DNA from: Loigolactobacillus iwatensis
GTDB taxonomy: Bacteria > Bacillota > Bacilli > Lactobacillales > Lactobacillaceae
Reading direction: 5' to 3'
Assembly: GCF_003950295.1 (NCBI RefSeq)
Contig: NZ_RHNP01000012.1
Coordinates: forward strand, 1 to 64,000
DNA length: 64,000 nucleotides
The notes under the pieces were generated by a model. The model was not told where the DNA came from and did not search any database. It saw nothing but the letters and a program-made list of their open reading frames with translations. The position numbers and the translations under genes are program-made. This document shows, piece after piece, positions 1 to 64,000 of this stretch (positions within the stretch are counted from its first letter, which is position 1; each line of letters starts with the position of its first letter).

Positions 1-255
1 CGGATGATATCCATTCTCCTAACGCGAAATCCGCGTACTCGAAACATGGCCCTCCTCAATTTCTTAGGTCTATTTTGCGCTACCGCAAAATCTTATTCTC
101 GGATGATATCCATTCTCCTAACGCGAAATCCGCGTACTCGAAACATGGCCCTCCTCAATTTCTTAGGTCTATTTTGCGCTACCGCAAAATCTTATTCTCG
201 GATGATATCCATTCTCCTAGTGCGAAATCCGCACCCTGGAGCATGGCCCTCCTCG
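1..255. repeat. Tandem 99-bp repeat, 2.5 units (family B)
   Basis: Two units of 99 bp begin at positions 1 and 100 and are nearly identical. A third, diverged and incomplete unit begins at 199. The array lies just downstream of ligA. Read on the minus strand, each unit carries a GAGGAGG SD-like motif followed by ATG, a GC-rich hairpin and a second hairpin with ATTTTGCG/CGCAAAAT arms. The same unit occurs twice more between hom and thrB (34281-34490). The left end of the array runs off the window, so the copy number is a minimum. No protein function is supported: the possible 17-codon frames are not kept in all units. Confidence 0.9.
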
Positions 256-279
256 TGCTTAGTTTACTATTTTTCTAAA

Positions 280-2345
<2,066 letters not shown>

Positions 2346-2346
2346 C

Positions 2347-4611
2347 TTACTGGGTAACAACCTTCTCGATTGGTGCAAAAGAAGCTAATAGACGCTTGAT
2401 ACCTTGCGATTTAAACGCAATATCAAGTTCGGTATCAGTGCCACTGCCATTAACCTTAACAACCGTGCCTTCACCCCATTTGCGGTGAGTCACCTTATCG
2501 CCGGCCGTCCAACTGACACTATCAGCACCAGTGCCACTATTTTTAGCGACCGTAGCCTTCGATTGGTACGTTGTTGCGGTTGCTCGAGTATAACTATTAT
2601 TCCGGCGCATATTACTGAATGGTAGCTTGCTTTCAGTTATTTGGCTGCCGGCAGTTCCGTTTTCAAACTTCAATAGATCATCATTAATCTCACCAACAAA
2701 ACGTGAGGCTGGATTACTCTGTGTTCGCCCGTATAACATGCGGGAATAAGCGTTGGTTAAATATAACTTAGTTTTAGCCCGCGTTATTCCAACGTAAGCC
2801 AGGCGACGCTCTTCTTCTAACTGATCATCTTCCAATAACGCCCGTGAAAGTGGAAAAATACCTTCTTCCATTCCCATCATAAAGACAACTGGAAACTCAA
2901 GACCTTTGGCCGCATGCAACGTCATTAAAGTAACTTCACTACTCTCGTCTTCCACGTCATCTTGATCAGAAACTAACGCCAGATCCGTCAGGAAATCAAC
3001 AAAACGGTCACTATCCGAATCCTCATCAGGTTGATAAGAATCATCAAACTCTTTGGTAACGGATAAGAATTCTTGAATGTTTTCGACCCGACTTTGTGCC
3101 TCTAGGGTCTTTTCCTTTTTTAAAGCTTCTAAGTAACCGGACTGATCAAGCATTTCGTTCGTTAATTCCGTAACACTTAATTCATCCTTTTTTTCTTGGA
3201 GGCCAATCATTATCTTCGCAAACGTACTCAACGTTTTTCGTGGTCGGGCCGAAATGTTATCCGCTAAAGCAACATTTTTCGCTGCATCTAGTAAGGACCA
3301 GCGATTATAATCAGCGAAACCCCGCAATTTATCTAACGTTCCGGTACCAATTCCACGTTTTGGCGTATTAACTACCCGTTCAAAATCAATTGAATCCTCG
3401 GCGTTAACAATAACGCGCAAGTACGCCAAAATATCCTTAATTTCTTTACGATCATAGAACTTATGCCCGCCAATCATTTTATACGGAATGTTGGCCTTAA
3501 CAAAACTCTCTTCAATTGTCCGTGATTGGGCGTTAGTTCGGTATAAAACAGCAAAATCCCCGTACTGATATTGCTTTGCTTCCATTTCTTCTTGAACCTT
3601 ACTAACCACAAAATGAGCCTCGTCCTGCTCATTTTGGCCACGATAATAGGAAATTGGCTCGCCATCTGAATTTTCAGTCCAGAGTTTCTTCGGTTCCCGA
3701 TAAGTATTATTGTTGATCACCGCGTTAGCTGCCTGCAAAATAGTTTTGGTTGAACGGTAATTCTGTTCAAGTAAAACAACTTTAGCGTCAGCGTAGTCCT
3801 TCTTAAAGTTCATAATATTTTCCATATTAGCGCCACGCCAACCGTAGATACTCTGGTCGGCATCACCGACAACACAAAGGTTACGGTATTTTTTAGCCAA
3901 CAGATTAACCAAGGTGTATTGTGCTTGGTTAGTATCCTGGTATTCATCGACGTGGACGTACTTAAACTTAGTCTGGTAGTAATCCAAGGTCTCCGGTGAC
4001 TTCTGAAAAAGCTCCACCGTTAACATAATCAAATCATCAAAATCCAGCGCCTGGTTGGCCTCTAACTCATTTTGGTATGGTCCATAACACTGGGCCACAA
4101 TTTTTTCAAATGGTGAGCTAGCAGTGGCAGCAAAGGCTTTGGGCGTTTGTAATTCATTCTTGGCACCAGAAATTGCACTTAAAACGGAACGTGGTGTGAA
4201 TTTTTTTGGATCAATATTTTGTTGCGTTAAAATTCGGCGCATTAGAATCGATTGTTCCCCAGGATCGGCAATAGTAAATGATCGGGCGTAACCACCTAAT
4301 TTATCAATATCGCGACGTAAAATACGGACACATAATGCGTGAAAGGTTGATACCCAAACTGACTTTGCTCGTTCATCTAACAAACCCGCCACACGTTCGC
4401 GCATTTCGCGAGCCGCCTTATTGGTAAAAGTAATCGCCAAAATATGCCACGGCGCAACTGCCATCTCTTCAATTAAGTAAGCAATTCGGTGCGTAACAAC
4501 CCGCGTTTTACCAGAACCAGCTCCCGCCATAATGAGGAGTGGGCCTTCAGTATATTCTACTGCCTCTTGCTGTTTGCCATTCATATTCTCCAACAAACTC
4601 ATTTTGGACAT
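2347..4611 (-). CDS. pcrA: ATP-dependent DNA helicase PcrA (UvrD/Rep family)
   Basis: PcrA is a superfamily 1 3'-5' helicase needed for repair, rolling-circle replication and removal of proteins from DNA. The 754-residue length fits. Walker A (GAGSGKT, residues 30-36), motif II in the DEYQDTN form, QNYRST (motif IV) and the late LMTLHAAKGLEFPVVF and AYVGITRAK motifs are all present. A C-terminal Tudor-like segment (GDKVTHRKWGEGTVV) is typical of PcrA. The stop overlaps the SD region of ligA, so the two are probably one transcript. Two possible ATG codons lie 9 bases apart at the N-terminus. Neither has an SD at ideal distance (AGGGGA is 13 bases before the first), so the exact start is uncertain. 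Confidence 0.97.
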   Translation of the reverse strand: MSKMSLLENMNGKQQEAVEYTEGPLLIMAGAGSGKTRVVTHRIAYLIEEMAVAPWHILAITFTNKAAREMRERVAGLLDERAKSVWVSTFHALCVRILRRDIDKLGGYARSFTIADPGEQSILMRRILTQQNIDPKKFTPRSVLSAISGAKNELQTPKAFAATASSPFEKIVAQCYGPYQNELEANQALDFDDLIMLTVELFQKSPETLDYYQTKFKYVHVDEYQDTNQAQYTLVNLLAKKYRNLCVVGDADQSIYGWRGANMENIMNFKKDYADAKVVLLEQNYRSTKTILQAANAVINNNTYREPKKLWTENSDGEPISYYRGQNEQDEAHFVVSKVQEEMEAKQYQYGDFAVLYRTNAQSRTIEESFVKANIPYKMIGGHKFYDRKEIKDILAYLRVIVNAEDSIDFERVVNTPKRGIGTGTLDKLRGFADYNRWSLLDAAKNVALADNISARPRKTLSTFAKIMIGLQEKKDELSVTELTNEMLDQSGYLEALKKEKTLEAQSRVENIQEFLSVTKEFDDSYQPDEDSDSDRFVDFLTDLALVSDQDDVEDESSEVTLMTLHAAKGLEFPVVFMMGMEEGIFPLSRALLEDDQLEEERRLAYVGITRAKTKLYLTNAYSRMLYGRTQSNPASRFVGEINDDLLKFENGTAGSQITESKLPFSNMRRNNSYTRATATTYQSKATVAKNSGTGADSVSWTAGDKVTHRKWGEGTVVKVNGSGTDTELDIAFKSQGIKRLLASFAPIEKVVTQ

Positions 4612-4762
4612 ACTAATTATTCAATCCCCTCTGTTTATCTACTACATATTAGTGCACTGAAAATTAAGCACTGAACACTCAAATTCATCTCACTCATTAT
4701 AGCAAATATCGCTTAAAACTTCTCTAAAGAATCCACTAAAATCCGCCAGTTTAAGTACAATA

Positions 4763-4808
4763 AAAATAGAGTTAGGGCAAAATAAACATTTTGCCCTAAC
4801 TCTATTTT
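4763..4808. terminator. Bidirectional terminator between purB and pcrA
   Basis: A perfect 20-bp inverted repeat with a 6-base loop (arms 4763-4782 and 4789-4808, core AGAGTTAGGGCAAAA). The A/T-rich outer arms give U-rich tails in both directions. On the minus strand it would end the purB transcript. Confidence 0.85.
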
Positions 4809-4859
4809 ACTTAACACTAACACCGAATAATTCATTTCATGAATTGTTCGTCAATTTAG

Positions 4860-5363
4860 ACCGGGTTTGAAAAATACCTTTATTGGCATTCTCCTGACCA
4901 ATCTGATGAAAACGTGTCTGAAAAAGCAGATTCCTGCGCTTAACCTAGATTGACGAACACCTTTATTGGCATTTTCCTGACCAATCTGATGAAAACGTGT
5001 TTGAAAAGGCTGATTCCTGCGGTTGCCATGTTTCAACTTGGCGATTTTCGCCTTGCTAGTTCTTGCGGCATGAACTTTGCCACAAGAATAGACAACATTC
5101 GTAGCATCATGAGTTATTTGCGTTTCTTGCGAATAACTAACCGTAATTGCGAAGTAGTAGTCGAATGGACAACGTATAACGCATCAAGATTATTAGCGTT
5201 TTGTGCTAATAATCCTCAATTGCGAAGTAGTAGCTACGATCGCCAAATAATCCACTACGTGAATTATTCGTCAATCTAGGCTGCGATTCGGACTTTGTTT
5301 CATCTTAGTCCGATCGACATCGCTAGTAATCCTCAGAATCTGAACGCTTTTTCAAACACTCTC
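4860..5363. repeat. Family A mosaic palindromic repeat, copy A with a partial copy
   Basis: The full unit runs from AACGTGTTTGAAAAGGCTGATT (4994) to AATCTGAACGCTTTTTCAAACACTCTC, ending at 5363, where it abuts and overlaps the purB stop codon. A degenerate partial unit (4860-4993) precedes it and repeats the segment CCTTTATTGGCATT-CTCCTGACCAATCTGATG twice. The interior contains several nested inverted repeats, for example around TTGCGAAGTAGTAG and GGATTATTAG, that recur in other copies. No credible coding sequence. This entry and the terminator before it account for the whole 4612-5362 gap. Confidence 0.85.
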
Positions 5364-6664
5364 TAGTCTTCTCCCAAGCCCACGCGATCAAAAATTGTAT
5401 CAACGTTGCGCAAATGCCAGTGATAATCAAACGCATCATCTAAATCCTTGGCGTTTAAGGCCGACGTAATTTTTGGATCGGCTTCAAGTAATGGTCGGAA
5501 GGCCTTCTTTTCATCCCACGCTACGGCCGTCTTTGGTTGCACTAAATCATAGGCAGCTTCCCGGCTCATCCCATTATCAATCAGCTTCAGCATTACGCGC
5601 TGACTATAAATCAGGCCGTAAGTCACATCCATGTTTGAACGCATTTTTTCTGGAAAAACAGTTAACGTTTCAATGATTTTACTAAAACGATGTAAAATGT
5701 AGTCTAATAATTCCGTCGTATCGGGAAGAATAATTCGTTCGGCTGAAGAATGCGAAATATCACGATCATGCCACAGACTAACATCCTCATAGGCCGTGAT
5801 CATGTGCCCGCGAATAACGCGCGCTAACCCAGTAACGTTCTCAGAACCAATTGGATTACGCTTATGCGGCATTGCCGAAGAACCTTTTTGCCCCGCTGCA
5901 AAAAATTCTTCGACTTCATGGATTTCAGTTCGTTGAAGTGAACGAATTTCCGTGGCAAATTTTTCAACTGAAGTGGCAATAAGCGCCATTGTGGCAATAT
6001 ATTCAGCGTGTAAATCACGCGGCAATACCTGGGTTGAGATATCTTGCGCCCGAATACCCAGCTGTTTTGTTACGTAAGCTTCAATTTCAGGTGGAATATT
6101 GGCAAATGTCCCTACTGCACCACTGATTTTACCAGCCTCAACACCGGCAGCAGCATGCTCAAAACGTTCGCGGTTGCGTTTCATTTCAGCGTACCACTGC
6201 GCCATTCGTAAACCAAAAGTAGTCGGCTCGGCATGAACACCGTGCGTTCGCCCCATCATAACAGTGTACTTGTAAGTTTTGGCCTGTTTAGCCAGTACCG
6301 CAATAATGTGATCTAAATCCTCACGTAAGATTTTGTTAGCCTGCTTCATCAGATAACCGTAAGCCGTATCCACAACGTCCGTCGAAGTTAAACCATAGTG
6401 AATCCACTTTTTTTCAGGTCCTAAGCTTTCGGAGACATCCCGGGTAAAGGCAACAACATCATGCTTAGTCTTCTTTTCAATTTCGGCAATTCGTTGCGTA
6501 TCAAAAGTGGCATTTTGCCGAATCTTAACGGCGTCTTCTTTAGGAATCTCACCAAGTTGTGCCCAAGCCTCATCAGCCAAAATTTCAACTTCAAGCCATG
6601 CCTGATACTTATTCTGATCGGTCCAAATTTGTCCCATTTCTGGGCGAGTATAACGCGCTAGCAT
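5363..6664 (-). CDS. purB: Adenylosuccinate lyase PurB
   Basis: PurB catalyses two fumarate-releasing steps of purine synthesis: SAICAR to AICAR and adenylosuccinate to AMP. The fumarase/aspartase superfamily signature [11 protein letters not shown] is present, as are the TSTDVVDT and [14 protein letters not shown] motifs that hold catalytic residues. The length is 433 residues. I chose the ATG at 6664 ([11 protein letters not shown]) because AGTGAGG stands 6 bases before it. An in-frame GTG 12 bases upstream lies inside that SD. The stop codon falls at the edge of a family A repeat. purK lies 160 bp upstream on the same strand with no clear terminator between, so co-transcription is likely. 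Confidence 0.97.
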
Positions 6665-6823
6665 AATTAACCTCACTTTTTATTTGTCTAGTAACAAAAG
6701 AATCCGATAATACTGCAGCATAACTATTATTTAACGATATCAGTTAACGTATTTAATAAAGTACGTTTATAAACAAGTATTTAACGTCATGTCAGCTAAA
6801 TAAATATTCATTTCAAAAACTTC

Positions 6824-7948
6824 CTAATTCCAAATTTCAGTGTCATAGATAGCTTCCAGCGTTTGCTTCAAGTCTTGGGTCAAAATGGTGACGTGACCAA
6901 CCCGACTGTCGGCTTGGCTGCCATTGGCTAAGTAATAATAAAAATGCCAATTTGGTTTAATCATAACTTGCGTATAGGTTGCCTTCAACAAGCGTTCCGG
7001 AATCGTAACGCTCACTGCAGGACTAACCAACTGTGGAACAGGCAACGGCCAATTACAAATTGCACGGATATGTAACTCGTATTGCGAAACCTGAGTTGCT
7101 TCATTAAAAATATTGCCTGAGGTATGCGGACAAGGCACGATTCGTTTAACGTAAAGTGTGCCTGAGGCCGTTAAGAAAAACTCAACACCAAACACACCAA
7201 CGTAAGTAATACTTTGGGCCAACGTTTTAGCAATTCGTTCCACTTCAACGGTTGTCGCGGCGTCAATTCGAGCCGGCGTAATTGACTCAAATAAATGCCG
7301 GCCATGATAAACGTTCTCACAAACCGGCAAGGTGACAACGTTCTGTTGTGCATCCTTAGCAACCATAACGGAAAGTTCCCGCTCAAAAGGTACCCAAGAT
7401 TCTAAAATATAAGTACCTGTTGTCAGATAATCCGCACTTTTTGCAATATCATCCTCATTGTAGATCACCCGTTGAAATTGACTGCCAATGCCCCGCTGAA
7501 CGGGCTTCAAAACACAAGGGTAGCCAATCGAATCAACGGCCGCATAAACGTCATCTAACCCAACAATCGTAGCGTAAGGCGCAATGTTAATATTGTGTTC
7601 GTCCAAAAAGACCTTTTCTAGTTGCCGATCCTGCATGATCGATAATATATCAGTCTTTTGCGGTAAATAAACGTTTTGCAACAAATCAAGAGCCGTTGTA
7701 TCGGTATTTTCGTATTCGTAAGTTAGTACCTCACAAAATTGAGCCAATTTTTGTAAATTGGTAACATCGCTCATATCACCAACTTCAGTAAAGTCCGCGA
7801 CACTTGCTGCCGGGCTATTCATTTTGTCGGTTAAGATACCTACCCGAAAGCCCATTTTTTTAGCAGTTAAGGCCAAAAGCTTACTATTGGCGCCGCCGCC
7901 AATAATACCAATCGTACTACCAGGATAAATGATCGATTCCACATTCAT
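6824..7948 (-). CDS. purK: PurK-like ATP-grasp protein, divergent
   Basis: It resembles N5-carboxyaminoimidazole ribonucleotide synthetase, which makes N5-CAIR from AIR, ATP and bicarbonate. The N-terminal pre-ATP-grasp fold (GIIGGGANSKLL), the LEWVPFERELSV-like region (ILESWVPFERELSVMVA) and GVFGVEFF (Glu256) fit, and 374 residues is normal. It departs from the family near residues 266-279. Canonical PurK has a VNEIAPRPHNSGH stretch; here it reads VKRIVPCPHTSGN, so the usual second metal-ligand Glu is Arg269. No purE lies nearby. It may be a second, specialised PurK paralogue beside purB, or an enzyme with reduced or changed activity. The family call is firm; catalytic function is uncertain. 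Confidence 0.8.
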   Translation of the reverse strand: MNVESIIYPGSTIGIIGGGANSKLLALTAKKMGFRVGILTDKMNSPAASVADFTEVGDMSDVTNLQKLAQFCEVLTYEYENTDTTALDLLQNVYLPQKTDILSIMQDRQLEKVFLDEHNINIAPYATIVGLDDVYAAVDSIGYPCVLKPVQRGIGSQFQRVIYNEDDIAKSADYLTTGTYILESWVPFERELSVMVAKDAQQNVVTLPVCENVYHGRHLFESITPARIDAATTVEVERIAKTLAQSITYVGVFGVEFFLTASGTLYVKRIVPCPHTSGNIFNEATQVSQYELHIRAICNWPLPVPQLVSPAVSVTIPERLLKATYTQVMIKPNWHFYYYLANGSQADSRVGHVTILTQDLKQTLEAIYDTEIWN

Positions 7949-8130
7949 TCACGATCCCTTTCTTTACTTATACTACTCATTATCCTCTTTTTTGCTTAAA
8001 CCGTCATCTTCTTCTAACATCGCGACTCGCTGGCAAGAATAAGCGTTTAATTTTAGAATATGCCGTGAACTATTCGTAATCAGATTTTTGCAATAAACCC
8101 AGAAAGTGCTAAAAAGTTCAGGCGAAGCTG

Positions 8131-8727
8131 TTAGTCTGCATTATTGACTTCCTGATCGCTTTCAAAAACGACTTTACCGTCTTTAAACGCCGTAATCTTA
8201 GCCAAAGATTCTAACCGAATTTGTTTTTCCGCAATTAATTCATGACCACGTTGGAACGTTTTTTCAATCGCAATCCCCACACCATCAATTACCGCGCCGG
8301 CCTGTTCACAGATATCAATTAACCCCGCAACTGCCTGTCCGTTGGCCAAAAAGTCGTCAATGATTAAGACCTTATCTGTATCCGCCAAAAACTTCTTTGA
8401 AATTGCAATCTCGTTACTTACTTTTTTAGTGTAAGAATAAACCGTTGAAGTATACATATCATTCACCAACGTAAGGCTCTTATGCTTACGGGCAAAGACT
8501 ACCGGGACGTGCAACTGCAAGCCGGTCAAAATGGCTGGTGCAATCCCAGATGATTCCACCGTCAAAATCTTAGTAATCCCTTCACCACGGAATAAGCGAG
8601 CAAATTCCTCACCCATTTCAAACATTAAATCAGGATCAACTTGATGGTTTAAAAAGTTATCAACCTTTAAAACGTTACCTTTTAACACCTTTCCATCTCG
8701 TTTAATCCGATCCTCAAGTAACTTCAT
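8131..8727 (-). CDS. xpt: Xanthine phosphoribosyltransferase Xpt
   Basis: A 198-residue cytoplasmic enzyme that salvages xanthine to XMP with PRPP. The PRPP-binding motif [13 protein letters not shown] (about residues 122-134) and the start [25 protein letters not shown] are typical of Xpt. AGAAGGGG stands 8 bases before the ATG. The leader carries a guanine-class purine riboswitch and terminator, matching control of xpt in Bacillus. No purine permease (pbuX) follows it; the next gene downstream is the PurK-like one, 182 bp away. Confidence 0.97.
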
Positions 8728-8752
8728 TCAATACACCCCTTCTGTAATTAGA

Positions 8753-8793
8753 TAAAAAAAGCGCCTTTTTACACTACAAGTAAAGAAGCGTCT
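8753..8793 (-). terminator. Riboswitch-controlled terminator of xpt
   Basis: Minus-strand stem ACGCTTCTTTA/TAAAAAGGCGCT with one mismatch, followed by a run of seven T. It begins directly after the aptamer P1 stem, as in ligand-induced termination. Confidence 0.75.
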
Positions 8794-8863
8794 TCACTTA
8801 TAGTCCAGAATTTACGGTTCTGGGTAGAAACTTGTCCCCCATTATTAGACATTTATATAAGTT
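8794..8863 (-). ncRNA. Purine (guanine-type) riboswitch aptamer
   Basis: The minus strand shows the conserved purine aptamer pattern: a P1 stem (AACTTATA/TATAAGTG), the core elements GTTTCTACC and CCGTAAA, and the 3' junction GGACTATAAG. The pyrimidine in GACTAT that pairs with the ligand is C, which predicts guanine or hypoxanthine/xanthine rather than adenine. Ligand binding should stabilise P1 and allow the downstream terminator to form, shutting off xpt. Confidence 0.93.
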
Positions 8864-8895
8864 TGCCGGAAAAAATTGCTTTTTAGATTGGCTTT

Positions 8896-8924
8896 ACTTT
8901 AGCATAGTTATTTATGAATAACAA
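8896..8924 (-). promoter_or_regulatory. Candidate xpt promoter
   Basis: Minus-strand TTGTTA (-35, 8919-8924), a 17-base spacer and TAAAGT (-10, 8896-8901), about 30 bases before the riboswitch P1 stem. The match to consensus is moderate. Confidence 0.5.
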
Positions 8925-8944
8925 CTGCGGCAAAGCCCCGTGAA

Positions 8945-9577
8945 TTACTGATCATACTGCTCTAAATCGTACGTTTTAATTAGATTAATTAGCTTGGCCG
9001 GGTAGTCTGGATCAGTCGCATAACCGTCCTGCTTTAATGCTGCCGCCGCAGTACGATAATTAGTGGCACTAATGACATGTTGATATTGATTTGTATTCCA
9101 GCTCGTCCCATTGGCCAATAGCGCTGCGTGGGCCGCTAGTGACGCCTGATCGTTGGCGTAGATTTGAAAACGCCCGCGAATTTCTACCCACTGTCCATTA
9201 CGGTATTCTTTAGTCAACATCACTTTGGTCTGATTGGGATCAGTACCTTTCACACCAAATAGATTATGGTAATTAGTCGCTAATTGGCTGGTACCCCAGT
9301 CCGACTCAAGAATTGCCTGGGCCAAAGTAATGCTTGGCAATACATGGTAAGTTTGCTGTAGGCGCTTTGCCTCCGGTGCCAATTTCTTAATAAAAGCCTG
9401 CCGATTCTGCTGGACTTCAGCCTGGTTATTCACATTTTGGTCAGCCACATCTATCCGTGCTTGCTCACCCAATAAACGTACCCCCGCCACCACTAAAAGT
9501 AGTGCACAAAAGCAGCCCATAATAATTTGCGGTAATTTAATTGCTATTTTTTTGCGATTACGTCTTTTTTTCGCCAC
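8945..9577 (-). CDS. Membrane-anchored N-acetylglucosaminidase (autolysin-like)
   Basis: A 210-residue protein predicted to cut peptidoglycan glycan chains outside the cell. The basic N-terminus (KKRRNRKK) followed by one hydrophobic segment (about residues 15-33) is a signal anchor. The rest is a glucosaminidase domain (Pfam family of FlgJ/LytG type) with the ILESDWGTSQLA motif carrying the catalytic Glu, and NYHNLFGVKG. There is no SH3 or LysM cell-wall-binding domain, so it is a minimal enzyme. Translation starts at GTG with GGTGA close upstream. It follows the 9595 gene by 17 bases, so they form an operon. Exact bond specificity is not certain. Confidence 0.85.
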   Translation of the reverse strand: MAKKRRNRKKIAIKLPQIIMGCFCALLLVVAGVRLLGEQARIDVADQNVNNQAEVQQNRQAFIKKLAPEAKRLQQTYHVLPSITLAQAILESDWGTSQLATNYHNLFGVKGTDPNQTKVMLTKEYRNGQWVEIRGRFQIYANDQASLAAHAALLANGTSWNTNQYQHVISATNYRTAAAALKQDGYATDPDYPAKLINLIKTYDLEQYDQ

Positions 9578-9594
9578 TATTCACCATTACTTTC

Positions 9595-10557
9595 TTAGCG
9601 AACCCAAGTTACCTTTTCGTAAAAATCAGCCTTTAACGTCAATAACGTTTCAAAATCTAACAGAAATAAATACAAGTGCGCTCGATTTTCAAATTCTTCC
9701 CGCGTGGTTGGCAGTGGTTGCCCGTCAAAATCACTCTGGATCTTGACAACGGTCTTTACCAAGTGCTTGGCCGCGTTTGGTGTAGCAACTGCATTGGCGG
9801 CCTTCTCCAGTAAAACTTCAACGTGTTCACTTTGAGCTAGTGGTAAATTGATCAAATCAAGGTTGGTTTGCATTTGCCGCAACATCTCGTATTGATTACG
9901 GCGCATTTCAAAATACGACCGGTAAAAATCGTTTTCGATGAAAAGTTGGTTGTCCTGTTGCCGGTTCGACCACTCACGCCCAGTCCGAATTGTATTTAAT
10001 AAATGGCCCAGACGTGTCCAAGTATCGGTAGCCGTTTTTTCACCAGTAAATTGAGCCTGCATATTTTTTAAAATATTAGTTAGATCATCTTCTGTAAGTC
10101 GCTGAAAACCTTTAATTTGTGATTGTAATGACGGCATAAATAAATTAAACACCAAAGCGACACCAACCCCAATTAACAATAACGCTAATTCGTTACTAAT
10201 CCAGTGCCAACTATAACTTCGCTGCAAGAGAAAGTGCGTGACTAAAACGGCGCTGACTACAATCCCTTCTTGCAACTGTAATCGCATGGCCAAAGGGATA
10301 AAAATCAGTAGGAAGATACCGTAGGCCCACGGATTAAATCCTAAAAATCGGAAACTTAAGGTTGCAATTAAAAACGCTAAGCCGGCCGAAATTATTCGTG
10401 AACCAGCTAAGCGAAATGAATATTTAGTTGTATTTTGAACACTTAAAATCGTTACAATTCCGGCCGTTGCCCAATAAGATAAATGAAATTCATAGGCGAT
10501 AACCATTGCAATGACAGCCCCTAAGGCAGTTTTTATAGTTCGTAATCCAATTTGCAT
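9595..10557 (-). CDS. Aromatic acid exporter family membrane protein
   Basis: A 320-residue protein with about four to five hydrophobic segments in the first 150 residues and a cytoplasmic, mostly helical C-terminal half. This is the layout of the ArAE_1 (DUF939) family with its ArAE_1_C domain. The family is named after aromatic-acid exporters, but the substrate of the Firmicute members is unknown. I place the start at ATG 10557 (MQIGLRTIK), 8 bases after AGAAGGGG. A GTG 9 bases further upstream directly abuts that SD. It forms an operon with the glucosaminidase gene downstream, and nothing else indicates a pathway. Confidence 0.8.
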   Translation of the reverse strand: MQIGLRTIKTALGAVIAMVIAYEFHLSYWATAGIVTILSVQNTTKYSFRLAGSRIISAGLAFLIATLSFRFLGFNPWAYGIFLLIFIPLAMRLQLQEGIVVSAVLVTHFLLQRSYSWHWISNELALLLIGVGVALVFNLFMPSLQSQIKGFQRLTEDDLTNILKNMQAQFTGEKTATDTWTRLGHLLNTIRTGREWSNRQQDNQLFIENDFYRSYFEMRRNQYEMLRQMQTNLDLINLPLAQSEHVEVLLEKAANAVATPNAAKHLVKTVVKIQSDFDGQPLPTTREEFENRAHLYLFLLDFETLLTLKADFYEKVTWVR

Positions 10558-10607
10558 CTTTGCCACCCCTTCTATAATAGCTTAGCAAAGTCAGCCGCTA
10601 GATGCAC

Positions 10608-10658
10608 CTAAAAAAAGAGAATGTTTTAAAGGTTTAGATTCCCTTAAACATTCTCTTT
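10608..10658 (-). terminator. Terminator before the aromatic exporter gene, ending serC-serA
   Basis: Inverted repeat AAAGAGAATGTTT/AAACATTCTCTTT (arms about 10615-10628 and 10644-10658). On the minus strand it is followed by seven T, so it ends transcripts coming from serC-serA. The rest of the 10659-10825 gap holds a degenerate fragment resembling the outer part of family A. Confidence 0.85.
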
Positions 10659-10825
10659 AAGAATTGTATTAATTTTCGCTACACCAACGCTAGTAGTTTA
10701 GATCTCCAAGTACGTTTACACCAAACTAGTTAGGAAAATATTTTTACTAGCATTCACCCGACTAATTTGGCACAAACGCGCGTAAAAGTGGCCACCCACG
10801 ATTAGTAATATAGAAGCCAGCCGTC

Positions 10826-12016
10826 TTAGTGTGATAAAACTCGAACGCGAATCACATCGTCAATCTGAGCCATTTTGGCAGCAATCTTTTGTAATCGTTT
10901 GGGGTCAACTTGATCTAAATCAATCATGGTGTACGCGTAATCACCTTGACTACGGTTCATCATGTTGACAATGTTCAACTCATAATTCGATAAAACGCCA
11001 GTCATTTTGCCGACCATATTGGGTACGTTTTTATGAATCAAAGTTAACCGTAATGGTGACGCAAACTGCATATCCGTATCTGGAAAAGTCACTGAGTTTC
11101 TAATATTACCAGTTTCTAAGTAAGTTTTCATCGTTTGAACAACCATTTTGGCGCTATTGGTTTCCGCTGCAGTCGTTGAACCACCAATATGTGGAAAAAC
11201 GGTAACCTTCGGATGATGGATAAGTTTTGGTGACGCAAAATCAGTAATGTATCTCCGTAAATGACCTCGATCAAGTGCGGCAATAATGGCATCTTCATCA
11301 ATCACATCATCCCGGGCAAAATTAAGTAAAACACTACCTGGTTTCATCATTGCAATTGCATCGGCGTTCAACATTTCCTTAGTTTCATTTGTTAAGGGAA
11401 CATGAATCGTGACGTAATCACTATCCTCTAAAACACCCTTTAAATCCGCGGCGTGTTTAATATGGTGTGATAAATGCCAAGCCGTATCCACTGCAATGTA
11501 AGGATCATAACCAACAACGTGCATTCCAAAAGCCTGGGATGACGCACCATTGGCAACTAAGCCCCCGACGTGACCTAAACCAATAACACCAAGTTTCTTG
11601 CCTAAAAGTTCAGTCCCAACGTAGGCCTTTTTACCCTTTTCAACCTGAACGCCGATATCGTCACCTTTTAAATTGCTGACCCATTTCGAACCAGCCAACA
11701 TTGGCCGAGCACCAATCGTTAAAGCCGCAAAAACTAACTCTTTAACCCCATTTGCGTTGGCGCCAGGCGCATTAAAGACAACAATTCCCTTCGCAGCCGC
11801 TTCAGCTAAAGGAATATTATTCACACCAACGCCAGCCCGCCCAATGGTAATTAAATCATCTGGTAATGGCGTTTGGTGCAAATCAACACTACGAATCAGT
11901 AAACCAGCAGTATCCTTTTTAGGTTGTTCACCATAATCAATGTGATAATTTTTCTGGTCAAAAAGGGCAATACCATCTGGTGATACAGTCGTCGATGCTA
12001 CAATCTGATATGTCAT
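10826..12016 (-). CDS. serA: D-3-phosphoglycerate dehydrogenase SerA
   Basis: SerA starts serine synthesis by oxidising 3-phosphoglycerate to 3-phosphohydroxypyruvate with NAD+. This is the short form, 396 residues. It has a Rossmann nucleotide-binding motif GLGHVG, the catalytic HIGGSTTAAETNSA stretch with the active His, and a C-terminal ACT domain (about residues 320-396: VPNMVGKMTGVLSNYELNI), the usual serine-sensing domain. GGGGGAG precedes the ATG, overlapping the end of serC. Only 2 bases separate it from serC, so the genes are translationally close. A phosphoserine phosphatase gene is not in the window. Confidence 0.96.
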   Translation of the reverse strand: MTYQIVASTTVSPDGIALFDQKNYHIDYGEQPKKDTAGLLIRSVDLHQTPLPDDLITIGRAGVGVNNIPLAEAAAKGIVVFNAPGANANGVKELVFAALTIGARPMLAGSKWVSNLKGDDIGVQVEKGKKAYVGTELLGKKLGVIGLGHVGGLVANGASSQAFGMHVVGYDPYIAVDTAWHLSHHIKHAADLKGVLEDSDYVTIHVPLTNETKEMLNADAIAMMKPGSVLLNFARDDVIDEDAIIAALDRGHLRRYITDFASPKLIHHPKVTVFPHIGGSTTAAETNSAKMVVQTMKTYLETGNIRNSVTFPDTDMQFASPLRLTLIHKNVPNMVGKMTGVLSNYELNIVNMMNRSQGDYAYTMIDLDQVDPKRLQKIAAKMAQIDDVIRVRVLSH

Positions 12017-12018
12017 GC

Positions 12019-13092
12019 TTATTTCTCCCCCTGTTCAAATTCTGCCATAAAGTGAACTAATTTAGTCACGCCAGTAATCGGCATCGCATTATAGAGACTG
12101 GCCCGCATACCACCAACTAATCGGTGGCCTTTTAAGTTCAATAGATTTGCCTCTGTGGCCGCAGTAATAAACTTCTGATCCATTGCTGCGTTCCCAGTTA
12201 CAAAAGGCACATTCGTCAAGGAACGAAAGGCAGGCTTAACTGGCGCCGAAAATAACTTCGATTGATCCAAGTAATCATAGAGTATCTTGGCCTTGGCGCG
12301 GTTAACTTTCTCCATTTCATCAACACCGCCACAATCTTCCAACCAGTGGAAAACAAGCCCCGCCATGTAAATATTAAAGACTGGTGGTGTGTTGTAAAGT
12401 GAGCCCTTAGCGCTTTGAAGACCATAATCCAGCATGGCTGGCAGACCCTTTTTCTTGCCAATTAAATCACGGCGAACGATTACAATTGTCAGACCCGCCG
12501 GTGCAATGTTTTTCTGTGCACCAGCATAAATTAGGCCAAAATCTTGAACATTATACCGTTGAGCCAAAATGTTTGATGACATATCGCCAACAAGGACGTT
12601 TTCCCCAACGTTAGGTAAATCAAAGTAAGTAGTGCCTTCAATTGTGTTATTAGTTGTAATGTGGACATAATCATAATTCGCACTAACCGGTGGAACTGAC
12701 GGAATAGTGGTATTATGCGTTGCTTCAGAACTAGCCAACGTTGTCACTTTCAAAGACGGAAATTTTTGCGCCTCAGCAATCGCTTTTTTTGACCAATTAC
12801 CAGTATCAATATAAGCAACGTTATCCGTTCCTAAATTCAAAGGGACTTCAGTAAATTGCTGACTACCGCCGCCCTGTACAAATAAAACTGCGTAGTCGTC
12901 CGGTATCTGCATTAAATCACGTAACGTTTTTTCAGCATCATCGATAATGTCTTGGAACAAGGAGGAGCGATGACTGATCTCCGTTATACTCATACCAGAA
13001 TTATGATAGGATAAGAATTCATCCTTCACTTGTTGTAGTACTGGTTGCGGTAAAACCGCCGGACCAGCTGCAAAATTATAAACTTGCTGCAT
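12019..13092 (-). CDS. serC: Phosphoserine aminotransferase SerC
   Basis: SerC is a PLP enzyme that converts phosphohydroxypyruvate and glutamate to phosphoserine. All 357 residues fit class V aminotransferases of the SerC type: the N-terminal NFAAGPAVLP, FVQGGGSQQF, and AGAQKNIAPAG with the PLP-binding lysine. It is the first gene of the serC-serA operon. A promoter region with a repeated TTCTCATTAT decamer lies directly upstream (see the entry at 13116). Confidence 0.97.
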   Translation of the reverse strand: MQQVYNFAAGPAVLPQPVLQQVKDEFLSYHNSGMSITEISHRSSLFQDIIDDAEKTLRDLMQIPDDYAVLFVQGGGSQQFTEVPLNLGTDNVAYIDTGNWSKKAIAEAQKFPSLKVTTLASSEATHNTTIPSVPPVSANYDYVHITTNNTIEGTTYFDLPNVGENVLVGDMSSNILAQRYNVQDFGLIYAGAQKNIAPAGLTIVIVRRDLIGKKKGLPAMLDYGLQSAKGSLYNTPPVFNIYMAGLVFHWLEDCGGVDEMEKVNRAKAKILYDYLDQSKLFSAPVKPAFRSLTNVPFVTGNAAMDQKFITAATEANLLNLKGHRLVGGMRASLYNAMPITGVTKLVHFMAEFEQGEK

Positions 13093-13115
13093 GTCATCAT
13101 CCCTTCATTAATTTG

Positions 13116-13156
13116 TTCTCATTATTATCTAATAAAATAATGTAATTCTCATTATA
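13116..13156 (-). promoter_or_regulatory. serC-serA promoter region with repeated decamer
   Basis: A minus-strand TATAAT (complement of 13151-13156) is a good -10. The -35 is weak. The decamer TTCTCATTAT occurs at 13116-13125 and again at 13146-13155, exactly 30 bp apart, the second copy covering the -10. A short inverted repeat CATTATT/AATAATG lies between. The arrangement looks like a two-site operator. The regulator is unknown. Confidence 0.45.
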
Positions 13157-13251
13157 GCATAGCTTACTCTCTAATTTCGACCACTTTTGCGATTAACCTA
13201 GGACGTGTCTGGAAAATATGCTCACTAATATGTTCCTAATTGCTTTGACGG

Positions 13252-13610
13252 AAACGTGTTTGAAAAAGCAGATTATTGCGTATAGCTACGCCGGTCGGAC
13301 GATCCGCTGCGCGTCTCTTTTCGCCTGGCTGCCATGTTTCTTGCGGTGAACGGGACGAGCTTAGTCGCGAGCAGTTATGGACTTTATAACCGTGTTTCCT
13401 AGCCTGCGCCAAAAATGGTCAACGTCCGTAGCATTAAAGAATATTAGTGTTTTTTGCTGCAATTCGGACTTCGGTTCATCTTAGTCCGATCGACATCGTA
13501 AGCGAAGCTAGTAATATTTCTCCTCCATTGCGGAGTAGTAGGCTAGACGCCATAATCCAAACGCTTCTCCCCCTCTCTTCTGAAACGTGTTTGAAAAAGC
13601 AATTGCTCCA
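13252..13610. repeat. Family A repeat, copy B plus a 3' fragment
   Basis: The unit starts with AAACGTGTTTGAAAAAGCAGATT (13252-13274) and ends near 13580 in a degraded ATAATCCAAACGCTTC end. A second outer end (CTGAAACGTGTTTGAAAAAGCA) follows at about 13579-13600. The interior includes modules seen in other copies: GCGTATAGCTACG, TTCTTGCGGTGAAC and CGGACT-TCGGTTCATC-TTAGTCCG. The 13160-13251 stretch holds a degenerate relative of the outer arm. No gene is visible in 13157-13641. Confidence 0.85.
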
Positions 13611-13641
13611 GCAAAAAAATGCCTTACAATTGCTCCTTAAT

Positions 13642-14556
13642 TTAAAAGTTCAACCAAACTCCTAATCCAAAAAAGATCACTTGAGCTAGAGTTGTTAAAA
13701 ATAAATTTTTAACCGCCAACGGAAATGTTTCTTTTTTGATTTGCTTCGCCAAAAAAAGACGGGTATTTTTCCAAACGATTGGTACCGTCACTAAAGTTAA
13801 TAGCGTTAATTTGGGTAAATAACCAACAATAACCGCCACAATAAGCGTCAAAAATCCAATAACGTAAAGCGCCACGAATAACCGCAAAGCATTCTTTTTA
13901 CCAATATAAACCAGAATTGTATGCCGGCCCAACTCTAGATCTTCTTTTTGATCCGAAATATTGTTAGCTAACATTAAATTGGAGATTGCACAGACGGCCA
14001 ACCCTGATGATAGTAAAATTGGTCCCACGAACGCCCAGTTAAAAGTCACCACATCGTAAGTGTTTAAATAGACGCTTAACAGGAAGATGACAAAGCCCAT
14101 GGTGAGCCCAGAAAAAAGTTCACCAAACGGCGTCGTTGAAATTGGTCGGGGTCCACCCGCGTAAAAATAACCTACTGCGTAACAAAATAGCCCCAGCCAT
14201 AAGACTGGCCAACCAGTTTGAGTAGCAATAAAGATTCCTAAAATTGCGGAGGAGGCCATCATCCAAAAGACCAACCAACCAATCATCCGGGGATTCAAAT
14301 GATTAACCCCAATAATATTGGTTTTTTCACGGAATCCCAACGCCTCATTCTTAGTTGCCCGCCGATAATCTTGATAGTTATCATTAGCGTCAACAGCCAT
14401 GTTAAAAACTAACATCGCAATAAAAAACAAAATTAAATAAACCGGGTGTAGCTGCCGGTAATGATACAGTGCGTAAAAAGTTCCTAACAAAAATGGAAAT
14501 ACACTGGCCGTTTTTGCTTTAATTTCGACCAGCTCCAAAAATACTGAAAAAGTCAC
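13642..14556 (-). CDS. menA: 1,4-dihydroxy-2-naphthoate polyprenyltransferase MenA (UbiA family)
   Basis: MenA joins a polyprenyl chain to 1,4-dihydroxy-2-naphthoate to make demethylmenaquinone, the electron carrier for the bd oxidase encoded upstream. About eight to nine membrane segments are visible in 304 residues. The two Asp-rich motifs of the UbiA family are DANDNYQDYR (about 55-64) and DQKEDLELGRH (about 203-213). The GTG start has AAGGAGAT 7 bases upstream. It follows cydC with a 384-bp gap filled by family A repeats. No other men genes are in the window, so the quinone head group must come from elsewhere. Confidence 0.88.
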   Translation of the reverse strand: MTFSVFLELVEIKAKTASVFPFLLGTFYALYHYRQLHPVYLILFFIAMLVFNMAVDANDNYQDYRRATKNEALGFREKTNIIGVNHLNPRMIGWLVFWMMASSAILGIFIATQTGWPVLWLGLFCYAVGYFYAGGPRPISTTPFGELFSGLTMGFVIFLLSVYLNTYDVVTFNWAFVGPILLSSGLAVCAISNLMLANNISDQKEDLELGRHTILVYIGKKNALRLFVALYVIGFLTLIVAVIVGYLPKLTLLTLVTVPIVWKNTRLFLAKQIKKETFPLAVKNLFLTTLAQVIFFGLGVWLNF

Positions 14557-14633
14557 CTGACATATCTCCTTAACTACTTAAAATAAAGTACTACACATAC
14601 CTTTGAAATCAGTTGGCGAATTATTAAACTGTG

Positions 14634-14738
14634 GCGTGTTTGAAAAAGCGCTTAGCTTCTGAGGATTACTAACGATGTCAATCGGACTAGGATGAACCAA
14701 AGTCCGAATCGCAGGAAGCTGCTTTTTCAAACACGTTC
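14634..14738. repeat. Family A repeat, copy C (short form)
   Basis: About 105 bp with symmetrical ends: GTGTTTGAAAAAGCGCTTAG on the left and GAAGCTGCTTTTTCAAACAC on the right. The interior is the module GAGGATTACTAACGATGTC plus CGGACTAGGATGAACC and AGTCCG, also found in copies A, B and F1. With copy D it fills the menA-cydC gap. Confidence 0.88.
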
Positions 14739-14780
14739 AAAACAGTTTAGTCAAAAAAGTATTAGTAAAAGTATTGTTCA

Positions 14781-14961
14781 AACACTCTCTAATTATTCGC
14801 CTGAGTCTAACGCCTTCTTAATTAATTTGGTCTAAACGTGTTTGAAAAAGCAGATTATTGCGTATCGCTACGCTTCGCAGATCTTATCGACCAGCTAGGC
14901 TATACTCCATAATCTGAACGCTTTTTAAAACACTCTCTAATTATTCGCCTGAGTCTAACGC
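14781..14961. repeat. 33-bp direct repeat of the cydC 3' end flanking family A copy D
   Basis: The 33-bp sequence at 14781-14813 recurs exactly at 14929-14961, where it is the real cydC end including its stop (14941-14943). Between the two lies family A copy D (14834-14937), with AAACGTGTTTGAAAAAGCAG on the left and an inner stem of GTATCGC and CTATACTCC type. The first copy therefore holds a duplicated, untranslated tail of cydC. It could be a tandem duplication by recombination or a by-product of repeat insertion. Confidence 0.85.
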
Positions 14962-16677
14962 GTAAAGTTTGCGGAAACGTGCATTCTCCTGATATAAAGT
15001 GTGTGGACTACCTTGCATATTTATTTTACCATGTTCAAGAAAAATTATTTGGTCGGCGTTTTGAATTCCCTGTAAATGATGGGTTACCCAAATAATTGTT
15101 TTGCCGGCTAGGACACTGAAAATGGTGTGTAGTAACGCCTTTTCCGTAATTGGGTCAAGACCAACTGTCGGCTCATCTAACAAAATAATTGGTGCGTCTT
15201 GTACAATCAGGCGCGCTAAGGCCAAACGCTGCTGCTCACCGCCAGAAAAACGTGCACCATCTTCCTCAACAACTGTGTCCGCTCCTTTAGGCAGCCGCGC
15301 CATTAACGGACCGAGCTGGACGGCCTTTAACGCCTCATCGATCTCTTGATCAGTTTTTTCTAGGTTGCCCAAGCGAATGTTGTTACGAACCGTTGTGTTA
15401 AATAAGAATGGTTTTTGATCCAACATTCCAATTAACTCTTTGCGTTGCTCTTGTAACGCCGCAACTGGTACACCAGCAATCGTAATTGCACCTTTTTGTG
15501 CCTGTAAATCACCCAGCAATAGATCAAGTAACGTGGTTTTCCCCATCCCCGTTTGACCTAAAATTGCTAACTTTTCGCCAGCGGTAACGTTTAAATTAAA
15601 ATTATTAATAATATTAGGCTCGTTCGGGTACGCAAACTCAACGTGTTGAAATGAAATTGGTGGTACCGTTGTTGGTAATTTTGCTTGCTGGGGTAGCGCC
15701 TGTTCCTGCGGCTTTAAATTATTCAGTCGGGTAACAGAACTCATATAAATGGGCCATTCCTCAACCCCTTGACTGACTGGCGCAAAAGCATCAATTAGTG
15801 GAAACAGACTAAGCACAAAGGCCGCCGCCCAATTCACCGCTGCCGGAGAGGTTGTAAAATAACGATTAGTCCACAATAAAAGCGCAACACTAATAATTGC
15901 AAACACAAACTGTATGCAGAAATCACGCCGCCATTCAAAGCGCTTTGTGGCTAAAGTCTCCTTGCGCAGCGCTTTAAGTGTTGGCTGTGATTTCGCAATA
16001 AAATCGTTCTCGCGACCAGAAATCACCCAATCAGCAACGCCCATGACGTTATCGGTTAAATCAGTGTAAAGCTGCTGGGTTAACTGTTTTTTCTGCATTA
16101 CCCGCGCACTGGTTACCGCGATTGAAACAAGTGGTAATAAAAAGACAATAATTGCTAATAATAATGCCATTCCTAACGCAAAAAACCAGCTGAAATAACC
16201 AAGTACGATCACGATAATGATGTAAAGAAACCAACTAATTAACGTTGGAAAAATAGTTCTTAAGTAAAGGTTCTGTAAGTGACCAATATCGTCGGCTAAA
16301 AGCGCCAAAATATCCCCTGTTTTAAAGTGTTGCTGGAAAAAGGCTGCATCTTTCGCCAACGTTAGGTACAATCGCTTACGTAAATCTGACGTAACTTTAA
16401 ACACCCAGTTATGTGAAGTTAACCGTTCAACGTAACGAAAAGTTGGTCGGCCAATCCCAAAAGCCCGAGTTAAAACAACTGGAACATAAATCAATAAAAT
16501 ATTGTCTGGCCGCTGAGCCGCTCTGCTAATAAGATAACCAGCATTAAACATTAACGCAGCACCACAAAAGAAGGTCAATAGACCTAAAACCAAGATTAAG
16601 CACAACAGACCTTTATATTTTTTCATATAAGGCTTCACCCAATTATCCTTTTTCAACGGTTGAAATGGATTTCTCAT
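14941..16677 (-). CDS. cydC: Cytochrome bd assembly ABC exporter, CydC subunit
   Basis: CydC and CydD form a heterodimeric membrane ABC exporter (cysteine/glutathione export in E. coli) required to assemble cytochrome bd. This 578-residue protein has six predicted membrane segments, then an ATPase domain from about residue 340 with Walker A (GQTGMGKTT), signature FSGGEQQRLALAR and Walker B (IILLDEPT). Its ATG overlaps the cydD stop by 4 bases (ATGA), showing translational coupling. In some Firmicute annotations this second gene is called cydD. The sequence just after the stop is the duplicated tail described at 14781. Confidence 0.93.
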   Translation of the reverse strand: MRNPFQPLKKDNWVKPYMKKYKGLLCLILVLGLLTFFCGAALMFNAGYLISRAAQRPDNILLIYVPVVLTRAFGIGRPTFRYVERLTSHNWVFKVTSDLRKRLYLTLAKDAAFFQQHFKTGDILALLADDIGHLQNLYLRTIFPTLISWFLYIIIVIVLGYFSWFFALGMALLLAIIVFLLPLVSIAVTSARVMQKKQLTQQLYTDLTDNVMGVADWVISGRENDFIAKSQPTLKALRKETLATKRFEWRRDFCIQFVFAIISVALLLWTNRYFTTSPAAVNWAAAFVLSLFPLIDAFAPVSQGVEEWPIYMSSVTRLNNLKPQEQALPQQAKLPTTVPPISFQHVEFAYPNEPNIINNFNLNVTAGEKLAILGQTGMGKTTLLDLLLGDLQAQKGAITIAGVPVAALQEQRKELIGMLDQKPFLFNTTVRNNIRLGNLEKTDQEIDEALKAVQLGPLMARLPKGADTVVEEDGARFSGGEQQRLALARLIVQDAPIILLDEPTVGLDPITEKALLHTIFSVLAGKTIIWVTHHLQGIQNADQIIFLEHGKINMQGSPHTLYQENARFRKLYALDSGE

Positions 16678-18413
16678 AGCTTAGCCCCCTTCATCTGCGT
16701 CATTAACTGCGTATACGCCCCTTGTTTTTGCTGTAACTGCTGCGGTGTTCCCATTTCAACCAAACGGCCCGCCTCAATTACCATAATTTGATCCATTTCT
16801 TGCATCCAGTGCAAGCGGTGCGTGGCAAAGAAAACAAGGTGGTCCTTAAAAAGTGGTAACATCGTTTCTTTTAGCGCCGCTTCAGTCTCAATATCCAGGT
16901 GAGCAGTGGGCTCATCAAACAGCAACACACGTCGTTTACGATCTAAGAATGCTCGGGCCAACGCGATACGCTGTGCCTGGCCACCACTGATACCCCGCTC
17001 ACCTTCACCGATCACTGTATCAAGGCCGGCCGGTAATTGCTTTAGCCAGATTGTTAAGCCTGCATTCTCGGCTGCAGCTGTAATTGCTTCACGACTAGCC
17101 TTGGGTTGATAAAAAGCAATATTTTGACCAATCGTTGCGTGAAATAAATACGGCTTTTGCGGCATATAAACAAAATTATTTTGCCATTGCTCTTGGCTTA
17201 AGTGCGGGACTTGCTGCCCATTAAGTAAAATTTGGCCACCATTTTCAACCTCAGGCAACAAAAAGCCACCTAATGTATTAATTAGCGTCGATTTACCCGA
17301 CCCAGAAGGCCCCATGACACCAATCTTTTGGAAACCATGAACTTTAAAACTAAAATCGGCCAAGTCATGTTCGTTATTATTTTCATAACTGACATTGACG
17401 TGTTTGAATTCTAGTTCATCATTAGCGCCAAACGTTGTTAAACTTGTGAGCGCCTGACGTTGTGTTGCCTCAGGTAGCGCAAGTAACTGCCGAATGGCCT
17501 GCATCGCATTTTTGCCATTCAAAGTTGCGTGATAATCACTGGAAAAATCGCGTAGGGGTAAGAAAAATTCTGGGGCTAGAATCAAGGACGCTAATGCAGG
17601 AAAATAAGGCATTTTACCATTTAATAAATCAAGTCCTAAAAATACAGCAACTACCGCGATCGACAGCGTCGTGAAAAAATCTAAGGCAAAGGTTGATAAA
17701 ACGGCAATCCGTAAAACTGCCATTGTTTGTTTGCGGTAAGACTCGCTCACTGAATAAACGTTATTTGCGTATTGCTTACTAATTCCCAACAACTTTAAGG
17801 TTGATAACCCTCGTAACGCATCAACAAAGTGATTCGACAGTAACTGATAACCCGCATACTGCTTGTCAGCCTTATCCCGGGCAGCAAAGCCTAAAATAAT
17901 CATAAATAAAATAACAATTGGAACAACTAAGAGTAATACAACTCCCGTTTTAACGTCTAACGTAAAAATATAGATCAATAAAATCCAGGGAATAATCATC
18001 ATATTCAGCATTTTATTTAAAATTAACGTTAAATAATTATCAACTTCATCAATTCCGTCAAGGGCCATAGTTACTAAGTTACCCGTTCCTTGCTTTGCAA
18101 CTAGACTAGGTCCAACGTGAAATAATTTAGTTAGAAGCTGTTCGCGTAAGCTTTGACTAGCCTGGTTGGCAAAACGATCTAACACAATGCTCTTTACCCA
18201 ATTAATTAAGTGACGCCCAATGAACGCTGCAAAAAATAAACCGATTAAAGGCCCCAATAAATTTAACGGACGTAAGTGCCACGTCTTAACTAACGCCAAA
18301 GCCAAATATTTCCCCTGAAATAAAATCATAAATGCTTGCAGGACGGTTAGTCCCACAAGCATTATGGTTACTTTTTTTATTCCAGATAAGCTAAATAACT
18401 GCTTATCAATCAT
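16674..18413 (-). CDS. cydD: Cytochrome bd assembly ABC exporter, CydD subunit
   Basis: Partner of CydC. The 579 residues hold six membrane segments and an ATPase domain with Walker A (GPSGSGKSTL), signature ISGGQAQRIALARAF and Walker B (RVLLFDEPTAHLD). It stands directly after cydB with no gap and before cydC with a 4-base overlap, so cydA-cydB-cydD-cydC is one operon. Family knowledge assigns the role in bd oxidase maturation. The transported thiol in lactobacilli has not been shown by this sequence. Confidence 0.93.
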   Translation of the reverse strand: MIDKQLFSLSGIKKVTIMLVGLTVLQAFMILFQGKYLALALVKTWHLRPLNLLGPLIGLFFAAFIGRHLINWVKSIVLDRFANQASQSLREQLLTKLFHVGPSLVAKQGTGNLVTMALDGIDEVDNYLTLILNKMLNMMIIPWILLIYIFTLDVKTGVVLLLVVPIVILFMIILGFAARDKADKQYAGYQLLSNHFVDALRGLSTLKLLGISKQYANNVYSVSESYRKQTMAVLRIAVLSTFALDFFTTLSIAVVAVFLGLDLLNGKMPYFPALASLILAPEFFLPLRDFSSDYHATLNGKNAMQAIRQLLALPEATQRQALTSLTTFGANDELEFKHVNVSYENNNEHDLADFSFKVHGFQKIGVMGPSGSGKSTLINTLGGFLLPEVENGGQILLNGQQVPHLSQEQWQNNFVYMPQKPYLFHATIGQNIAFYQPKASREAITAAAENAGLTIWLKQLPAGLDTVIGEGERGISGGQAQRIALARAFLDRKRRVLLFDEPTAHLDIETEAALKETMLPLFKDHLVFFATHRLHWMQEMDQIMVIEAGRLVEMGTPQQLQQKQGAYTQLMTQMKGAKL

Positions 18414-19424
18414 CTATTCCACCACTTTTTTTGTTGTGACTCGCTTATTAAAGACGAAGTAACTCCAGACCGTGTACACGATGACGATTGGTACTAAAAT
18501 GCAAGCCACGATCGTCATAATTTTCAGTGTATATTCTGATGATGATGCATTTTTAATTAAGATACTGTGCGCCGGATTAGTTGCTACCATTACTCGTGGG
18601 AATAATCCATTGAATAATAACGCAACCAATAAGATTAAAGTACCCCCACTAGCAATAAACGACAGCCACTCCTTATCGGCATAAGCACCATACGTTGCAA
18701 CAACGCTGGCCAAAACAATCAAGATCAGCAGTGTCCAACTTGATACTGGCCGTGCAGTAAAGAAGTCCGTTTGAAACAAAAGTAACGCCGCGTAGACAAC
18801 TAACCCAACAAACAAAACTGGGTAGAGTAACTTCGCTAATTTTTGAGCCCGCTGCCGCAATGCACCTAAGGTTGAAAGCCGAATGTAATTCAGCCCATGT
18901 AATAGGCAAAGCAACGCTACAGCGACACCACCGACAATCGAAAAGAGATTGATGTAATCACCAACACTAGCGCTTAGATTGCCTTGAGCATCAATTGGCA
19001 TTCCTTTAACCATATCGGTAAACATCATTCCAAACAGGAAGGGCGCCATTAAGCTACCTGTGAAAAGTGTCACTTCCCATAACTTTCGCCCTTTACGCGT
19101 ATCTACGTGCGTTCGAAATTCAAAGGACACCCCCCGAATAATTAGGCCAAATAAAATTAAGAAAAGTAAAATATAAAACCCTGAAAACAGACTGGCATAC
19201 CAATAAGGAAACGAGGCAAACATTGCACCACCGGCAGTAATTAACCAAACCTCATTACCATCCCAGTGCGGTCCAATCGTTTGAATAAGGCTGTCACATT
19301 CCTGCTCGTCCTTAGCCAAGAAGCGTAACGACATCCCAACGCCGTAATCAAAACCTTCAAGTAGGAAAAAGACCGCAAATAATAAGCCAATTAAGAAAAA
19401 CCATAATAACTGTAAACTACTCAT
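18414..19424 (-). CDS. cydB: Cytochrome bd quinol oxidase subunit II CydB
   Basis: CydB is the second membrane subunit of the bd oxidase that reduces oxygen with menaquinol. The 336 residues give about eight to nine membrane segments and begin MSSLQLLWFFLIGLLFAVFFLLEGFDYGVG; the GFDYGVG motif is typical. An upstream in-frame extension exists, but the ATG at 19424 has AGGGAG at the right distance and matches the family start. It overlaps the cydA stop by 8 bases. Confidence 0.95.
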   Translation of the reverse strand: MSSLQLLWFFLIGLLFAVFFLLEGFDYGVGMSLRFLAKDEQECDSLIQTIGPHWDGNEVWLITAGGAMFASFPYWYASLFSGFYILLFLILFGLIIRGVSFEFRTHVDTRKGRKLWEVTLFTGSLMAPFLFGMMFTDMVKGMPIDAQGNLSASVGDYINLFSIVGGVAVALLCLLHGLNYIRLSTLGALRQRAQKLAKLLYPVLFVGLVVYAALLLFQTDFFTARPVSSWTLLILIVLASVVATYGAYADKEWLSFIASGGTLILLVALLFNGLFPRVMVATNPAHSILIKNASSSEYTLKIMTIVACILVPIVIVYTVWSYFVFNKRVTTKKVVE

Positions 19425-20853
19425 GATTAAACGCTCCCTTCGCAAATGGATCGACATTCGCACGCTTTTCACTGCCGTCATCAAGCTCTGGACCGGCGAC
19501 TAATGTCTTGTGGGAGAAGTAAATCATAGTACCGCCAAGCATTGTGAAGATCAAGAAGTAAGTGATGTTAGAAAACAGTAACTCACCCGCCGTGACACTT
19601 GGTGAAACGGCATCAGCGATCGTGAACAGTCCGTAAACAATCCACGGATAACGACCCAGTTCAGTCACGAACCAACCAGCAGTATTAGCCAAAAATGGTA
19701 ACCAGAGACAAATACCTAAAACGTAAAGGAACCAACGTTTATTCTCAATAGCATTATTCTTTTTACGCATAAACCACAAACCAACGATGGTAACAAGCGC
19801 AAATAACGTGCCAAAGCCAGCCATTACTCGGAAACTCCAGAAAAGCGTTTTCGGTGGAACATAGTAATTCATGTCCTTACCAAATTTTTTATCATACTTC
19901 TGGTGTAATTCACGATTAATGGTATTCATCCCTTTAACCGCACCAGTTGTTTTATGGTAAGACATAATGCTTAACATATCAGGAATTTCAACCTTCCAAG
20001 TTGCCTTATGTCCCGCTGCGTTAATCCCCTCAATCATAGCCCAAGGCGCTTTTTTACCTGTATTATCATACAGACCTTCAGTTGCGGCAAACTTCATTGG
20101 TTGATCCTTAATAATCATTCTGGTTTGAGCATCGCCTACGTAAATCGTACCTAATGAAAAAATGAGCCCAACGATCAAACCAATCTTTAGTGACTTCTTG
20201 TAAAATTCAATATTCTTATGCTTAAGCAACCGCCAAGCCGACATCCCAGCAACCGCCATGGCTGCCGTTAAAAAGGCCCCAAAAACAACGTGGGGAAATT
20301 CAACCCACAATTGTGGATTCTTAAGCAAACCGGTAAAACTTGTCATTTCTGCCCGACCATTGGCCAATTTATAAGCCACTGGATTTTGCATAAAACTATT
20401 TGCGGTTAAAATCCATAAAGCCGAAGCACTAGAACCAATCATAACTAACCAAATAAAAATAACGTGAATCGCAGGTTTGAATCGATCCCAAGTGAACATC
20501 CATAGTCCAATGAAAACTGATTCCAGGAAAAACGCCAGCAATGCTTCAATAGCCAGTGGCGCCCCAAAAATATCACCCATAAATCGTGAGTAATCAGACC
20601 AATTCATCCCAAATTGAAACTCTTGAATAAGACCAGTAACCACACCAACAGCAAAGCTTAAAAGGAAAATTTTCCCCCAGAACTGTGCCATTTGTTTATA
20701 AATTGGCGCTTTTTTTACGACATAAATTGTTTCCATGATTGCCGTTATAAACGCCATCCCGATTGAAAAAGGAACAAAGAAGAAATGAAATACAGTTGTC
20801 ATTGCAAATTGAAACCGTGCTAAAGACAACATACTCACACCAACCGTCAACAT
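19417..20853 (-). CDS. cydA: Cytochrome bd quinol oxidase subunit I CydA
   Basis: CydA carries the three hemes and the quinol site of cytochrome bd. In 478 residues I see His23 and His188 (FPHVVFGAF) and Met343, matching the heme ligands His19, His186 and Met393 of the E. coli protein. QPMKFAATEG with Lys254 and Glu259 matches the Q-loop quinol residues, and GRYPW lies at 400-404. The Q-loop is the short type usual in Gram-positives. The ATG at 20853 has AAGGGTGG 7 bases before it. A second ATG 21 bases inside has only a weak SD. Heme must be supplied or made elsewhere, since no heme genes are here. Confidence 0.96.
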   Translation of the reverse strand: MLTVGVSMLSLARFQFAMTTVFHFFFVPFSIGMAFITAIMETIYVVKKAPIYKQMAQFWGKIFLLSFAVGVVTGLIQEFQFGMNWSDYSRFMGDIFGAPLAIEALLAFFLESVFIGLWMFTWDRFKPAIHVIFIWLVMIGSSASALWILTANSFMQNPVAYKLANGRAEMTSFTGLLKNPQLWVEFPHVVFGAFLTAAMAVAGMSAWRLLKHKNIEFYKKSLKIGLIVGLIFSLGTIYVGDAQTRMIIKDQPMKFAATEGLYDNTGKKAPWAMIEGINAAGHKATWKVEIPDMLSIMSYHKTTGAVKGMNTINRELHQKYDKKFGKDMNYYVPPKTLFWSFRVMAGFGTLFALVTIVGLWFMRKKNNAIENKRWFLYVLGICLWLPFLANTAGWFVTELGRYPWIVYGLFTIADAVSPSVTAGELLFSNITYFLIFTMLGGTMIYFSHKTLVAGPELDDGSEKRANVDPFAKGAFNHE

Positions 20854-21148
20854 ACTCTTACCACCCTTCGTTAAACTTCCACATCTCCATTATAGGCTAG
20901 AAAATGAAGCGTTACCAGTGCTGACAGATTCAGATATCCAATGATTTATTCTTCAATAATGGTTTTTTTATAATTAAAGTACGACAACAAATCAAATTAT
21001 GGCATAATAGTCTTTGATCAATTTTATTAATGATCGAAATGCGCAGTGTCAATTTAAAAGATTCGCCTGTTAACCTATGCTTTAAGTTAACCTTAGCAGA
21101 AAAAATTTCCGTTTTACCGATCACCTCATGTAATCAAAGGAGGACCTC
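20854..21148. promoter_or_regulatory. Divergent intergenic region cydA / antiporter
   Basis: On the minus strand TATAAT (complement of 20889-20894) is a likely cydA -10, with no clear -35. On the plus strand the antiporter has a strong SD, AAAGGAGGA, at about 21136-21144. No operator for a redox or oxygen regulator is convincing by eye. Confidence 0.4.
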
Positions 21149-23143
21149 ATGGAAACTATTTTTACCATTAGCATCATAGTAGGTGCAGTGATTTTTGCCA
21201 ACATTCTTTACGCAATTTACCCGAAGATACCACTGGCCTTCTATCAAATTGCAGCAGGTCTTTTATTATCACTTTTACCGCTTTACCACCACTATCAACT
21301 TAATCCAGAAATCTTTCTTTATGCCATCATTACGCCGTTAATGTTTAATGATGCGCAAAATACATCTCGCCGCCGTTTAAGACGTGGAATTGCCAATGTC
21401 TTATCATTATCGATTTTTTTAGTTGTCATCACGGTAATCATTCTGGGATTCAGTATTAATTCACTGTTCCCACTAATGACACTTCCGCTGGCCTTTGCCA
21501 TTGGCGCGATTGTGACACCGACAGATGCTGTCGCGGTTAAGTCAATCACTTCCAACATGGCACTGCCAAATCGCATCATGAATACCTTAGAAAACGAATC
21601 ACTATTTAATGATGCATCTGGTATTGTGGCCTTAAACTTAAGCCTTAGCGCCTACCGTGAGGGCTCTTTTTCTGTTGGCCACGGGATTTCCAGTTTTATA
21701 ATCAGCTTTTTTGGCGGACTTATCCTTGGTGCCATCTTAGGGCTACTTATCGTTCGTTTACGTATTTGGCTACGAGAAATTGCCGCGGACAGTATTCCGA
21801 TTTCCGTTCCCTTACAGATTTTAACCCCCTTTATCATCTATTTTGTTGCCGAGCAATTTGAAGTTTCTGGTATTTTGGCAGTTGTTGCTGCCGGTTTAGT
21901 GCACGGCGCCGAGCGGGACCGCTTGCAACTAACCTCAACCAAAACTCAGTTTGCAACGGCCAGCATTTGGACAATTATCAGTGATATGCTGAACGGTTTT
22001 GTCTTCGTCTTACTAGGGCTCACCTTGCCCACGGTTGTCCTAGATTTAATCTCTGCCCATACTTTACAGTTCTTTAGCCTATTTGCCCTTGCCTTATTAA
22101 TCTACGCAATTGCGACTGGTTTACGCTTTTTATGGGTTTACGCTGGCTTCGTTAAACTGCCCTATCGTGATCTTAATCGGCCAACCGTTAGTGCCATCAT
22201 GGCAACCAGCGGGATTCACGGAACCGTCACCCTTTCGATGGCCCTTTCGATTCCTTTTTCATTAGCAAATGGAAAACCATTTCCCATGCGTAACGAGATT
22301 ATTTTTGTCGCCGCTGTTGTTATTTTATTAAGCCTAATCGTTCCAAATTTTGTTATTCCATTACTCGTACCTGCTAAGGTTAAAGCGGCCAAAGAGGCAC
22401 CAGTCAACATCCGCGCAATTCGTAACGACATGTTGGACTTTGCAATCACCGAATTACAACAAACAGTTAGTGGTACACAAAGCTCCCAAATTGTCTTGGA
22501 AACACTGTACAATCAAAAATCCGATTATACCCGACCGTCCTACGAAACTCTGACGCGACTGTTTAAAAAAACGCAGCATATTGAACAAACGACGGTCCAA
22601 CAGTTAGTGACCACGGGTGACATTACGCCTAAACAACAACTTTCCTACGAGCGTTTTTTAATTCAAAGCAACTTTGCTACGAAAAAAAGTATTTGGCAAA
22701 TTCTTTGGCGGCGAATAAAATCAGGTTTCAAATATTTAACGTTTGGCTTTTTAAAGAAACGCAGAATGGCTCAATTAAGACGCAACTTAACCGACCAGCA
22801 ACGTAAAAAAATAAAGGATACGCGCCAAATTTTTACCCGGATTGAAGAACGTGGTTACAACGCCGTTATTGAATATTTAAATAACGAAACAACCGCCGAA
22901 AATTTTGCGGCAATTGGCATTGTTCGCCGTTCCTATCGTGAGCGGCACCGTCGCTTCAGCAATAGTGACGAAACAAATGATACACAAAAGGATTTATTCA
23001 TCACCGCCTTCCAGTATGAATATGATTACGTGGATAATCACTTAAACGACCAATTAATCAGTATTGATACGGCCAAGCAACTGCGAGAACAAATTTCCTA
23101 CGATGAAATTGTCTACATGCAAAATAGCGATAACTTTGACTAA
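21149..23143 (+). CDS. Cation/proton antiporter, CPA1 (NhaP/NHE-like) family
   Basis: A membrane exchanger of Na+ or K+ for protons, the only clear plus-strand gene here. About twelve membrane segments occupy the first 400 residues. The CPA1 motifs TPTDAVAV (about residue 130, transport Asp) and ESLFNDASGIV (about 150) are visible. The 260-residue hydrophilic C-terminus is basic and partly helical, as in long NhaP-type proteins, and may sense ions or pH. An SD of AAAGGAGG precedes the ATG. Family A repeats begin within 4 bases of its stop. Ion specificity cannot be told from sequence. Confidence 0.93.
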   Translation: METIFTISIIVGAVIFANILYAIYPKIPLAFYQIAAGLLLSLLPLYHHYQLNPEIFLYAIITPLMFNDAQNTSRRRLRRGIANVLSLSIFLVVITVIILGFSINSLFPLMTLPLAFAIGAIVTPTDAVAVKSITSNMALPNRIMNTLENESLFNDASGIVALNLSLSAYREGSFSVGHGISSFIISFFGGLILGAILGLLIVRLRIWLREIAADSIPISVPLQILTPFIIYFVAEQFEVSGILAVVAAGLVHGAERDRLQLTSTKTQFATASIWTIISDMLNGFVFVLLGLTLPTVVLDLISAHTLQFFSLFALALLIYAIATGLRFLWVYAGFVKLPYRDLNRPTVSAIMATSGIHGTVTLSMALSIPFSLANGKPFPMRNEIIFVAAVVILLSLIVPNFVIPLLVPAKVKAAKEAPVNIRAIRNDMLDFAITELQQTVSGTQSSQIVLETLYNQKSDYTRPSYETLTRLFKKTQHIEQTTVQQLVTTGDITPKQQLSYERFLIQSNFATKKSIWQILWRRIKSGFKYLTFGFLKKRRMAQLRRNLTDQQRKKIKDTRQIFTRIEERGYNAVIEYLNNETTAENFAAIGIVRRSYRERHRRFSNSDETNDTQKDLFITAFQYEYDYVDNHLNDQLISIDTAKQLREQISYDEIVYMQNSDNFD

Positions 23144-23144
23144 C

Positions 23145-23507
23145 GAGAGTGTTTGAAAAAGCGCTCAGATTATGGAGTATAGCCTAGCTAGGCGAAAAGA
23201 GTCGCGCAGCGGATCGTTCGACTAGCGTAGCTATACGCAATAATCTGCTTTTTCAAACACGTTTCAGAAGAGAGTGAAAAGGCGCTCAGATTATGGAGTA
23301 TAGCCTAGCTAGGCGAAAAGAGTCGCGCAGCGGATCGTTCGACTAGCGTAGCTATACGCAATAATCTGCTTTTTCAAACACGTTTCAGAAGAGAGGGAAA
23401 AAAACGCTCAAATTATGGAGTATAGCCTAGCTAGGCGAAAAGAGTCGCGCAGCGGATCGTTCGACTAGCGTAGCTATACTCCATAATCTGCTTTTTCAAA
23501 CACGTTT
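23145..23507. repeat. Family A repeat, tandem array of three copies (E1-E3)
   Basis: Three units with a period of 121-122 bp (about 23145-23264, 23270-23385, 23391-23507) begin immediately after the antiporter stop. Each carries the inner module TATGGAGTATAGCCTAGCTA ... TAGCTATAC. In E1 and E2 the right arm reads GCTATACGCAATAATC. In E3 it reads CTATACTCCATAATC, a perfect match to its left arm. E2 lost three T in its left end and E3 has a degraded left end. Stem-plus-T5 outer ends could act as terminators in both directions. Confidence 0.92.
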
Positions 23508-23560
23508 CCACCAAACACCCACAAGATACCGCTAATAAAAATAACCGCGAAATCGGCGAG

Positions 23561-23644
23561 TACTCCTTCGAAGTTGTATTCGAGGTAGCATTCGGAGTCG
23601 TACTCGAGGTCGTACTCGAGGTCGTACTCGAGGTCGTACTCGCC
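23561..23644. repeat. 12-bp minisatellite, about seven units
   Basis: Units of GTCGTACTCGAG at 23597, 23609, 23621 and 23633 (the last ending GCC), preceded by diverged units such as GTTGTATTCGAG and GTAGCATTCGGA. The period is a multiple of three, so all frames read as 4-residue repeats (EYDL or SSTT on minus, VVLE on plus). No frame has an SD and clear start. Confidence 0.85.
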
Positions 23645-23688
23645 GCCATTAATCAATTTAAAAAAATAGATTTAACAAAAAGGAAAAA

Positions 23689-23755
23689 TAAAAAAGCAGT
23701 AATTATCCCCGCCCTGATCATCTTTCGGAGCGACCACAAAAATTATTGCTTTTTT
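23689..23755. terminator. Candidate terminator after the antiporter region
   Basis: Arms AAAAAAGCAGTAATT (23689-23705) and AATTATTGCTTTTTT (23741-23755) with a 35-base interior. U-rich in both directions. The large loop makes it less certain. The 23756-23873 stretch beyond holds a TA-rich run and nothing else I can support. Confidence 0.55.
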
Positions 23756-23873
23756 AGTGTCACTTTTTGGGTTCCTAATGGTTTTATATATATATAAACC
23801 TAATTAGAAAGAAAGGCTAAACATGTCTGATTCATTTGACCTTTCTTAGTTTCATAGTATTAAATCACAATAC

Positions 23874-23918
23874 AAAAAAAGATCGTAACGAATTTAAGGT
23901 CAAATTCATTACGATCTT
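23874..23918 (-). terminator. Terminator of the ECF S-component gene
   Basis: Stem AAGATCGTAACGAATTT/AAATTCATTACGATCTT (one mismatch) with seven T following on the minus strand, 21 bases after the stop of the 23939 gene. Confidence 0.9.
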
Positions 23919-23938
23919 CAAAATAATGGTATGCGTCA

Positions 23939-24529
23939 TCAATCTTTTCGATACCGTTGCAACGGTAAACTAATTAATGGTCCGACAATAGCCGCCAAAA
24001 TAGCTTCTGGAATCCCATTCGTCGCCACAACAACTAATAACACATTGAGTAGTCCATTTAAATTAGTGTGATAAGCCGCTGCAACCTGTGGATTTCGGTA
24101 AAATATATAAATTAAGCCAAGCACTAAAATAGTATTGGTCAACGCCCCCGCCAAACTTGCAAACATCATCCCCACAGTTTGTGGTAAACGTGTCTTCCTT
24201 AGCCAGTTAAATAAATAACCCGTTACAAGACCAATTAAAATCCGCGGCACGATTGCAATCACTGGATTTGTAAAAACTAATGGCGCCAGCGGACTCGTTG
24301 GTGACGTGAACGCCCGAATAAAGGTAATCAGGCCCCAAACACCACCAATAATTGCACCATCAATTGGACCTAAAACCATCGCCGCAATAATAACCGTTAC
24401 GTGAATAGTCGTTAAATCTAACGGACCGATTGGAATGTACCCGAATAGAGGCACAAAATTCTGAATAATAATAATGGCAATAAAAAGTGCTAAAATACTG
24501 ATTCGGTAAGCCGATCTGCCTTTAGTCAA
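23939..24529 (-). CDS. ECF transporter S component (vitamin uptake)
   Basis: A 196-residue substrate-binding membrane subunit of an energy-coupling-factor transporter. About six hydrophobic segments fit. The stretch GYIPIGPLDLTTIHVTVIIAA and the pattern LGPIDGAIIGGVWGL are characteristic of the ECF S family that includes pantothenate-type (PanT) proteins, so pantothenate is the best guess, with folate or another vitamin possible. The shared ECF energising module is not in the window. Translation begins at TTG with AGGGAG about 11 bases upstream. No riboswitch is seen before it. Confidence 0.8.
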   Translation of the reverse strand: MTKGRSAYRISILALFIAIIIIQNFVPLFGYIPIGPLDLTTIHVTVIIAAMVLGPIDGAIIGGVWGLITFIRAFTSPTSPLAPLVFTNPVIAIVPRILIGLVTGYLFNWLRKTRLPQTVGMMFASLAGALTNTILVLGLIYIFYRNPQVAAAYHTNLNGLLNVLLVVVATNGIPEAILAAIVGPLISLPLQRYRKD

Positions 24530-24641
24530 GATACGTCACTCTCCCTTAGCTACTTCGCTATTATAGCATTAGTAAAGCCTAGTCTAAAAGTAATTTTTAC
24601 CCATTACACGGTTCGTACTTAAAACCGAAACATTCGCTGGT

Positions 24642-25022
24642 TTAATCACTTTTTTTCTTAGACATATTTTCAAAATCATGCCTTAAGCCATCAAAAATAC
24701 TTTTTGGTCTAACTAAGTGACTGGGGTCAACGTACTGGCGAATCATTCGTAGAACCTCTTTGGGATCCTTAGAAGAGAATGCATACGTACCACGTTGCTT
24801 CGTTTGGATCGAATAACGGGAAATCCGCTTTTTCCTAAATCCAACCGAAGCAATCACATAGTCAACCTCTTCCCAGGGCACCTGAATAAAATTACGGTAT
24901 TTCTGGTCGTTCAAAAATTCAAAGCCCTTATCACCAACGATGATTTTACCATACTGTGTTGTCCCGGCATATAAAGTCGCCTTGACCTTTAGATCAACTT
25001 TCGTATTAATTGATTCAATCAT
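24642..25022 (-). CDS. DUF956 family protein (ManO-like), copy 2
   Basis: A 126-residue cytoplasmic protein of the DUF956 family, members of which are usually encoded at the end of mannose-class PTS operons; their role is not established. It begins MIESINTKVDLKVKATLYAG and ends in a hydrophilic tail, with VPWEEVDYVIASVGF and SRYSIQTKQRGTYAFSSKDP shared with the neighbour at 25265. I prefer ATG 25022 because its paralogue starts at the same residue and GGGGGA precedes it. A start 27 bases upstream (25049) is possible. Two such genes in a row imply local duplication. Confidence 0.8.
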   Translation of the reverse strand: MIESINTKVDLKVKATLYAGTTQYGKIIVGDKGFEFLNDQKYRNFIQVPWEEVDYVIASVGFRKKRISRYSIQTKQRGTYAFSSKDPKEVLRMIRQYVDPSHLVRPKSIFDGLRHDFENMSKKKSD

Positions 25023-25211
25023 TTCGGTCCCCCGTTTCTTTTTGCTCATTCCATTTAGTTAAAACCATTAACTATTTTTTTGCCAGACCAGATTTGTAGA
25101 ACTCTTTTCCGTGGCCTTCTTCTGGTCAAAACGGAGAAAAGCCATGGAAAAAATAGATTCATCCACCTAGAGAACGTTCAGAAATTAGTCTCAGCAACAT
25201 TCTAGCATTTT

Positions 25212-25249
25212 AAAAAATCACCGTCAGAAAAAATCTGATAGTGATTTTA
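25212..25249 (-). terminator. Terminator after DUF956 copy 1
   Basis: Stem AAAATCACCGTCAGA/TCTGATAGTGATTTT with a small internal mismatch. T-rich on the minus strand. It separates the two DUF956 genes, so copy 2 probably has its own promoter in 25023-25211. Confidence 0.8.
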
Positions 25250-25264
25250 ATGGATCAATTCGCC

Positions 25265-25651
25265 CTATTTAGCCTTTTTTCGTTTACTAAACAGACCAAC
25301 GATACCGCGTTTTAAAACATCTAAGAATGTCAAAGAACGTACCATGTGGCTTGGATCAACGTAGACCCGAATACATCGCAATAATTTTTTCGGGTTTTTA
25401 GCCGAAAAAGTGTAGGTGCCATTTTTTTTGGTCCGAATAGCAAAACGTGGAATCCAGTGTCCCTTGAACATGACAGAGGCTAAGACATAATCTAATTCAT
25501 TCCACGGAACCTGAATAAAATCACGAACATTATGCTCATTAAAAAATTCAAATCCTTTATCGCCAACCATAATTCTGCCGTATTTTGCCGTTCCTAAATA
25601 GGACGTCGCATCAACGACTAAATCGACTTTCGTATTAATTGATTCAACCAT
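25265..25651 (-). CDS. DUF956 family protein (ManO-like), copy 1
   Basis: A 128-residue DUF956 protein nearest to the mannose PTS genes. It shares VESINTKVDL, YGRIMVGDKGFEF, IQVPWNELDYVLASVMF and YVDPSHMVRS with the second copy, but has a more basic, hydrophobic C-terminus (KRGIVGLFSKRKK) that could touch the membrane. GGAG lies 9 bases before the ATG. A 436-bp gap with a family C repeat and terminator separates it from the IID gene, so it may be a separate unit or read-through. Confidence 0.85.
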   Translation of the reverse strand: MVESINTKVDLVVDATSYLGTAKYGRIMVGDKGFEFFNEHNVRDFIQVPWNELDYVLASVMFKGHWIPRFAIRTKKNGTYTFSAKNPKKLLRCIRVYVDPSHMVRSLTFLDVLKRGIVGLFSKRKKAK

Positions 25652-25893
25652 TCGCTCAACTCCATTTCTCTACAATACTCACAATAGATTAAGTATAGGC
25701 CAGATTTACAAACACTAGTACTTCTTAATGCTTATCCCAAAAACATTTAGATCCTACGCCGCAATTACAAGTTATCCGCCATTTATTGCTAATAACACTA
25801 CGGATTCAACTACAGCAAATTAAAATCAGATATTACATTATAACTGTACCACGATAACCTGATAATTGGTTCCAATGTCCGTAAATACTTTTA

Positions 25894-26068
25894 AAAAAGA
25901 GGCCGGGACAAAGGTCCCAGCCTCTTTTTGTTCTCGATCATTGTTCTAGAACGTGTGCCAAAAGTCTGGGTTCACGTGCCTAACTACAGTCAATCCAACA
26001 ACCATTGTACGGTTATTGGATTAGCTTACGTTACGCAGTAAACCCAAAACCGACTTTTGTTCCACTCC
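25894..26068 (-). repeat. Family C repeat with terminator, copy 1 (end of the man operon)
   Basis: About 175 bp. On the minus strand it starts GGAGTGGAACAAAAGTCGG, contains GCGTAACGTAAGC, CACGTGAACCCAGACTTTT and TTCTAGAACAATGATC, and ends in the terminator hairpin GAGGCTGGGACCTTTGTCCC ... GGCCTC followed by T6 (25894-25929). It begins about 20 bases after the IID stop, so it ends the PTS operon. Related copies are at 58415 and 60853. The remaining part of the 25652-26087 gap (25652-25893) shows nothing I can name. Confidence 0.85.
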
Positions 26069-26087
26069 TTTAACCAAATCACTATGC

Positions 26088-27002
26088 TTACATAACGTGT
26101 AATACGTGTAATACAACACCAACAACGAATAAGCCAAGAATAATGATGATTGGTGAAACTTTCTTCTTCAATAACCACATGCATAAGAAGGTTAAGAGTA
26201 ATCCAGCTAAACCTGGAATTAAAAGATCTAAGTTATCTTGCAATGTTGTTACTTTGAACTTATCTAAAGATAAACCAGCAGCTTGCTGTGTCAAAGCTTC
26301 TTTGATCCCAGCAGAACCCTTTGGCAATGTAGCCCAATCAATAAAGGCACCTTTAGACTGTTGAATCTTCGAAACAACAGGTGTGAACTTAACAACAACC
26401 CAACGGTTAATTAATGACCCTAAGATAAACATACCAAGAATGGTAGCACCTTTAGTGACATCTTGTAATAAACCACCAGATAAATCTTCAGAAATTGCAG
26501 AACCTGCTTTGTAACCAAATTCTTGTGTATACCACATGAAGCCCATCCGAATTAAATTCCAAAAAACGAAATAGATGATTGGTCCCATAATGTTACCGCC
26601 CATTGCTAGAGAAGCAGCAAGAGCACCTAAGATTGGCTTAACCGTGAACCAGAATACTGGATCGCCGACACCAGCCAATGGACCCATCATACCTACTTTT
26701 ACACCTTGGATAGCAACGTCATCAATTGGGGCACCATTAGCACGTTCTTCTTCAAGTGCCATTGTTACACCAATAATTGGTGAAGCTAAGTATGGATGTG
26801 TATTAAAGAATTCCAAATGCCGCTTTAAAGCAGCGGAACGATCTTCTTTTGTCTTATATAACTTTTTAATAACTGGAATTAATGTATAGCACCAGCCACC
26901 ATTTTGCATACGTTCATAGTTCCAAGAACCTTGAATGAAGGTTGAACGCCACCAAACATTGATACGATCTCTTTTGGTTAAAGTAATTTTATTATCTGCC
27001 AT
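26088..27002 (-). CDS. manN: PTS mannose-family EIID subunit
   Basis: EIID works with EIIC as the sugar channel of mannose-class phosphotransferase systems. The 304 residues start with a cytoplasmic part (MQNGGWCYTLIPVIKKLY) and VGMMGPLAGVGDPVFWF, and end in several membrane segments. An SD (AGGGAG) is present. It is the last gene of the IIA-IIB-IIAB-IIC-IID operon and stands about 20 bases from the IIC stop. The sugar is likely mannose/glucose or a similar hexose, by family and by its ManR-type regulator, but not proven. Confidence 0.95.
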   Translation of the reverse strand: MADNKITLTKRDRINVWWRSTFIQGSWNYERMQNGGWCYTLIPVIKKLYKTKEDRSAALKRHLEFFNTHPYLASPIIGVTMALEEERANGAPIDDVAIQGVKVGMMGPLAGVGDPVFWFTVKPILGALAASLAMGGNIMGPIIYFVFWNLIRMGFMWYTQEFGYKAGSAISEDLSGGLLQDVTKGATILGMFILGSLINRWVVVKFTPVVSKIQQSKGAFIDWATLPKGSAGIKEALTQQAAGLSLDKFKVTTLQDNLDLLIPGLAGLLLTFLCMWLLKKKVSPIIIILGLFVVGVVLHVLHVM

Positions 27003-27021
27003 TTTCTGTACGCTCCCTTCA

Positions 27022-27840
27022 CTAATAATTATCTATGACATCGCCGAGTGGGTCACCAGAACCAGATCCACCACCGTTATCGTTTCCTTTACCTGAGCCA
27101 CCCATTTTAGAAAGTGTCAAGTAAATGAGTGCCATTGAAACACCAATAGCACCAAGACCAATCAAAGTTAAGTCTTGAACGGTTCCTAATACGAAGCCAA
27201 TGGCGAAGAATGGCCATACTTCAGCAGTAGCCATCATGTTGATAACCATTGCGTACCCAACGGCAACAACCATACCACCACCAATGGATAAGCCTTCAGT
27301 TAACCAAGTAGGCATAGCGCTAAGCAAGCTTCTTACAGGGCCAGCACCAACTGCTAAGATTAAAGCAGCAGGAATAGCGATTCGGATACCTTGCATACAG
27401 ATAGCGATAATATGCCAAGTTTCAATGCCTCTAAAACTACCTTTTTCAGCATAACGATCCATGATATGAACAATAGCAGTTGCAACAGTCCGAGCAAGAA
27501 TTGTTAATAATAGTCCTGCTACGGCAAGTGGTACGGCAATGGCAATGGCAGATGATACACCAGCTTTGCCTTGACCACCTAAAACTAAAATAATTGCGGA
27601 TGCAACACCGGCTAAGGCAGCATCAGGTGCAACAGCGGCACCAACGTTAGCCCAGCCTAAAGCGATCATTTGTAACGTCCCACCTAAAATTAAGCAAGGA
27701 ACTAAATCCCCGGTTACTAGGCCGATTAACGTACAAGAGATAACTGGTTGGTGAAAATGGAATTCATCCAAGACACCTTCCATACCAGCTAAAAATGCAA
27801 CGAAAACAACCAGTATCATTTGAATAGCGTTTAAATTCAT
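27022..27840 (-). CDS. manM: PTS mannose-family EIIC subunit
   Basis: The 272-residue membrane component, with about seven hydrophobic segments, including GTLQMIALGWANVGAAVAPDAALAGVAS near residues 54-80, a typical EIIC-Man stretch. The C-terminal 20 residues are glycine-rich (GGSGKGNDNGGGSGSG), a low-complexity cytoplasmic tail. GGAGG precedes the ATG. It lies 39 bases after the IIAB gene. Confidence 0.95.
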   Translation of the reverse strand: MNLNAIQMILVVFVAFLAGMEGVLDEFHFHQPVISCTLIGLVTGDLVPCLILGGTLQMIALGWANVGAAVAPDAALAGVASAIILVLGGQGKAGVSSAIAIAVPLAVAGLLLTILARTVATAIVHIMDRYAEKGSFRGIETWHIIAICMQGIRIAIPAALILAVGAGPVRSLLSAMPTWLTEGLSIGGGMVVAVGYAMVINMMATAEVWPFFAIGFVLGTVQDLTLIGLGAIGVSMALIYLTLSKMGGSGKGNDNGGGSGSGDPLGDVIDNY

Positions 27841-27879
27841 GGTAATTAATCCTCCGTTTCCTTCAAGTATTTACTAAAA

Positions 27880-28851
27880 CTAAGCCTGTTGTTTCAATTG
27901 GTCTTCGGCTTTTTTGAGGATAGCATCCATGTTTTCCCCATTATCACCGGGAACCTTTCGGACATCAAATTTGACGCCGTCGGCTTTGAGTTTAGCAAAA
28001 GTATCAATATCGTTTTGGTCAAAAGCTAAAACTTTATTTGGTTGTACTTTACCAACTGAATGAGCCATTGAGCCAACGTTAAGTGTCTCGATTGGAACAC
28101 CGCCCTCAATAACCCGTAAGGCATCTTGTGGTGTTTCAAAAAGAAGGAGCGCACGTTGACCACCGAAATGCTTATCATCCTTGGCAATCTTGATCATTTG
28201 TGAAATTGGAATAACGTGAGCCTTAACACCAACTGGTGCGGCCTGTTGAATTAAGTTCTTCCGTAAATCATCCTTAGCAACAGAATCTGAAACAACGATG
28301 ATCCGCGTTGGTTGAACTGATTTAGTCCAAGCCGTTGCAATTTGACCATGAAGTAAACGTGAATCAATCCGTGAAAGCACGTATTTCATTGATCCAGGCT
28401 TACCGGCACTAGCACCTGCATCAGCTGCCTTGGCTGCTGGAGCCTTAGGCGCTAATTCTTCTGGCCGGATCTTAACCCCATCTTTACCTGAAGCTAAAAT
28501 GTGTGCCGCAATTTTGTGTGCTGAATCCATTGACATTCGTGAACCATACGCCTCAAGCAACATTGGCAAGTTTAGACCAGTTACGATCGCCCACTTGTCC
28601 TTATGCTCCTCAAACAAATTGTTTGTTTGATTGAACGGCGTACCGCCCCAAAGATCGACTAAGAACAACACTTCATCTTGATTATCGAAAGATGAAACTG
28701 CATCTTCCAATTTTGCCTTAATGTCATCAGGGCCTTCGCTTGGCATCAACGTAACAGCTTTAACGTTTTCTTGTTCCCCGAAAATCATAGTTCCGGATTG
28801 CAAGATACCTTCGGCGAATTTACCATGACTAGCAATGATAATTCCTACCAT
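27880..28851 (-). CDS. manL: PTS mannose-family EIIAB fusion
   Basis: A cytoplasmic phosphotransferase of 323 residues. The N-terminal EIIA domain has the phosphorylated His in [13 protein letters not shown] (residue 10). An alanine/proline-rich hinge (about 134-155, [19 protein letters not shown]) joins an EIIB domain with [16 protein letters not shown], whose His takes the phosphate and passes it to sugar. The start is ATG 28851, 6 bases after GGGAGGT. An upstream in-frame ATG lies inside the SD. Separate IIA and IIB genes precede it in the same operon. Confidence 0.96.
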
Positions 28852-28980
28852 CTTTTTACCTCCCATTACAATAAAATATTATGAATAAGTGCAGAGTAGC
28901 TATCCAACTACCCAACCAACAGGAAAACCTGTCAATTTATTGTTTAAAATGAAGATCAGGCACTAAATCTGAACCTTCAA

Positions 28981-29484
28981 TTAGAAACCATTTTTTGTGA
29001 GCAGATCGCCTAAATTTTGCTTACGATCTGCCGGAACCTTCTGGGCAAAAACGTCTAAATCCGCTTCGTTATGTAAATAACGTAGTGCATCAGCTTGTTT
29101 CTGACCAACAGCAACTGAGTTGGTAATCAACTTCATTCCGTCCAAGAAAACTAAACTACCAATGTTAATTCCAACGTGACTAAGATCAATGCCGCCCTTG
29201 ACTAAACGCACCATGTCTTCAACAGTTTCCGTTAATAGCAAAACCTTGAAGTCATCGAACAAGGGATCCTGATAAATCCGAATCATCTTATCAATTGTAA
29301 TGACACTTGTTCGAACACTTGGTGGTGCAGCTTGTACTAGTAGGGTCTTACGTAATTTATCCTTTGCCACGTTATCGGAAACAATCAAAATGCGATTAGG
29401 TGTCACACTTCTAGTCCATACAGTAGCAACTTGGCCGTGAAGCAAGCGACTATCGACACGTGCTAAACAAATGTCCATTGTCAC
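28981..29484 (-). CDS. PTS mannose-family EIIB subunit, separate
   Basis: A 167-residue free EIIB domain with the phosphoacceptor motif [20 protein letters not shown] (His17). It resembles the C-terminal half of the neighbouring EIIAB. It starts at GTG (29484), 10 bases after AAGGA; a later ATG (29478) has a longer spacing. It lies 25 bases after the separate IIA gene. The two may form an additional phosphate input to the same IIC-IID pair, or a regulatory input. Confidence 0.92.
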   Translation of the reverse strand: MTMDICLARVDSRLLHGQVATVWTRSVTPNRILIVSDNVAKDKLRKTLLVQAAPPSVRTSVITIDKMIRIYQDPLFDDFKVLLLTETVEDMVRLVKGGIDLSHVGINIGSLVFLDGMKLITNSVAVGQKQADALRYLHNEADLDVFAQKVPADRKQNLGDLLTKNGF

Positions 29485-29509
29485 GATAATTAGATCCTTT
29501 CAGCATTAG

Positions 29510-29914
29510 TTACTCCTGAAATATGGCTAAATCTAAGTGTTTAACCCCCGCCCTAGCAGTCTCTTCAAGGTGTGTAACAACTACATCAAGCGGCTTGTCC
29601 CGAACGGTATACGCTTCCAAAAGCATCGGTAAATTCACCCCGGTAACTAAAGCGTAACGATCCAAATCTTCAGCAACAATCCGACTTGCAGTATTAAACG
29701 GTGACCCGCCAAACAAATCAACCAAGAAAAGAATTTGATCATTGACACCAAATGACTCAATCGCAGTTTGAAATTTATCCATTAACTCATCTGGACCCTC
29801 ATCAGGCATAAAAGTAATGGCTTTGACTAAATCTTGTTTACCAAAAATCATTTGGGACGATTGCAAAATTCCTTCAGAAAATCTGCCGTGGCTGGCAATA
29901 ATAATTGCTAACAC
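29510..29914 (-). CDS. PTS mannose-family EIIA subunit, separate
   Basis: First gene of the operon, 134 residues. It carries the EIIA His in AIIIASHGRFSEGI (residue 9) and the LVDLFGGSPFN motif. I start it at GTG 29914 because AGGAGGT ends 6 bases before it and the protein then aligns with the EIIA domain of EIIAB. Upstream in-frame codons lie within the SD. The -24/-12 promoter at 30031 reads directly into it. Confidence 0.92.
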   Translation of the reverse strand: MLAIIIASHGRFSEGILQSSQMIFGKQDLVKAITFMPDEGPDELMDKFQTAIESFGVNDQILFLVDLFGGSPFNTASRIVAEDLDRYALVTGVNLPMLLEAYTVRDKPLDVVVTHLEETARAGVKHLDLAIFQE

Positions 29915-30030
29915 TGTTTCACCTCCTGGAGAACGTCCCAAACGGACCGATCAAAGTCCCCTTAAAACTATTTGCGCCGAACTTCAATTAAATTAAAGTT
30001 GGTTTAAATCAGTCGTACACCTTTCTATAA

Positions 30031-30046
30031 AGCAAATACCGTGCCA
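30031..30046 (-). promoter_or_regulatory. Sigma-54 (-24/-12) promoter of the PTS operon
   Basis: The minus strand reads TGGCAC, five bases, TTGCT (complement of 30041-30046 and 30031-30035), a perfect match to the RpoN consensus TGGCAC-N5-TTGC. It is followed at 117 bases by the first PTS gene. The manR product, an AAA+ sigma-54 activator encoded next door, is the natural activator. The rpoN gene is not in the window. Confidence 0.93.
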
Positions 30047-30101
30047 ACTTTTGTGTATTAGCTATAAATCGCTGTTTAGCGGGTATTTACGGCCATAAAA
30101 A

Positions 30102-30139
30102 AATGTATCAATACACTAGCACCTAGTGTATTGATACAT
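30102..30139 (-). terminator. manR terminator, possible ManR enhancer
   Basis: A perfect 17-bp inverted repeat, ATGTATCAATACACTAG/CTAGTGTATTGATACAT with a 3-base loop, followed by seven T on the minus strand, 11 bases after the manR stop. Each arm contains the octamer TAGTGTAT, also found on both sides of the manR promoter. It lies 56-93 bases upstream of the -24 element, a suitable position for an enhancer. Confidence 0.85.
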
Positions 30140-30149
30140 TAATAAAAAT

Positions 30150-33008
30150 TTAAGAAGCGTATTTTTCAGTTTGTGTATCGAATAATTGCTCAATATAGTA
30201 AGTTTCAGCATCATTTAGCGAAAGCTGTAATTTACTCTGTAACAATTGGTTGGCCTTTTGAATACTGTCATAGTACGGCGACTGGTTTACTGTTGCCAGT
30301 TCGTGATCGTCAACTGAAATCGGATCCCGCAGTAGCGCACGTTCAATTGCGCCGGCAACATGTAAAATTAAACCAATTCTAAACGTATTGGTAAACGAAA
30401 CGGCTAATTCACCGCTCACTGTATCCGTATAAGACCAAAGAACATCAATTAATTTATGCGGATTAATGTACATAAAGTAGTCGCGCATGTATTCCTCACA
30501 CAGTTCCTTAGTTAAACTAGGACTAGATTTTTGAATATTTTTTGTGTCCAATCCATCAATAACCTGATCAAAGAAGTCTTCCCCGTCACCTTGCAATAAT
30601 TTTTCTAAGGAAATATACGGAACGTTCAAATTAGGTTTAACAATTCCCGTAGTTGCAATTATCTGGTATTTTTGGCTGAGGTTAAAGATGGTTTGGTTCA
30701 TATTAACTACCGAGATTGGTATCACAGTAATATCATCGTCTAACCGCTGAGCCAATTTTTTATCGAGCATCTGCTTGATCTTAACGGCAGTTCCTTCACC
30801 CGTTGAGCAAATCGCAATAATTCCCTTAGGCAAATTGGCAAGTGGTTCCTTGCTGTGTTGCGTGAACATTTCCGCATTCGGCAACGTCTCGGCGTTAACC
30901 TTGGAATAGCCGCCAAATTCCTTTAATTCCTGGTAAATAGCCGCTAAATCGTTATCGATCATCTCGGTTTTGCGAACAGCTTCTAAAATCATCGCCGTTG
31001 TCACCATATCAACCGTTTTGACCTCAATTCCGGTTTCATCAAATAACTGCTGGGAAAAAGTCGACAACGAACCCATATCCACTAACAATAAAACACCGTT
31101 ACCTTGATCAACTTGACGAACCTTTTTAACGATGCCGCCATAAGCTACCTTAGGGCTCATCTCAACTGGCATGTCGTAGGCAGCAATATTGTCTGGTGAC
31201 AATAATTTGGCCACGACCTCCACCATTGAGCTGGCTGTACTACTACCATGGGCCGCAACTACGACGCCAACTTTACCAGCGACTTGATCAGATTTTAAAG
31301 AGGCAAGTAAAATCGTGATGTAATAGACTTCTGACTGGGGAATTGGTACTTGGTAATGGTCCTCTAAATCTTTTTTGATCAACCCAGCTGCATCCAATTC
31401 TTGCGGGTAATCCGCCACCATTTCTTTTAGATCGTCGCTAATACTACGAATCACTTTTCCCGACTGAACCCGCTTAACAAAGGAGGAAATATGCAAACTA
31501 ACCGCGTACACAAAATTTTGCTTAAAAGTGTAACCCAACATGTCTTGCACCTTTAGTTGAACTTGCTTCGTAAAATCAATAATATCATTATCAACAATAT
31601 CAGCTAATTTATCATCTTCCGGTGCATCTAAATCGCTTTTTCTATAAAATGACTTCAAATGAATATTGATATCCGTCGTAATAAAATTATTGATGTGCTC
31701 CTGGTCAAGTCCCTCTGACTTTAAAATGGCCGCCTTACTACCAATAATTTCGTAAAGATTATAGGGTAGCTCATAGGCATCTTCCTTGACTAAAGCAGTT
31801 GCTTCTTCCGGCGCAACAGTCATGTAGGGCTCAAGCAATTTGGTGACCTCGCCCAATTCATCCCGATCTGACGCAAGGGCCGCAATCCCCGTCTTAATGT
31901 TATCTGGCAAATCTTCCGAAGTAATCACAATTTCATCCTGTGACTGCATATTTTTCAAAAAGCCCTTGGCACATACCAACTGAATGTTTGACTTTAATTG
32001 GCCCACGTTTCCGTAAGTAACGCTGCCCAATAATGCCTTGACCACATCTTCGGATAACCGAATCTGCTTATGAATCCGGTTGGCCTCTAATGAAAACAAC
32101 GCGCGCAGCAAGGCTAACCGCTCATTGGCCGGCCGCGTATTAAACGTTGGTAACTGAATGAGAATCGGAATTCGGCGGACAAAGGTTGCTAACAGACTAC
32201 TCTCAGGGTTTTCAGTCGTCGCGCACACTAAACGAACGTCGGCGTGATGCGTTTTTGCAGTTTCACCTAATCGACTGTAAGTTCCGTGATCCATAAAATA
32301 AAAGATCATTTCCTGACCTTCTGGTGGCAATCGGTGAACTTCATCGAGAAAGAGCATGCCACCATTTGCTTCCTGAATGAGGCCATCCTTGTCTTCGTTA
32401 GCACCAGTAAAAGAACCCTTGGTATAGCCGAACAGATGTGACATCAATAACTCAGGGTTATGAGCGTAATCCGCGCAATTAAAAGTAATCAACGGTTGGT
32501 TCTTATCAATAATGTGGTGAATTTGCGAAAATTGGTACATCCCATTGGCAAAAAAAGTTTTACCAGAACCAGTTGGCCCAACAATTAATGTATTTAACCC
32601 TTTAGGCGGATAAAGCATAGCCGCCTTGGCCTGTTCCACTTGGTTCTTTAGACTTCCATTTGCCCCAATCATTTTATCGAAGAAATCAGTTTTACTAACT
32701 GAGAAAGTATTGGTCACTTGCGTGGGTTGTGCCGGCATCGCGGTAACCGGATCGGCTGTTTTACGAATGATTGCATCAGGTTGAACCAAAAATTTGGCCG
32801 GTAAATAGCGCACTGGCCGGCCCGCAAGCTTTTGCAATTTTCCAGAACGAACCAAGTCATTTAGCGCCTTCGAAACATTTGGCCGCACAATTTCTAAGGC
32901 CGCCGCAACTGATTTAGTGGTTGGTCCCGCACCTTGTTCGATCGCAGCGGCTGTTAGTTGCTTAGTATCATCTAAAACGTAATCATAAATCCGCTCAACA
33001 CGCCTCAT
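30150..33008 (-). CDS. manR: LevR/ManR-family sigma-54 activator with PRD and PTS domains
   Basis: A 952-residue activator of mannose-class PTS operons. In order: an N-terminal winged helix (about 1-70), an AAA+ domain with Walker A GPTGSGKT (144-151), the sigma-54 contact loop as GSFTGA (198-203) and Walker B LFLDE (219-223), PRD1 (about 475-575, His506), an EIIA-Man-like domain with AAHGSS (His587), an EIIB-Gat-like domain with CSTGEGT (Cys734) and PRD2 (about 840-945, His883). PTS phosphorylation of these residues is expected to set activity. I start it at ATG 33008 (MRRVERIYDYV), 7 bases after AGGGGG. The GAFTGA loop has Ser in place of Ala, a common tolerated variant. Confidence 0.95.
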   Translation of the reverse strand: MRRVERIYDYVLDDTKQLTAAAIEQGAGPTTKSVAAALEIVRPNVSKALNDLVRSGKLQKLAGRPVRYLPAKFLVQPDAIIRKTADPVTAMPAQPTQVTNTFSVSKTDFFDKMIGANGSLKNQVEQAKAAMLYPPKGLNTLIVGPTGSGKTFFANGMYQFSQIHHIIDKNQPLITFNCADYAHNPELLMSHLFGYTKGSFTGANEDKDGLIQEANGGMLFLDEVHRLPPEGQEMIFYFMDHGTYSRLGETAKTHHADVRLVCATTENPESSLLATFVRRIPILIQLPTFNTRPANERLALLRALFSLEANRIHKQIRLSEDVVKALLGSVTYGNVGQLKSNIQLVCAKGFLKNMQSQDEIVITSEDLPDNIKTGIAALASDRDELGEVTKLLEPYMTVAPEEATALVKEDAYELPYNLYEIIGSKAAILKSEGLDQEHINNFITTDINIHLKSFYRKSDLDAPEDDKLADIVDNDIIDFTKQVQLKVQDMLGYTFKQNFVYAVSLHISSFVKRVQSGKVIRSISDDLKEMVADYPQELDAAGLIKKDLEDHYQVPIPQSEVYYITILLASLKSDQVAGKVGVVVAAHGSSTASSMVEVVAKLLSPDNIAAYDMPVEMSPKVAYGGIVKKVRQVDQGNGVLLLVDMGSLSTFSQQLFDETGIEVKTVDMVTTAMILEAVRKTEMIDNDLAAIYQELKEFGGYSKVNAETLPNAEMFTQHSKEPLANLPKGIIAICSTGEGTAVKIKQMLDKKLAQRLDDDITVIPISVVNMNQTIFNLSQKYQIIATTGIVKPNLNVPYISLEKLLQGDGEDFFDQVIDGLDTKNIQKSSPSLTKELCEEYMRDYFMYINPHKLIDVLWSYTDTVSGELAVSFTNTFRIGLILHVAGAIERALLRDPISVDDHELATVNQSPYYDSIQKANQLLQSKLQLSLNDAETYYIEQLFDTQTEKYAS

Positions 33009-33047
33009 CTGCTTACCCCCTTCAAAATCCCCGTCCAATCCAACTAC

Positions 33048-33123
33048 TAGTGTATCAAATAAAAGATCCTGGCACTATTATAATAGTAATTATAAACCGC
33101 TGTCAATTTACATTAGTGTATCA
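33048..33123 (-). promoter_or_regulatory. manR promoter flanked by TAGTGTATCA motifs
   Basis: Minus-strand TTGACA (complement of 33101-33106), an 18-base spacer and TATAAT (complement of 33077-33082) form a consensus housekeeping promoter. The decamer TAGTGTATCA (plus-strand reading) occurs at 33048-33057 and 33114-33123, one on each side. Its first eight bases also form the arms of the hairpin at 30102. This suggests one regulator, probably ManR itself, binds at both places. Confidence 0.7.
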
Positions 33124-33196
33124 TTGATCTATTTTTTTACCCGTTTAAGCCAAATTAAAAGATATTAGCACAAGTTCTGCGACTAATTATTGAAAC

Positions 33197-33230
33197 AAAA
33201 AAAAGACTGAGGCGTAAACCTCAATCCTTT
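33197..33230 (-). terminator. Terminator after tRNA-Leu
   Basis: Imperfect stem AAAGGATTGAGG/CCTCAGTCTTT with a 6-base loop and eight T on the minus strand, just beyond the tRNA-Leu 3' end. Confidence 0.75.
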
Positions 33231-33248
33231 AATCAAATCTGTCATTAA

Positions 33249-33333
33249 TGCGGCTGACTGGACTTGAACCAGCACGGGAAATATATCCCACCAGATCCTT
33301 AATCTGACGCGTCTGCCATTCCGCCACAACCGC
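33249..33333 (-). tRNA. tRNA-Leu (anticodon AAG)
   Basis: 85 bases, class II with a long variable arm. The acceptor stem GCGGTTG pairs with CAGCCGC, discriminator A, and CCA is not encoded. The T loop GGTTCAAGTCC is present. The 7-base anticodon loop TTAAGGA gives anticodon AAG, reading CUU/CUC-type leucine codons. Confidence 0.93.
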
Positions 33334-33403
33334 AATTGCCAACTTTTATAGTTTAGCAAATTATTTTTACTGGTGCAACTTTTTTTTAAAGACTTCTCAG
33401 AAA

Positions 33404-34279
33404 CTACTTAGTCACCATTAATCCACTGGCGTCTACATCCAGCGTTAACCATTTACCTGCCAGCGCTAACTGCTTAACGGCTTTTTGGGCAGTGGTCAAG
33501 CTCTCCGGTGCAACCATTGTCAACACCGTTGGCCCAGCGCCACTTAAGTAAGTTCCGTAAATTCCTTCATTCTGCAATACTTTGCGAATCTTACCCAGCT
33601 GAGGAACTAACTGCTGGCGATAAGTTTCGTGGAATTGGTCGCGGCCCATCATTTGGGTTGCCAATTGTAAATTACCCCGCAAAACGGCCGCCACTAAAAC
33701 ATTAGCCGCCGAGCTGGTCGCAACAGCATTTCTTAGTGGTAACTGTTTGGGTAATACTGCGCGACTTTTTGCAGTCAATAACTCAGTCTCCGGCACAAAG
33801 ACCAACGCCTTTGCCGCCGGAAATGGTGCACTGATTGCATTTGCTTGAACACCATCAAATGTCGCAACGACAAAGTTACCGTAAATTGCTGGCGCTACAT
33901 TATCTGGATGACCTTCTAGGCGAACCGCAATTTGTAACTTCTCTTCATTGCTCAGGCCTAGCCCACCAAGCTGGTTAGCCAATTCAATTCCCGCAACAAT
34001 CGCCGAAGAACTACTGCCTAAGCCGCGAGCCAAAGGAATATTTGTCGTTTCCACCAAATGATGTGGTGGTAAATCAGGTACTAAGGCCAAAGCCGTTTTG
34101 ATGATAAGATTACGTTTGTCGGAAGGAATGTCGGCACTAAAGGGCTGCGTCATTAACCAATCCTGCCGTGCTTCTTTTATTTCTAAAGTCAGATATAAAT
34201 TTAAGGCAATCCCAATTGAATCAAAACCTGGTCCAAGGTTGGCGCTTGTCGCCGGTACACGAATAACTGTCACTTTCAT
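33404..34279 (-). CDS. thrB: Homoserine kinase ThrB
   Basis: ThrB phosphorylates homoserine for threonine synthesis. A GHMP-family kinase of 291 residues with the start VRVPATSANLGPGFDSIG-like stretch (IRVPATSANLGPGFDSIG), the P-loop PLARGLGSSSSAIVAG and the late YLSGAGPTVL motif. It is the last gene after hom, with a 223-bp gap holding two family B repeat units. The SD (GAGGAGG, 2 bases before the ATG by one reading) comes from the edge of that repeat. Threonine synthase is not visible here. Confidence 0.96.
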   Translation of the reverse strand: MKVTVIRVPATSANLGPGFDSIGIALNLYLTLEIKEARQDWLMTQPFSADIPSDKRNLIIKTALALVPDLPPHHLVETTNIPLARGLGSSSSAIVAGIELANQLGGLGLSNEEKLQIAVRLEGHPDNVAPAIYGNFVVATFDGVQANAISAPFPAAKALVFVPETELLTAKSRAVLPKQLPLRNAVATSSAANVLVAAVLRGNLQLATQMMGRDQFHETYRQQLVPQLGKIRKVLQNEGIYGTYLSGAGPTVLTMVAPESLTTAQKAVKQLALAGKWLTLDVDASGLMVTK

Positions 34280-34280
34280 T

Positions 34281-34490
34281 CCTCCTCAATTCTATAAGGT
34301 CTATTTTACGTTACCGCAAATCCCATTTTCGGATGATGTCCATTCTCCTAGCACGAAAATCGTGCACTCGAAACATGGCCTCCTCAATTCTTTAAGGTCT
34401 TTTTACGTTACCGCAAAATCTTATTTTCGGATGATAGCCATTCTCCTAGCACGAAAACCGTGCCCGGGAAACATGGCCCGCCTCAATTCT
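34281..34490. repeat. Family B repeat, two units between hom and thrB
   Basis: Two units with a period of 98 bp (anchor CGGATGAT at 34330 and 34428) related to the tandem units at 1-255. Read on the minus strand each has GAGGAGG or GAGGCGGGCC before an ATG, a hairpin (GCACGATTTTCGTGC or GCACGGTTTTCGTGC) and the second hairpin GATTTGCGGTAACG. The hairpin arms differ from those at 1-255 by compensated pairs. The unit edge supplies the thrB SD. Confidence 0.88.
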
Positions 34491-34502
34491 TTAGAGCTAT
34501 AG

Positions 34503-35783
34503 TTAATCCAAAACGCGGTAACTAGAGATTAATTCAATGTTTTCTAATACGGCCACTTTTTCCTGAACTTTCTCTAATTGGGCCAAACTAATTTCGTGGG
34601 TAATCATAACCACCCGGGCGAAATCACCATCGCTGGACGTTTGAAAAATCTGGCGGAAACTGGCCTTTGATTCAGCCATAATTCGCGTTAAGGCCAACAT
34701 TTGTCCCGGAATGTCCCGAACCTTTAATGCAAGGTAGTACGCAGATTTAACTGCACTATTAGGTGCAATGGCCACCTGGTGTCGGTAGCTGTTAAAAGTA
34801 TTACCGGTAATGCCAATCCCAATATCCTTGGTTACCGCAATAATGTCACTGACAACACTATTGGCCGTTGGTAACTCACCTGCACCGGGTCCGTAAAACA
34901 TTGTGTTACCAACCGCTGCACTTTTAACAACTACAGCATTATTTTCATTTTGCACGGCCGCCAATGGATTGCTGTTTGCAATTAATGTTGGTCCCACCGA
35001 AACACTGGCCTTTCCATCAATTTCCTTGGCGTCACCAATTAATTTGATCGTGTAGCCTAAACTTTGTGCCTGCTGAATGTCTTCTAAACGAACCTTGTCA
35101 ATTCCTTCAACAGTCACATTCTCCAATTTAAGGCTCATTCCAAAAGCAAACTGAGTTAAGATAATCATTTTATAAGCAGCGTCAATTCCCATCACGTCAT
35201 TTGTTGGATCACTTTCGGCAAAGCCTAAGTCCTGGGCTGATTTCAAGGCCGCTGCGTAACTAACTTTCTTCTGGTTCATTTGCGTCAAAATATAGTTAGT
35301 TGTTCCGTTAACGATCCCACTAACTTCTAAAATCTGGTCAGCAGCAAAACTATTAACAATCGTTCGTAAAATTGGAATCCCACCAGCAACACTAGCCTCA
35401 TACATCAAATCACGTTGTTTCTTTGCCGCAATATCAACCAATTCGCCGCCTTTTTGGGCAATTAGATCCTTATTGGCAGTAACAACGTGTTTCCCCGCTT
35501 GTAATAGACGTTTTATGTAGTCTTCCGCCAGTTGAATGGTTCCCATCACTTCAACTACAATTTGAACGGCTGGATCCTGGATCATATCCTCAATGTTGGC
35601 CGTCATCGGTACACCATCCAGCTTAGTATCACGGTGCTTTTCTGGGTGCCGAACGATGACTCGCTTGATGGTTAACCGGCGGCCAGTAATTGATGAAATC
35701 TTCGCCTGATTATCCTGTAACAAACGAACAACCCCGCTGCCAACCGTCCCTAAACCTAGCAAACCAATCCCAATTTCACGCAT
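34503..35783 (-). CDS. hom: Homoserine dehydrogenase Hom
   Basis: Hom reduces aspartate semialdehyde to homoserine at the branch to threonine and methionine. The 426 residues show the NAD(P) motif GLGTVGSGV near the start, GTTNYILTQM, the catalytic region with Asp/Lys (FAESDPTNDVMGIDAAYK) and a C-terminal ACT domain (about 345-426) for feedback control. The ATG overlaps the sprT stop by 8 bases, with AGAGGGG 6 bases before. The operon tex-sprT-hom-thrB is unusual in mixing housekeeping and biosynthesis. Confidence 0.96.
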   Translation of the reverse strand: MREIGIGLLGLGTVGSGVVRLLQDNQAKISSITGRRLTIKRVIVRHPEKHRDTKLDGVPMTANIEDMIQDPAVQIVVEVMGTIQLAEDYIKRLLQAGKHVVTANKDLIAQKGGELVDIAAKKQRDLMYEASVAGGIPILRTIVNSFAADQILEVSGIVNGTTNYILTQMNQKKVSYAAALKSAQDLGFAESDPTNDVMGIDAAYKMIILTQFAFGMSLKLENVTVEGIDKVRLEDIQQAQSLGYTIKLIGDAKEIDGKASVSVGPTLIANSNPLAAVQNENNAVVVKSAAVGNTMFYGPGAGELPTANSVVSDIIAVTKDIGIGITGNTFNSYRHQVAIAPNSAVKSAYYLALKVRDIPGQMLALTRIMAESKASFRQIFQTSSDGDFARVVMITHEISLAQLEKVQEKVAVLENIELISSYRVLD

Positions 35784-36243
35784 AAGATTCCCCTCTTTCT
35801 GTAATTAACTGTAAATGACCGTGACAATGGCCACAAACATACTTTTTCAAATTAATTCGTCGCTGTCGTTGGTAACGATGACCGCACTTGCGACAGACGT
35901 ACTGGTATTTATTTTTGCCAACTTGCTGCGGTAAAGCCGGTGCGTAGCGACTCCCACCAACCTGAAGTAATAATTTTTTAAAGGCCGCATCTCGGTGTTG
36001 ATAGCCGCTACCAGTTAAATGTAAATGGTAATGACACAGTTCATGCTTGATAATACCAATTAAAACTTGCTTGCCATAATGCTGATACATTTTGGGATTA
36101 ATGTCAATATGGTGATCACGTAAATCATACCGGCCCCCAGTTGTCCGTAAACGCGAATTAAAAACAGCAACGTGCTTAAAAGGCCGCCTAAATGAGGTTA
36201 ACGAAACCTCCTGCACCAATTTAGTTAAGTCAGTGTTATCCAT
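35776..36243 (-). CDS. SprT-like zinc metalloprotease family protein
   Basis: A 155-residue SprT-family protein. The zinc-binding HExxH motif is HELCH (residues 67-71), followed by a C-terminal zinc ribbon with two CxxC pairs (CRKC and CGHC). Eukaryotic relatives cut DNA-protein crosslinks. The bacterial SprT function is not settled. It overlaps tex by 8 bases upstream and hom by 8 bases downstream, so translation of the three is coupled. AGAGGAAAAGC precedes the ATG. Confidence 0.92.
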   Translation of the reverse strand: MDNTDLTKLVQEVSLTSFRRPFKHVAVFNSRLRTTGGRYDLRDHHIDINPKMYQHYGKQVLIGIIKHELCHYHLHLTGSGYQHRDAAFKKLLLQVGGSRYAPALPQQVGKNKYQYVCRKCGHRYQRQRRINLKKYVCGHCHGHLQLITERGESYA

Positions 36244-38419
36244 GCTTTTCCTCTGGCGGCAACATGGTTAGCTGCACCCGTTCACGCTCTTTATCAACCG
36301 CTAAGACCCAAACGTGCACAATATCACCAACCGAGACCACATCGCTAGGTCGCTTGACAAAATGATTGGCTAATTGCGAAATATGCACCAAACCATCATG
36401 CTTAACACCGATGTCGACAAAAGCGCCAAAATCAATCACATTCCGCACGGTACCTTCTAAGGCCATCCCTGCTTTTAAATCGGCGATCGTCAACACGTCC
36501 GTCCGTAATAATGGTTGCGCAAAATCATCTCGCAAATCACGACCTGGTTTGATCAACCCAGCAATAATATCTTGTAACGTAACGGCGCCAACCTCAAATT
36601 CATTAGCTAACTCAGTCACGTTTGCCTGCTGCAAAGTATTCTTTGCCTTTTGGCGACCAACATCAGCCAAAGTTAAATCAAAATGGGCCAAAATTTGCTT
36701 AGCCAATGAATAACTTTCCGGATGAATATCAGTATTGTCCAAAATTGTTTTCCCGCCAATAATGCGAAGAAACCCAACTGACTGTTCAAACGCTTTTGGT
36801 CCTAAACGGGGCACTTTTTTGAGCGCCTTCCGATCGGTAAAATTACCAACCTCATTACGCATATTAACAATATTGTGGGCCGTTGTTTTCGTCAAACCAG
36901 AAATATGTGCTAACAACTCAGGGCTGGCCGTATTAACGTTAACCCCAACACTATTTACCACATTTTCCACAACAACATCTAGCTGCTCGCCCAAATGCTT
37001 TTGGGAAACGTCATGTTGATACTGGCCAACCCCAACCGCCTTTGGGTCAATCTTAATCAACTCGGCCAGTGGGTCCTGCAATCGTCGGGCAATACTGACT
37101 GCGCTTCGTTCTTCAACGTTAAACTCAGGAAACTCGTCCCGGGCCACTTGACTGGCCGAATAAACACTGGCACCGGCCTCGTTAACAATGACATAATAAA
37201 CTTTCCGGTCAATTGTTTTTAGCACTTCAGCGACAAACTGTTCTGATTCTCGGCTAGCCGTTCCGTTACCAATTGCAATCATTTCAACCTGATTTTTCTC
37301 AATTAAATTTTTAAACGCCGGTGCTGCAGCCTTGCGCTTTTCGGCGTTAGCTGGTTTGTGCGGGTAAATGACTAATTTATCTAGAAATTTTCCGGTCGGA
37401 TCAACCACGGCTAATTTGCAGCCCGTGCGGTAAGCTGGATCAAAGCCCAAAACAACCCGGCCCTTTAATGGTGCTTGTAATAACAAATGCTTCAAATTAT
37501 CACCGAAAACGGCAATTGCTTGGTCGCCAGCGCTTTCGGTTAATTGGTTCCGGATTTCCCGCTCAATTGCGGGACCAATAAACCGTTTATAAGCATCCTC
37601 GATTGCCGTTTGAACATACTGCGCTGCAGCATTAGTCGTGCCCCGCAAGACTTGTTGCGCCATGTGCCAAATGATCGGTCGGTCGGAGACTTCAAGATGA
37701 GCCTTGAGAATACCAGCTTTTTCGCCCCGATTGATTGCTAAAACACGGTAAGACACCATCTTTGCTAGAGGTTCGTTAAAATCATAATAAATTGCGTAGA
37801 CTTGCTTTTCATCTTCCGCCTTAGTTTTAACTTGCGAAATAAAATGCGCATTTTTTTCCGTATATTGCCGAATCCAACGACGGAAATCTGCGTTATCACT
37901 AAATTGCTCTGCCAAAATTTCGTGAGCTCCGGCGAAAGCGGCCGGCACGTCAGGAACATTTTTTTCCGAATCAACGTATTCCTCAGCCTTTTGTTGTAGT
38001 ACAGTCGCCGAACTATTTGGTAGTTGCAATAAATAAGTTGCAAAAGGCGCTAAACCACTTTCTTTAGCAATCGTAGCTTTGGTTCGGCGCTTTTGCTTGT
38101 ACGGTAAATAAAGATCTTCCACTTCCTGAAGCGTTTGTGCCGCAGCAATTTGTTGACGTAATTTATCAGTCAGCTTATCCTGTTCGGCAATAATATTGGA
38201 AACTTCAGCCTGGCGTTTACTCAAGTTACCCTGATAATGGTAGGCAGACTCAATCTCCCGAATCTGAACTTCATCTAAATTACCAGTAGCTTCTTTTCGG
38301 TAACGAGCCACAAAGGGAACCGTATTGCTACTGGTCAATAGTTCTAACGTTGCCTTAATTTGTTTTGCTTGATATTGGGGCAGTAATTTAATTGTCCGCT
38401 GTAAAACTGCGTTATCCAT
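36236..38419 (-). CDS. tex: Tex family RNA-binding protein (S1 domain)
   Basis: A 727-residue cytoplasmic protein with the Tex layout: an N-terminal helical region, a YqgF/RNase H-like fold (VVLGFDPAYRTGCKLAVVD at about 320), helix-hairpin-helix motifs (VNVNTASPELLAHISGL and VPRLGPKAFEQSVGFLRI) and a C-terminal S1 domain (VRNVIDFGAFVDIGVKHDG at about 655). Tex is linked to transcription and toxin expression in other bacteria, but its exact action is unclear. AGGAGAATTAG precedes the ATG. The upstream 878-bp gap holds family A copies F1 and F2. Confidence 0.95.
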   Translation of the reverse strand: MDNAVLQRTIKLLPQYQAKQIKATLELLTSSNTVPFVARYRKEATGNLDEVQIREIESAYHYQGNLSKRQAEVSNIIAEQDKLTDKLRQQIAAAQTLQEVEDLYLPYKQKRRTKATIAKESGLAPFATYLLQLPNSSATVLQQKAEEYVDSEKNVPDVPAAFAGAHEILAEQFSDNADFRRWIRQYTEKNAHFISQVKTKAEDEKQVYAIYYDFNEPLAKMVSYRVLAINRGEKAGILKAHLEVSDRPIIWHMAQQVLRGTTNAAAQYVQTAIEDAYKRFIGPAIEREIRNQLTESAGDQAIAVFGDNLKHLLLQAPLKGRVVLGFDPAYRTGCKLAVVDPTGKFLDKLVIYPHKPANAEKRKAAAPAFKNLIEKNQVEMIAIGNGTASRESEQFVAEVLKTIDRKVYYVIVNEAGASVYSASQVARDEFPEFNVEERSAVSIARRLQDPLAELIKIDPKAVGVGQYQHDVSQKHLGEQLDVVVENVVNSVGVNVNTASPELLAHISGLTKTTAHNIVNMRNEVGNFTDRKALKKVPRLGPKAFEQSVGFLRIIGGKTILDNTDIHPESYSLAKQILAHFDLTLADVGRQKAKNTLQQANVTELANEFEVGAVTLQDIIAGLIKPGRDLRDDFAQPLLRTDVLTIADLKAGMALEGTVRNVIDFGAFVDIGVKHDGLVHISQLANHFVKRPSDVVSVGDIVHVWVLAVDKERERVQLTMLPPEEKHG

Positions 38420-38526
38420 TTACTAATTCTCCTACACTTAATTTTCACGACTTAAACAATAGATCATTTATTTGTCAGTGGTTTCTTCTAGCCTTTATTA
38501 TACGGTACTTTTCACCTAAATTACTA

Positions 38527-38897
38527 GAGAGTGTTTGAAAAAGCGGTTAGATTCCGAGGATTACTAACGATGTCGATCGGACTAGGATAAACCGAAGTCC
38601 GAATCGCAGCCTAGATTGACGAATTATCTGTGAAACAGATGATTTGGCGATCGTAGCTACTATTTCGCAATTGAGGATTATTAACCAAGTACGATAATAA
38701 TCTTGATGCTCCATACGTTGTCCATTCAACTACTACTTCGCAATTACGGTTAGTTATTTGCAAGAAGCGCAAATAACTCATGATGCTACAAATGTTGTCT
38801 ATTCTTGTGGCAAAGTACGTGCCGCAAGAACTAGCACGGCGAAAACCGCCAAGTTAAAACATGACAACCGCAGGAATCTGCTTTTTCAAACACGTTT
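38527..38897. repeat. Family A repeat, copy F1 (long form)
   Basis: 371 bp from GAGAGTGTTTGAAAAAGCGG to CTGCTTTTTCAAACACGTTT. The interior is a chain of modules: the CGGACTAGGATAAACC hairpin, CTAGATTGACGAATTATCTG, TCGCAATTGAGGATTATTAA and GCAAGAAGCGCAAATAACTC, most of which also occur in copies A and H2 in different combinations. No SD-led reading frame stands out. Confidence 0.9.
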
Positions 38898-38902
38898 AAA
38901 CT

Positions 38903-39162
38903 GAGAGTGCCTGAAAAGCGGTTAGATTATGGAGTATAGCCTACTACTCCGCAATGGAGGAAGAATATTAGCAAAGAGCACTAATATTCCTTGATGCTAC
39001 GAACGTTGACCATTCTTGTGGCGAAAAACTAAGGGCACAGTTATACAGTCCATAACTGTGTTTCCTCAACCCAATTCGTCTCGATCACCGCAAGAAACAT
39101 GGCAGCTAGGCGAAAAGAGCCGCGCAGCCATACGCAATAATCTACTTTTTCAAACACGGTTA
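38903..39162. repeat. Family A repeat, copy F2 (long form)
   Basis: 260 bp from GAGAGTGCCTGAAAAGCGG to CTACTTTTTCAAACACGG, five bases after F1. The interior combines CCTACTACTCCGCAATGGAG, an AATATTAG/CTAATATT stem and the CAGTTATACAGTCCATAACTG hairpin. Confidence 0.88.
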
Positions 39163-39213
39163 TACTAATTTAGCCCAGTACCTACTAGTAAAAATATTTT
39201 CCAACCGCCACAT

Positions 39214-39287
39214 CAAAAAAACAGCGTTCAGTAACTCCCCACCAGATTTTAGTCTGGTACAATGAGTCACTTCACGCTGCCGTTTTT
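39214..39287 (-). terminator. Terminator of the trpXYZ operon
   Basis: Large imperfect stem CAGCGT...GTGACTC...CCAGAC / ATCTGG...GAGTTAC...ACGCTG with seven T on the minus strand, about 11 bases after the stop of the ATP-binding gene. Confidence 0.85.
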
Positions 39288-39297
39288 CATTAACTAT

Positions 39298-40074
39298 TTA
39301 ACCAATTGTTTCATCAAAGAAATCGTACAATTTCTCCCGGGTCATCGTCTGCTTTTGTTTAGCATCATAATCCGCTTCAATGCGGCCGTCATCGATAACC
39401 ACTAAACGATTACCGTACTTGAGCGCATCCTCTAGATGATGGGTAATCATTAAACAAGTAAGGTGATTCTGATTAATTCGTTCCATGGTATATTGCATTA
39501 ATTGTTCACTCGTTTTTGGATCAAGTGCCGCCGTGTGCTCATCCAACAGTAAAATATCAGGGCTGGTCAAAGTCGCCATTAACAAGCTTAGCGCCTGTCG
39601 TTGCCCACCAGATAAATTACCCGTTGGTGTGTCCAAATGGTTTTCTAAACCATTTCCCATTTCAGCGCACATTTCACGAAAACGATCACGATTTTGGCGT
39701 AACTTGCGTAATCGTAATCCTCTTCTTTGACCACGTTGCGTTGCTAACAATAAATTCTCAGCGACCGTCATTCGCGGGGCCGTTCCCATTTTTGGATCCT
39801 GGAAAACACGGGCTAAAAAGCTGGCTCGCTGCTCTTCATTTTGTTGCGCAATATTTTGGCCACGTAGTAAAACTTGGCCACTGGTTGGGTGGAGGTTACC
39901 GGCAATCGTATTGAATAACGTTGTTTTACCAGCACCATTTGTTCCTAAAATTGTAATGAAGTCGCCAGCGTTAATGGTTAAGTTTAGTTTTTTTAGAATT
40001 GGTCGCAATTCGTTACCATTATTAACTGAGACTACAACATCCTTTAAACTTAATAATTCTTCTTTAGTCGTCAT
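39298..40074 (-). CDS. trpZ: ABC transporter ATP-binding protein, TrpZ-type
   Basis: A 258-residue ATPase with Walker A GTNGAGKTTLF (about residue 45), Q-loop, signature NLSGGQRQALSLLMA and Walker B ILLLDEHTAALD. It energises the permease encoded upstream. The ATG lies 11 bases inside the permease end. The three-gene set (PF04392-like binding protein, permease, ATPase) matches the T-box-linked tryptophan transporter trpXYZ of Firmicutes. Substrate identity here is by analogy plus the Trp codon in the leader. Confidence 0.8.
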   Translation of the reverse strand: MTTKEELLSLKDVVVSVNNGNELRPILKKLNLTINAGDFITILGTNGAGKTTLFNTIAGNLHPTSGQVLLRGQNIAQQNEEQRASFLARVFQDPKMGTAPRMTVAENLLLATQRGQRRGLRLRKLRQNRDRFREMCAEMGNGLENHLDTPTGNLSGGQRQALSLLMATLTSPDILLLDEHTAALDPKTSEQLMQYTMERINQNHLTCLMITHHLEDALKYGNRLVVIDDGRIEADYDAKQKQTMTREKLYDFFDETIG

Positions 40075-40966
40075 GTGTTGTCAGCCCCTTTCGAATCATT
40101 TGCCGCGTATGAAATTTAGTCTGAAATGCTGGTAGCATCAAAGCAAAGGCCAAGACAACCGCCGAAATTAATTTCAGATCATTGGTGTTGAAGCCTAATT
40201 GCAAGACGATCAGGATAACGAAGCGGTAAAGAATACTGCCAAGAACTACGGCAACTAAGCGTTGATTCATGGTTAATTCGCCAAAAACAACTTCGCCGAT
40301 AATAATTGAGGCAAGACCAATAACGATGACCCCAATCCCCATTGAAACATCGGCGTAACCGTTACTTTGAGCCATCAAGCCACCGGATAGACCGATAAAA
40401 CCATTAGAGACCATTAGGCCCATAATTTTCATACCGTCCGTTTTAATTCCTAATGAACGGGCCATGAATTCATTATCACCAGTTGCAATAAAGGACTGGC
40501 CTAATTCAGTTTGTAAGAACCAAACTAAGAAGACAATCGTTACGATCACTAAACACAGACCAATAAAAATACTGTCAAAATATTGTGGTAATGCCTTTAA
40601 GAATGGAAAGCTGAATAATGTTTTTTGATTTAACAAAGACACATTTGCTTTACCCATTACCCGTAAATTAATCGAATATAACGCCGTCATTACAAGGATT
40701 CCGGCTAACAAAATCGGAATTTTACCTTTGGTGTACAGTAACCCAGTGACAAGCCCCGCTAGCAGCCCCGCACCAAAAGCCAAGAGTGTCGCCAAAATCG
40801 GTGAAACACCGTGAGTAATTGCCGTCACACAAACTGCCGCTCCAAACGGGAAAGTTCCTTCAACAGTCATATCTGGAAAATCTAAGATTCTAAAAGTTAG
40901 GAATAATCCAACGCCCATAATGCCCCATAATAGGCCTTGCCCAATTGCAGATACTATTAAACTCAT
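40064..40966 (-). CDS. trpY: ABC transporter permease, TrpY-type
   Basis: A 300-residue membrane protein with about eight to nine hydrophobic segments, of the branched-chain-amino-acid-type permease family (BPD_transp_2). The N-terminus FLTFRILDFPDMTVEGTFPFGAAV matches the permeases that accompany ABC_sub_bind proteins. The ATG overlaps the binding protein stop by 4 bases (ATGA), with AGGAGAG before it. Confidence 0.85.
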   Translation of the reverse strand: MSLIVSAIGQGLLWGIMGVGLFLTFRILDFPDMTVEGTFPFGAAVCVTAITHGVSPILATLLAFGAGLLAGLVTGLLYTKGKIPILLAGILVMTALYSINLRVMGKANVSLLNQKTLFSFPFLKALPQYFDSIFIGLCLVIVTIVFLVWFLQTELGQSFIATGDNEFMARSLGIKTDGMKIMGLMVSNGFIGLSGGLMAQSNGYADVSMGIGVIVIGLASIIIGEVVFGELTMNQRLVAVVLGSILYRFVILIVLQLGFNTNDLKLISAVVLAFALMLPAFQTKFHTRQMIRKGLTTHDD

Positions 40967-41967
40967 CGAATGATCTCTCCTTTTTTAGAAGCTTCGTTCA
41001 CTAAGTGTGTCGGAATATTGATCCCCAATAACTTGGCTTCTTTCATATTTAGCACTAAATCGCCCTTAGCAATAATTTTGATTGGCGTTGTTGCTGGTTT
41101 TGCTTTGCCTTGCAACACATCGGCCGCCATATTTCCTGTGGCAACTCCTAATTGATACTGATTGATTCCGTAAGTGGCCAAACCACCATCATGAACCATT
41201 GTTCCAGCTGGTGGAAATACGGGTACATGCGCATTGTTAGCATCTTTTACCAAAGTTTGCATCGCAGTTGCAATGGTATTATCCGTTGGCACGTATACGG
41301 CCTTAACCTGTTGCAACATCGTTTGTGCAACTTGATCCACATCACTGGAATTAGAAACAGTGAATTCTTTAAGCTTAAATCCGTACTTAGGCGCTACTTG
41401 TCGTACTACTTTAACTTCAGCGGCCGCCGAAGGATCACCAGAAGTGTACATCACACCTAGCTCCTTAACGTTAGGCATGATCTCACGAACCAAACGAATT
41501 TGATCATTCGTTGGTGTCAAGTTCGAAACCCCAGTAATGTTACCACCTGGGTGCTTGTAGTTACTGACTAACCCGGCGCTCTTTGGATTGGAGATTGCAC
41601 CAAGAATCAATGGTGTCGTTTTATTTGCGTTGGCAATTGATTGAGCCGCTGGTGTTGCAATCCCAATATTAAGATCGGTATCTTCATTGTCAAACCGATC
41701 CGCCATTGATTTAAGGTTACTTTGATCACCCTGGGCATTTTCAAAATCAATCTTGGCCGTCTTACCGTTGACGTAGCCCCGCTTCTTTAACTGATCAATC
41801 GTGCCTTTTGTGATTTGATCCAACGCCGGATGCGACATTGTTTGTAAAATACCGATGGTTGGTTTCTTAACTTCTTGTGGTGCTGCCGTTTTAACGCCAC
41901 CTTCTTGAAAGAAAGCAACTCCCAAAAAAGCAACCAGAATAGCAATCAAGCCGATCATTCGTTTCAT
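40963..41967 (-). CDS. trpX: ABC transporter substrate-binding protein, TrpX-type
   Basis: A 334-residue extracytoplasmic binding protein of the ABC_sub_bind family (PF04392), starting MKRMIGLIAILVAFLGVAFF as a membrane anchor. No lipobox cysteine is seen, so it is probably tethered by this segment rather than by lipid. The TIGILQTMSHPALDQ start of the mature part and the NLTPTNDQIRLVREIMPNVKELGVMY region are typical. I chose ATG 41967. A 16-codon open frame with a much stronger SD ends in the same ATGA overlap (see 41964-42014). Trp specificity is inferred. Confidence 0.82.
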   Translation of the reverse strand: MKRMIGLIAILVAFLGVAFFQEGGVKTAAPQEVKKPTIGILQTMSHPALDQITKGTIDQLKKRGYVNGKTAKIDFENAQGDQSNLKSMADRFDNEDTDLNIGIATPAAQSIANANKTTPLILGAISNPKSAGLVSNYKHPGGNITGVSNLTPTNDQIRLVREIMPNVKELGVMYTSGDPSAAAEVKVVRQVAPKYGFKLKEFTVSNSSDVDQVAQTMLQQVKAVYVPTDNTIATAMQTLVKDANNAHVPVFPPAGTMVHDGGLATYGINQYQLGVATGNMAADVLQGKAKPATTPIKIIAKGDLVLNMKEAKLLGINIPTHLVNEASKKGEIIR

Positions 41968-42014
41968 TTTTGTCCGCCCCCAATTTGTTTTACAACCTGT
42001 TGCAGCTCTAACAT
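41964..42014 (-). CDS. 16-residue open frame translationally coupled to trpX
   Basis: ATG at 42014 with a very strong SD (AAGGGGAGGA, 6 bases away), reading MLELQQVVKQIGGGQK, then a TGA that overlaps the trpX ATG (ATGA). trpX itself has only a GGGGGC-type SD. The small frame may exist to load ribosomes onto trpX by reinitiation. A frameshifted N-terminal extension of trpX is a less likely reading. There is no homology evidence for the peptide. Confidence 0.55.
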   Translation of the reverse strand: MLELQQVVKQIGGGQK

Positions 42015-42070
42015 AATAATTCCTCCCCTTACGAAATAACCTAAGTGTGTTTGGAAAATGCATTTCAAAC

Positions 42071-42106
42071 AAAAAAGCAATTGCCCAGTCTGGTGGGTAA
42101 TTGCTT
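42071..42106 (-). terminator. Second leader terminator before trpX
   Basis: Minus-strand stem AGCAATTACCC/GGGCAATTGCT with an 8-base loop and six T. It lies just after the main attenuator terminator and before the trpX coding region, so any transcript passing the first must also pass this one. Confidence 0.8.
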
Positions 42107-42115
42107 TAAGCAAAC

Positions 42116-42227
42116 AAAAACCCGCATAGTATACGATCTATGCGGGCACTTTTAAAAGAGCACAGCCAACATAGATACAATCTGCATCTGACAGATTGCA
42201 CCTACGTCAATCCGTCTAATGTTGGCT
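42116..42227 (-). ncRNA. Attenuator of the trpXYZ-type operon
   Basis: Four segments on the minus strand. Segment 1 AGCCAACAT (42219-42227) pairs perfectly with segment 2 ATGTTGGCT (42164-42172); an inner hairpin CAATCTG/CAGATTG lies between them. Segment 2 extended (ATCTATGTTGGC, 42165-42176) can instead pair with segment 3 (GCCCGCATAGAT, 42136-42147): 10 Watson-Crick pairs, one G-U and one mismatch. Segment 3 also pairs with segment 4 in the terminator CCCGCATAG/CTATGCGGG (42121-42146) followed by T5. So 1:2 allows 3:4 (stop), and 2:3 prevents it (read on). Confidence 0.75.
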
Positions 42228-42272
42228 TTGCCAGAACTGGCGATTCAACTTTTGACGATTACTTGTTTTCAT
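42216..42272 (-). CDS. Candidate leader peptide of the trp attenuator
   Basis: 18 codons, MKTSNRQKLNRQFWQSQH, with GAGGT 7 bases before the ATG. One Trp codon (TGG, codon 14) is followed by four codons and a TAG placed directly after attenuator segment 1. A ribosome waiting at TGG for charged tRNA-Trp would cover segment 1 and favour the antiterminator. The TGG also lies in a small GCCA/TGGC hairpin. A single Trp codon is less than in enteric trp leaders, so confidence is moderate. It is far too short to be seen by normal gene finding. Confidence 0.6.
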   Translation of the reverse strand: MKTSNRQKLNRQFWQSQH

Positions 42273-42308
42273 AACTGTGACCTCGTTATTTCTAATTTGA
42301 ATAGTTAA

Positions 42309-42337
42309 AGTATAAAAATAAAATGAGAGTTTGTCAA
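42309..42337 (-). promoter_or_regulatory. Promoter of the trpXYZ-type operon
   Basis: Minus-strand TTGACA (complement of 42332-42337), a 17-base spacer and TATACT (complement of 42309-42314), about 30 bases before the leader-peptide start. It gives a leader of roughly 330 bases before trpX. Confidence 0.85.
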
Positions 42338-42356
42338 CCTAAATTTTAATCCTGAT

Positions 42357-42797
42357 TTAAGAAAGTACGGATGACAAGCGACTTACTTGCTTGTTCATTG
42401 CCTCTGACGCCTGATCCTGCTGCTTTTCTGCCGCTGTAAATGCCGATACGTCAACGGTATGTTTTTCAGCATCAACCGCATCTGCCATTGCCCCACATCC
42501 AGCAACATAATCCGTGTAAGCTGCTAGGAGTGAATGCTGTAAGCCCATCGCCTTTGCCGGTGGTCGCACGTCTTTTAGTGTTTCTAAACTTTTCTGGTAA
42601 TCCGCAACTCCGGCATTAAAGTTCTTTTTTATACTCAGCCATTGGTCATTGGCAATTTCACTCACAGTATCGGTGGCAATTGCTTGTTTAATCAACTCGT
42701 AATCGCCATTTAACTGACTAGTTAAATTTTGGGTTGTCTGAATCATTGAATCAACAACGTGAGCGTAATGGGTTTTTAATTGTTGTGCTTTTGACAT
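42357..42797 (-). CDS. Hypothetical helical protein, 146 residues
   Basis: I do not recognise this protein. It is soluble, without a signal peptide or membrane segment, and reads as mostly helix: long stretches of Ala, Gln, Lys and Asp, for example MIQTTQNLTSQLNGDYELIKQ and SAFTAAEKQQDQASEAMNKQ. One Cys (GCGAM) is not part of a motif. AGGAGG lies 6 bases before the ATG. It has the same strand as its neighbours but no obvious link to either the transporter downstream or the P-type ATPase upstream. Confidence 0.75.
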   Translation of the reverse strand: MSKAQQLKTHYAHVVDSMIQTTQNLTSQLNGDYELIKQAIATDTVSEIANDQWLSIKKNFNAGVADYQKSLETLKDVRPPAKAMGLQHSLLAAYTDYVAGCGAMADAVDAEKHTVDVSAFTAAEKQQDQASEAMNKQVSRLSSVLS

Positions 42798-42977
42798 AAT
42801 TTGCCTCCTAGCGGTTACAACACAAATGAGTTTTGGCGTAACTACTGTTTATACCTTCAATGTATTGCTGATAATCACGAAGATATTTTTTTATTATTTG
42901 GATTTTAATTCCAACTCATTTTACCACAAACCTATTTTTTAGCTTAGGCTTGTTTAAAAAATACCTTTATTTAGTGT

Positions 42978-43097
42978 AAACGTGGTTGAAAAAGCAGCTT
43001 CCTGCGGTTAGCTACAACAGCCCAATCATCCGTTGCACAGATAATTCGTCCGTTTAGGCTAATCCTCAGAATCTGACCGCTTTTTCAAACACTCTTT
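42978..43097. repeat. Family A repeat, copy G
   Basis: 120 bp from AAACGTGGTTGAAAAAGCAGC to CCGCTTTTTCAAACACTCTT, ending inside the stop codon of the Ca2+-ATPase gene. The interior is GGTTAGCTACAACAGCC and TTCGTCCGTTTAGGCTAATCC, shared with copy I2 at 54081. A degenerate arm (AAAAAATACCTTTATTTAG) precedes it. Confidence 0.9.
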
Positions 43098-45768
43098 AGG
43101 CTTTATGAAAACGACGCTGGAAGAACTTCACAATTTCAACAATCACAATGATTGATAACGAAGCCCCCAACACAATGCCCCACTGGAACCAGTCCAAATG
43201 CGTCACGTGGAATAATTTGTTGAAACCAGGCATTACGATCGTAGCTGCTAAAAGTACTGCTGAGGCTAAGATGGCCCAATTAAATGAACGGTTGGCAAAA
43301 ATTCCCCGGTGGAAAATCGTTCCGTGAATCGACTTAACGTTAAAGGCGTGGAACAATTGAATCATCCCTAAAGTTGCAAATGCCATCGTTAAGGCATCGG
43401 CGTGGGCCAAGTTTGCCGCTGCGTGAACTGGGTAGTTTATCGCTAACCAATAAACGAGTAAGGTAATGCCACCCTCGAGTAAGCCTTGGTAAAAGATCGA
43501 CGACGTCACTCCGCCAGACAAGAAGTTTGAATCACGTCCCCGAGGTTTATGTTTCATGATATCACGTTCCATTGGTTCAAGTCCCAGCGCAATCGCTGGA
43601 AAAGTATCCGTGACTAAATTGATCCATAAAATCTGAACGGGCGCCAAAATTTGCCAGCCTAGAATTGTCATCATAAATAAGGTCAACACTTCACCTAGAT
43701 TTGCGGAAAGCAAGTATTGAACAGCTTTTTGAATATTGGCAAATACTTTTCGGCCTTCTTCAACGGCAACGACAATTGTAGAAAAATTATCATCGGCTAA
43801 CACCATATCAGAAGCATTCTTCGAAACTTCCGTACCGGTAATTCCCATCCCAACACCGATATCTGCGGTTTTCAGTGCTGGCGCATCGTTAACCCCGTCA
43901 CCAGTCATGGCAACGACTTTGCCGCGTTTTTGCCAAGCCTTTACAATTCGAACCTTGTGTTCCGGCGCAACCCGCGCGTAAACGACATAATCAGGTACTT
44001 TTTTAGCAAACTCGGCGTCACTTAAGGCATCTAACTCACTACCGGTAATTACTGCATCGTGTTCATCCGGTTGGAGAATACCAAGGCGCAATGCAATTGC
44101 TTCGGCCGTGTCCCGGTGATCCCCAGTGATCATTAGTGAACGAATTCCAGCACCCTTAGCTTCAGCGACAGCATTGGCCACTTCCGGTCGTTCTGGATCA
44201 ATCATCCCAATCAAACCAGCGAAAGTTAAATCCTGCTCCACGGTTTCAGTCGTTATTTCAGCTGGCAAGGTTGGCACAATCTTATACGCCATCCCCAAAA
44301 CTCGGAGGGCCTGCTTCGCCAATTTAGTATTGGTAGCCAAAATTGTTTCTCGTTCTTTAGCGTCCATTTCTGGCATTTTATCATTTAATTGATAATGCGT
44401 TGTTCGGGGTAATAGTTGATCAGGTGCCCCTTTAGTCGCAATTAAATAACGGTTATCGTCCAATTGATGGATCGTTGTCATTAGCTTCCGTTCAGAATCA
44501 AATGGCACCTCGCCGGCTCGTGGCAATTGTTTAATCAAATCGGCCACGTCTAATTGATGATCCAGGCCAAATTGAACCAAGGCTGTTTCAGTTGGATCTC
44601 CAAGTAACTCGCCATCAGCATTAATTTTAGTATCGTTTGCTAACGTCATAATCCGAACAACCTTATCATCAAGGGTTACTTGACTGGTTTTAGCGTCCGT
44701 TAACTCATTATTTTCGAAAATACGTTCTACGGTCATCTTATTTTGCGTTAAGGTACCCGTTTTATCTGAGGCAATAATGTCAGTACTCCCCAACGTTTCA
44801 ACGGCTGGTAACTTACGAACAATTGCGTGGCGCTTAGCCATTCGCTTCGTTCCCAACGCTAACGTAATCGTTACGATGGCCGGCAACCCTTCTGGAATTG
44901 CTGCAACGGCCAAGGAGATCGCGGTGAGCAACATGTTTAACACAGATTCTTGGCGATTAAGTAGACCTAGGACAAAAATTAAAACGGACAAACCTAAAAT
45001 AATCCAAGTTAAAACCTTGCCTAAGTGATTTAGATTTTCCTGAAGTGGCGTCTTGGTTTCATCGGCCTGATTTAGCATTCCGGCAATTCGGCCAACCTCA
45101 GTTTGCATCCCGGTTGCGACAACAAGGCCAACACCACGGCCGTTTGTTACGTTACTGTTCATGAAGGCCATGTTAATTTGATCACCTAAACTGACCTTTT
45201 CGTCAGTTCCGGCGTTTAATGCCTTAACTGATTTTTCCACTGGTACTGACTCACCAGTTAAAGCGGACTCCTCAAGTCGTAACTGCTGCGCTTCAATCAA
45301 ACGCAGATCGGCCGGAATAACATCCCCCGCCTCCAGCAAAACAATGTCCCCAGTCACAATGTCCTCACTGTTAATGGTAACCACATTCCCACCGCGTAAA
45401 ACGTTGGCCTTAGGTGCAGACATCTCTTTAAGTGAATCAATCGCTGCTTCGGCCTGCATCTCTTGGAAAACGCCAAAAACGGCGTTTAAAATAACAACCA
45501 GCATGATGATCACGGCATCTGCAATTTCACCAGAAAAACCGGCTACTAATGCGGCCACCAGTAAAACAATAATCATAAAATCTTTGAATTGGTCAATAAA
45601 ACGTTGTAAAACATTTTTACGCTTATTTGCGACTAAGGAATTCGGCCCGTTTTGCGTTAACCGTTGCTGTGCCTCCTGCTTACTTAAACCCGCATCGGTT
45701 GTCGAAAACTTTGTCAGTAATTCTTTACTACTTTGTTGGTAATAAGGTTGTTTTTGTTGCTGAGCCAT
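43096..45768 (-). CDS. P-type ATPase, Ca2+-transporting (P2A, PacL/SERCA-like)
   Basis: An 890-residue ion pump that most likely exports Ca2+. The phosphorylated Asp335 is in DKTGT, TGES is at 171-174, the hinge motif is MTGDGVNDAPALK, and membrane helix 4 has PEGLP (292-296). About ten membrane segments are present. The N-terminus lacks metal-binding cysteine motifs, ruling against a heavy-metal pump. P2A is the best match, but Mn2+ is also transported by some relatives. AAGGAGGAATAATTT precedes the ATG. Confidence 0.93.
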   Translation of the reverse strand: MAQQQKQPYYQQSSKELLTKFSTTDAGLSKQEAQQRLTQNGPNSLVANKRKNVLQRFIDQFKDFMIIVLLVAALVAGFSGEIADAVIIMLVVILNAVFGVFQEMQAEAAIDSLKEMSAPKANVLRGGNVVTINSEDIVTGDIVLLEAGDVIPADLRLIEAQQLRLEESALTGESVPVEKSVKALNAGTDEKVSLGDQINMAFMNSNVTNGRGVGLVVATGMQTEVGRIAGMLNQADETKTPLQENLNHLGKVLTWIILGLSVLIFVLGLLNRQESVLNMLLTAISLAVAAIPEGLPAIVTITLALGTKRMAKRHAIVRKLPAVETLGSTDIIASDKTGTLTQNKMTVERIFENNELTDAKTSQVTLDDKVVRIMTLANDTKINADGELLGDPTETALVQFGLDHQLDVADLIKQLPRAGEVPFDSERKLMTTIHQLDDNRYLIATKGAPDQLLPRTTHYQLNDKMPEMDAKERETILATNTKLAKQALRVLGMAYKIVPTLPAEITTETVEQDLTFAGLIGMIDPERPEVANAVAEAKGAGIRSLMITGDHRDTAEAIALRLGILQPDEHDAVITGSELDALSDAEFAKKVPDYVVYARVAPEHKVRIVKAWQKRGKVVAMTGDGVNDAPALKTADIGVGMGITGTEVSKNASDMVLADDNFSTIVVAVEEGRKVFANIQKAVQYLLSANLGEVLTLFMMTILGWQILAPVQILWINLVTDTFPAIALGLEPMERDIMKHKPRGRDSNFLSGGVTSSIFYQGLLEGGITLLVYWLAINYPVHAAANLAHADALTMAFATLGMIQLFHAFNVKSIHGTIFHRGIFANRSFNWAILASAVLLAATIVMPGFNKLFHVTHLDWFQWGIVLGASLSIIVIVEIVKFFQRRFHKA

Positions 45769-45838
45769 AAATTATTCCTCCTTCAACGCTATAATTACTA
45801 TTTGGTACAATAAGATCCCACTGCCTAACGTAACATAC

Positions 45839-45897
45839 AAAAAAAGTGCGATTTATGTATGTCACAGTAAACAGACACACATAAGTCTCACTTTTTA
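45839..45897 (-). terminator. Terminator between the P-type ATPase gene and nadE
   Basis: Imperfect stem AAAAAGTGAGACTTATGTGTGTC / GACATACATAAATCGCACTTTTT with seven T on the minus strand. It ends transcripts coming from pncB-nadE. Confidence 0.85.
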
Positions 45898-46026
45898 AGA
45901 CAACACCAGAAAAATAATTTTTCTTGCTGATGACGTTATCGCAACAAAGATACAGCTGCAAGTTACTCCCCTATGATTTAAATTTAGTATAACTGATTAA
46001 TTATCCTAAACGCAAGTCATTTGTTA

Positions 46027-46854
46027 TTATTTCCAAAAATCATCAAAAATCGTGATTGGTAAGTGGCGCTTATGTGCCGTCTTCAAATACCAGCCTTCAA
46101 TGACATCGGCCGCCTTTTGACTGACTTCCTTACCTTCTAGGTAGGCGTCAATATCTTCATAGCGAACCCCTAAGGCCGCCTCATCTGGTAACGCAGGACG
46201 ATTCTCTTCCAGATCAGCCGTCGGTACCTTTTCGTATAAGTGAACCGGCGCACCTAATTCCCGTAGCAATTGCTTACCCTGTTCCTTATCTAACCGGTAT
46301 AAAGGCACTAGATCAGCACCGCCATCACCGAATTTGGTGTAAAAACCTGTAATCGATTCAGCTGAATGATCAGTTCCAACCACGACACCTTTTCGTGCGC
46401 CAGCAATACCATACTGGGCAATCATTCGCTGCCGTGCTTTGATGTTACCCTTGTTGAAATCGCTAATACTTAATTGATTGGCCTCAAGTGCCGTGACGGT
46501 TGCATCGACAGCTGGCTTAATGTTAACTCGCGAAATGGTATCGGCCTGAATAAACTCAATTGCCGCCATGGCGTCGGATTCATCAGCCTGATCACCATAA
46601 GGTAAGCGAACAGCAATAAAATGGTAAGTGTCATCGCCGGTTTCTGTTCGCATTTCGTTAATCGCCATCTGACTTAACCGCCCGGCCAAAGTTGAATCCT
46701 GACCACCAGAAATTCCTAAAACTAATGATTTTACAAACGGATATTTCCGTAAATAAGCCTTCAAAAAATCAACACTCTTACGAATTTCGAGCTTCGGATC
46801 AATTTCTGGTTGAGTTTTCATTGCCGCAATAATTTCTTGTTGTAACTTTCGCAT
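46027..46854 (-). CDS. nadE: NH3-dependent NAD+ synthetase NadE
   Basis: The last step of NAD synthesis: amidation of nicotinate adenine dinucleotide with ammonia and ATP. The 275 residues have the P-loop [12 protein letters not shown] and [25 protein letters not shown], typical of the single-domain ammonia-using form. I chose the ATG at 46854 (MRKLQQEI), 8 bases after AAGGAG. An in-frame GTG 9 bases upstream overlaps that SD. pncB precedes it on the same strand with a very short gap, so the two form a salvage operon for nicotinate. Confidence 0.96.
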
Positions 46855-46866
46855 TAAGGTCACTCC

Positions 46867-48342
46867 TTAATTAATCGTATCTTGCTCTTTACCCACATTT
46901 TTACTAACCTCTTGGATAATTTTCATCTTATGATCATACAACTTTTGTGATAGATCAACTGGATAATCTTGTGGGTTCAAATCACGCTTGTATTCATCCC
47001 ATAACGAATCAAGATTAGCGGCGGCATAACGGCGAATTTCTGATAAATTAGGCAACTTATAAACTAATTTGCCGTTCTCAAAAATGTCGTGCAGAATTGG
47101 ACGGGCGTTAAAATCAGTAATCGTTTTATTAATGTAAGTGTAGTGCGGATGAAACATGTAAATAGAATCTTGTTCCAGAGGCTTTTCATCCCAAAAAGCA
47201 ATATAATCCCCTTCTGATTTATCATCCGCTCTTTTAGTAATCCGCCAAACTTGCTTTTTACCAGGCGTCGACACTTTTTCGGCGTTACTCGATAGTTTAA
47301 TCGTGTCGCGCATCATGCCTTTTTTATCTTCGATCGACACTAACTTATAGACGGCACCCAGTGCTGGCTGATCATACGCTGTAATTAATTTGGTTCCAAT
47401 GCCCCAAACATCAATTCTTGCGTGCTGCATCTTCAAGTTTTGAATTGTTTTTTCGTCTAAGTCGTTAGAAGCATAAATCTTGGCTTCGGTGTAGCCAGCT
47501 TCATCCAGTTGCTGACGCACACGTTTTGAGATGTAGGCCATATCACCAGAATCAATTCGGACGCCCTGAAAATTAATTTGATCGCCCATTTCATTGGCCA
47601 CCCGAATAGCATTCGGTACCCCACTTTTTAAGGTGTCATACGTATCCACTAGAAAAACACAATCCCGGTGCGTTTCAGCATATGCCTTAAAGCCTTCATA
47701 ATCACTGCGATAGGCCTGAACTAACGAGTGGGCGTGAGTTCCACTGACTGGAATTCCAAAAATCTTGGCCGCCCGAACGTTACTCGTCGCATCAAAACCA
47801 CCGATATAGGCGGCTCGTGTCCCCCAAACGGCGGCATCCATTTCTTGCGCACGGCGGGTACCAAACTCCATGACCATATCACTGCCGACAATTGATTTAA
47901 TCCGCGCCGCCTTGGTTGCAATCAAGGTTTGATAATTAACCATGTTTAAAATCGCCGTTTCGACCAACTGACAATCAGCAAGATTTCCTTCGACTTGGAG
48001 AATTGGCTCATTATTAAAAACAAGATCGCCCTCAATTGCGGACCGAATTGTGCCAGTAAATTTAAAGTCGCGTAAATAGTCTAAAAATTCCTCAGGATAA
48101 CCCTCGGCCTCACGTAAATACGCAATATCTGAATCCGAAAACTTAATCTGTTGAATATAACGAACAACATGTTCTAGGCCAGCAAAAATTGCGTAACCGT
48201 TGCCAAACGGCATATCACGAAAATAACATTCAAAAACGGCCTGACGATTATGAATATTCTTTTCCCAGTAAGTCAATATCATATTAATTTGATAAAGGTC
48301 AGTATGCAACGTATAACTATCGTCTGGGTATAATTTTGTCAT
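46867..48342 (-). CDS. pncB: Nicotinate phosphoribosyltransferase PncB
   Basis: Turns nicotinate and PRPP into nicotinate mononucleotide with ATP. The 491-residue length is that of the Firmicute long form. GTHAHSLVQAY carries the conserved His, and KIYASNDLDEKTIQNLK and VWGIGTKLITAYDQPALG belong to the phosphoribosyl-binding part. It starts the pncB-nadE operon. Upstream, 48343-48410 shows no clear promoter, and then family A copies H1-H3 begin. Confidence 0.96.
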   Translation of the reverse strand: MTKLYPDDSYTLHTDLYQINMILTYWEKNIHNRQAVFECYFRDMPFGNGYAIFAGLEHVVRYIQQIKFSDSDIAYLREAEGYPEEFLDYLRDFKFTGTIRSAIEGDLVFNNEPILQVEGNLADCQLVETAILNMVNYQTLIATKAARIKSIVGSDMVMEFGTRRAQEMDAAVWGTRAAYIGGFDATSNVRAAKIFGIPVSGTHAHSLVQAYRSDYEGFKAYAETHRDCVFLVDTYDTLKSGVPNAIRVANEMGDQINFQGVRIDSGDMAYISKRVRQQLDEAGYTEAKIYASNDLDEKTIQNLKMQHARIDVWGIGTKLITAYDQPALGAVYKLVSIEDKKGMMRDTIKLSSNAEKVSTPGKKQVWRITKRADDKSEGDYIAFWDEKPLEQDSIYMFHPHYTYINKTITDFNARPILHDIFENGKLVYKLPNLSEIRRYAAANLDSLWDEYKRDLNPQDYPVDLSQKLYDHKMKIIQEVSKNVGKEQDTIN

Positions 48343-48410
48343 AATTAATCTCCATAAAATTTAATAAATTCATTTTAGCATTTTTACTAGAACCGTGCGA
48401 ACTTAACTGA

Positions 48411-48529
48411 AGAGTGTTTGAAAAAGCGGTTAGATTATGGAGTATAGCCTAGCTAGGCGAAAAGAGACGCGCAGCGGATCGTTCGACTAGCGTAGCTATA
48501 CGCAATAATCTGCTTTTTCAAACACGTTT
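48411..48529. repeat. Family A repeat, copy H1
   Basis: 119 bp from AGAGTGTTTGAAAAAGCGG to CTGCTTTTTCAAACACGTTT. The interior is the GGAGTATAGCCTAGCTAGG module of the E array (23145-23507), differing by few bases over the whole length although 25 kb away. Confidence 0.92.
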
Positions 48530-48534
48530 AAACT

Positions 48535-48756
48535 GGGAGTGCCTGAAAAAGCGGTTAGATTCTGAGGATTAGCCTAGATTGACGAATTATCTGTGAAACA
48601 GATGATTTGGCGATCGTAGCTACTATTTCGCAATTGAGGATTATTAACCAAAAACGTTAATAATCTTGATGCTACATACGTTGTCCATTCAACTATGGCG
48701 AAAAGCGCCAAGTTGAAACATGGCAACCGCAGGAATCTGCTTTTTCAAACACGTTT
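48535..48756. repeat. Family A repeat, copy H2
   Basis: 222 bp from GGGAGTGCCTGAAAAAGCGG to CTGCTTTTTCAAACACGTTT. The interior is CCTAGATTGACGAATTATCTG, TTCGCAATTGAGGATTATTAA and AGTTGAAACATGGCAACCGC. It is like a shortened F1 (38527-38897) without the middle modules. Confidence 0.9.
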
Positions 48757-48762
48757 AAACTA

Positions 48763-48825
48763 CGAGTGCCTGAAAAAGCGCCCAGATTATGGCGTATGGC
48801 CTACTACTCCGCAATGGAAGGTTAG
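48763..48825. repeat. Family A repeat, truncated copy H3
   Basis: Begins CGAGTGCCTGAAAAAGCGC and continues with the TATGGCGTATGGCCTACTACTCCGC-type module, then stops next to the end of the glycosyltransferase gene at 48826. The opposite end is missing. Confidence 0.8.
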
Positions 48826-49617
48826 CTAAAAAAACTGCCAACCCCACTTATTAAAGTACTTCGTCATTGATTTTAAAAATATGATAAAAACCGAAAAATG
48901 TTTGTGCGAATCCCGGGCGTAGTAATGAACAACCCGAGCCGCCGGTACATAACAAATCTTCCCGCCAGCTTGCCGCAATCGATCACATAAATCGTTATCC
49001 TCAAAATACATAAAAAAGCGTTCATCAAAACCACCAATTTCACGCATAGCTTGTGCCCGTAGAAACATGAACGCACCTGAGCCATATTTAATCAGCTGTG
49101 TCTGATTCGATAAATCGCGACATTCATAGTGGGCTAAACGTTTTGCAAACAGACGCTTAACAAAACCAAAGGGGACGAAGCGTAATAAATAATCAAAAAC
49201 ATCTAATCGCCGTCTGATCAAATATTGCGTTTCACCTTTTGGATCAACAATCTTTGGTGTTACCATACTAATCTCCGGCCGAGCTTGTAATTGATGCAAC
49301 ATCAGTGTGAAGTCGGCCTTTTTGAGTAGAATATCGGGATTACAACAAATAAAATAAGTTGTTTTAATCCGCGCAAGATTATAGTTATGACCAAAACCGA
49401 AGCCTTTATTTACAGAGGCTAAGGTGATTTGAATTTGATCAGACTGGTAAGCCTTCAACTGATTTTGGTAAGCCGGCGCGGAAGCATTATCAAACACCAT
49501 AACCCCTACGGATGAAGCGGCCAATTCGGTTTTAATTTGATTCAACACATGGAAAATATGCTTGCTATTATGCGTAACGATGCTAATCGTGACTGAATCC
49601 AGAATGACCACCTCCAA
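48826..49617 (-). CDS. Family 2 glycosyltransferase
   Basis: A GT-A fold enzyme of about 258-263 residues that probably adds a sugar, likely rhamnose, to the polysaccharide. It shows TISIVTHNSKHIF, FDNASAPAYQ, CNPDILLKKADF (the sugar-nucleotide/metal Asp region) and GGFDERFFMYFEDNDLCDRLRQAGG, all typical of rhamnosyltransferases. The start is unclear: the SD GGAGGTG (49610-49616) sits at the first possible TTG (49617). Downstream candidates are only ATT (49605) and CTG (49602). The gene overlaps the Wzy-like end by 35 bases, so coupling is likely. Confidence 0.85.
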   Translation of the reverse strand: MEVVILDSVTISIVTHNSKHIFHVLNQIKTELAASSVGVMVFDNASAPAYQNQLKAYQSDQIQITLASVNKGFGFGHNYNLARIKTTYFICCNPDILLKKADFTLMLHQLQARPEISMVTPKIVDPKGETQYLIRRRLDVFDYLLRFVPFGFVKRLFAKRLAHYECRDLSNQTQLIKYGSGAFMFLRAQAMREIGGFDERFFMYFEDNDLCDRLRQAGGKICYVPAARVVHYYARDSHKHFSVFIIFLKSMTKYFNKWGWQFF

Positions 49618-50806
49618 ACGGACTAAAATTATGTGTCAGTGGTAATTGTGCAAAAATCAAGTAAAGGAATGGGTCCTTGTTGATCTGAAGTAAATTAGGT
49701 TCAATCATACTATTTACGGCAACAATCGCCAAAATCAGTGGCACTAATAAATTACCCTGCTTGGTTAACTGAAACGAGTACCAACTAAAAAAGATAACAA
49801 TAAACAAAAACAGAATAATCCCGTAAATTAACAATAAACGGATAAAAGAAGAATCTAAATAGAAATACGCCGTTTTTTGCCAATTTGTTTTTAGAGCAAT
49901 ATTACCGCCATTACCGTGTTCAACAATATGTTGCCCAAACAGACTAAGACCGTACTTATCATAACCTTGACGGCCAATGTGCAGCCGACCGGATAACGCA
50001 TTATCAAGAAATGCATAGAAGGTCGAACCCTTCCGATACGTTAACGTCAACCAAACCGAAAGAAAGGCACTAATTGGAAAGGTCAACCACGTCCAGTGAA
50101 AAAGTCTGGCCAACCAGTGCTGCCGTGGCAAAAATCTGAGGCTACTATAGAGCAGCATCGCTAAACAAACTAATAAAAGGGAAATCACATCCAACCGTGC
50201 ATCACAAAAGACTAATAAAAAGTAGGAAATAAATAGGGTCACAACGTAATCAATGAACTTTAATTTTCCCCGTTTTAAATAACAATAAGCAATGAACAAA
50301 AAAAGTACAATTGCTGAGAAATCAGTTGGTGAAGAAAAGCCAAAGGACTGCCGTGCCGCCCCTCCTTGATCAATACTGCGGTAAATAATTAGGTTAGTAA
50401 TAACCTTATACTGTGCTAGCAACATGATGACAAGCACTTCAGGAATTCCAATCCACAAATAAGTCTTAATGATTTGGTCAAAATTGATGCCCTTGGCCCC
50501 AAGAATAAATAATAAGATAATTAATAAAATTCGATCCTTTGACATCAAGGACGAAAGTGTGAAAATAACCGTCACAAGTCCCGCCTGCATTAACTCGCGG
50601 CGCGTATAGCTATCCACAAAAACAATCTTCAATAAAATTAGCGCTCCACTAAGCACAAAAACTAACCGCCCGGCTAAAGAAGGCATGTAACTGGCTAGCA
50701 TACTTAATTTAAAAAGGTACCAAAAGAAGCTTAGCCCAAAAGCGAAGCAAAAGAGACCTTCTCCTGGACTGGCAACTGGTTTGTAAGCATCCGTTGATTG
50801 TAACAA
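49583..50806 (-). CDS. Wzy-like polysaccharide polymerase
   Basis: About 407 residues with roughly ten to eleven membrane segments and a large extracellular loop, the architecture of O-antigen/EPS polymerases. Sequence identity in this class is low, so the call rests on topology and on its place among glycosyltransferases and a Wzz-like protein. I place the start at TTG 50806, 6 bases after GGAAGGT and just beyond the previous gene stop. An ATG at 50827 lies inside the upstream gene and has no SD. Confidence 0.7.
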   Translation of the reverse strand: MLQSTDAYKPVASPGEGLFCFAFGLSFFWYLFKLSMLASYMPSLAGRLVFVLSGALILLKIVFVDSYTRRELMQAGLVTVIFTLSSLMSKDRILLIILLFILGAKGINFDQIIKTYLWIGIPEVLVIMLLAQYKVITNLIIYRSIDQGGAARQSFGFSSPTDFSAIVLFLFIAYCYLKRGKLKFIDYVVTLFISYFLLVFCDARLDVISLLLVCLAMLLYSSLRFLPRQHWLARLFHWTWLTFPISAFLSVWLTLTYRKGSTFYAFLDNALSGRLHIGRQGYDKYGLSLFGQHIVEHGNGGNIALKTNWQKTAYFYLDSSFIRLLLIYGIILFLFIVIFFSWYSFQLTKQGNLLVPLILAIVAVNSMIEPNLLQINKDPFLYLIFAQLPLTHNFSPFGGGHSGFSHD

Positions 50807-50810
50807 ACTG

Positions 50811-51698
50811 CTACCTTCCTTCTTCATTATTGACTGACTTAATTTGTGGTTTGAAAAATAGGCCTGCCCAAGTACCACGAATCACGGTCATGATTTTTTG
50901 CCCTTTTTTTGGCCGTTTACCAACAATAATCTGCCCAATGATGACGAGATTAGCCAAAATATCTTTAATCGCACCCCAGCTGCCCCGAAATTCTTTTTGC
51001 GTATAGTACTTATTACGAAACAAATAAAAATAGCGGGGAATTCGTTTCTGATCAGTCAAGATGTCCGGCGTGGCGGCAACTGTTAAATGGGTAACCTGTG
51101 CGGTTGGCACATAGTAGGCCGGATAATGTTGCGAAATTCGCATTGTATATTCATGATCATCAAACCAAATAAAGAAATCACTAATCGGCAGTCCCAGCCG
51201 TTCAACGATTCGCTGGTTAAATAAAATTGCCACAAACGACCCTGTTTTCAACCGCGTTAAGCCAGTTTTTGCTTCTGGTTGCCAATCGTACAACGGTAAC
51301 GGCCGATTACCAATTGTGCCGTCCTTAAGTTTTACTTGCGGACTCAAAAAACCAAAATTTGGAATTCTTTTTGCTGGACGTAATAACTGCGCTAACGTAT
51401 CGGCATGAACTAACGTATCATCATCCATTAACCAGATATAATCGTTAGCTACTTTGGCCGCCTGCTGCATACCATAGACGAAACCACCGGCGCCACCAAG
51501 ATTCTCGTTTAAATTAAAAATGTGTACGTGGGTACCTTTTTGTTGGGCCAAATAAGCGGCAGTTTGATCAGAACTATGATTATTAACGATAAAAATATCC
51601 GTTACTGGTTTAGACTGCGCAAAAATGGCGTTTAAACACCGCTTTAACAGCGCCAATCGATTATAGGTGACAACGACACAACTTACTTTATCCGCCAT
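50811..51698 (-). CDS. Family 2 glycosyltransferase (galactofuranosyl-/rhamnosyltransferase-like)
   Basis: A 295-residue GT-A enzyme. VSCVVVTYNRLALLKRCL opens the nucleotide-binding fold. FIVNNHSSDQTAAYL, DYIWLMDDDTLVHADTL (the DxD-like DDD, metal binding) and DFFIWFDDHEYTMRI follow. The GlfT2-like DDD-containing pattern fits a galactofuranosyl or rhamnosyl transfer. The start at ATG 51698 has AAGGAG 6 bases before it. It overlaps nothing and lies 11 bases after the gene at 51710. Confidence 0.88.
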   Translation of the reverse strand: MADKVSCVVVTYNRLALLKRCLNAIFAQSKPVTDIFIVNNHSSDQTAAYLAQQKGTHVHIFNLNENLGGAGGFVYGMQQAAKVANDYIWLMDDDTLVHADTLAQLLRPAKRIPNFGFLSPQVKLKDGTIGNRPLPLYDWQPEAKTGLTRLKTGSFVAILFNQRIVERLGLPISDFFIWFDDHEYTMRISQHYPAYYVPTAQVTHLTVAATPDILTDQKRIPRYFYLFRNKYYTQKEFRGSWGAIKDILANLVIIGQIIVGKRPKKGQKIMTVIRGTWAGLFFKPQIKSVNNEEGR

Positions 51699-51709
51699 AC
51701 TTTGCTCCT

Positions 51710-52651
51710 TCATTTACGGTGCGTTAAAAGTAGCCACTTAAACACAAAATTACGGCTAAAATCACTTTTACGAATCCCAAAATTTCTTAATCCCCTAAGG
51801 ACTGTTAACCCGGTCATATTGGGAATTTGTTGGTAGAAATTTAATAGCCGCCGATCACTTTCCCGCCACTGGGGTAACTGCAACTGCCAAAAAGAATTAA
51901 TTTGTTCAATTGAAGCAGCGATGGAGTGCCGCATTTTACGGACACCGTAACCGCGTAATACCTTCATAACCCGCGAAGAACTAGCGCCCACAGCATTATC
52001 GTGGTGCTGGCGGTAAAGAATGGTTGCTTGATCCACAAAAACCAATTGGCCCAAGGTCACCGCCAACAAAGCGTACCACCAATCGTGCATTAGAATTGCG
52101 TCGCTTGCTTTGTAAGTGTAGCTTGCTTTCAACGCCTGATTGATCATCACAGTGCAGCCAGTCACACTATTTTGGGCAACTAATTCACCTAAATTAGTCT
52201 GGCCGTGCAATCGCTGGCTCTTAATCATTGACTTGCTCACCAAATTTAAATCTGTATCGACAACGCGTAAATCAGTGTGAACTAAAATCGGTTGTTCCGC
52301 CTTTTTTTCGGCGCGAGTCATTGCGGCCAACGTAACTTGAATTTTTTCTGGCAGCCAGACATCATCTTGATCGCAAAACATATAATACGGCGCCGTAGCA
52401 GTATTCAATAATTGAAAGAACGACGGAATCACCCCTAGGTTTTGCTGTTCCTGAGGATTAATTAGGGTTAGCCGCGTATCGTTTTTCGCCAGCCGACAAA
52501 TGATAGCAACGGTTTGGTCACTAGACCCATCATCGCGAATATACAGTTGCCAATTCTGATAAGTCTGCTTTTGGATTGATTCAATTTGCTGCGTTAAATA
52601 AGTTGCACCGTTAAAAGTCGACAACAAGATCGCCACTTTGGGGCTTTGCAT
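51710..52651 (-). CDS. Family 2 glycosyltransferase (rhamnosyltransferase-like)
   Basis: A 313-residue glycosyltransferase: KVAILLSTFNGATYLTQQIESI at the start, YIRDDGSSDQTVAII, and YMFCDQDDVWLPEKI (DQDD metal/nucleotide site), like RfbF-type rhamnosyltransferases. It has no membrane segment. AGGAGGG precedes the ATG. With three such enzymes and rmlACBD alongside, the product likely contains rhamnose. Confidence 0.9.
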   Translation of the reverse strand: MQSPKVAILLSTFNGATYLTQQIESIQKQTYQNWQLYIRDDGSSDQTVAIICRLAKNDTRLTLINPQEQQNLGVIPSFFQLLNTATAPYYMFCDQDDVWLPEKIQVTLAAMTRAEKKAEQPILVHTDLRVVDTDLNLVSKSMIKSQRLHGQTNLGELVAQNSVTGCTVMINQALKASYTYKASDAILMHDWWYALLAVTLGQLVFVDQATILYRQHHDNAVGASSSRVMKVLRGYGVRKMRHSIAASIEQINSFWQLQLPQWRESDRRLLNFYQQIPNMTGLTVLRGLRNFGIRKSDFSRNFVFKWLLLTHRK

Positions 52652-52693
52652 CGTAATTTTCCCTCCTAGCGCAAAACATCATCAATTTAATCC

Positions 52694-53851
52694 TTATGCT
52701 TTAGTATCTAACAAAATATCGCCAATGAATTTTAGTTGATATTTGCGTAAAAAGGCGTCTTGTTCCTCTAACGTCTCTCGTTTTGTTGTTGGACTAACTA
52801 ATTCAAAAATACCATCAACCTGTTTGACCAACGCTTGAGTTGCTGGGTTTGTTAAAATTGAATTACTTTGAATAAATATTTGGTCGTACTTTGATGCTTG
52901 TTCGAGTATCTTTTCAGTTTCTTGGGCCATCTTATATCCCTGATCTGATGCCGGAATTGTTATACTGGCAAAATTTTCCGAAATTGGTTTTAATTTTCGG
53001 TCAGCCTCTTGATCCGCCGAGAATGAAATAAACAAGGTCTGACAACCCAATTTGGCAACTTGTTTGGCCAACCATTGACCCGAAATCGTTTCATCAGCGG
53101 CCGTAAGTAGCACTGTCTTTTTATCACCAATGGTCATCAAAAACTCACTTGCAAGTTGTGGTGTTTCAAACTTCGTAACATCAAAAACGTTGCGGTGGCC
53201 AAGATGATCCTGTAAAAATTTAGCATTGATACCTTTGCGCAGGAGACTAAATAACACGGCAATTAAACAAACCAATAAGAAACCTAGCAGACCACCCTGA
53301 AAGGTTGCTCCCAGCGTTTTAGGCTTTGTTGTATTAGTTTCCAACCAAGCTGATTGAATCAGACTTGCTTTACCTTTGCTTAAATAATTACCATACTGCG
53401 CTACAGCTGTTTCAGCAACGCTATCTGCAATCGTTGTTACATTCTTACGATTACCCTTGGCCTGAACTGAAATGAGGTTCGTATTAGAATTCTGCCAAGT
53501 CCCAACCGAATTTTGTAACTGTACCGAGTTCATTTTAATTCCTTGCTTAGCTAACGCTTGACTAGCAGTGGCCATAAAACGGCCACTGTGCATTATATAA
53601 GTGTAGGTTTTAACTGTCGATTCATCAGGAACCCATTGATCAAGACCGGCCTGCGTTGTTGGCTGCTTATTTGTCTTAGCACTTAATAAAACAAAAGTTG
53701 TGCCAGTATAACTGGTTGCTGTCGGCTTGTTAGCCGCCTGGTAGTTAAAGGCATAAGCGCCAATGAGACCACCGATAATTGCTAATAACATGACTTTCCA
53801 ATTAAATAGCGCCATTAACGCCGTATTTAGATGGTAAACTTTCTTTTGCAT
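52694..53851 (-). CDS. Wzz-like chain-length protein fused to a degenerate tyrosine-kinase-like domain
   Basis: A 385-residue protein. A membrane segment (about residues 18-36) and an extracellular part (residues 40-185) resemble Wzz/CpsC, which modulates polysaccharide chain length. A second membrane segment (about 187-206) is followed by a 170-residue cytoplasmic domain resembling the CpsD kinase fold (DKKTVLLTAADETISGQWLAKQVAKLGCQTLFISF). The Walker A glycine/lysine motif expected there is missing: AADETISGQW replaces it, and no tyrosine-rich tail follows. It is probably a non-catalytic pseudokinase. No separate CpsD or CpsB gene is near. Confidence 0.75.
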   Translation of the reverse strand: MQKKVYHLNTALMALFNWKVMLLAIIGGLIGAYAFNYQAANKPTATSYTGTTFVLLSAKTNKQPTTQAGLDQWVPDESTVKTYTYIMHSGRFMATASQALAKQGIKMNSVQLQNSVGTWQNSNTNLISVQAKGNRKNVTTIADSVAETAVAQYGNYLSKGKASLIQSAWLETNTTKPKTLGATFQGGLLGFLLVCLIAVLFSLLRKGINAKFLQDHLGHRNVFDVTKFETPQLASEFLMTIGDKKTVLLTAADETISGQWLAKQVAKLGCQTLFISFSADQEADRKLKPISENFASITIPASDQGYKMAQETEKILEQASKYDQIFIQSNSILTNPATQALVKQVDGIFELVSPTTKRETLEEQDAFLRKYQLKFIGDILLDTKA

Positions 53852-53945
53852 TTCATGCCTCTCATTTCAAACTATTATTAGTTGTTTGTTAGGCTGTACT
53901 TTAAAAATTGTCTAGTTGTTACTAATTTCGTATGGAAACATAGTA

Positions 53946-53981
53946 ACCCCCCTGATTGGATTTACTCTAACTCAGGGGGTT
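53946..53981. other. GC-rich hairpin upstream of the Wzz-like gene
   Basis: Inverted repeat AACCCCCCTGA/TCAGGGGGTT (53947-53981). Neither side has a T run, so a terminator role is doubtful. It could be a regulatory hairpin or a remnant of a repeat. Confidence 0.5.
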
Positions 53982-53984
53982 CAC

Positions 53985-54198
53985 TTCATCGTTCGTAGCA
54001 TCAAGATTATTAGCGCTTTTGGCTAATAATCCTCAATCGCGGAGTAGTAGCTAATCGCTTTTTCAAATACTCTCTATTCTAAACGTGTTTGAAAAAGCAG
54101 ATTCCTGCGGTTAGCTACAACAGCCAAATCACCTTTTTCAAAGGTAATTCGTCTGTTTAGGCTAATCCTCAGAATCTAACCGCTTTTTCAAACTCTCT
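53985..54198. repeat. Family A repeats, truncated copy I1 and copy I2
   Basis: I1 (53985-54076) keeps only the right part, ending CGCTTTTTCAAATACTCTC. I2 (54081-54198) is complete, from AAACGTGTTTGAAAAAGCAG to CCGCTTTTTCAAACTCTCTC, sharing GGTTAGCTACAACAGCC with copy G. An 11-bp sequence TCTCTATTCTA follows each copy (54071-54081 and 54196-54206). In the second it spans the rmlD stop codon. Confidence 0.88.
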
Positions 54199-55041
54199 CT
54201 ATTCTAGCTCACCCAAAAAAGTTCCTAAAACTTCCTGCCACGTTGGTAATACAAAACCACTAGCTTCGGTTTTACTCAAATCCAACAGTGCGTGCCGTGG
54301 TCGCCAAGCCTTCTGGGGATACTCTGCGGAGGTTACTGGGCTCACCGTCACTGCTTTGTTAGCCAAAATTGCCGTGGCAAAATCAAACCAGCTACACGTT
54401 CCCTGATTGGCCAAATGGTAAATGCCATAGGCCAAATGCTGATCAATCACGTAGGTCATAAATTCGGCTAAAGTGCGGGTCCAAGTTGGTCGGCCAAATT
54501 GATCATCAACAACTGTTAGTTGATCATGATCCTTCGCCAATTTGAGCATCGTGTAAACAAAATTATGCCCAAATTCGCCAAATACCCACGACGTGCGAAT
54601 AATATAGTAATTTTGCAGGTACTTTTGAACGGCAAGCTCACCTTCATATTTAGCGCGCCCGTATTCATTTCTAGGTGCCGGTTGATCCTCAACTTGATAA
54701 CTTTGCTGACTGTCACCATCAAAAACGTAATCAGTGCTGATATAAACCATTGTTGCACCAACACTTGCCGCCGCCTTAGCGACATTCTCAGTCCCTAGCA
54801 CGTTAACGGTTTGATTTGCCTTTTTCCCGGCACCTTCTTCAGCGGCATCCACCGCTGTATAGGCAGCACAATGGTAAACTAATTCCGGTTGATAACCAGC
54901 AAAGTAAGCGTTAACCTGCGTCTCATTCGTAATATCAAGATTATGGCTATCCGTCATTCGGTAGTCAACTTGACGCTCATCCAATAAATGGCACAATTCC
55001 GTACCTAATTGACCAGAAGCGCCGGTAATCATAATTCGCAT
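54199..55041 (-). CDS. rmlD: dTDP-4-dehydrorhamnose reductase RmlD
   Basis: The last step in dTDP-L-rhamnose synthesis: NAD(P)H reduction of dTDP-4-keto-L-rhamnose. Short-chain dehydrogenase fold with GASGQLG near the start, YISTDYVFDG, and the YGRAKYEGE catalytic Tyr-Lys pair. 280 residues. I used ATG 55041 (MRIMITGASGQLG), 4 bases after GGAGGG. A longer in-frame start is a TTG inside that SD. The stop abuts family A copy I2. Confidence 0.95.
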   Translation of the reverse strand: MRIMITGASGQLGTELCHLLDERQVDYRMTDSHNLDITNETQVNAYFAGYQPELVYHCAAYTAVDAAEEGAGKKANQTVNVLGTENVAKAAASVGATMVYISTDYVFDGDSQQSYQVEDQPAPRNEYGRAKYEGELAVQKYLQNYYIIRTSWVFGEFGHNFVYTMLKLAKDHDQLTVVDDQFGRPTWTRTLAEFMTYVIDQHLAYGIYHLANQGTCSWFDFATAILANKAVTVSPVTSAEYPQKAWRPRHALLDLSKTEASGFVLPTWQEVLGTFLGELE

Positions 55042-55065
55042 ATTACCCTCCAAATTCTATCGCTG

Positions 55066-56049
55066 TTACTTCAAGGCCGCTTTCGCCTTTAGTGGTTGCC
55101 ACCAAGCTTCATTGGCCTGGTACCACTTAATTGTCTTCACAATTCCAGTGTCAAAAGTATACTCAGGCTGCCAGCCAAGTTCCTTCGTAATCTTGGTTGG
55201 GTCAATGGCGTAACGCCGGTCATGGCCTAAACGATCGGCCACGTACTTAATGTGATCCTCCGACAAGCCTAACGTCTTCACAATTAAATGGACAATTTCG
55301 TTGTTATTCCGTTCGTTATGGCCACCAATATTGTAAACTTCACCTTTTTTGCCCTTTTCCAAAACCAGGTCAATGGCGTGACAATGATCGGAAACGTATA
55401 ACCAATCACGAATATTCTTACCATCACCGTAAATTGGTAGGGTCTTATCTTCCATGCCGTTAGAAACCATCAACGGAATCAACTTTTCAGGGAATTGGTA
55501 AGGTCCGTAATTATTGGAACAACGAGTAATATTAACGTTCATGCCGTAAGTTTCGTAGTAGGCCCGCACAATCATGTCGGCAGAAGCCTTACTAGCCGAA
55601 TACGGTGAGTTTGGCCGCAGCGGGGAGGCTTCATCGAAGTAACCTTCTGCCCCTAAAGTACCGTAAACTTCGTCGGTGGAAACCTGTAAGAATTTAGTGA
55701 CGCCTTGTTTTTTAGCGACATCCAATAAAGCTAATGTGCCTTGAACGTTGGTTTCAATAAAGACCTCTGGATGAAGAATTGAGCGATCCACATGGGATTC
55801 CGCCGCAAAGCTGACAATCCAGTCAATTTTGTACTGTTTGACCAAATAAGTCACTAATTCCCGGTTAACGATATTGCCCTGAACAAAGGTGTACCGGGGA
55901 TCGTCCTTGATACTATCTAGGTTATGTTGATTGCCCGCGTAAGTTAAAAGATCTAAATTAACAATTCGGTAGTCTGGGTGCTGGTTTAGCATATAATGAA
56001 TAAAATTACTGCCAATAAAACCAGCGCCACCAGTCACAAGTACGTTCAT
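55066..56049 (-). CDS. rmlB: dTDP-glucose 4,6-dehydratase RmlB
   Basis: Makes dTDP-4-keto-6-deoxyglucose. Extended SDR with GGAGFIGSNF, AAESHVDRS, STDEVYG and YSASKAS (Tyr-Lys pair). At 327 residues it is slightly short for the family, but all motifs are present. Its ATG overlaps the rmlC stop (TAATG), so translation is coupled. Confidence 0.97.
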   Translation of the reverse strand: MNVLVTGGAGFIGSNFIHYMLNQHPDYRIVNLDLLTYAGNQHNLDSIKDDPRYTFVQGNIVNRELVTYLVKQYKIDWIVSFAAESHVDRSILHPEVFIETNVQGTLALLDVAKKQGVTKFLQVSTDEVYGTLGAEGYFDEASPLRPNSPYSASKASADMIVRAYYETYGMNVNITRCSNNYGPYQFPEKLIPLMVSNGMEDKTLPIYGDGKNIRDWLYVSDHCHAIDLVLEKGKKGEVYNIGGHNERNNNEIVHLIVKTLGLSEDHIKYVADRLGHDRRYAIDPTKITKELGWQPEYTFDTGIVKTIKWYQANEAWWQPLKAKAALK

Positions 56050-56618
56050 TAATTTTTACCTCCGTAAACGAAGTTCAAGTCAGCGTCTTTTAACCGCGGG
56101 TGATGTTTATCCTTTTCCGACAACACAAGGTCATCCAGTGGCATTGGCCATTCAATGCCAATATCAGGATCATCATAAGCTAAACCGCCATCCGCGTCAG
56201 GCGCGTAATAGCCGTCACACTTGTAGGCCACATTGCAATTAGCCGTTAAAGTCATGAAACCATGGGCGAACCCCTTTGGCACCAATAACTGGCGGTGGTT
56301 GAATTCACTTAAAATAAAGCCTTGCCACTGACCATATGTCGGTGAGCCCGTCCGAACATCAATGATGACGTCGTAGATAACACCAGTGATTGCCCGTAAC
56401 AATTTAGTTTGGGCGTGCGGGGCCCGCTGAAAGTGCATCCCCCGTAAAACCCCCGGTTCAACGGACAATGACTGGTTATCTTGGAGCCACTCAACGTCAA
56501 CGCCAGCAGCCTTGAACTTATTGGCGGTAAAAGTTTCCGTGAAGAAACCCCGGTGGTCCCCAAAAACGTCAGTTTCAATAATTTTAGCATCGGTTAATTT
56601 TGTGTCGATTACTTTCAT
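56049..56618 (-). CDS. rmlC: dTDP-4-dehydrorhamnose 3,5-epimerase RmlC
   Basis: The epimerase of the rhamnose pathway. A cupin of 189 residues with DHRGFFTETF, LRGMHFQRAPHAQTKLLRA (active His) and VPKGFAHGFMTL. AGGAGAATTAAACT precedes the ATG. It sits between rmlA and rmlB in one operon. Confidence 0.97.
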   Translation of the reverse strand: MKVIDTKLTDAKIIETDVFGDHRGFFTETFTANKFKAAGVDVEWLQDNQSLSVEPGVLRGMHFQRAPHAQTKLLRAITGVIYDVIIDVRTGSPTYGQWQGFILSEFNHRQLLVPKGFAHGFMTLTANCNVAYKCDGYYAPDADGGLAYDDPDIGIEWPMPLDDLVLSEKDKHHPRLKDADLNFVYGGKN

Positions 56619-56625
56619 AGTTAGT

Positions 56626-57507
56626 TTAATTCTCCTCTTTTTCTTCTGCGACCAATTGCAATAAGTACTGGCCGTACCCGGTCTTTTTAAGTGGTTCGGC
56701 TAATTTGGCTACCTGGTCTAGGTTGATGTAACCCATTCGGTAAGCAATTTCTTCCAAACAAGCAACCTCAAAATTCTGCCGGTCCTGCACCGTGGCAATG
56801 AAACCCGAAGCCTGGTGCAACGACTCGTGAGTTCCCGTATCTAACCAAGCGTACCCGCGGCCCATAATTTGCACATCAAGTTGGCCCTTTTCAAGGTAGA
56901 CTTTATTGACATCGGTAATCTCCAATTCACCCCGCGGCGAAGGTTTAATGTCCTTGGCAATCTGCACCACTTGATTATCGTAAAAATACAAGCCCGTGAT
57001 TGCGTAATTACTAGCCGGATGAGCTGGCTTTTCAACGATCGATTTAACACGCTTCTGCTTGTCAAAGTCCACCACACCAAATCGTTCAGGATCATTAACG
57101 TGGTAACCAAAAACAGTTGCCCCAGTTGGCTTAGCTGCTGCTTGTTGTAATAATTTGGAGAGGCCACCACCATAAAAGATGTTGTCCCCTAAAATCAGGC
57201 AAACCGAATCCGTCCCAATAAAGTCCGCGGCTAAAATAAATGCCTCAGCCAAACCATTCGGATGTTCCTGGACTTTGTACGAAATATGTATGCCCAAATC
57301 TTGGCCATCATGAAATAATTCCTCAAACCGCGGCGTATCCCGTGGCGTTGAAATAATCATGATATCCTGAATCCCAGCTAACATTAAGCTGGATAATGGG
57401 TAATAAATCATGGGTTTATCGTAAACCGGAATTAATTGTTTTGAAATTGCCCGGGTTACTGGGTACAGGCGCGTGCCTGACCCGCCGGCGAGAATGATGC
57501 CTTTCAT
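56626..57507 (-). CDS. rmlA: Glucose-1-phosphate thymidylyltransferase RmlA
   Basis: Forms dTDP-glucose from glucose-1-phosphate and dTTP, the first rhamnose step. The nucleotidyltransferase motifs [20 protein letters not shown] and [10 protein letters not shown] are present, and the length of 293 matches. First gene of the rmlACBD operon. A possible -10, TACAAT, lies about 60 bases upstream on the minus strand, with a poor -35. Confidence 0.97.
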
Positions 57508-57608
57508 GGCTATTATCTCCTCATTAATTTGACTTAAACACTAAGTATTGTACCATATCAGGACCGAAGTACACTTTTATATCCGCATTTTAAGCTTTCT
57601 TTATAGAC

Positions 57609-57656
57609 TAAAAAAATAGGAGCCATAACAAAATCGAATTTTGTCACAACTCCTAG
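57609..57656 (-). terminator. Terminator of nagR
   Basis: Stem AGGAGTTGTGACAAAATTC/GATTTTGTTATGGCTCCT with small mismatches and seven T on the minus strand, about 25 bases after the nagR stop. Confidence 0.85.
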
Positions 57657-57678
57657 TTATAGTCCATCAACAACCAAT

Positions 57679-58380
57679 TTAACGCTCTAAATAGAATTCA
57701 AAACGTGTCCCAACGTACTGGGTACGCACATATTCAAACGGTTCGCCTGATTGTAAAAACGAGACTTGACGTAACCGCAAAATTGGATCACCACGTTTAA
57801 TTTGAAGAAAGTCGGCAATCCGTTCTGAGGAAACTTGGGCGGTAACTGTTTGTTGTGCACCGCCAAGAACTAGATTAGCCTTTTCTTCTAGAGTTCGGTA
57901 CAACGAGCTTGTTACCTCGGCCTTGCTAAAGTCCTGAACCAAGGCCTCAGGTACCGTTGCAACCTCAAAGCTAATCGGAACATCATCGGCAAACCGAATT
58001 CGTTCCATTCGCAATACCTGCGCGCCATCGGGTAAATTCAGTTTTTCTTTTTCTGAAAGCGAGGGACTGGCAACATGATAAGAGATTGTTTTACTGGAAG
58101 GTGTTTTTCCTTGCGCCAGCATGATATCCGTAAAACTAGTTACACCTGACATCTTCTCTTGGACTTTTTGGTTGGCCACGTAAGTCCCTGCACCAACCCG
58201 GCGTTCTAAAATGCCTTCATCCACAAGTGTTTGAATCGCTTGACGCAAAGTCATTCGACTAACACCGAAACTAATCGCAAGTTCACGCTCAGAGGGTATC
58301 CGATCCCCAATCGCCCATTTTCCAGCTTCAATATCACGCTTAATTGAATTATGAATTTGAATATAAACCGGCGATTCCAT
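57679..58380 (-). CDS. nagR: GntR/HutC-family regulator, NagR (YvoA)-like
   Basis: A 233-residue repressor of N-acetylglucosamine use. The N-terminal winged helix (about residues 1-70: GDRIPSERELAISFGVSRMTLRQAI) and a UTRA effector domain (about 85-230) match NagR/YvoA, which releases DNA on binding GlcN6P or GlcNAc6P. A TGGTATAGACCA palindrome inside the nagA promoter fits its operator. GGGGGCGG precedes the ATG. It is 166 bp downstream of nagA and may be co-transcribed through a weak hairpin. Confidence 0.9.
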   Translation of the reverse strand: MESPVYIQIHNSIKRDIEAGKWAIGDRIPSERELAISFGVSRMTLRQAIQTLVDEGILERRVGAGTYVANQKVQEKMSGVTSFTDIMLAQGKTPSSKTISYHVASPSLSEKEKLNLPDGAQVLRMERIRFADDVPISFEVATVPEALVQDFSKAEVTSSLYRTLEEKANLVLGGAQQTVTAQVSSERIADFLQIKRGDPILRLRQVSFLQSGEPFEYVRTQYVGTRFEFYLER

Positions 58381-58414
58381 GAATACCGCCCCCCTTTTTT
58401 CAATTATTTAAACA

Positions 58415-58535
58415 AAGGCTGAGACAAAAAATCTTAGCCCCTATTATCTCTGAGCATTATTCTAGAACGTGCGCCAAAGGTCTGGCTTCACGTGCCTAAC
58501 GCCAGTTAAGCCAAAAACAGCCTTTTCCCACCCCT
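58415..58535 (-). repeat. Family C repeat, copy 2 (after nagA)
   Basis: About 120 bp, a shorter and more diverged member: CACGTGAAGCCAGACCTTTGG, GCGCACGTTCTAGAATAATG and the end hairpin GGCTAAGA/TCTCAGCC. It lacks a strong T run, so termination may be partial and nagR may be read from the nagA promoter. Related to 25894 and 60853. Confidence 0.75.
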
Positions 58536-58546
58536 GGCTTTAAAAT

Positions 58547-59695
58547 CTATTTTTCACCTTTAACAAAATGCCGACCATAACTGTAAGTTTCCAATAAATT
58601 GCAGTCATTATCGATAATATTCAAATCAGCGTCTTTGCCTTCAGCAATGCCACCTTTAGCTTCCAAGCCGAATTCAGCCGCTTGGTTAACCGAGCTCATC
58701 AAAACAGCATCGTATAAATCAGCGTCAGTGAATTTCATTGAATTTTTGAACGCGTCTGGGTATTCAAGAACCGACCCAGCCAAAGTACCGTCAGCTAAAC
58801 GTGCCTGTTTGTCTTTAACGAAGACCTTTTGACCACCAAGTTCGCTTTCGCCTTCAGGCATCCCTTTAGAACGCATCGAATCCGTTACTAACTCAATTCG
58901 TTCAGGTCCTTTTTGGTCAAAGGCAAGTTCCAACATATCAGGCACAATGTGGAAACCGTCCATGATTAATTCAGCGTACATATTATTTTCCAACATAACG
59001 TGACCAGTAACACCAGGTTCACGGTGCTTAAATTCACGCTGGGCATTGTACAAATGTGTGGCGTGACTAGCCTTACTGTGCAATAAATCGGCCCGTGTGG
59101 CGTTACTATGGCCTACAGCAGGTACGATTCCGTGTGCTAAACAATAATCTTCGAATTCTTTTGAATGATCATCCTCGGGCGCGTAAGTAATTAATTTAAC
59201 TAAGCCACCGGCCAATTCATTCCAATGATCTAATAATTCTGGATTAGGATCTTTGATGTATTCTTCTGGCTGAGCACCCTTATATTTAGCTGAAATAAAA
59301 GGCCCTTCCAAATGAACACCCTGAATAACTGGGTTTCGGTCAGCCGCCTTCTTAACACCGCGCATTGCATTATCAATGTTGGCGTTACTTTGCGTCATTG
59401 TCGTTGCAAAATAAGTTGTAATTCCTTCATTTTTAGTCATCTTCTGGACCATTGTATCAATCTGGTCAGGATCACCATCCATCGCGTCAAAACCGTAACC
59501 GCCATGACTATGAACGTCAATGAAACCGGGAATAATCGTCTTTCCAGTGGCCACAATTACTTCATCACCGGGATAATTTTTAAATTCTTCCATTGGGCCG
59601 ACTGCCAAAATTTTGTCATCAAACCGAACAAAACCATCATCAATGATATCATCACCAGTATAGATCGTTGCGTGTTTCAAGACTTTTATACTCAT
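58547..59695 (-). CDS. nagA: N-acetylglucosamine-6-phosphate deacetylase NagA
   Basis: Removes acetate from GlcNAc6P, feeding GlcN6P into glycolysis or wall synthesis. The amidohydrolase motifs DVHSHGGYGFDAMDG (metal), VHLEGPF, AVGHSNAT, HATHLYNA and VTDSM are present. 382 residues. AGGTGG lies 10 bases before the ATG. Controlled by the operator in its promoter (59770-59798). The deaminase nagB is not in the window. Confidence 0.96.
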   Translation of the reverse strand: MSIKVLKHATIYTGDDIIDDGFVRFDDKILAVGPMEEFKNYPGDEVIVATGKTIIPGFIDVHSHGGYGFDAMDGDPDQIDTMVQKMTKNEGITTYFATTMTQSNANIDNAMRGVKKAADRNPVIQGVHLEGPFISAKYKGAQPEEYIKDPNPELLDHWNELAGGLVKLITYAPEDDHSKEFEDYCLAHGIVPAVGHSNATRADLLHSKASHATHLYNAQREFKHREPGVTGHVMLENNMYAELIMDGFHIVPDMLELAFDQKGPERIELVTDSMRSKGMPEGESELGGQKVFVKDKQARLADGTLAGSVLEYPDAFKNSMKFTDADLYDAVLMSSVNQAAEFGLEAKGGIAEGKDADLNIIDNDCNLLETYSYGRHFVKGEK

Positions 59696-59769
59696 TCGCT
59701 AGATTCCACCTTTTTAATTAATTAGACCAAAGTAAGTTCAGTGACCTACGCTTAATCCACAATAAACTC

Positions 59770-59798
59770 ATTATAACTGGTATAGACCAAAGAAGCAA
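59770..59798 (-). promoter_or_regulatory. nagA promoter with NagR-type operator
   Basis: Minus-strand TTGCTT (complement of 59793-59798), 17 bases, TATAAT (complement of 59770-59775). The palindrome TGGTATAGACCA (59778-59789) fills the spacer, resembling the YvoA/NagR site core TGGTCTAGACCA. A similar half-site, TTAGACCA, lies near 59722-59729. Binding there would block polymerase. Confidence 0.8.
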
Positions 59799-59830
59799 TG
59801 CCAAACACCCCACTTATTGTTGGGTTAGCA

Positions 59831-60622
59831 CTACTCACGCTCAATTGTAGCATCAATTCCCTTAACAACAGCAGTCATTAAACCAGCCTCTTCCATTGCC
59901 AGTAGTCCAGCCACTGTCGTACCACCTGGGGACGAAACTTGATCAATTAAATTCCAAGGATTTTCTTCAGTTACGAGAAGATTGGCGGCACTTCCTAACA
60001 CCGTTTGTGCAGCAATTTTAGTGGCATCGACTTTGCTAAGACCGTGCTTAACACCAGCCCGTGACAGTGCATCAATGAATAAATAAGCGTAGGCCGGCGC
60101 GCTACCTGCAATGGCAGCAAAAGTTGTAAAATCTTTTTCCGCTAAAAATTGCGTTTTACCTAAAGCAGTAAAAATTGCTTGTGCCTTGGCCGAATCGGCC
60201 TCTGGGGTCACTTCGTTGGCAACTAAAGCCGTCATGCCTTGATTAATTGCCACATTAACGTTGGGCATGGCCCGCATAATACTCAAATCAGCATTATCCG
60301 CCGCATCAGCCAGGTCGCTTAACGTCACCCCACCGGCCACTGAAATTAAAAGTGGCGTTTTTTCTTCAAGTACTTTTTGCAAGGATGTTATTATCTCAAG
60401 GGACGCATTAGCCGTCGCCGCCAAAATAACAACGTCACTTTGCGTAACTAACGCTTGATTACTCGCTACCGCCGTATACTGGTGGGCCTTAGCGTAAGGT
60501 TGGTAATGCGCTTTATGGGCACTATGAACCAAAATATCACTAGGCCGACTAAATTTGGCCGCAACTAAACCAGTCATCATTGCTTGTGCCATATGTCCAG
60601 CACCGATAAAACCAATCTTCAT
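59831..60622 (-). CDS. proC: Pyrroline-5-carboxylate reductase ProC
   Basis: Last step of proline synthesis: reduces pyrroline-5-carboxylate with NAD(P)H. 263 residues. GFIGAGHMAQAM is the nucleotide motif, and DQVSSPGGTTVAGL and AGSAPAYAYLFIDAL belong to the conserved C-terminal part. GGGGAG lies 5 bases before the ATG. proA and proB are not next to it. Confidence 0.95.
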   Translation of the reverse strand: MKIGFIGAGHMAQAMMTGLVAAKFSRPSDILVHSAHKAHYQPYAKAHQYTAVASNQALVTQSDVVILAATANASLEIITSLQKVLEEKTPLLISVAGGVTLSDLADAADNADLSIMRAMPNVNVAINQGMTALVANEVTPEADSAKAQAIFTALGKTQFLAEKDFTTFAAIAGSAPAYAYLFIDALSRAGVKHGLSKVDATKIAAQTVLGSAANLLVTEENPWNLIDQVSSPGGTTVAGLLAMEEAGLMTAVVKGIDATIERE

Positions 60623-60852
60623 TTAAACTCCCCATTTCTATTGTTAGTAGCAACCAATCAGATTAAAACGCCGCCAATACTTCATCGCTTGGCAGTGGAA
60701 TAGTATCCATCTTCACGCTATAAAAATACAGCCTTGAAATTTAACTATCATCGACTTCTTAACTACCCACCAGTCATTCCTCAATTTAACTATCCTGAGC
60801 GTAGCCAAATTTTGAAGAGCTGTCAAATAGAATTAAAAGTGATCAGGCCAAC
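60623..60852. other. Gap upstream of proC, no gene
   Basis: No coding frame is credible. Two imperfect copies of AATTTAACTATC (about 60738 and 60785) are the only repeated element. A proC promoter could lie here, but I see no strong consensus. Confidence 0.5.
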
Positions 60853-61027
60853 AAAAAAAGCCTAGACAAAAGTCCCAGGCTCTTACTAATTCCAATCATT
60901 GCTCTAGAATATGCGCCAAAAGTCTGAGTTTACGTGCCTAACTACGGCTAATCCAATAACCATAGTACGGTTACAGGATTAGCCTACGTTACGCAGTAAC
61001 CCCAAAACCGACTTTTGTCCCACTCCT
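60853..61027 (-). repeat. Family C repeat with terminator, copy 3 (after tRNA-Gln)
   Basis: About 175 bp, closely similar to 25894-26068, including CGTAACGTAGGCTAATCC, CACGTAAACTCAGACTTTT and the end hairpin AGCCTGGGACTTTTGTCTAGGCT followed by T7. It starts 6 bases after the tRNA-Gln 3' end and would end the tRNA transcript. Confidence 0.85.
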
Positions 61028-61033
61028 GACTAA

Positions 61034-61105
61034 CTGGGATAGCTGGATTCGAACCAGCGCATGACAGAGTCAAAGTCTGTTGCCTTACCACTTGGCTATA
61101 TCCCA
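61034..61105 (-). tRNA. tRNA-Gln (anticodon TTG)
   Basis: 72 bases. Acceptor TGGGATA pairs with TATCCCA, discriminator G. The anticodon arm CAGACTTTGACTCTG gives TTG. The T arm CTGGTTCGAATCCAG is canonical. CCA is not encoded. It directly follows tRNA-Tyr in the same transcript. Confidence 0.95.
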
Positions 61106-61114
61106 ATCAAAAAA

Positions 61115-61195
61115 TGGAGGAGAGTGGATTCGAACCACCGAACCCGAAGGAGCGGATTTACAGTCCGCCGCGTTTAGCCACTTCGCTACTCCTCC
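61115..61195 (-). tRNA. tRNA-Tyr (anticodon GTA)
   Basis: 81 bases with a class II variable arm. Acceptor GGAGGAG pairs with CTCCTCC, discriminator A. The anticodon arm CGGACTGTAAATCCG gives GTA. T arm GGTGGTTCGAATCCACT. CCA not encoded. Confidence 0.95.
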
Positions 61196-61259
61196 ATGTG
61201 TTTTTCAACAAATATTATGATACCGAAAATTCACTTTAATTGCAAGACCTGTTCCCGAA

Positions 61260-62105
61260 TTATTTCCTAGTTGCCATCGCTAAATACTTAGTTTGCAGGC
61301 AAGCGCGCCATTCACCCATAAAGTTTGAACTAGATTTCCATTCATTTAAACGTTTTAACCCGTAACCAACGGGCTTGCATAAATAAGTGGTTTGACCAAA
61401 CTGCCGCGGTTGAAACTTTGTATGAGTGTGACCAAACAAAACAGTCTCAACCTGATAAGCCTCCAATAGCGCCCCTAAGTGCCGGGAACCCATCACTGCG
61501 TTGGCCATGCGCCAGATTCGTGAAGTTGCTTGGTAGCTAATATAATCACGACGGGGAACAAAATGCGTCATATAAAGGACCTGCTTGCGTTGTTGGCGCG
61601 CTTTTTCCAAATTCTGGTGTGTTTGGTTTAAAACAAGTTGCATGCGCTCAGGATCGCTAATTGGTTGCTCAATCACACCATCAATCCAGTAAGCCCGTTT
61701 CCATTTTTCAAAAGTGACCTGACTTTCACCAATTTCTTGATCGGCAAAGCTATAATCGTACCAACCATTATTGCCGATGAGCACGTAATTGGTTCCTGGA
61801 AAAGTGACAGTTTTCTGGTGAACATAATTGGGACTAAGATCACTCTGGAGTTCAGCAAAAGTCACACCACGGACCATATCATGATTACCTGCAATAAAGA
61901 AAACGCGGCATTTTCCGGCCATTTCGGCAGCCATCTTTTCAACGAATAAGAGACTCTCCTGAAAATCATTAAAGAGATCCCCAGCAATCAGATAATCGTC
62001 GTAGTCGTTCGCAAGTAAATAATCAACTTGCTGCGCACGAATCGCCGTGGCATCTAGTTTATTAACATCAAAATGGTTATCACTGGTTAACGCTATTTTT
62101 CGCAA
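61260..62105 (-). CDS. Metallophosphoesterase family protein
   Basis: A 281-residue calcineurin-like phosphoesterase. The metal-binding motifs are all present: SDNHFD (residues 8-13), LIAGDLFND, AGNHD and FGHTHTKFQP. It has no signal peptide or membrane segment. The substrate is unknown. It starts at TTG, 9 bases after AGGAG. It has the same strand as dtpT but is separated by a terminator, so it has its own transcript or is read weakly. Confidence 0.88.
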   Translation of the reverse strand: MRKIALTSDNHFDVNKLDATAIRAQQVDYLLANDYDDYLIAGDLFNDFQESLLFVEKMAAEMAGKCRVFFIAGNHDMVRGVTFAELQSDLSPNYVHQKTVTFPGTNYVLIGNNGWYDYSFADQEIGESQVTFEKWKRAYWIDGVIEQPISDPERMQLVLNQTHQNLEKARQQRKQVLYMTHFVPRRDYISYQATSRIWRMANAVMGSRHLGALLEAYQVETVLFGHTHTKFQPRQFGQTTYLCKPVGYGLKRLNEWKSSSNFMGEWRACLQTKYLAMATRK

Positions 62106-62122
62106 CAGGTCTCACTCCTAAC

Positions 62123-62161
62123 AAAAAAAGGTGCCTTAGTCATAAGACTAACACACCTTTT
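62123..62161 (-). terminator. Terminator of dtpT
   Basis: Stem AAAAGGTG..TTAGTC/GACTAA..CACCTTTT with a 4-base loop and seven T on the minus strand, 11 bases after the dtpT stop. Confidence 0.92.
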
Positions 62162-62171
62162 CAACGACGTC

Positions 62172-63638
62172 TTAATTAACGCCTTCCATTAGTTTCTTAA
62201 TTCGCGGTACCATGAATAACAAAATGGCCCCAAAGATAATCGTAACTATCCCGATAATACCATAGTAACGAGCCTCGGTAGCTGGCGTATAGAGCTTAAC
62301 AAGCTGCGCGTTAATTGCTTGTGCGGCTGCATCGCCTAAGAACCACATACTCATCATTTGTGATTGGAAAGCCTTTGGTGCTAGCTTAGTGGTTGCTGAC
62401 AAACCAACTGGCGAGATTAACATTTCCCCAATTTCAACAATTAACCAACTTAAAACTAACCATAGGGGGCTAACCTTTGCCGATGTCCCAAACAATGTAA
62501 TTGGGATAACCATGACAACAAATGATAAACCGGCAAAGAACAAACCATATGAGAACTTAGATGGCGTTGATGGCTGCCGTTTACCTAATTTCATCCACAA
62601 CCAAGCAAAGAATGGGGTGTATAAAATAATAAATAGCGGATTCAACGTCTGGAAGTTACTTGGTTCAATCTTCATGAAGCCTAAGTTCAAGTTAGTTTGT
62701 TGTGATGCGAATAACGCCAAAACAACTGAACCTTGTTCCTCAATCATCCAGAATAAAACACTAGCAATAAACAATGGTACATAGGCCCAAACACGTGAAC
62801 GTTCAACCTTAGTTGTCTTACTACTAGTTAACATCATTCCAAAATAGAAAATTGGTATTGCAATACCTAAGGTACTGATTACGATAATAACGTTGTTGAC
62901 GTTTAAGGCACCCATTAACCCCATAATACCGAAAACGATAATTGCAGCAACAATGAAATAAAGTATTTTACGAATAAGCGGCCATTTTTCAGATGCGGTA
63001 ATTGGATCAGTTGGGTGTAAACTAGCTTCGCTTAAATCCTTTTTACCACCAAAATAATATTGCATTAACCCAAAGAACATACCAATTGCGGCAATTGAGA
63101 AACCAAGATGGTAGTTAACCTTCTGCCCTAAATTACCAACAATAATTGGTGCTAGTAAAGAACCAAAGTTGATCCCCATAACAAAGATACTAAAGCCAGA
63201 ATCACGCCGGACGTCATCCTTAGTGTATAGCGTCCCAACCATTTCGGAGACGTTTGGCTTGAGTAAACCAGTACCAATAACGATCAAGGCAATTGAAATC
63301 CACAAGGCAAAACTACCAGCTGGAAACGATAATGCAATGTGCCCAAACATTATTAGAACACCGCCCCAAAAGACAGTCTTACGGCTACCTAGTATCCGGT
63401 CACTAACAAAGCCCCCAATAACACTTGACATATAGACTAACGAGCCATAAATTGCCATAACTGAAGTAGCCGTTTTTTGACTATAAGCCAGGCCATGATT
63501 AGATACTTTATCCATCATGTAAAATAATAGAATCGCCCGCATACCATAATAACTGAATCTCTCCCAGAATTCGGTAAAGAACAGCGTTGATAATCCATGC
63601 GGTTGCCCAAAGAAGGTTCGTTCTTTCTTATTTTCCAA
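62172..63638 (-). CDS. dtpT: Di-/tripeptide:proton symporter DtpT (POT family)
   Basis: Proton-driven uptake of di- and tripeptides, central to amino-acid supply in lactic acid bacteria. 488 residues with about twelve to fourteen membrane segments. The ExxER-type motif near the start (FFTEFWERFSYYGMRAILLFYM) and FSIFVMGINFGSLLAPI are POT signatures. The start is TTG, 7 bases after GAGAGGAAG. Confidence 0.95.
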   Translation of the reverse strand: MENKKERTFFGQPHGLSTLFFTEFWERFSYYGMRAILLFYMMDKVSNHGLAYSQKTATSVMAIYGSLVYMSSVIGGFVSDRILGSRKTVFWGGVLIMFGHIALSFPAGSFALWISIALIVIGTGLLKPNVSEMVGTLYTKDDVRRDSGFSIFVMGINFGSLLAPIIVGNLGQKVNYHLGFSIAAIGMFFGLMQYYFGGKKDLSEASLHPTDPITASEKWPLIRKILYFIVAAIIVFGIMGLMGALNVNNVIIVISTLGIAIPIFYFGMMLTSSKTTKVERSRVWAYVPLFIASVLFWMIEEQGSVVLALFASQQTNLNLGFMKIEPSNFQTLNPLFIILYTPFFAWLWMKLGKRQPSTPSKFSYGLFFAGLSFVVMVIPITLFGTSAKVSPLWLVLSWLIVEIGEMLISPVGLSATTKLAPKAFQSQMMSMWFLGDAAAQAINAQLVKLYTPATEARYYGIIGIVTIIFGAILLFMVPRIKKLMEGVN

Positions 63639-63871
63639 GTTAAACTTCCTCTCACCATTTATTAAATCTCATTAATTTCTTAACAATAAGTACCGCTACT
63701 ATGAATAGTTTATGTATTTACAGTTAAGGTTTCCTCCGTGCTATGATAATTTAAGTAGAACTTCACACCCTTTTCTTAGAATTAAACATAGTAGCAATTA
63801 TAAAACACTTACCAAGTTTGCGTCAATCGAATTTACTAACTCTAATCTCACTGTCACATTTAATTGAAAAC

Positions 63872-63911
63872 AAAAAGATCCTTATTGCTTAATTGCAAAC
63901 ACTAGGGATCA
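63872..63911 (-). terminator. Terminator of a gene beyond the right edge
   Basis: Stem GATCCCTA/TAAGGATC with a 20-base interior and T5 on the minus strand. No gene is visible between it and the right end of the window (63912-64000), nor in the dtpT upstream stretch 63639-63871. Confidence 0.6.
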
Positions 63912-64000
63912 AAATTTATTACGGTTACACAATAAAAACTCGTTTATTTTTTATAGTAAAGCTCATGGATTTAAAAATCTTATTGGATAAAGTAAAAATG

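Follow-up and report, generated by a model that had tools for sequence, protein, structure and literature searches.

The window (the whole 64-kb stretch of DNA that was analysed) carries a mannose-family PTS operon, man, behind a sigma54-type promoter, and the gene directly upstream of it, manR, encodes a sigma54 activator. The locus raises the question of where this activator would bind, and whether the palindrome that separates the two genes serves manR as a terminator, man as an enhancer, or both.

The palindrome between manR and man

The man operon (26088..29941, minus strand) consists of open reading frames which we take, from their translations, to encode EIIA, EIIB, a fused EIIAB, EIIC and EIID of the mannose PTS family. 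Its promoter is the perfect -24/-12 box that had been claimed for it: TTGGCACGGTATTTGCT was located by pattern match at 30031..30047 (minus strand) and is one of three matches in the genome to TTGGCAYN5TTGCW. On the 3′ side of manR, the sequence and a terminator scan identified a hairpin at 30102..30140 (minus strand) with 18-bp arms (30123-30140 and 30102-30119) and a 3-nucleotide loop (30120-30122), which is followed by a U-tract. The corresponding run of seven T (30097..30103, minus strand; sequence and terminator scan) is read from 30103 down to 30097 on the manR strand, 30103-30102 being stem bases. The predicted RNA fold has a free energy of -23.1 kcal/mol (z = -6.4 relative to shuffled sequences), and this stable hairpin with a U-tract directly behind it is a predicted intrinsic terminator. 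The original prediction of a palindrome that doubles as the manR terminator hairpin was thus borne out, with arms of 18 bp instead of the 17 bp given for them. Counted from the first T of the -24 box, the palindrome lies 55-93 bp upstream.

The arms of the hairpin are an inverted pair of predicted ManR sites. The proposed octamer TAGTGTAT is present in both arms, at 30124-30131 (plus strand) and 30111-30118 (minus strand), and the better unit is not this octamer but GATACACT (AGTGTATC). The motif had been placed at this hairpin and at the manR promoter. Both places were confirmed, and two further copies had been overlooked. The promoter-proximal copy reads ATACACAAAAG and abuts TTGGCAC; its core ATACAC, a predicted ManR half-site, is located at 30053..30058 (minus strand), 6 nucleotides before the TGGC of the -24 box. 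The predicted distal site GATACACA (30172..30179, minus strand) lies inside the 3′ end of manR, approximately 125 bp upstream of the -24 box.

In terms of abundance, TAGTGTAT is near chance in the window, with 5 copies observed and 3.4 expected, and the genome holds 6 copies of TAGTGTATCA compared to 5 of a reversed-pattern control. Three of the other four genomic copies of TAGTGTATCA are inside long open frames and one (L005) is outside. Because counts within one genome prove little, the octamer counts from window and genome were dropped as stand-alone evidence, and the cross-species comparison was decisive.

Motif hairpins and the ManR signature in related loci

The comparison was performed with 65 near ManR loci, which include a few of Sporolactobacillus and Listeria type, and 25 distant ones. 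The first set (30 loci) was used without the partial matches L035 and L036. From the second set (80 loci), 13 were omitted by choice (L087, L088, L096, L098, L100, L102, L104-L108, L113 and L116), several of them cut by a contig end or from lineages already represented, and L038, L064, L069, L095 and L097 were dropped as duplicate genomes. The locus counts were taken without correction for relatedness.

Of the 58 near loci with a sigma54 box (one box, that of L033, matches a looser pattern only), 45 have a hairpin between this box and manR whose two arms both hold a GATACACT-type core, under the widest hairpin rule, which was fixed after the exceptions had been inspected. Such a hairpin was found in none of the 7 near loci that were scored as having no box, and shuffled sequences gave a mean of 0.01. 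Two of these seven, L049 and L050, stop at a contig end, and their omission leaves 45/58 versus 0/5 (p = 0.001). Two stricter rules retained 34/58 and 37/58, with 0.02 in shuffled sequences for the latter. The motif did not prove to be missing in front of related man operons, an outcome that would have spoken against the original prediction; most of the related loci that were examined have it, including man operons that do not have manR directly upstream. In 11 such operons the same inverted pair is located approximately 74-78 bp before the sigma54 box, and another copy is found near the distance of the distal site (approximately 125 bp). The motif hairpin is mostly absent in distant Firmicutes, where it was found in 2 of 18 loci.

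These counts bear on the possibility that the palindrome is the manR terminator and nothing else, the octamer being coincidental and the enhancer lying elsewhere, for example in the proximal and distal sites alone. The terminator anatomy is perfect, the number of octamers in the window is close to the chance expectation, and some relatives (L009 and L068) have a motif-free hairpin and separate sites, all of which this explanation would accommodate. It is nevertheless very unlikely, because the pair is tied to the sigma54 box, recurs at man operons that lack an adjacent manR, and is concentrated in the gap behind manR. When the named near loci were searched for terminator-like hairpins without regard to the motif, it was present in both arms of 16/20 in the manR gap versus 3/68 elsewhere; the three are manR's own, overlapping its stop codon (L046, and L103 on both strands), and the remainder is 0/65.

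The stems of the motif hairpins extend well past the motif. In the 34 strict hairpins, the outer stem pairs averaged 5.85 compared to 1.08 when the arms were re-paired among species (maximum of 2000 re-pairings, 2.41); the flanks differ among species while their complementarity is kept. A T-run (at least 5 T in 8) accompanies 43 of the 45 motif hairpins, and among the 34 strict ones the 3′ T-run exceeds the 5′ A-run in strength (p = 9e-5). The hairpins used for the stem-pair and wobble tests had been selected by the presence of the core, which makes its conservation in them partly a matter of construction, and the information content of the core was set aside as evidence. In the man operons that lack an adjacent manR, sequence differences preserved the stem pair 164 times and broke it 9 times with L138 left out, or 181 and 58 times with L138 included. 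L138 retains the inverted pair with only 3/8 flank positions paired, which counts against the reading that one element has two uses. G-U wobbles showed no clear excess over A-C mismatches (9 versus 5, p = 0.42), and hence there is no strand-specific sign of selection at the RNA level.

Conversely, the inverted pair may be a ManR enhancer only, with the hairpin as its by-product and manR and man partly co-transcribed. Two inverted sites fold by themselves, and the wobble test was not significant. L014 has the pair without a T-run, the gap is nearly nil in L037 and L039, and L150 keeps a long palindrome where no same-strand gene was found directly upstream; these loci would fit an enhancer that has no terminator role. 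We consider it unlikely in view of the complementary changes outside the motif and of T-runs that are nearly always present and stronger on the 3′ side. Thirteen of the 58 loci (L009, L013, L014, L025, L032, L033, L034, L037, L039, L040, L068, L076 and L112) have no motif hairpin or one that falls short of the cut. In four of these (L009, L032, L033 and L068) the hairpin lacks the motif core and the sites lie elsewhere, which indicates that the fusion of terminator and enhancer is common and not obligatory.

Specificity for ManR was assessed at the sigma54 promoters of paralogous LevR-type activators. From 84 sigma54-like matches, 58 were read as loci, and only the 18 beside a LevR-type paralogue were used; the motif was found at none of these 18. 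The site directly before the -24 box, which the earlier reader had overlooked, occurs in a near-fixed register in 50/58 near and 14/18 distant loci. A general upstream extension of sigma54 promoters was rejected as its explanation, since the proximal site is absent in all 18 paralogue promoters examined. Its near-fixed position suggests that the activator comes into close contact with the sigma54 polymerase, beyond what standard looping models need.

The motif also covaries with ManR. The C-type motif GACACACT goes with an LRSN helix in 8/9 loci versus 2/63 otherwise (p = 3e-8, ties counted as C-type), and in 7/8 versus 0/61 without the ties. Residues 42-44 of ManR lie at the start of the predicted recognition helix in an AlphaFold2 model. 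The sites upstream of the -24/-12 box are therefore both conserved and activator-specific (45/58 loci, 0/18 paralogue promoters, helix covariation), as is characteristic of an upstream activating sequence. Taken together, the comparison of loci, the absence at paralogues and the helix covariation indicate that GATACACT is very probably the site of ManR, and that the manR terminator is very probably also an enhancer of man. The earlier proposal of a terminator that acts as enhancer is supported to this extent, as a prediction from sequence.

It is very unlikely that the GATACACT motif is instead the site of another regulator of these promoters, a repressor or a catabolite factor. A repressor could equally well use the sites before manR and next to the -24 box, and in an order-wide pattern scan 17 of the 30 loci read lack a sigma54 box at up to 400 bp from the inverted pair, which also speaks against the dual use of the element. 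Against such a regulator stand the missing motif at 18/18 paralogue promoters and the T/C change in the motif, which tracks the helix signature of ManR.

ManR and the probable control of its own gene

manR (30150..33008, minus strand) encodes a protein of 952 amino acids with the Pfam domains of a LevR/ManR-type sigma54 activator: behind an N-terminal winged helix follow an AAA+ sigma54-interaction domain (PF00158, E = 5e-42), two PRDs (two stretches matching PF00874) and an EIIA-Man domain (PF03610). The GAFTGA-type activator loop reads GSFTGA in the translation, and this A-to-S change is given for LevR of the Bacilli in the accessible text of PMC3162934. The AlphaFold2 model of residues 1-100 (mean pLDDT 84.7) forms a winged helix with helices 20-24, 31-38 and 42-54 and strands 58-61 and 67-70. 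The best Foldseek matches of this N-terminal model are mostly winged-helix domains, none of which reaches E 0.001. With these domains, and adjoining a sigma54-driven operon that is presumably a mannose-family PTS, ManR belongs to the LevR/ManR-type PRD-containing sigma54 activators and has a predicted N-terminal DNA-binding domain.

The promoter of manR is of the sigma70 type (TTGACA-18-TATAAT, 33077..33106, minus strand) and matches the consensus at 12/12 positions. Predicted ManR sites TAGTGTATCA flank it on both sides, as had been claimed. One (33114..33123, plus strand; TGATACACTA on the manR strand) is located just upstream of the -35 element; the other (33048..33057, plus strand) lies downstream of the -10 element in the 5′ leader of manR, at the same place as in the close relative L008. 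Sites within 180 bp before manR were found in 40 of the 65 near loci, 21 of which have at least two, compared to 1.88 and 0.04 in shuffled sequences. These recurring sites lend support to the autoregulation that had been proposed, and manR is likely to be autoregulated; the predicted direction is most likely negative.

A probable dual use of one element, as DNA and as RNA

The anatomy of the element, its conservation, its specificity for ManR-linked promoters and its covariation with the ManR recognition helix were observed here, and we think it quite probable that the palindrome is used twice, as a ManR enhancer in DNA and as the manR terminator in RNA. As DNA, the arms would serve the sigma54-dependent man operon as its main upstream activating sequence, two inverted GATACACT-type ManR sites that cooperate with the distal copy inside the manR 3′ end and with the half-site fused to the -24 box; bound ManR would activate the promoter through its AAA+ ring. 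As RNA, the palindrome transcribed from manR would fold, and the hairpin with its U-tract would end manR ahead of the man promoter. ManR bound on both sides of its sigma70 promoter would most likely repress its own gene. A polymerase that finishes manR would cross the enhancer just before stopping, so that transcription of manR may disturb occupancy of the enhancer and vice versa. A single short element thus seems to stop manR and to switch on man, and to recur across many related bacteria.

This arrangement is similar in several respects to known systems. LevR of Bacillus subtilis shares with ManR the N-terminal DNA-binding domain, the AAA+ domain, the PRDs, the EIIA domain, the sigma54 promoter and a mannose-family PTS operon. 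It binds an upstream activating sequence at -125 of the levanase operon (PMC10864463), for which no terminator role was found in the accessible parts of that paper; the likeness noted here is one of architecture. CelR of Bacillus thuringiensis, also of LevR type, has several site copies upstream of a sigma54 operon (UAS1-3 before celA), which were tested by mutation (PMC10864463). The likeness noted is one of activator type and site layout, and the term "terminator" was not found in the accessible parts of that source. In Enterococcus faecalis, a ManR/MptR-type gene, mptR, immediately precedes the sigma54 mannose PTS operon mpt, as manR precedes man, and mptR and rpoN are required for growth on mannose (PMC8262876). 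This system differs from the predicted ManR element in that the accessible parts of PMC8262876 contain neither a site for MptR nor a mention of "terminator"; the same text calls the LpoR UAS "as-yet-unidentified". A reconstruction of Clostridiales sigma54 regulons assigned UAS motifs to activator groups, LevR among them, and referred PRD-type motifs to an earlier paper (PMC6615313, accessible parts, in which "terminator" is not mentioned). Among the literature matches listed, mostly open-access and partly accessible, none described such a motif for ManR or a sigma54 activator whose enhancer is a terminator hairpin, and the motif itself may be in print.

Enhancer sites of sigma54 activators are normally annotated apart from intrinsic terminators. 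In many ManR loci of this sample a single palindrome seems to serve as both, and this offers a case in which it can be tested whether the end of a regulator gene is coupled to the start of its target. The mannose PTS is the receptor of class IIa bacteriocins, and the present data predict the ManR site of this important sugar uptake system. When genomes are annotated, the terminator hairpin behind a LevR-type gene may reveal the motif of the activator itself. The ManR proximal site resembles the "governor" sites of NtrC at glnA, promoter-near activator sites between enhancer and sigma54 promoter. To our knowledge, those sites neither have a fixed register beside the -24 box nor are part of a terminator.

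It is quite possible, and we suggest it tentatively, that LevR-type activators in general use their enhancer sites to build the terminator of their own gene, with a different motif for each paralogue, and add a near-fixed half-site at the -24 box. If this is true for the group, the activator would dock beside the waiting sigma54 polymerase and not only at a distant enhancer, and transcription of the activator gene and occupancy of the enhancer would be coupled in a single element. Leads for such paralogue-specific enhancer-terminators were found at L164, L200, L204 and L194.

The manR locus and the motif within its hairpin

The LevR/ManR-type sigma54 activator gene manR (30150-33008, minus strand) is followed on the same strand by a perfect -24/-12 box, TTGGCACGGTATTTGCT (30031-30047), that lies ahead of the man operon, a mannose-family PTS operon. 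An inverted repeat occupies 30102-30140 in the gap between the gene and the box; its 18-bp arms enclose a 3-nt loop, a T-run follows on the manR strand, and its folding energy is -23.1 kcal/mol (z = -6.4). A predicted promoter-proximal ManR half-site precedes the -24 box (30053-30058, minus strand), and a fourth predicted copy of the site, GATACACA, lies inside the manR 3' end (30172-30179). The sigma70 promoter of manR (33106..33077, 12/12 matches) is flanked on each side by TAGTGTATCA, as the original prediction had stated, with an octamer count in the window that is near chance (5 observed, 3.4 expected). The ManR protein had a single match in its own genome, its manR; the closest ManR, 99% identical, came from an L. 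backii genome.

The comparison was made with 28 of 30 ManR loci from one genome search (the window's own among them) and with named loci, 67 of the 80 that a genome-contig scan gave; removal of 5 duplicates left 65 near loci, a few of them Sporolactobacillus- or Listeria-type, and 25 distant loci. The underlying genome collection included eight Loigolactobacillus genomes. A sigma54 box was found within 450 bp downstream of manR at 58 of the 65 near loci; these loci are mutually related, so counts across them are not independent events.

Our data indicate that the manR hairpin is, as predicted from sequence, made from the conserved ATACACT/AGTGTAT-type motif. An inverted pair (ATACAC and GTGTAT in inverted order, loop of 0-24) was present at 34/58 loci followed by sigma54 boxes under the strict rule, and at 37/58 (0.02 in shuffles) when T or C was accepted at one place and at least two outer stem pairs were demanded. 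The widest rule, which was fixed after the exceptions had been viewed and was applied alike to all loci, gave a motif hairpin at 45/58 loci with a sigma54 box versus 0/7 without (0.01 in shuffles), or 45/58 versus 0/5 when two contig-end loci were dropped (p = 0.001); a T-run accompanied 43 of these 45 hairpins. Among the named near loci, terminator-like hairpins chosen blind to the motif carried it in both arms in 16/20 cases in the manR gap versus 3/68 in the rest of these loci (the 200 bp before manR excluded), and those three were manR's own hairpin overlapping the stop codon.

Constraints on the hairpin and on the surrounding sites

Two constraints appear to act on this one element. The stems outside the motif core were variable among species yet complementary. 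Their outer extension in the 34 strict hairpins averaged 5.85 pairs versus 1.08 after the arms were re-paired among species. Positions 2-8 outside the core held 0.1-0.9 bits in 19 arms, in which the core is fixed partly by construction since the arms were picked for it. In strength, the 3' T-run exceeded the 5' A-run (p = 9e-5, 34 strict hairpins), and a G-U versus A-C test for strand-specific RNA selection was not significant (9 versus 5). The TGA stop codon of manR formed part of the motif, TGATACAC/TGACACAC, in 9/65 loci. At three loci (L046, L021 and L103) the hairpin was seen to overlap or touch the stop codon.

A proximal site preceded the -24 box at 50/58 near and 14/18 distant Firmicute loci (2.0 and 0.36 in shuffles). 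It took the form either of ATACAC or a close variant, whose end lies 5 or 6 nt before TGGC, or of GTGTRT, for which the distance was mostly 2 or 11-12 nt; six near copies sit at other distances. This site was conserved more widely than the hairpin, the pair being present in only 2/18 distant Firmicute loci, and such a half-site with a near-fixed register against the -24 box is probably a third member of the array. Within 180 bp upstream of manR, the motif occurred at 40/65 loci (1.88 in shuffles), with at least two sites at 21/65 (0.04 in shuffles). By eye, sites flank both sides of the promoter region in the window and in several Enterococcus species, a placement that would fit autoregulation of manR by repression or a roadblock.

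The inverted pair away from manR and the link to ManR

The motif very probably belongs to the activator and not solely to the terminator. A scan across the order for ATACACTN{2,14}AGTGTAT matched 129/395 genomes; by hand count it matched 49/70 genomes of family f3 versus 7/70 in the reversed control, and 9/70 versus 13/70 in family f4 (one genus), in which the ManR search gave no ManR match in any of the 3 genomes that it covered. Among 30 scan loci a sigma54 box lay within 80 bp of the pair in 13, and none lay within 400 bp in the other 17, so the pair occurs elsewhere too. One of the 13 sits after a manR; of the 12 examined closely, one was, by eye, downstream of a PRD-like gene, and the other 11 were man operons that lacked a manR immediately upstream, the genome's manR being more than 70 kb away for two of them (G045 and G058). 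At these 11 operons the pair was located about 74-78 bp upstream of the box; an additional site lay near -125 and another against the -24 box. Of the first 8 flank positions, 7 or more were paired in 10/11, the exception, locus L138, having 3; in pairwise differences, which are not independent comparisons, the stem pair was kept 164 times and broken 9 times without L138, and 181 and 58 times with it. At two loci (L150 at 1486-1533, and L149) the ManR pair sat within a long perfect palindrome; the two differ by two double changes with compensated base pairs. In L150 no same-strand gene could be found immediately before the palindrome, so termination does not explain it there.

In 12 genomes of the order, 18 sigma54 boxes adjoining LevR-type paralogues had neither ATACACT nor AGTGTAT within 200 bp. 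Among the 72 loci that carried two sites or more, GACACACT equalled or outnumbered GATACACT in 8/9 of those with LRSN where the predicted recognition helix of ManR begins versus 2/63 others (p = 3e-8, kinship ignored); with three ties dropped, the GACACACT type held 7/8 versus 0/61, kinship again ignored. An AlphaFold2 model of ManR residues 1-100 gave a winged helix with helix 42-54 in the recognition position, and the fold suggests that this is the recognition helix; winged-helix domains predominated among the best structure matches, and no match fell below E 0.001. Together, these results link the motif to ManR itself.

Probably separable functions and related elements

Hairpins without the motif core, with the sites lying separately, were found at L009, L032, L033 and L068; L037 and L039 had a 9-nt gap, and L014 kept the pair with the T-run absent. 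These exceptions indicate that enhancer and terminator are separable, which supports two functions, and that their fusion is not obligatory. The proposal that the manR terminator doubles as the ManR enhancer is supported by the comparison: the palindrome very probably combines the roles of main enhancer and of intrinsic terminator for the activator gene. LevR is reported to bind a UAS at -125 and CelR to use UAS copies tested by mutation (PMC10864463), and MptR of E. faecalis is required for growth on mannose (PMC8262876); the accessible parts of these papers mention no terminator role for such sites. No statement of a dual enhancer/terminator role was found in the accessible literature, and the motif may already be known in print. 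The evidence supports a LevR-type sigma54 enhancer, a known kind of system, extended by the terminator overlap and the near-fixed half-site.

In the window's own genome, a further TAGTGTATCA outside long open frames (contig C64, 3726-3735) is a possible additional ManR site. The longest perfect inverted repeat of the window (loop of 20 or less), at 4763-4808, has 21-bp arms with A and T runs at its ends and resembles a terminator working in both directions. The principle may be a general one: as judged by eye, the hairpins that follow paralogous activator genes (L164, L200, L204, L194 and L157) also hold inverted copies of a motif, but of different ones, AGTGTGTA..TACACACT and GAGTGTTT..GAGACACTC.
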